From NCBI GenBank assembly GCA_947458345.1, contig CANHBU010000039.1, positions 1 through 10,030 of the forward strand: a DNA stretch of 10,030 nucleotides, read 5' to 3'. Below the pieces are notes generated by a model. The model had not been told where the DNA came from, searched no databases, and was given only the letters and a program-made list of their open reading frames with translations. This stretch comes from Comamonadaceae bacterium. GTDB taxonomy: Bacteria > Pseudomonadota > Gammaproteobacteria > Burkholderiales > Burkholderiaceae_C. Positions 1 to 10,030 of this stretch are shown here, in pieces; positions within the stretch are counted from its first letter, which is position 1, and each line of letters starts with the position of its first letter. The position numbers and the translations under genes are program-made.

Positions 1-372
1 ACCCTGGACTGGGGCAACGACGATCAGCCCTACTGGCTCGAGCCGGCCGGCGCAAGCGGCCGGCGCCTCTTGGCCGTGCCGCTGTCGAGCGAGTGGGACG
101 ATGTGCAGGCGCAGTGGTTCAGACCTTTGGAGCCGGCTCAGCATGCCCGGCAAATGCAGCAGGCCGCGCAGCGCCTGGCCGCTGAATGCCAGGCCAGTGG
201 CCGCAGTGCGGTGATGGGCCTGGGCCTGCATCCGTGGCTGTGGGGCATGCCCAGCCGGATTCGGTATCTGCGCGAACTGCTGGACGCGCTCGCGCAAATC
301 CCTGGGCTGCAAATGAGCACCCCCGATGCAATCTGGCGTCGCTGCGCCGCCGGCCAACCGAGCGCAGATTGA
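1..372 (+). CDS. Polysaccharide deacetylase family hydrolase, C-terminal fragment (5' end outside window)
   Basis: This is the last 123 residues of a protein that begins left of the window; the frame is open from base 1 to a TGA at 370-372. Visible residues include DWGNDDQPYWL at 4-13, the same local block as CDLYHDEQP and CDLFHDDQP in the two complete homologues at 4519-5409 and 7114-8043. Near the end, GLHPWLWGMPSRIRYL (about 75-90) matches the HPFIMGQPHRIEAL-type motif, whose His is part of the active-site region in this fold. Known relatives of this branch are PuuE-type allantoinases and imidase-like cyclic amide hydrolases rather than true sugar deacetylases. The MmgE/PrpD gene starts 25 bp downstream, so the two are probably cotranscribed. 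The family is secure; the substrate is unknown. It is a fourth family copy in the window and clearly diverged from the other three. Confidence 0.85.
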   Translation, partial: TLDWGNDDQPYWLEPAGASGRRLLAVPLSSEWDDVQAQWFRPLEPAQHARQMQQAAQRLAAECQASGRSAVMGLGLHPWLWGMPSRIRYLRELLDALAQIPGLQMSTPDAIWRRCAAGQPSAD

Positions 373-397
373 GCTGTTTTTTTCAGGACATCACCCT

Positions 398-1756
398 ATG
401 GACTATCTCGATCGACTCAGCACCTTTTGCGCCACTCTCGATTACCGCGCCCTGCCCCATGAGGTTCACGAGCAGCTGGGCTGGATCTTGGCCGATACCG
501 TGGCCGCCATCGCCGCAGGCTCGGCCGAGCCCGAGCTGCGGGCCATCGCCGCACGCCAGCCTGCGGTGGAGTCGGCCGATCTCATCGGACTGGGCCGGCG
601 CAGCAGCTGCGAGTCTGCGGCCTTCATCAACGGCACGGCCGGCACCTTTTTGGAAATGGATGAGGGCAACCGTTTTTCTCGCGGCCATCCGGCGGTCCAC
701 GTGATCCCGGCGGCCATCGCCTTGAGCCAGGAGCGCGCAGTCAGCGCCCAAGACGTCCTGGCGGCCGTGGTGGTGGGCTACGAGGTCGGGTCGCGGCTGG
801 GTGCCGCTTCCCAGCTGCGCTCAGCCATGCATCCGCACGGCACCTGGGGCACCATTGGGGCAGGAGCAGCCTGCGCCCGCATCGCCGGCCTGAGTGCCAG
901 CGACATGCGCCAGACCCTCAACATCGCCTCCTCCCTGACCACCGCCACCTCCAAGCAGACCATGCTCGAAGGCGGGCTGGTGCGCAACACCTATGCCGGC
1001 CTGAGCAACCGCAACGGCCTGCTGGCGCTGCAATTGGCCGAGTGTGGCTTTAGCGGCGAGCGCGACGGGCCGGCCTCGCTGCTGGGCAAGGTCGCCTCCG
1101 AGCACTTCGATCCGGCAGCGGTGATCGCGGACCTGGGCCAAGACTGGCACCTGATGCACAACTACTTCAAGCTGCACTCGTGCTGCCGCTACAACCACGG
1201 CACGCTCGATGCGCTGGACCTGCTGGCGGCGCAGGCAGGCCTACCGGCGGCCGATGCGATCGAGCGCATCGAGGTGCTGACCTACCACCTGGCTGCTGAA
1301 CTGAGCGATCCGGCGCCGGCCAATACCCTGGCCGCCAAGTTCTCGGTTCCTTTTGCGGTGGCCACTCGCATCGTCAATGGTTCAAGCGCCCTGGCCAGCT
1401 TCACCTGGGATGCGGTGCGCGATCCGGCGGTGCTGGCGCTGGCGGCCAAGGTAAGGGTCAGACACGACCCCGCCATGAGCCAGCGCCTGCCCATGGAGCG
1501 CCCATCGCGCGTGGTGCTGACCCTCAAAGACGGCAGCCAGCGGGTCGGTGAGGCCGGCGTCAACCGGGGTGACGATGCTTCGCCCTACACCCGAGAGGAG
1601 CTGCGCAGCAAGTTCATGGACCTGACTGGGCGCATCTGGCCCGCCGCGCATGGCCGTGACCTGCTCGAAGCCACCCTGGGCCTGGCCCGCCTGCAAGTGC
1701 CACTGGAGCACTGGCTGGGCTTGCTGTCCAGACCTGCATTGGCCAACGCCAATTGA
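398..1756 (+). CDS. MmgE/PrpD family protein
   Basis: The 452-residue product has the usual length for MmgE/PrpD proteins, which include 2-methylcitrate dehydratase, cis-aconitate decarboxylase and many uncharacterised dehydratase-like enzymes of organic-acid metabolism. Seen directly: MDEGNRFSRGHPAVH at about 87-101, HPHGTWGTIGAG at 145-156, KLHSCCRYNHGTLDA at 258-272 and KFSVPFAVA at 314-322, all characteristic blocks of the all-helical N-terminal domain and the following lid domain. The ATG at 398 is chosen because AGGA at 385-388 lies 9 bases upstream and the protein starts like its relatives; an in-frame ATG at 326 would lie inside the preceding gene. The protein is cytosolic, with no signal peptide or membrane segment. 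It is probably in one transcript with the upstream deacetylase-like gene. It may act late in a pathway on a polycarboxylate; nothing here identifies it as a true PrpD. Confidence 0.9.
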   Translation: MDYLDRLSTFCATLDYRALPHEVHEQLGWILADTVAAIAAGSAEPELRAIAARQPAVESADLIGLGRRSSCESAAFINGTAGTFLEMDEGNRFSRGHPAVHVIPAAIALSQERAVSAQDVLAAVVVGYEVGSRLGAASQLRSAMHPHGTWGTIGAGAACARIAGLSASDMRQTLNIASSLTTATSKQTMLEGGLVRNTYAGLSNRNGLLALQLAECGFSGERDGPASLLGKVASEHFDPAAVIADLGQDWHLMHNYFKLHSCCRYNHGTLDALDLLAAQAGLPAADAIERIEVLTYHLAAELSDPAPANTLAAKFSVPFAVATRIVNGSSALASFTWDAVRDPAVLALAAKVRVRHDPAMSQRLPMERPSRVVLTLKDGSQRVGEAGVNRGDDASPYTREELRSKFMDLTGRIWPAAHGRDLLEATLGLARLQVPLEHWLGLLSRPALANAN

Positions 1757-1802
1757 GGCGCAGCGCCTGGGAGCCAAGGACAAAAGCCTGCTGAGGCCAA
1801 CC

Positions 1803-2195
1803 CTATTGGAGCGAGTTTTCCCCGCTCATGTAGACAAAAACTTCCTGAAACAGCCCGTCGCGAAGCGCGAAGAAATTGCAGTTGTTCTTCAACCGCTTCT
1901 CGCCCTCATGGGTGGTGTTTTCTACCCGGAAGCGGCTGGCCACCCGCTGGGCCGGGACATCAAAAACATGGTCAAAGTCGCCATGCCAGACGCGGGCGTA
2001 GCGATCAGCGAGCCGCTCGTACATGCCCCGCACTTCGGTGTCGCGGCCCTGGTAGAAGACGCCATGGTTGGCGATGCCAAAGCGGGCATCGGGCGCAAAG
2101 CAGGCCAGTGTGCCGGCCAGATCCCGGCCGTCGACCGCGGCAAAGTAACGCTCGACCAAGGCTTGCAGGCCGGGTGCGTCCAGGTGGCGATTCAT
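1803..2195 (-). CDS. SnoaL-like / NTF2-like small protein
   Basis: The 130-residue protein has the NTF2-like fold signature: an N-terminal helix (LQALVERYFAAVDGRDLAGTLACFAPDARF, about 10-39), then alternating strands with HGVFYQGRDTEVRGMYERL and a C-terminal strand ALRDGLFQEVFVYMSG. SnoaL-like proteins include aldol-type cyclases, ketosteroid-isomerase relatives, dehydratases and non-catalytic subunits. It is the last gene of a minus-strand operon. The Shine-Dalgarno AGGAG (2208 down to 2204) overlaps the TAG stop of the upstream PhyH gene, so the two are probably translated in a coupled way. Its stop faces the MmgE/PrpD stop across 46 bases (1757-1802); those bases hold only a near-perfect palindrome at 1756-1768 with no T-run and no convincing terminator. 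The exact reaction is unknown. Confidence 0.8.
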   Translation of the reverse strand: MNRHLDAPGLQALVERYFAAVDGRDLAGTLACFAPDARFGIANHGVFYQGRDTEVRGMYERLADRYARVWHGDFDHVFDVPAQRVASRFRVENTTHEGEKRLKNNCNFFALRDGLFQEVFVYMSGENSLQ

Positions 2196-2206
2196 TGCGC
2201 GTTCTC

Positions 2207-3049
2207 CTAAGGGTGGTCAGGGGTTGGGACCGATGCCTGAAAGCCGGCGTCCTGCAAGGACCGAAACAAGGCCAAGGCCTGCGAGTGACTGCTTCGCGCG
2301 GCCTGCGAGCCGGCTTGCACCAGTCGCTCTTCCTCGATGAAATGGCCGTGGCTTCGGCCCCGCACCCGCAGCGCCGAGGGCCGAACTGTCCCGACCGGCC
2401 GCACGTGAGCCGGGATGTAGCTGATGGCATAGCCCAAGCGCCGGTCATCGCTGTCATTGCCGCCCGATGCGTGAACCAGATCGGTGTGATGCAGCGACAT
2501 CTGACCGGCCGCCACCGGCATGAACTGGCCCTGAGCGTCATCGAAGCGCCCGCTGATACCCTGGCCCCGGCGAATCATGTTCATCGGCTCGGGTCGGTCG
2601 TCGTGCTCGAAGGCGCCCCAGCGGTGACTGCCGGGCAAAGCCTGCATGCAACCGGCCTTCACGCTGGCCTCGGACAGGGCCACCCAGGCCGTCACGTGCA
2701 GGTGCGGCTGCAAGTAAAAGTAGGTGCTGTCCTGGTGCCAGCGCACATAGGCCGGCGTGTGGGCCTCTTTGACGAAGAGCGTGGAGTGGTAGACCAGGAT
2801 GTCCGGCCCGATCACATCTTCCACCGCATCGAGGATGCGCGGGTGATGGACCAACTGATCGGCCCAATTAAAGAGCAAATAACTCTTGGACTTCTCCGGA
2901 AAGTCGATCAGCGCACCGCGCTGGCGCTCCCAGTCTTCGAGGTCCTGCCGGTGGGATCGCACCTCCTGGGCATCCAGGACATCTATCGGATAGACAAATC
3001 CGTCGTGCTCGTAAGCTTGCACCTGATCGGGTGTCAACAGCTTGGGCAT
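2207..3049 (-). CDS. Phytanoyl-CoA dioxygenase (PhyH) family Fe(II)/2-oxoglutarate oxygenase
   Basis: The 280-residue product carries the 2-His-1-carboxylate iron triad: WHQD gives His105-x-Asp107 and LVHASGGNDSDDRR gives His193, followed by Arg203/Arg204 as the likely 2-oxoglutarate carboxylate ligand. The N-terminal TPDQVQAYEHDGFVYP is typical of PhyH proteins. Asp107 is present, so this looks like a hydroxylase or dioxygenase rather than a halogenase of the SyrB2 type, which has Ala at that position. The start at 3049 is supported by AGGAG at 3061-3057 with 7-base spacing; an in-frame ATG at 3067 lies upstream of that site. The racemase-like gene ends 28 bp before it and the SnoaL-like gene follows after 11 bp. 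It probably hydroxylates a pathway intermediate or removes a substituent; the substrate is not predictable. Confidence 0.9.
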   Translation of the reverse strand: MPKLLTPDQVQAYEHDGFVYPIDVLDAQEVRSHRQDLEDWERQRGALIDFPEKSKSYLLFNWADQLVHHPRILDAVEDVIGPDILVYHSTLFVKEAHTPAYVRWHQDSTYFYLQPHLHVTAWVALSEASVKAGCMQALPGSHRWGAFEHDDRPEPMNMIRRGQGISGRFDDAQGQFMPVAAGQMSLHHTDLVHASGGNDSDDRRLGYAISYIPAHVRPVGTVRPSALRVRGRSHGHFIEEERLVQAGSQAARSSHSQALALFRSLQDAGFQASVPTPDHP

Positions 3050-3077
3050 GTCTGGTCTCCTCAACAAGGACCCGCGA

Positions 3078-3851
3078 TCAGGGGCGCGCCACCGACTGTG
3101 CGGCGGCAGTCATCATGGCCTGCAGCATGTCCAGCCGGGGATGCATGGGCTTGGGATAGCCCTGCCGGCTGTGGCTCAAGTTCAGACCCAGGGCGGCTTC
3201 AACCATCTTGTAGCTCAAGGGGCCAGGGTTGATGACGGGCACAGGCAAGCGCTGGCTGAGCCAGGCGTGCGACTGGTGCATGGTGGTCGAGCCCAGGATG
3301 ATCACTTCGGCACCGTCTTCGTCGATGGCGCGCCGCGCCGCCGCCTCCAGCAAGGGAAACACATCTTCCTCTTTACCCGAGAGCAGGGCGTGGTTGTCGG
3401 GCGCCACCTCAATGGCGCGCACCGAGGCGCATTTGTGGTGCAGACCGAGTTCGTCCAGTGCCTTTTTGTACAGCGGCTTCCAACGGCTGGCCATGGTCAG
3501 AACCGAAAAACGCTCACCCAGCATCAGGGCGGCCAGCATGGATACCTTGCCTGGCCCAAAGACCGGGATGTCGAGCACCGAGCGCAGCGCCGCCACGCCC
3601 GAATCGCTCATGGTGTCGATGCACACTGCCGCAAAGCCCTCGTCCTGCGCCCGGCAGCCTGCCTCGAAGTTGGCGGCATCGGCCAGCACGAAGTCATGGT
3701 GGCTGGAATAGTTGAGCGGGCCCGCCTTGACCGGACGGAACTCAAACTGCAGCTGCGGCGACAAAGCGATGCCCTCGAGCTGCTCCTGGCGCAGCGCCAG
3801 GCTCTGAGCGGACATGGCAAAAGGAACGACCACCAAGACCCGCTGCTTCAT
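3078..3851 (-). CDS. Asp/Glu/hydantoin racemase superfamily protein lacking the usual cysteine pair
   Basis: The 257-residue length and fold match the aspartate/glutamate/hydantoin racemase superfamily, which also contains maleate isomerase and arylmalonate decarboxylase. The two pseudo-symmetric catalytic loops are visible: CIDTMSDSG at 77-85 and LGSTTMHQS at 186-194. In hydantoin racemases the corresponding loops read roughly ACFxDPG and LGCAGM, each with a catalytic Cys. By eye the aligned positions here are Thr80 and Ser188; the nearest cysteine is Cys77. FGPGKVSMLAA (98-108) and VPVINPG (204-210) are conserved structural segments. The ATG overlaps the TGA of the isochorismatase gene by 4 bp, and AGGAGG sits 4 bases upstream of it. 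It is often labelled hydantoin racemase, but two-base racemisation is doubtful if the loop alignment is right. It could be an isomerase, decarboxylase or C-C hydrolase. Confidence 0.85.
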   Translation of the reverse strand: MKQRVLVVVPFAMSAQSLALRQEQLEGIALSPQLQFEFRPVKAGPLNYSSHHDFVLADAANFEAGCRAQDEGFAAVCIDTMSDSGVAALRSVLDIPVFGPGKVSMLAALMLGERFSVLTMASRWKPLYKKALDELGLHHKCASVRAIEVAPDNHALLSGKEEDVFPLLEAAARRAIDEDGAEVIILGSTTMHQSHAWLSQRLPVPVINPGPLSYKMVEAALGLNLSHSRQGYPKPMHPRLDMLQAMMTAAAQSVARP

Positions 3852-4522
3852 GACGCCTCCTGCAGTTCAGCGATCGCCTCGGCGGTAGAGGCAACCCGAC
3901 CAAAGAGGCGCTGAAAGTTGCGCATGGTCACCTGATGCAGGTCTTCAAAGGTGGTGCCGCAAGCGTCCTCCACCAGCGTGACCTGGTAGCCGCGGTCGGC
4001 CGCCTCGCGAGCCGTGGTCTCGACACACATATTGGTCGACACCCCCACCATGTAGAGCTGATCGACACCGAGCGAGCGCAGCAGGCTGTCGATGGCCGTT
4101 GAGGCAAAAGCGCCCACCGTCGTCTTGCGCAGCACATGCTCGCCCGCCACGGGTTTGAGCTCATCGAGAATTTCGTGGTCGCGACTGCCCACATGGTTGT
4201 TGCAGCTGGCCAGCAGCTTGCGCATGTGGCGCGGCGCGTCGCTGGCGTCGCTGTGGGCCGCCCCGAGCGTCACATGGACCACCGGCTGCCCGAGCTGGTG
4301 GAAATGCGCGCGCAGCCTCACGATGCTGGGCAGCACCGTGGACTCGATGCGGGCGAATCGGTAATCGGCCACACGGGAGCCCTGGGCCTTGAGGGTGCGG
4401 CCGAGCGCGCCGTGGCGCGAACCGGTGGCGTATTGCATGTCGATGATGAGCAAGGCCGCGCCGCTGGACTCGATCACCGGCTCGCTCATGAAATCACGGA
4501 TGTAGTCTTGGGTGGCGCTCAT
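3848..4522 (-). CDS. Isochorismatase-like cysteine hydrolase (amidohydrolase), module A
   Basis: The 224-residue protein has the catalytic triad of the isochorismatase-like amidohydrolase family: Asp28 in LLIIDMQ, Lys133 in VLRKTTVGAF, and nucleophile Cys166 in VSTNMCVETTA, with the VST segment that typically carries the non-proline cis peptide. Family members hydrolyse C-N bonds, for example maleamate, N-carbamoylsarcosine, nicotinamide, biuret or ureidoacrylate. The ATG at 4522 is chosen over an in-frame ATG at 4582, because it forms a 4-bp ATGA overlap with the upstream deacetylase-like gene and has AAGGA 6 bases upstream. A second ATGA overlap links it to the racemase-like gene. It probably hydrolyses the amide product of the gene just upstream; this is inferred from the context. 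Subfamily and substrate are uncertain. Confidence 0.92.
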   Translation of the reverse strand: MSATQDYIRDFMSEPVIESSGAALLIIDMQYATGSRHGALGRTLKAQGSRVADYRFARIESTVLPSIVRLRAHFHQLGQPVVHVTLGAAHSDASDAPRHMRKLLASCNNHVGSRDHEILDELKPVAGEHVLRKTTVGAFASTAIDSLLRSLGVDQLYMVGVSTNMCVETTAREAADRGYQVTLVEDACGTTFEDLHQVTMRNFQRLFGRVASTAEAIAELQEAS

Positions 4523-5409
4523 GAACGGTCCTTGGCCAGATGTTGACGGTAATGCTGCACGATCTGCGAGCCGGTGGCCCACCAGACGCCCTCGTGCTGC
4601 GCAATGTAGCTCAGAGCCTGCTCGAGCGCCTCGATGCGGTGGGGCTGGCCCATGATGAAAGGATGGACGGCGATGTTCATCACCCGCCCGTGCACCGCGC
4701 CTTCGGCGTACAGCACGTCGAATTCGTCGCGGATTTTCTGCGCGAAAGCCTGCGCCTCGATGCCCCGGCGCCAGGCGATGCTGTCGTTGATCTCCATCGA
4801 GTAAGGCAAGCTGATCAGCTCGCCGCGGCGCACCCGGATCTCGGTGGGCTGCTCGTCATGGTAGAGGTCACACAGGTAGGCGATGCCGCTTTGGGCCACC
4901 AGGTCGGGGGTGTGCACGGTGTTGGAGGCGGCGGGAGAAAACCAGCCCGGCAGCCGCCGGCCCGTGTGCCGCAGGTGAATTTGCTGGCACTGCTCGATGG
5001 CCTCGAGCTCCTCGTCCTGGCTCAGACCCCAGTGGTAGCGGGTGTTGTACAGGCCATGCGACATGAACTCCCACTGCCGCTCGAGCATGGCCTGCGCAAT
5101 CTCGGGGTACAGATCCAGGACAGCCATGGACAGCGACACCGTGATGGGCAGCTGCAAACGGTCGAACAAGGCCATCAGGCGCCACACGCCCACCCGGTTG
5201 CCATAGTCGCGCAGGCCGTAGCCCAGGATATCAGGATGCGGCACTCTGGGCCAGGGGTTGCGCACGCGGACCAACTCGGGCAGGTACTCGTAGTGCTCGA
5301 TGTTGGGCGCCACCCAGACGGCCACTCTGGCCCCGCCCGGCCAGCGCAAGCCCACTCGATCGGGCAAGGCCGAGTAGGCGATGCGCTCATGACCGGCGAT
5401 CGCACTCAT
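4519..5409 (-). CDS. Polysaccharide deacetylase family protein, PuuE/imidase-like cyclic amidohydrolase, module A
   Basis: The 296-residue protein is a NodB-fold barrel of the PuuE-like branch. Blocks in order: WPGGARVAVWVAPNIE (23-38), RDYGNRVG (67-74), SHGLYNTRY (117-125), GWFSPA (155-160), CDLYHDEQP (180-188), MEIND (205-209) and AVHPFIMGQPHRI (247-259). It lacks a signal peptide and is cytosolic, unlike cell-wall deacetylases. Relatives of known function include PuuE allantoinase and bacterial imidases that open cyclic ureides or imides, so ring opening is the likely job. It is the first gene of a five-gene operon and overlaps the isochorismatase gene by 4 bp. The ATG at 5409 has only a weak GC-rich upstream site. 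The upstream gap to the divergent tautomerase-fusion gene is 68 bp. Family confidence is high; substrate is unknown. Confidence 0.9.
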   Translation of the reverse strand: MSAIAGHERIAYSALPDRVGLRWPGGARVAVWVAPNIEHYEYLPELVRVRNPWPRVPHPDILGYGLRDYGNRVGVWRLMALFDRLQLPITVSLSMAVLDLYPEIAQAMLERQWEFMSHGLYNTRYHWGLSQDEELEAIEQCQQIHLRHTGRRLPGWFSPAASNTVHTPDLVAQSGIAYLCDLYHDEQPTEIRVRRGELISLPYSMEINDSIAWRRGIEAQAFAQKIRDEFDVLYAEGAVHGRVMNIAVHPFIMGQPHRIEALEQALSYIAQHEGVWWATGSQIVQHYRQHLAKDRS

Positions 5410-5477
5410 GCGCTGCGCCCGCCGCCGGCCGAGACGGCAAAATGGGGCTCCTTCATACCGACCGCCGGAGACCGCCC

Positions 5478-6038
5478 ATGCCCGTTGTATCGATCACCCT
5501 TTTGCCCGGCTACAGCCCACAAGCGCGCGAGCGGCTGGTCGAGCGCACCGCGCGCACCGTGCGCTCGGTGATTGCCGCCTCCGATGCGGGCACCACGGTG
5601 TTTGTCAACGAGGCGGCGACCTATCAACGAGATGGCCGGCGTTTCACGGAGGGCGGGCCGGAAGTGCCCGAAGCCAGCGCGCTGGTGCGCCAGTTTCTCG
5701 AGCGCATGCAGGCGCGCGATCTCGAGGCGGCACGCCAGTTGCTGGCGCCGGGATTTGTGATGACCTTCCCCGGCGCCGCGCCGATGCGCGATTTTGCCGA
5801 GCTGCTGGACTGGGCCAAAGGGCGCTACAGCCGGATCGGCAAGAAGTTCGAACGCTTCGACGAATGCTGGGGACAAGAGGCCACCGTGGTTTACTGCAGC
5901 GGCACACTTGATGGCGTGTGGCTTGACGGCACGCCGTTTGCCGGCATCCGCTTCATCGATCGCTTCGAAGTGGCCGCCGGCCTGATCCAGCGCCAGGACG
6001 TCTGGAACGACCTGGCCGAGGTCGCCGGCCAACGCTAG
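5478..6038 (+). CDS. Fusion of 4-oxalocrotonate-tautomerase-like domain and SnoaL-like domain
   Basis: The 186-residue protein starts MPVVSITLLPGYSPQARERL, the beta-strand and helix of a 4-oxalocrotonate-tautomerase-type unit with Pro2, which becomes the catalytic N-terminal proline after Met removal. This domain ends near residue 62. From about 65 on, ALVRQFLERMQARDLEAARQLLAPGFVMTFPG and the following strands up to FEVAAGLIQRQDVWNDLAEV are an NTF2/SnoaL-like domain. The start at 5478 is fixed by the Pro2 requirement and by GGAG at 5467-5470; an in-frame ATG at 5442 would bury the proline. The gene stands alone on the plus strand, divergent from the five-gene operon and convergent with the deacetylase gene ending at 6093. 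A two-step isomerase/hydratase on an unsaturated acid is plausible. Whether the arginines of the active tautomerase site are all present cannot be judged by eye. Confidence 0.82.
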   Translation: MPVVSITLLPGYSPQARERLVERTARTVRSVIAASDAGTTVFVNEAATYQRDGRRFTEGGPEVPEASALVRQFLERMQARDLEAARQLLAPGFVMTFPGAAPMRDFAELLDWAKGRYSRIGKKFERFDECWGQEATVVYCSGTLDGVWLDGTPFAGIRFIDRFEVAAGLIQRQDVWNDLAEVAGQR

Positions 6039-6043
6039 CGCGG

Positions 6044-6063
6044 GCAGACCCGTGAGGGTCTGC
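6044..6063. terminator. Hairpin between convergent genes, possible terminator
   Basis: GCAGACCC and GGGTCTGC form a perfect 8-bp stem with the 4-base loop GTGA. It lies in the 54-bp gap (6039-6092) between the convergent tautomerase-fusion gene and the deacetylase-like gene that ends at 6093. A position between convergent stops suits a bidirectional terminator. No run of T follows on either strand, so an intrinsic terminator of standard type is not supported; it could be an RNA-stabilising hairpin. Confidence 0.4.
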
Positions 6064-6092
6064 GCTGGGCGCTGCGCGGCAGTCTTGGACAT

Positions 6093-7028
6093 TCAGCCCT
6101 GCTGAGCGCGCCAAGCATCAAGGATCTGCGAGCCGGTGGCGGCCCAGACGCCCCGGTGACGCATGATGTGGGCCAGCGCCTCCTCCAGCGCGCGGATGCG
6201 ATAGGGCTGCCCGATCACCCAGGGGTGCAGCGAGATCGCCATCACCCGGCCGTTGTCGGCGCTGGCCTCGCGGTACAGCACATCAAAGTGGTCGATCACC
6301 TGGTCGCGAAAGTCGTCTTCGGTGTGGTGGTTGTTGACCAAGATGGTGTAGTCATCAATGTCCACCGGATGCGGCATCGCCACCAAGGAGCCAGCCGTGG
6401 TCCGCATCGCATAGGGCATGTCGTCATTGACCCAGTCGCAAACATAATCCAGGCCAGATTGGGCCAGCAGGTCCAGGGTCTGGAAAGACTCCGATTTGGC
6501 CGGCGACAACCAGCCGCGCACCGGCTGACCAGAGGCCTGGCGCAGCACCGCCAGGCTCTGCTCGATCCAGCGCTTTTCCTCGGCCGGATCGAGGCCGCCA
6601 TGGTGCAGGTGATCCATGTCCAGACCGTTGGCGATGATCTCGCAGCCCCAACGCTTGCACTGCTCCAGCAGCGCGGGGTAGCGCACCGCCACCGCCGCGT
6701 TAACCGCCACCGTGGCCGGGATGCCATGGCGCTCGAGCGCCTTCATGATGCGAAAGATACCCACCCGGTTGCCATAGTCACGCAAGGTGTAGTGACGCAG
6801 GTCTGGGTAGGCAGTCTGCATCGCGCCCGGTGGCTTAAACGGCTGGCCCGACATGTTCAGCGGGAACCACTCCAGCGCCGGCACCACCCACAGGGCGATG
6901 CGCGCCCCACCGGGCCAGGCCACCGGCTTGCGACGGGGCAACATCGACCAGTCGTAGCGGTCATGGTCCATGCCATAGCGACGCAGCGGATAGGACAGAT
7001 AGTCTTCGGGCAAGGGTTTGCTGCTCAT
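6093..7028 (-). CDS. Polysaccharide deacetylase family protein, divergent PuuE-like paralogue, module B
   Basis: The 311-residue product shares the family layout: WPGGARIALWVVPALEW (38-54), RDYGNRVG (83-90), GWLSPAKSES (172-181), CDWVNDDMPYAM (197-208) and SLHPWVIGQPYRI (266-278). At the block where the two other full-length copies read SHGxYNTRY, this protein reads ANGLDMDHLHHG (133-144), so the His is replaced by Asn and new His residues appear a few positions later. It also has PHPVDIDDY (219-227) where the others have SMEIND or SLEMND. The ATG at 7028 follows a purine-rich but imperfect ribosome site; longer in-frame starts would run back through a repeat element and into the preceding gene. 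It is the last gene of the 8723-6093 operon. A different substrate from its neighbours is likely. Confidence 0.88.
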   Translation of the reverse strand: MSSKPLPEDYLSYPLRRYGMDHDRYDWSMLPRRKPVAWPGGARIALWVVPALEWFPLNMSGQPFKPPGAMQTAYPDLRHYTLRDYGNRVGIFRIMKALERHGIPATVAVNAAVAVRYPALLEQCKRWGCEIIANGLDMDHLHHGGLDPAEEKRWIEQSLAVLRQASGQPVRGWLSPAKSESFQTLDLLAQSGLDYVCDWVNDDMPYAMRTTAGSLVAMPHPVDIDDYTILVNNHHTEDDFRDQVIDHFDVLYREASADNGRVMAISLHPWVIGQPYRIRALEEALAHIMRHRGVWAATGSQILDAWRAQQG

Positions 7029-7057
7029 GATTGGACCCCCACGCGGGTCACTGGCGT

Positions 7058-7117
7058 GTACCCGCTGCCCCCCAAGGGGGTGTTCGCTTGCTTGAGGCGG
7101 CTCGGCGCTTCGCTCAT
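7058..7117. repeat. Dispersed intergenic repeat of Comamonadaceae type (C-run/G-run palindrome)
   Basis: The 85-bp gap between the two deacetylase-like genes (7029-7113) contains a run of six C, two A, and five G (7068-7080), followed by a GCTTGCTTGAGGCGGCTCGGCGCTTCGCTCA-like tail given here in brief: key parts are CTTGCTTGAGGC and GGCGCTTCGCTCA. From memory, this combination recurs between genes in Comamonadaceae chromosomes; I cannot confirm the copy number. Its end overlaps the last bases of the gene at 7114-8043 and supplies the stop. The stretch 7029-7057 also holds a short GACCC/GGGTC inverted repeat. Confidence 0.6.
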
Positions 7118-8043
7118 GGCGCCTCTCCCACAGCCTGACCCGCTGCCATGAAGGCGGCGTGGTAGTTCTCATTGAAATACTGCGCGATCTCGCGGCCGGT
7201 GGCCAGCCAGACTTTGTCGTGGCCGGTGATGTAGGCCAGCGCTTCCTCAAAGGCGGCCAAGCGGTAGGGCTGACCGATCAGGTAGGGGTGCAGAGGGATG
7301 CACATCACCGTGCCGGAGTGTTCGCCTTCTTCATAGAGGCGGTCGAACTGGCGCTTGAGGATGTCGCCATAGCGGCGCGGCGAGACCAGGTTGACGTTGT
7401 AGACGATGGTGTCGTTCATCTCCAGCGAGTAAGGGATGCTGGTCAGGGTGCCCTTTTTGACTTTGACCGGCCCGGGCTGGTCGTCATGAAAGAGGTCGCA
7501 CACATAGGTCAAGCCCATCTCGGCCACCAGATCCATGGTGCGCTCGGTATAGGTCAGCGCCGGCGCGAGCCAGCCGTCGAGCTTTTGGCCGGTGTGCTTT
7601 TTAATCGTGTCGATCGAGTCTTGGATGACTTGGCGCTCCTGGTCCTCGTTCATGCCCATCAGGTAGCGGGTGTTGTAGGTGCCGTGCGAATAAAACTCCC
7701 AGTCTTCCTTAGCGCACGCTTCGATCACCTCCGGGTGATGCTCGCACATGGCCACATTGAGCGAGACGCTTCCGCGCATATTGCAGCGCTTCATCACATC
7801 GAGCATGCGCCAAAAGCCGGTGCGGTTGCCGTAGTCGCGGTAGGAGTAGTTCAGCACATCCGGCGCGGGCCGAGCCCAGGGCGCACGGGCCGGATTGCGC
7901 GGCGGGTTGAGCTCATAAAACTCGACATTGGGCGCCACCCAGAAGGCCACCCGCGCACCGCCCGGCCAGCGAATCACCGGTCGGTCGTTGTAAGGCAGGT
8001 AATCGTAAAAGCCCGGATCGCGCCGGGAGGGCAGCGCGCTCAA
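7114..8043 (-). CDS. Polysaccharide deacetylase family protein, PuuE/imidase-like cyclic amidohydrolase, module B
   Basis: The 309-residue product (TTG start) shows WPGGARVAFWVAPNVEF (26-42), RDYGNRTG (69-76), SHGTYNTRY (119-127), GWLAPA (157-162), CDLFHDDQP (182-190), SLEMND (206-211) and PLHPYLIGQPYRL (250-262). It resembles the 4519-5409 protein closely in motif content and is probably a paralogue. No ATG or GTG lies in a sensible place. A TTG at 8043-8041 overlaps the TGA of the isochorismatase gene as TTGA, the same 4-bp geometry as the ATGA overlaps in the neighbouring operon, and gives the length of its relatives. An in-frame ATG at 8175 would overlap the upstream gene by over 130 bp and add a non-homologous extension. 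It likely opens a cyclic amide or ureide; the substrate is unknown. Confidence 0.88.
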   Translation of the reverse strand: MSALPSRRDPGFYDYLPYNDRPVIRWPGGARVAFWVAPNVEFYELNPPRNPARAPWARPAPDVLNYSYRDYGNRTGFWRMLDVMKRCNMRGSVSLNVAMCEHHPEVIEACAKEDWEFYSHGTYNTRYLMGMNEDQERQVIQDSIDTIKKHTGQKLDGWLAPALTYTERTMDLVAEMGLTYVCDLFHDDQPGPVKVKKGTLTSIPYSLEMNDTIVYNVNLVSPRRYGDILKRQFDRLYEEGEHSGTVMCIPLHPYLIGQPYRLAAFEEALAYITGHDKVWLATGREIAQYFNENYHAAFMAAGQAVGEAP

Positions 8044-8723
8044 GATGCCGCCCCGCGCGCCGCCACGCGTGCGAGCTGCTCGAGCGTCTCCTCGATGGAC
8101 AGCACATCGGCGTACTTGAGCATCATGTCGTAAAGGTTGGCAAAGTGCGGCGACTCGTGCTTGTCGGCCACGCACTGCTCGGGCACGATGGTGCGAAAGC
8201 TGCGCTGCAGGCTGTCGACCACTGTGGCACGCACGCAGCCCGAAGTCGAGCCGCCGGTGATCACGCAGGTATCGACGCCATGGAAGGTGAAGATCGACCC
8301 GAGATTGGTTTCAAAAAACGCCGAGGCCATGCGCTTGTTGATGATGATGTCACGCTGCCGGTCGATCACCAGCCGGTCGTCAAACTCGGCGCGCCGGCTG
8401 CCGACCTTGATGTTTTGCAGCGAATCGGGCGTGTTGGTGCGGGTGCCCCAGACGCCACAGTCCTCGCCCGACTCCATATAGGCCACATAGGTCCAAACCA
8501 CCGGAAAGCCCTTGCGGCGAAAGGCTTCGGCCAGCTGATTGACGTACTCGAGCTGGCGTGGGTCGGTCTCGTAGGCGGTGGCAAATTCACCCACGCAGGT
8601 GTAGGCCTTTTGCAGATCGATATTGATCAGCGCTGGCATCCGGCCAAAACCGAAGCGCTTGCGGGTGGGATTGGCCTTGACCGCGGCAAACAACTGCCGG
8701 GCGCTCTTGTCTGAATGTTCCAT
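8040..8723 (-). CDS. Isochorismatase-like hydrolase, N-carbamoylsarcosine-amidase-like, module B
   Basis: The 227-residue protein has the family triad Asp36 in LINIDLQKAYT, Lys130 in IINKRMASAFFETNL, and nucleophile Cys163 in GGSTSGCVRATVVDS. The N-terminal segment GFGRMPALINIDLQKAY and the GTRTNTPDSL region (93-102) are typical of the N-carbamoylsarcosine amidohydrolase-like subgroup, so an N-carbamoyl or amide substrate is likely. It differs clearly from the isochorismatase-like protein at 3848-4522 and is not a recent copy. The ATG at 8723 has no good Shine-Dalgarno; translation may rely on the short leader downstream of the promoter at 8756-8784. It is first in its operon, and its TGA overlaps the TTG start of the deacetylase-like gene by 4 bp. 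Substrate remains open. Confidence 0.9.
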   Translation of the reverse strand: MEHSDKSARQLFAAVKANPTRKRFGFGRMPALINIDLQKAYTCVGEFATAYETDPRQLEYVNQLAEAFRRKGFPVVWTYVAYMESGEDCGVWGTRTNTPDSLQNIKVGSRRAEFDDRLVIDRQRDIIINKRMASAFFETNLGSIFTFHGVDTCVITGGSTSGCVRATVVDSLQRSFRTIVPEQCVADKHESPHFANLYDMMLKYADVLSIEETLEQLARVAARGAAS

Positions 8724-8743
8724 AGCGCAAACGGTAAAAAAGT

Positions 8744-8761
8744 GAAGATGGCGCCATCTTC
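8744..8761. promoter_or_regulatory. Perfect 18-bp palindrome, probable operator over the -10 and start region
   Basis: GAAGATGGCGCCATCTTC is a perfect dyad of two 9-base arms. It ends 20 bases before the ATG at 8723 and covers the predicted -10 (8761-8756) and transcription start of the minus-strand operon. That position fits a repressor operator; a hairpin in the leader is an alternative. The cognate regulator is not in the window. Confidence 0.6.
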
Positions 8762-8784
8762 CCTTGGGGCATTTGTCCTGTCAA
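8756..8784 (-). promoter_or_regulatory. Sigma-70-like promoter of the 8723-6093 operon
   Basis: On the minus strand a perfect TTGACA (8784-8779) is followed after 17 bases by GAAGAT (8761-8756), a weak -10 with three of six consensus bases. A start near 8749 would leave a leader of about 25 bases before the ATG at 8723. The -35 is strong, but the poor -10 lowers confidence; regulation by the flanking dyads would fit. Confidence 0.5.
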
Positions 8785-8793
8785 TAGAACAAA
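8772..8793. promoter_or_regulatory. 22-bp imperfect dyad overlapping the -35, probable operator
   Basis: The half-sites TTTGTCCTGTC (8772-8782) and, read on the opposite strand, TTTGTTCTATT (8793-8783) match at 8 of 11 positions and differ only by transitions. The -35 TTGACA lies in the middle. Size and placement resemble operators of IclR- or GntR-family regulators, which is a guess. Its centre is 30 bp from the centre of the 18-bp palindrome, close to three helical turns. An overlapping exact repeat GTCCTGT/ACAGGAC is also present (8775-8781 and 8793-8799). Confidence 0.55.
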
Positions 8794-8840
8794 CAGGACT
8801 TACTCGGGCATCGCTACCGGGCCCTGCAGCGCAGCTGCGA

Positions 8841-8930
8841 GTTCTGGGCAGGGGCGGCAAAGCCCCGTCATTGCGGCGAGCGGCCTTTGGCCGCGTGCGC
8901 CGTGACGGGACACGGCAATCGCCTCAGAAC
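8841..8930. other. Large nested inverted-repeat structure (REP-like or structured RNA) downstream of the SDR gene
   Basis: Between the SDR stop (8955) and the operon promoter (8784) lies a nested stem: outer GTTCTG (8841-8846) with CAGAAC (8925-8930); CCCGTCA (8864-8870) with TGACGGG (8903-8909); CGGCG with CGCCG; and inner GCGGCC-TTT-GGCCGC. The main hairpin 8864-8909 has about 18 pairs with two bulges. An alternative GGGGC/GCCCC stem (8851-8866) would compete. No T-run follows on the minus strand, so it is not a standard intrinsic terminator. A REP-type repeat is the simplest explanation. Confidence 0.5.
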
Positions 8931-8954
8931 CCAAGCGACCCGCGCAGACCTCGC

Positions 8955-9698
8955 CTAGCCGATCCAGTTGGTGGCGCTCCAGCCGCCGTCAATGACCAGC
9001 ACATGGCCGTTGATGAACGAGGCATCGTCAGAGCACAAAAAAGCCACCGCGCCAGCCACATCCTCGGGCCGGCCCATGCGCGGGAAGGGAATGGTGTCGA
9101 CCATCAGGCGCCGAAAGGCCGCTTGCTCGAGCCGGTCTTCGATCAGCGGGGTGCGAATCAGACCGGGGGCCACCGCATTGATGCGCAGCCCCTTGGGCCC
9201 GTAATCGACGGCCATCTGCCGGGTCAAACCGATCAGCGCAGCCTTCGTCGCCGCATAGGCCGAGGCGCCCGGGTTGCCCATCAGGCCGAAGGTCGAGGCC
9301 ACGTGCACCACGCAAGCGCCTGGCTCGAGCAGGCCCAGAGCCTCGCGCGAGAAGCGAAACACGCTGCGCAGGTTGACATCCAGAAAGCGGTCGAGTTCGG
9401 CATCGTCGGTCAGGTGCATGGCCTTGGGCCGCCCGATGCCCGCGTTGTTGATCAGCGCATCGAGCCGACCAAAGCGCGAGCGCGCCAGCGCCATGGCCTG
9501 CGCCGGCGCATCGTCGGCGGTGACATCGAGGACCGCACAGGCCACCTGCTCGGGCCAGAGCGCTTGCAGCTCTTGCAAGGCCTGGGCCTGCACATCGACG
9601 GCCAGCAAGCTGCCGCCTTGCTCGAGCCAGCGCTGTGAAATCGCCCGCCCAATGCCCTGGGCCGCACCGGTGACCATGGCCACCTTGCCTCGATTCAT
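8955..9698 (-). CDS. Short-chain dehydrogenase/reductase (SDR), classical type
   Basis: The 247-residue product has all classical SDR hallmarks: cofactor loop TGAAQGIG (10-17), Asp35 after the second strand (VDV) suggesting NAD(H) preference, NNAG at 84-87, Asn109, Ser135 in VVHVASTFG, Tyr148 and Lys152 in SAYAATKAA, PGLIRTP (178-184), and the C-terminal NGHVLVIDGGW. The start at 9698 has AAGGA 6 bases upstream; a longer in-frame start at 9830 would overlap the divergent gene and adds unrelated sequence. It catalyses oxidation or reduction of an alcohol/ketone pair in the cytosol, substrate unknown. It has its own upstream region (9699-9819) and is separated by 231 bp from the operon downstream, so cotranscription with it is possible but unlikely. 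Confidence 0.95.
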   Translation of the reverse strand: MNRGKVAMVTGAAQGIGRAISQRWLEQGGSLLAVDVQAQALQELQALWPEQVACAVLDVTADDAPAQAMALARSRFGRLDALINNAGIGRPKAMHLTDDAELDRFLDVNLRSVFRFSREALGLLEPGACVVHVASTFGLMGNPGASAYAATKAALIGLTRQMAVDYGPKGLRINAVAPGLIRTPLIEDRLEQAAFRRLMVDTIPFPRMGRPEDVAGAVAFLCSDDASFINGHVLVIDGGWSATNWIG

Positions 9699-9723
9699 GA
9701 CATGTCCTTGTCTGATGCGTGAA

Positions 9724-9740
9724 AAACAGCGCTGTTTATA
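9724..9740 (-). promoter_or_regulatory. Palindrome next to TATAAA in the SDR / dioxygenase divergent region
   Basis: AAACAGCGCTGTTT (9724-9737) is a perfect 14-bp palindrome. On the minus strand TATAAA (9740-9735) overlaps it and could be the -10 of the SDR gene, leaving a leader of about 30 bases; no good -35 is seen at 16-18 bases. The site may be an operator controlling one or both divergent genes in the 121-bp gap 9699-9819. Confidence 0.4.
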
Positions 9741-9819
9741 CCCTGTCCACGGCTGCGCCCTGGCCGGCACGTCGGCCTGTGCTAAAACCCGCAACTTGAA
9801 ATGCAAGACCTCTGACGCC

Positions 9820-10030
9820 ATGAAGCCCATGCCGGTTTATTTTGTCTCCCACGGCGGCGGCCCCTGGCCCTGGGTCGAGGGCATGCGCGACATGTTTGCC
9901 CGCACCGCGCGCGAACTCTCCGCCTTGCCCGCCCGACTGCCGCAAAAGCCGCGTGCAGTGCTGATGATCAGTGGCCATTGGGAGGCCGATGAGTTTTCGG
10001 TCTCCACCGCCGAGCAGCCGCCGATGGCCT
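9820..10030 (+). CDS. DODA-type class III extradiol dioxygenase, N-terminal fragment (3' end outside window)
   Basis: Seventy residues are visible and the frame is open to the right edge. The sequence VYFVSHGGGPW (6-16) and AVLMISGHWEAD (46-57) contain the two histidines, His11 and His53, that bind the metal in the DOPA 4,5-dioxygenase (DODA/YgiD) family. These enzymes cleave catecholic rings, though many bacterial members have unknown substrates. The ATG at 9820 is chosen because an ATG at 9801 in another frame closes at once; Met4 at 9829 is an alternative. No clear Shine-Dalgarno is seen for either. The gene diverges from the SDR gene across 121 bp, so shared regulation is possible. The missing C-terminal part prevents closer assignment. 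Confidence 0.85.
   Translation, partial: MKPMPVYFVSHGGGPWPWVEGMRDMFARTARELSALPARLPQKPRAVLMISGHWEADEFSVSTAEQPPMA

Follow-up and report, generated by a model that had tools for sequence, protein, structure and literature searches.

The window analysed here, a stretch of 10,030 nucleotides, spans contig C39 from end to end. Its genome is fragmented (399 contigs) and 66% complete, and the window is the truncated half of a larger gene island. From sequence, this island probably encodes a catabolic route for a substituted five-membered cyclic imide, either a maleimide or a succinimide, although we infer every one of its reactions. Its core is formed by three neighbouring genes, K, J and I, whose conserved order is beyond what chance would give. 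An earlier note, made from the letters of the window, had proposed that a cyclic amide or imide is opened and the resulting half-amide is then hydrolysed; conserved gene order and family content indicate that this is probably correct.

Gene content of the window

The six PuuE-like and isochorismatase-like genes named in the earlier note all lie where it had placed them, A being a partial C-terminal piece, and the MmgE/PrpD, SnoaL, PhyH, Asp/Glu-racemase-family and SDR genes were likewise confirmed. The features are as follows.

1 to 372, forward strand: A, C-terminal piece (123 aa) of a PuuE-like hydrolase, clipped by the contig end (TIGR03212, 25.6 bits)
398 to 1756, forward strand: B, MmgE/PrpD-family protein (PF03972 and PF19305)
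1803 to 2195, reverse strand: C, SnoaL-like protein (PF12680)
2207 to 3049, reverse strand: D, PhyH-family Fe(II)/2-oxoglutarate dioxygenase (PF05721)
3078 to 3851, reverse strand: E, Asp/Glu/hydantoin-racemase-family protein (PF01177)
3848 to 4522, reverse strand: F, isochorismatase-family amidase, biuret hydrolase/RutB-like (PF00857; NF050097 below cut-off)
4519 to 5409, reverse strand: G, PuuE-like hydrolase, assigned to the second module (PF01522; TIGR03212, 162 bits)
5478 to 6038, forward strand: H, SnoaL protein whose N-terminal piece is tautomerase-like (PF12680 for the SnoaL part)
6093 to 7028, reverse strand: I, the other PuuE-like core protein (Pfam, TIGR03212, adjoins J)
7114 to 8043, reverse strand: J, PuuE-like, proposed cyclic imide hydrolase (Pfam, TIGR03212, motifs, phylogeny)
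8040 to 8723, reverse strand: K, isochorismatase-family, proposed half-amide hydrolase (PF00857, Asp-Lys-Cys triad)
8744 to 8761, reverse strand: terminator-like stem-loop between L and K (pattern match)
8955 to 9698, reverse strand: L, SDR oxidoreductase (family match)
9829 to 10,030, forward strand: M, 4,5-DOPA-dioxygenase-like N-terminal piece, clipped by the contig end (NF007914, 20.1 bits)

The start codon of J (TTG) overlaps the stop codon of K (TTGA), and the G-F and F-E coordinates overlap by 4 bases each. The pattern match found 11 terminator-like sites in the window, against 6.4 expected. Gene L lies on the same side of K in four other loci (L001, L002, L004, L005); gene M is probably outside the pathway.

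The order of K, J and I is conserved

A cross-genome comparison had been set beforehand as the test that could refute the proposal, and the gene order proved to be conserved. Among 80 relatives, with testable loci as denominators, K stood directly before J in 72/72 and I followed J in 74/75, the exception being L059. Of the 44 loci that extend 8.5 kb or more downstream, 13 had the whole set of K, I, G, F, E, D, C and B; the PhyH, SnoaL and tautomerase-like fusion genes belong to the less widespread half of the island. Carriers include Limnohabitans and its relatives as well as some plasmids, and relatives of J occur in 535 plasmid records; Limnohabitans sp. Rim11 and Caballeronia hypogeia are carriers that can be cultured. 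Phylogeny placed J of the window within a starred 18-row clade that also contains the Burkholderia-type J found with glutaryl-CoA dehydrogenase (see below). Against a link to heme, hemP of L092 was the one heme-related gene to appear among the annotations of the plasmid stretches.

J, I and G are PuuE-like proteins

G, I and J are full-length PuuE-like proteins with Polysacc_deac_1 matches above the Pfam cut-off, and resemble PuuE-type allantoinase over most of their length. Their scores against the PuuE allantoinase model TIGR03212 (G, 162.3; J, 142.0; I, 130.7 bits), and that of A, are far below its curated cut-off of 424.6, so none of them is assigned to that family. They also differ from PuuE in that two unlike copies adjoin here (in the 74 loci counted above) and in their operon. 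Gene A had no Pfam match and just the one weak TIGR03212 score; its translation contains LHPWLWGMPSR, and longer counterparts adjoin the MmgE/PrpD gene B in L002, L040 and L126.

In PMC10967932, NodB/CE4 metal-dependent deacetylases are described as having two tandem Asp residues in motif 1 and two His residues in motif 2, and PuuE as non-metal-dependent. By eye, the motifs of J are PN-E-YE and SHGxYN, and J, I and G have Glu in place of the Asp of their metal-dependent relatives; J was therefore rejected as a NodB/CE4 metal-dependent deacetylase. Glu42, His121 and Asn125 of J were kept in 109/109 aligned sequences, and the motifs of J recur in 39 aligned G sequences. I diverges at the catalytic positions, with Asn134 in 58/100 and His in 37/100 aligned sequences. 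According to PMC9304392, cyclic imide hydrolases of this fold include HxnM of Aspergillus nidulans, which opens a six-membered imide, and the imidase of P. putida YZ-26; by description, these have the fold in common with J, I and G. By analogy with this precedent and with the other ring openers of the sister operons described below, we propose J as a cyclic imide hydrolase.

K, F and the accessory proteins

K and F are isochorismatase-family amidases, with PF00857 scores of 102 and 127.7 bits (cut-off 27) and an Asp-Lys-Cys triad that was kept in 96/96 (K; Asp36, Lys130, Cys163) and 30/30 (F) aligned sequences. The nearest solved structures to K are 4l07/4l08, the former of which we take to be maleamate amidase, and N-carbamoylsarcosine amidohydrolase. 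F scored 86 bits against NF050097, under the cut-off of 370.

For B, the nearest solved structures are IDS-epimerase and IRG1, and relatives 60–61% identical to it directly precede K in L026, L030 and L032; it is proposed to be a hydratase/dehydratase or epimerase of a tri- or dicarboxylate. D kept the HxD...H motif and Arg in 23/23 aligned sequences and has 6zyk as its best solved relative. Where hydantoin racemases have their two catalytic Cys residues, E has Thr80 and Ser188, the same in 46/46 aligned sequences, and it was rejected as a hydantoin or allantoin racemase. The earlier note had read H as a SnoaL-tautomerase fusion; Pfam recognized the SnoaL part and nothing in the tautomerase part, and NCBIfam gave no match at all. 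H starts with Met-Pro and lies on the strand opposite to its neighbours G and I.

The island continues past the contig end

With nothing of contig C39 lying outside the window, the island breaks off at its left end. In all four extended relatives (L126–L129), the genes past A comprise Liv genes, an SDR gene, a gene of about 490 aa, GntR, LeuC, LeuD, a flavoprotein and a lyase, and the distance from K to the lyase is about 21 kb in L002/L126. A complete pathway within the window, which the earlier note had thought possible, is thus not supported, as the hydratase, flavoprotein and lyase that would use the product sit past the contig end; transporters and regulators, which it suggested looking for in the flanks, are present there in the relatives, as the Liv-type transporter and GntR. 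The hydratase subunits of L126 passed their models, LeuD with 158.1 against the TIGR02087 (LeuD/DmdB) cut-off of 108.95 and LeuC with 395.6 against the hacA_fam cut-off of 385.7.

In 12 of 23 group-sampled genomes with J, the window's own genome excluded, LeuC lay no more than about 12 kb from J; the expected number was 0.42, and none of a million simulations gave more than 6. No LeuC was found in the window's own, 66% complete genome (best match 34%). The lyase of that genome lies at the edge of another contig, is 98% identical to the island lyase of the relatives, and its lyase-CaiB segment is colinear with L126.

C-C lyases of the ICL/PEP-mutase superfamily share the catalytic motif K-(K/R)-C-G-H, and KRCGH was found in 10/10 cluster-15 lyases and in L126–L129. 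The L080 lyase matched petal death protein (219 bits), 2,3-dimethylmalate lyase 3fa3 (211 bits) and methylisocitrate lyase (206 bits). Assignment as PrpB (TIGR02317, cut-off 354.4) was rejected, with 284.0 (L126), 293.7 (L080) and 252.6 bits (L085), as was that of the L126 flavoprotein as the tricarballylate dehydrogenase TcuA (118.8 bits; NF006130 cut-off 369); this flavoprotein scored 223.1 against a flavocytochrome c model with a cut-off of 285.45. Several plasmids and genomes have an HMG-CoA-lyase-like gene, so cleavage may differ in those carriers.

Sister operons carry other ring openers

K-J-I was absent from some operons that share the island's lyase and LeuC; of these, L139, L141 and L144 contained HyuAB and an isochorismatase-family gene, and L138 and L149 an allantoinase-like hydrolase. 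Since unrelated ring openers thus take their place, J/I is best read from sequence as the ring opener and K as the half-amide hydrolase. HyuAB adjoins K-J-I in L087. Among the labelled genes of the lyase region, a ring opener was absent from 8 of the 15 lyase genomes other than the window's own; 5 of these 8 have LeuC, mostly with TctC receptors. The hydratase-lyase core may therefore serve acids of several sources.

Proposed route and its substrate

In the proposed route, the compound would be imported by the Liv-type ABC transporter, opened to the half-amide by J with its partner I in a metal-free reaction, and hydrolysed by K to a 1,4-dicarboxylate and ammonia. If the imide is a succinimide, the fumarate-reductase/TcuA-like flavoprotein would oxidize the saturated acid to the maleate. 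The maleate would be hydrated by the DmdAB/homoaconitase-type hydratase, perhaps together with B, and the hydroxy acid would be split by the PrpB/dimethylmalate-lyase-like enzyme into pyruvate and a second acid. A weak suggestion is that G-F, together with E, D, C and H, might form a second module, which would open the ring of a related compound.

The second acid may be glutarate, as suggested by glutaryl-CoA dehydrogenase neighbours in three lineages. CaiB, acyl-CoA dehydrogenase and ETF are annotated beside K-J-I on a B. plantarii plasmid, and from this annotation 'pyruvate + glutarate/butyrate' was proposed before the dehydrogenase was scored. The dehydrogenase of this plasmid locus (L082) is closest to solved glutaryl-CoA dehydrogenases (3gnc, 735 bits), followed by 4w9u, named only acyl-CoA dehydrogenase (584 bits), and a first clearly different enzyme (237 bits). 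Copies accompany K-J-I also in L120, L121, L038/L040 and L100/L105, assigned by identity to the L082 copy. The best model for the L082 CaiB was succinate-glutarate CoA-transferase (NF052585; 542 bits, next model 318); membership was rejected, as L082, L126 (257) and L088 (236) are all below its cut-off of 750. The dehydrogenase was near J in just 2 of the 23 genomes sampled, which belong to a single genus, and in the other 21 was on a separate contig, more than 100 kb distant or not detected; none was found in 14 lyase regions, one of which (L139) had a 26% identical acyl-CoA dehydrogenase. In Ramlibacter (G005, G879), G013, G084 and G204, no second copy was found, and the island may thus have inserted next to an existing gene.

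If the second acid is glutarate, the substrate would be hematinic acid imide or its dihydro form, and the hydrated triacid, C8H12O7, would balance as pyruvate (C3H4O3) plus glutarate (C5H8O4). We tentatively suggest hematinic acid imide, an oxidation product of heme and chlorophyll, as a possible substrate. Somewhat more doubtful, yet still conceivable, is another alkyl-maleimide or -succinimide (methyl-, dimethyl- or ethylmethyl-), giving pyruvate with acetate, propionate or butyrate, the homologue perhaps varying by carrier. The same enzymes would suffice, with dimethylmaleate hydratase and dimethylmalate lyase as the nearest known logic; the 21 sampled carriers without a linked glutaryl-CoA dehydrogenase agree with it, as does L081, where an acyl-CoA ligase, another acyl-CoA dehydrogenase and an alpha/beta hydrolase precede K. 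It leaves unexplained, however, the glutaryl-CoA dehydrogenase of three lineages and the glutarate CoA-transferase-like genes of two of them.

By family, the downstream enzymes use 1,4-dicarboxylates or related tricarboxylates, which disfavours hydantoins, ureides and barbiturates and favours five-membered imides as a direct source of such acids. A hydantoin, ureide or pyrimidine route, with J/I as hydantoinase or allantoinase, K and F as carbamoylases and E as hydantoin racemase, is accordingly unlikely: the likeness of K to N-carbamoylsarcosine amidohydrolase, of F to biuret hydrolase/RutB and of E to allantoin/hydantoin racemases, and the HyuAB and allantoinase/hydantoinase-like enzymes of sister operons, speak for it, but a carbamoylase yields an amino acid, which is no substrate for an aconitase-type hydratase and an isocitrate-lyase-type lyase, E lacks both racemase Cys residues, and J, I and G score far under the allantoinase cut-off. 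Slightly less probable still is glutarimide or a substituted glutarimide, converted by J/I and K directly to glutarate for glutaryl-CoA dehydrogenase, with the hydratase and lyase as a separate, linked pathway. HxnM provides a precedent, and in L038/L040, glutaryl-CoA dehydrogenase and CaiB lie next to K-J-I, with no hydratase or lyase among the labelled genes of their regions, the L040 region stopping where the Liv genes start; nevertheless, the LeuC found near J in the 12 genomes would be useless for glutarimide, and in L078–L080, K-J-I, LeuC, LeuD, Liv genes, lyase and flavoprotein form a single gene run. Xenobiotic imides, such as phthalimide or the tetrahydrophthalimide of fungicides, are very improbable, because despite the plasmid records of J and actinobacterial plasmid relatives (36–41% identical) beside Rieske-dioxygenase, dehydrogenase and class II aldolase genes, which we read as a phthalate-like set, a set for aromatic ring dioxygenation is missing from the labelled genes of the window-type island, and a hydratase and a lyase are out of place in phthalate breakdown.

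Discussion

In the nicotinate fermentation of Eubacterium barkeri, DmdAB hydrates a dialkylmaleate and dimethylmalate lyase splits the product into pyruvate and an acid. The proposed order of chemistry is alike, and the LeuD and lyase matches given above correspond to these two enzymes; in contrast, the island would be fed by imide opening instead of nicotinate, and it occurs in beta- and alphaproteobacteria and comes with a flavoprotein and a transporter of its own. Like the methylcitrate cycle (PrpD, aconitase, PrpB), it has an MmgE/PrpD protein, an aconitase-type hydratase and a PrpB-like lyase, and its predicted triacid is 2-methyl-cis-aconitate plus one CH2; it differs in that the L126 lyase scores below the PrpB cut-off and no methylcitrate synthase is among the labelled genes. 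The creatinine/N-methylhydantoin route and the maleamate step (NicF/Ami) also combine a ring opener with a subsequent isochorismatase-family amidase, but here the ring opener is PuuE-like, HyuAB being confined to the sister operons and the one K-J-I locus.

No described cluster of this kind was found in the literature, among the matches listed. Few nitrogen rings in nature are as abundant as tetrapyrroles such as chlorophyll and heme. Bacterial genes that act on the maleimide fragments of tetrapyrrole oxidation are not known to us, and the literature gave none among the matches listed. The island could, rather speculatively, represent the bacterial end of heme and chlorophyll breakdown, in which hematinic acid imide and related methyl-alkyl maleimides, set free by tetrapyrrole oxidation, would be imported, opened by the PuuE-like pair and converted by a methylcitrate-like hydratase and lyase to pyruvate and glutarate, with G-F and the dioxygenase serving the ethyl/vinyl rings. 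If this is true, bacteria could use heme and chlorophyll ring fragments as food. Even with a different imide, the island would represent a modular cyclic imide route, with one common hydratase-lyase core fed by ring openers of three unrelated kinds, and many 'polysaccharide deacetylase' annotations could be corrected.

Gene content of the window

Thirteen genes were read in the window, which is the entire contig C39 of a genome that is 66% complete and divided into 399 contigs.

A (piece), + strand: PuuE-like hydrolase
B, + strand: MmgE/PrpD
C, − strand: SnoaL
D, − strand: PhyH
E, 3078-3851, − strand: Asp/Glu-racemase family
F, − strand: isochorismatase-family
G, − strand: PuuE-like hydrolase
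H, + strand: SnoaL with a tautomerase-like start
I, 6093-7028, − strand: PuuE-like hydrolase
J, 7114-8043, − strand: PuuE-like hydrolase
K, 8040-8723, − strand: isochorismatase-family
L: SDR
M, 9829-10030: LigB-like piece, the start of a 4,5-DOPA-dioxygenase-like gene

The K-J-I genes are followed, beyond the opposite-strand H, by G-F-E-D-C on the same strand as K-J-I. J starts with TTG and overlaps the stop codon of K. Where hydantoin/allantoin racemases carry their two catalytic cysteines, Thr and Ser occupy the E positions in all 46 aligned sequences, so E probably does not catalyse a two-cysteine racemisation. In three related loci (L001, L002 and L005), three genes lie between the SDR gene and K, encoding an enoyl-CoA hydratase, a TctC-type receptor and a protein (about 277 aa) that matched no Pfam family; the window version of the island is shorter because these three are missing at 8724-8954. 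A 4,5-DOPA-dioxygenase-like gene such as M is also close to the island in L002 and L004. Cluster 18 (440 aa), found beside J in some loci, was rejected as a spurious frame, as it had no family match and its coordinates overlapped those of I, which is read from the opposite strand.

Conservation and spread of K-J-I

When the genome collection was searched by pattern, 412 stretches encoding a J relative were returned, and the best 80 of the 412 were kept. Among these best 80, all 72 loci testable for K had it directly upstream of J, and 74 of the 75 testable for I had I downstream of J, confirming for this core the conserved co-occurrence in other genomes that the earlier note had proposed as a check. 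In 44 loci the sequence extended 8.5 kb or more downstream; of these, E was found in 31, B in 25, G and F in 24 each, C in 21, D in 20, H in 17 and A in 11; K, I, G, F, E, D, C and B were found all together in 13. J was scarce in the group samples, with the genome of the window included in each count: 10 of 200 genomes for the order and 10 of 398 for the phylum (threshold 1e-80 for both), and 6 of 299 for the family (1e-100). The island is therefore accessory. Some J relative was present in 535 plasmid records, with less than 60% identity in 531 of them.

One sampled genome, G627, had two J contigs, the second of which (C31) resembled locus L069 by match position. The MAG titles of L060, L068 and L011 (Bordetella parapertussis, Klebsiella pneumoniae and Singulisphaera) look misassigned, because their J proteins are 76-93% identical to the window J, as in Burkholderiales MAGs.

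J and I as putative ring openers

PuuE was the nearest solved relative of J with a named function. Of 109 J sequences, 107 to 109 retained each of Glu42, Tyr44, Glu45, His121, Asn125 and His253. Inspected by eye, J lacks the Asp pair and the second His of metal-dependent deacetylases, a motif (Asp pair, His) defined in an excerpt of PMC10967932, which also describes PuuE as not metal-dependent. An excerpt of PMC9304392 relates two cyclic imide hydrolases to this fold, HxnM of Aspergillus nidulans and a P. putida imidase. Conservation at the equivalent positions was lower in I (of 100 sequences, 58 have Asn134 and 37 have His), and I may therefore be a structural partner. The solved K relative 4l07 is provisionally taken to be a maleamate amidase, an identity that the literature matches listed did not confirm.

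The island continues beyond gene A

Four relatives were read past A: L126, L127, L128 and L129, which hold the ends of L002, L015 (Limnohabitans sp. Rim11), L013 and L014, respectively. L130 and L131 were left out as continuations, neither containing the ends of L041 or L043. In all four, the order past A was Liv transporter genes, an SDR gene, a gene of about 480-494 aa, GntR, LeuC, LeuD, a flavoprotein gene and a PrpB/dimethylmalate-lyase-like gene (hereafter the lyase). A gene of about 110-120 aa preceded the ~490-aa gene in three of the four and was not listed in L128; in L126 (7595-9330) the two are a neighbouring DUF4387 and AtuA-like pair between SDR and GntR.

The window's own genome carries the lyase on contig C84, right at the contig edge, with 98% identity across 223 residues, and a CaiB gene followed it exactly as in L126, with 85.6% DNA identity over 1815 bases; in L127 and L129, CaiB was not next after the lyase. 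LeuC was not found in this 66% complete genome, the best match being 34%. K-J-I, LeuC, LeuD, Liv genes, the lyase and the flavoprotein formed one run in L078, L079 and L080. Complementarity of MmgE/PrpD versus LeuCD is not claimed, as both co-occur in several clusters.

Linkage of LeuC and the lyase to J

We examined linkage in 23 sampled genomes with J, excluding the window's own. In 12 of the 23, LeuC lay no more than about 12 kb from J, ten in regions read and two (G190 and G445) by coordinates. The number expected by chance was 0.42, and one million simulations never gave more than 6, under a model that took LeuC copies from one query plus one extra per genome and treated same-genus genomes as independent; some of the 23 share a genus. 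A lyase was near J in 8 of the 23, seven in regions read (the L107 copy being just 38% identical) and one (G152) by coordinates. This sample overlaps the best-80 loci in five contigs, paired by their lengths (G670 = L049, G644 = L075, G152 = L059, G190 = L076 and G067 = L063). J had no K neighbour in five sampled regions (L099, L101, L106, L113 and L114), and in L111 K was about 3 kb off. The LeuC of G263 (L108, 13300-14800) is split over two overlapping pieces, of which one is interrupted by an internal stop, and looks frameshifted.

Ring openers near the lyase

In the reverse direction, the L126 lyase served as query against 399 genomes from the order (threshold 1e-105), giving 16 positives including the window's own genome. 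One region was read for each of the other 15 (L097 for G017; one of two lyase matches for G429), and LeuC was in the lyase region in 11 of them. HyuA and HyuB, which form a ring opener unrelated to PuuE, were in the same run as the lyase in L139, L141 and L144, together with an isochorismatase-family gene; family membership was confirmed in L141 and L144 and comes from a BLAST label in L139. L138 and L149 (genome G1025) had an allantoinase/dihydropyrimidinase-like hydrolase that scored under the cut-offs of the models shown; the L138 copy matched no Pfam family. J was not found in the four of these five sister-operon genomes in which it was looked for (G560 and G573 in the phylum sample, G153 and G112 in the order sample). 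K-J-I was linked to the lyase in G017 and, at a distance of 10 kb, in G152.

In the remaining eight lyase genomes, no ring opener was found among the labelled genes of the region, and G190 had K-J-I on another contig. Scanning unlabelled frames could reveal one, because L138 and L149 gave theirs that way. Five regions (L140, L142, L146, L148 and L151) had LeuC and the lyase without a labelled ring opener, mostly beside TctC receptors, and speak for the hydratase-lyase core also serving acids from other sources. The alternative ring openers lie in the gene run of the core without taking the exact position of K-J-I, which slightly lowers confidence in the general route. In our view, the strongest argument that J/I would open a ring is that ring openers of three unrelated kinds occur in a shared operon context. 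On a Salipiger plasmid (L087, 10765-21390), K-J-I, HyuAB and two amidases lie in one stretch, which places ring openers of two types next to each other.

Enzymes downstream of the proposed ring opening

The L126 LeuC scored above the cut-off of a homoaconitase-family model and its LeuD above that of a LeuD/DmdB-family model. The L126 lyase was PrpB-like, under the PrpB cut-off, and contains KRCGH, a motif present in 10 of 10 cluster 15 lyases. The L080 lyase matched petal death protein (219 bits), 2,3-dimethylmalate lyase (211) and methylisocitrate lyase (206). The flavoprotein was fumarate-reductase/TcuA-like, under the cut-offs of the models shown. Judged by family, the substrates of the hydratase, flavoprotein and lyase would be 1,4-dicarboxylates or related tricarboxylates, which are the direct products of succinimide/maleimide opening and deamidation.

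A B. plantarii plasmid carries CaiB, acyl-CoA dehydrogenase and ETF genes beside K-J-I. After this plasmid was seen, 'pyruvate + glutarate/butyrate' was noted for tetrapyrrole-derived maleimides, with the identity of the dehydrogenase as the test; the dehydrogenase scored 735 bits to solved glutaryl-CoA dehydrogenases. The neighbouring CaiB best fitted a succinate-glutarate CoA-transferase model, under its cut-off. Caballeronia hypogeia (L120) and Chitinasiproducens palmae (L121) had the full cluster, MmgE-K-J-I / GntR-LeuC-LeuD-flavoprotein-lyase-porin-EtfB-EtfA-dehydrogenase-CaiB. The dehydrogenase and CaiB were directly before K in Ramlibacter MAGs L038 and L040, the latter additionally having the window-type G-F-E-D-C-B set, and the dehydrogenase adjoined K in G084 and G204. 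Against the glutarate reading, glutaryl-CoA dehydrogenase was near J in just 2 of 23 genomes of the linkage sample, and these two share a genus; the remaining 21 had it on another contig or more than 100 kb off, or it was not found. It was not seen near J in G001, G011 and G012, and the L026 (G015) cluster runs to the contig end, placing any such linkage beyond view. In several lineages, the linked copy was the sole one of the genome. The window J falls in a well supported 18-row clade with Burkholderia-type J (support 100/98).

Candidate substrates and proposed route

Hydantoin, glutarimide and phthalimide are rival candidate substrates. Two actinobacterial plasmids (L084, 10995-21251; L095, 11992-21071) carry PuuE-like and N-carbamoylsarcosine-amidohydrolase-like genes with a phthalate-type dioxygenase, a dehydrogenase and a class II aldolase, sets that possibly encode a phthalimide route; the PuuE-like match of L084 is in two unannotated pieces. 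Riboflavin catabolism was rejected, as none of six terms for these families and compounds occurred in the main text of a full-pathway paper (PMC12746152).

None of the literature matches listed described this cluster or bacterial genes that degrade hematinic acid, which is weak evidence of absence. Hematinic acid is an established product of tetrapyrrole oxidation, and some papers among the matches mention it along with heme, bilirubin or chlorophyll. On a Variovorax plasmid (L092) whose J is 45% identical, the hemin uptake gene hemP (8712-8903) lies about 4 kb from K-J-I, perhaps by chance.

We consider it likely that the island encodes a general route for a cyclic imide, in which the imide would be imported, its ring opened, the half-amide deamidated, and the resulting acid hydrated and cleaved to give pyruvate. 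We propose only tentatively that the substrate is hematinic acid or its dihydro form. As a guess, the second module, G-F-E-D-C with H, may serve related rings.
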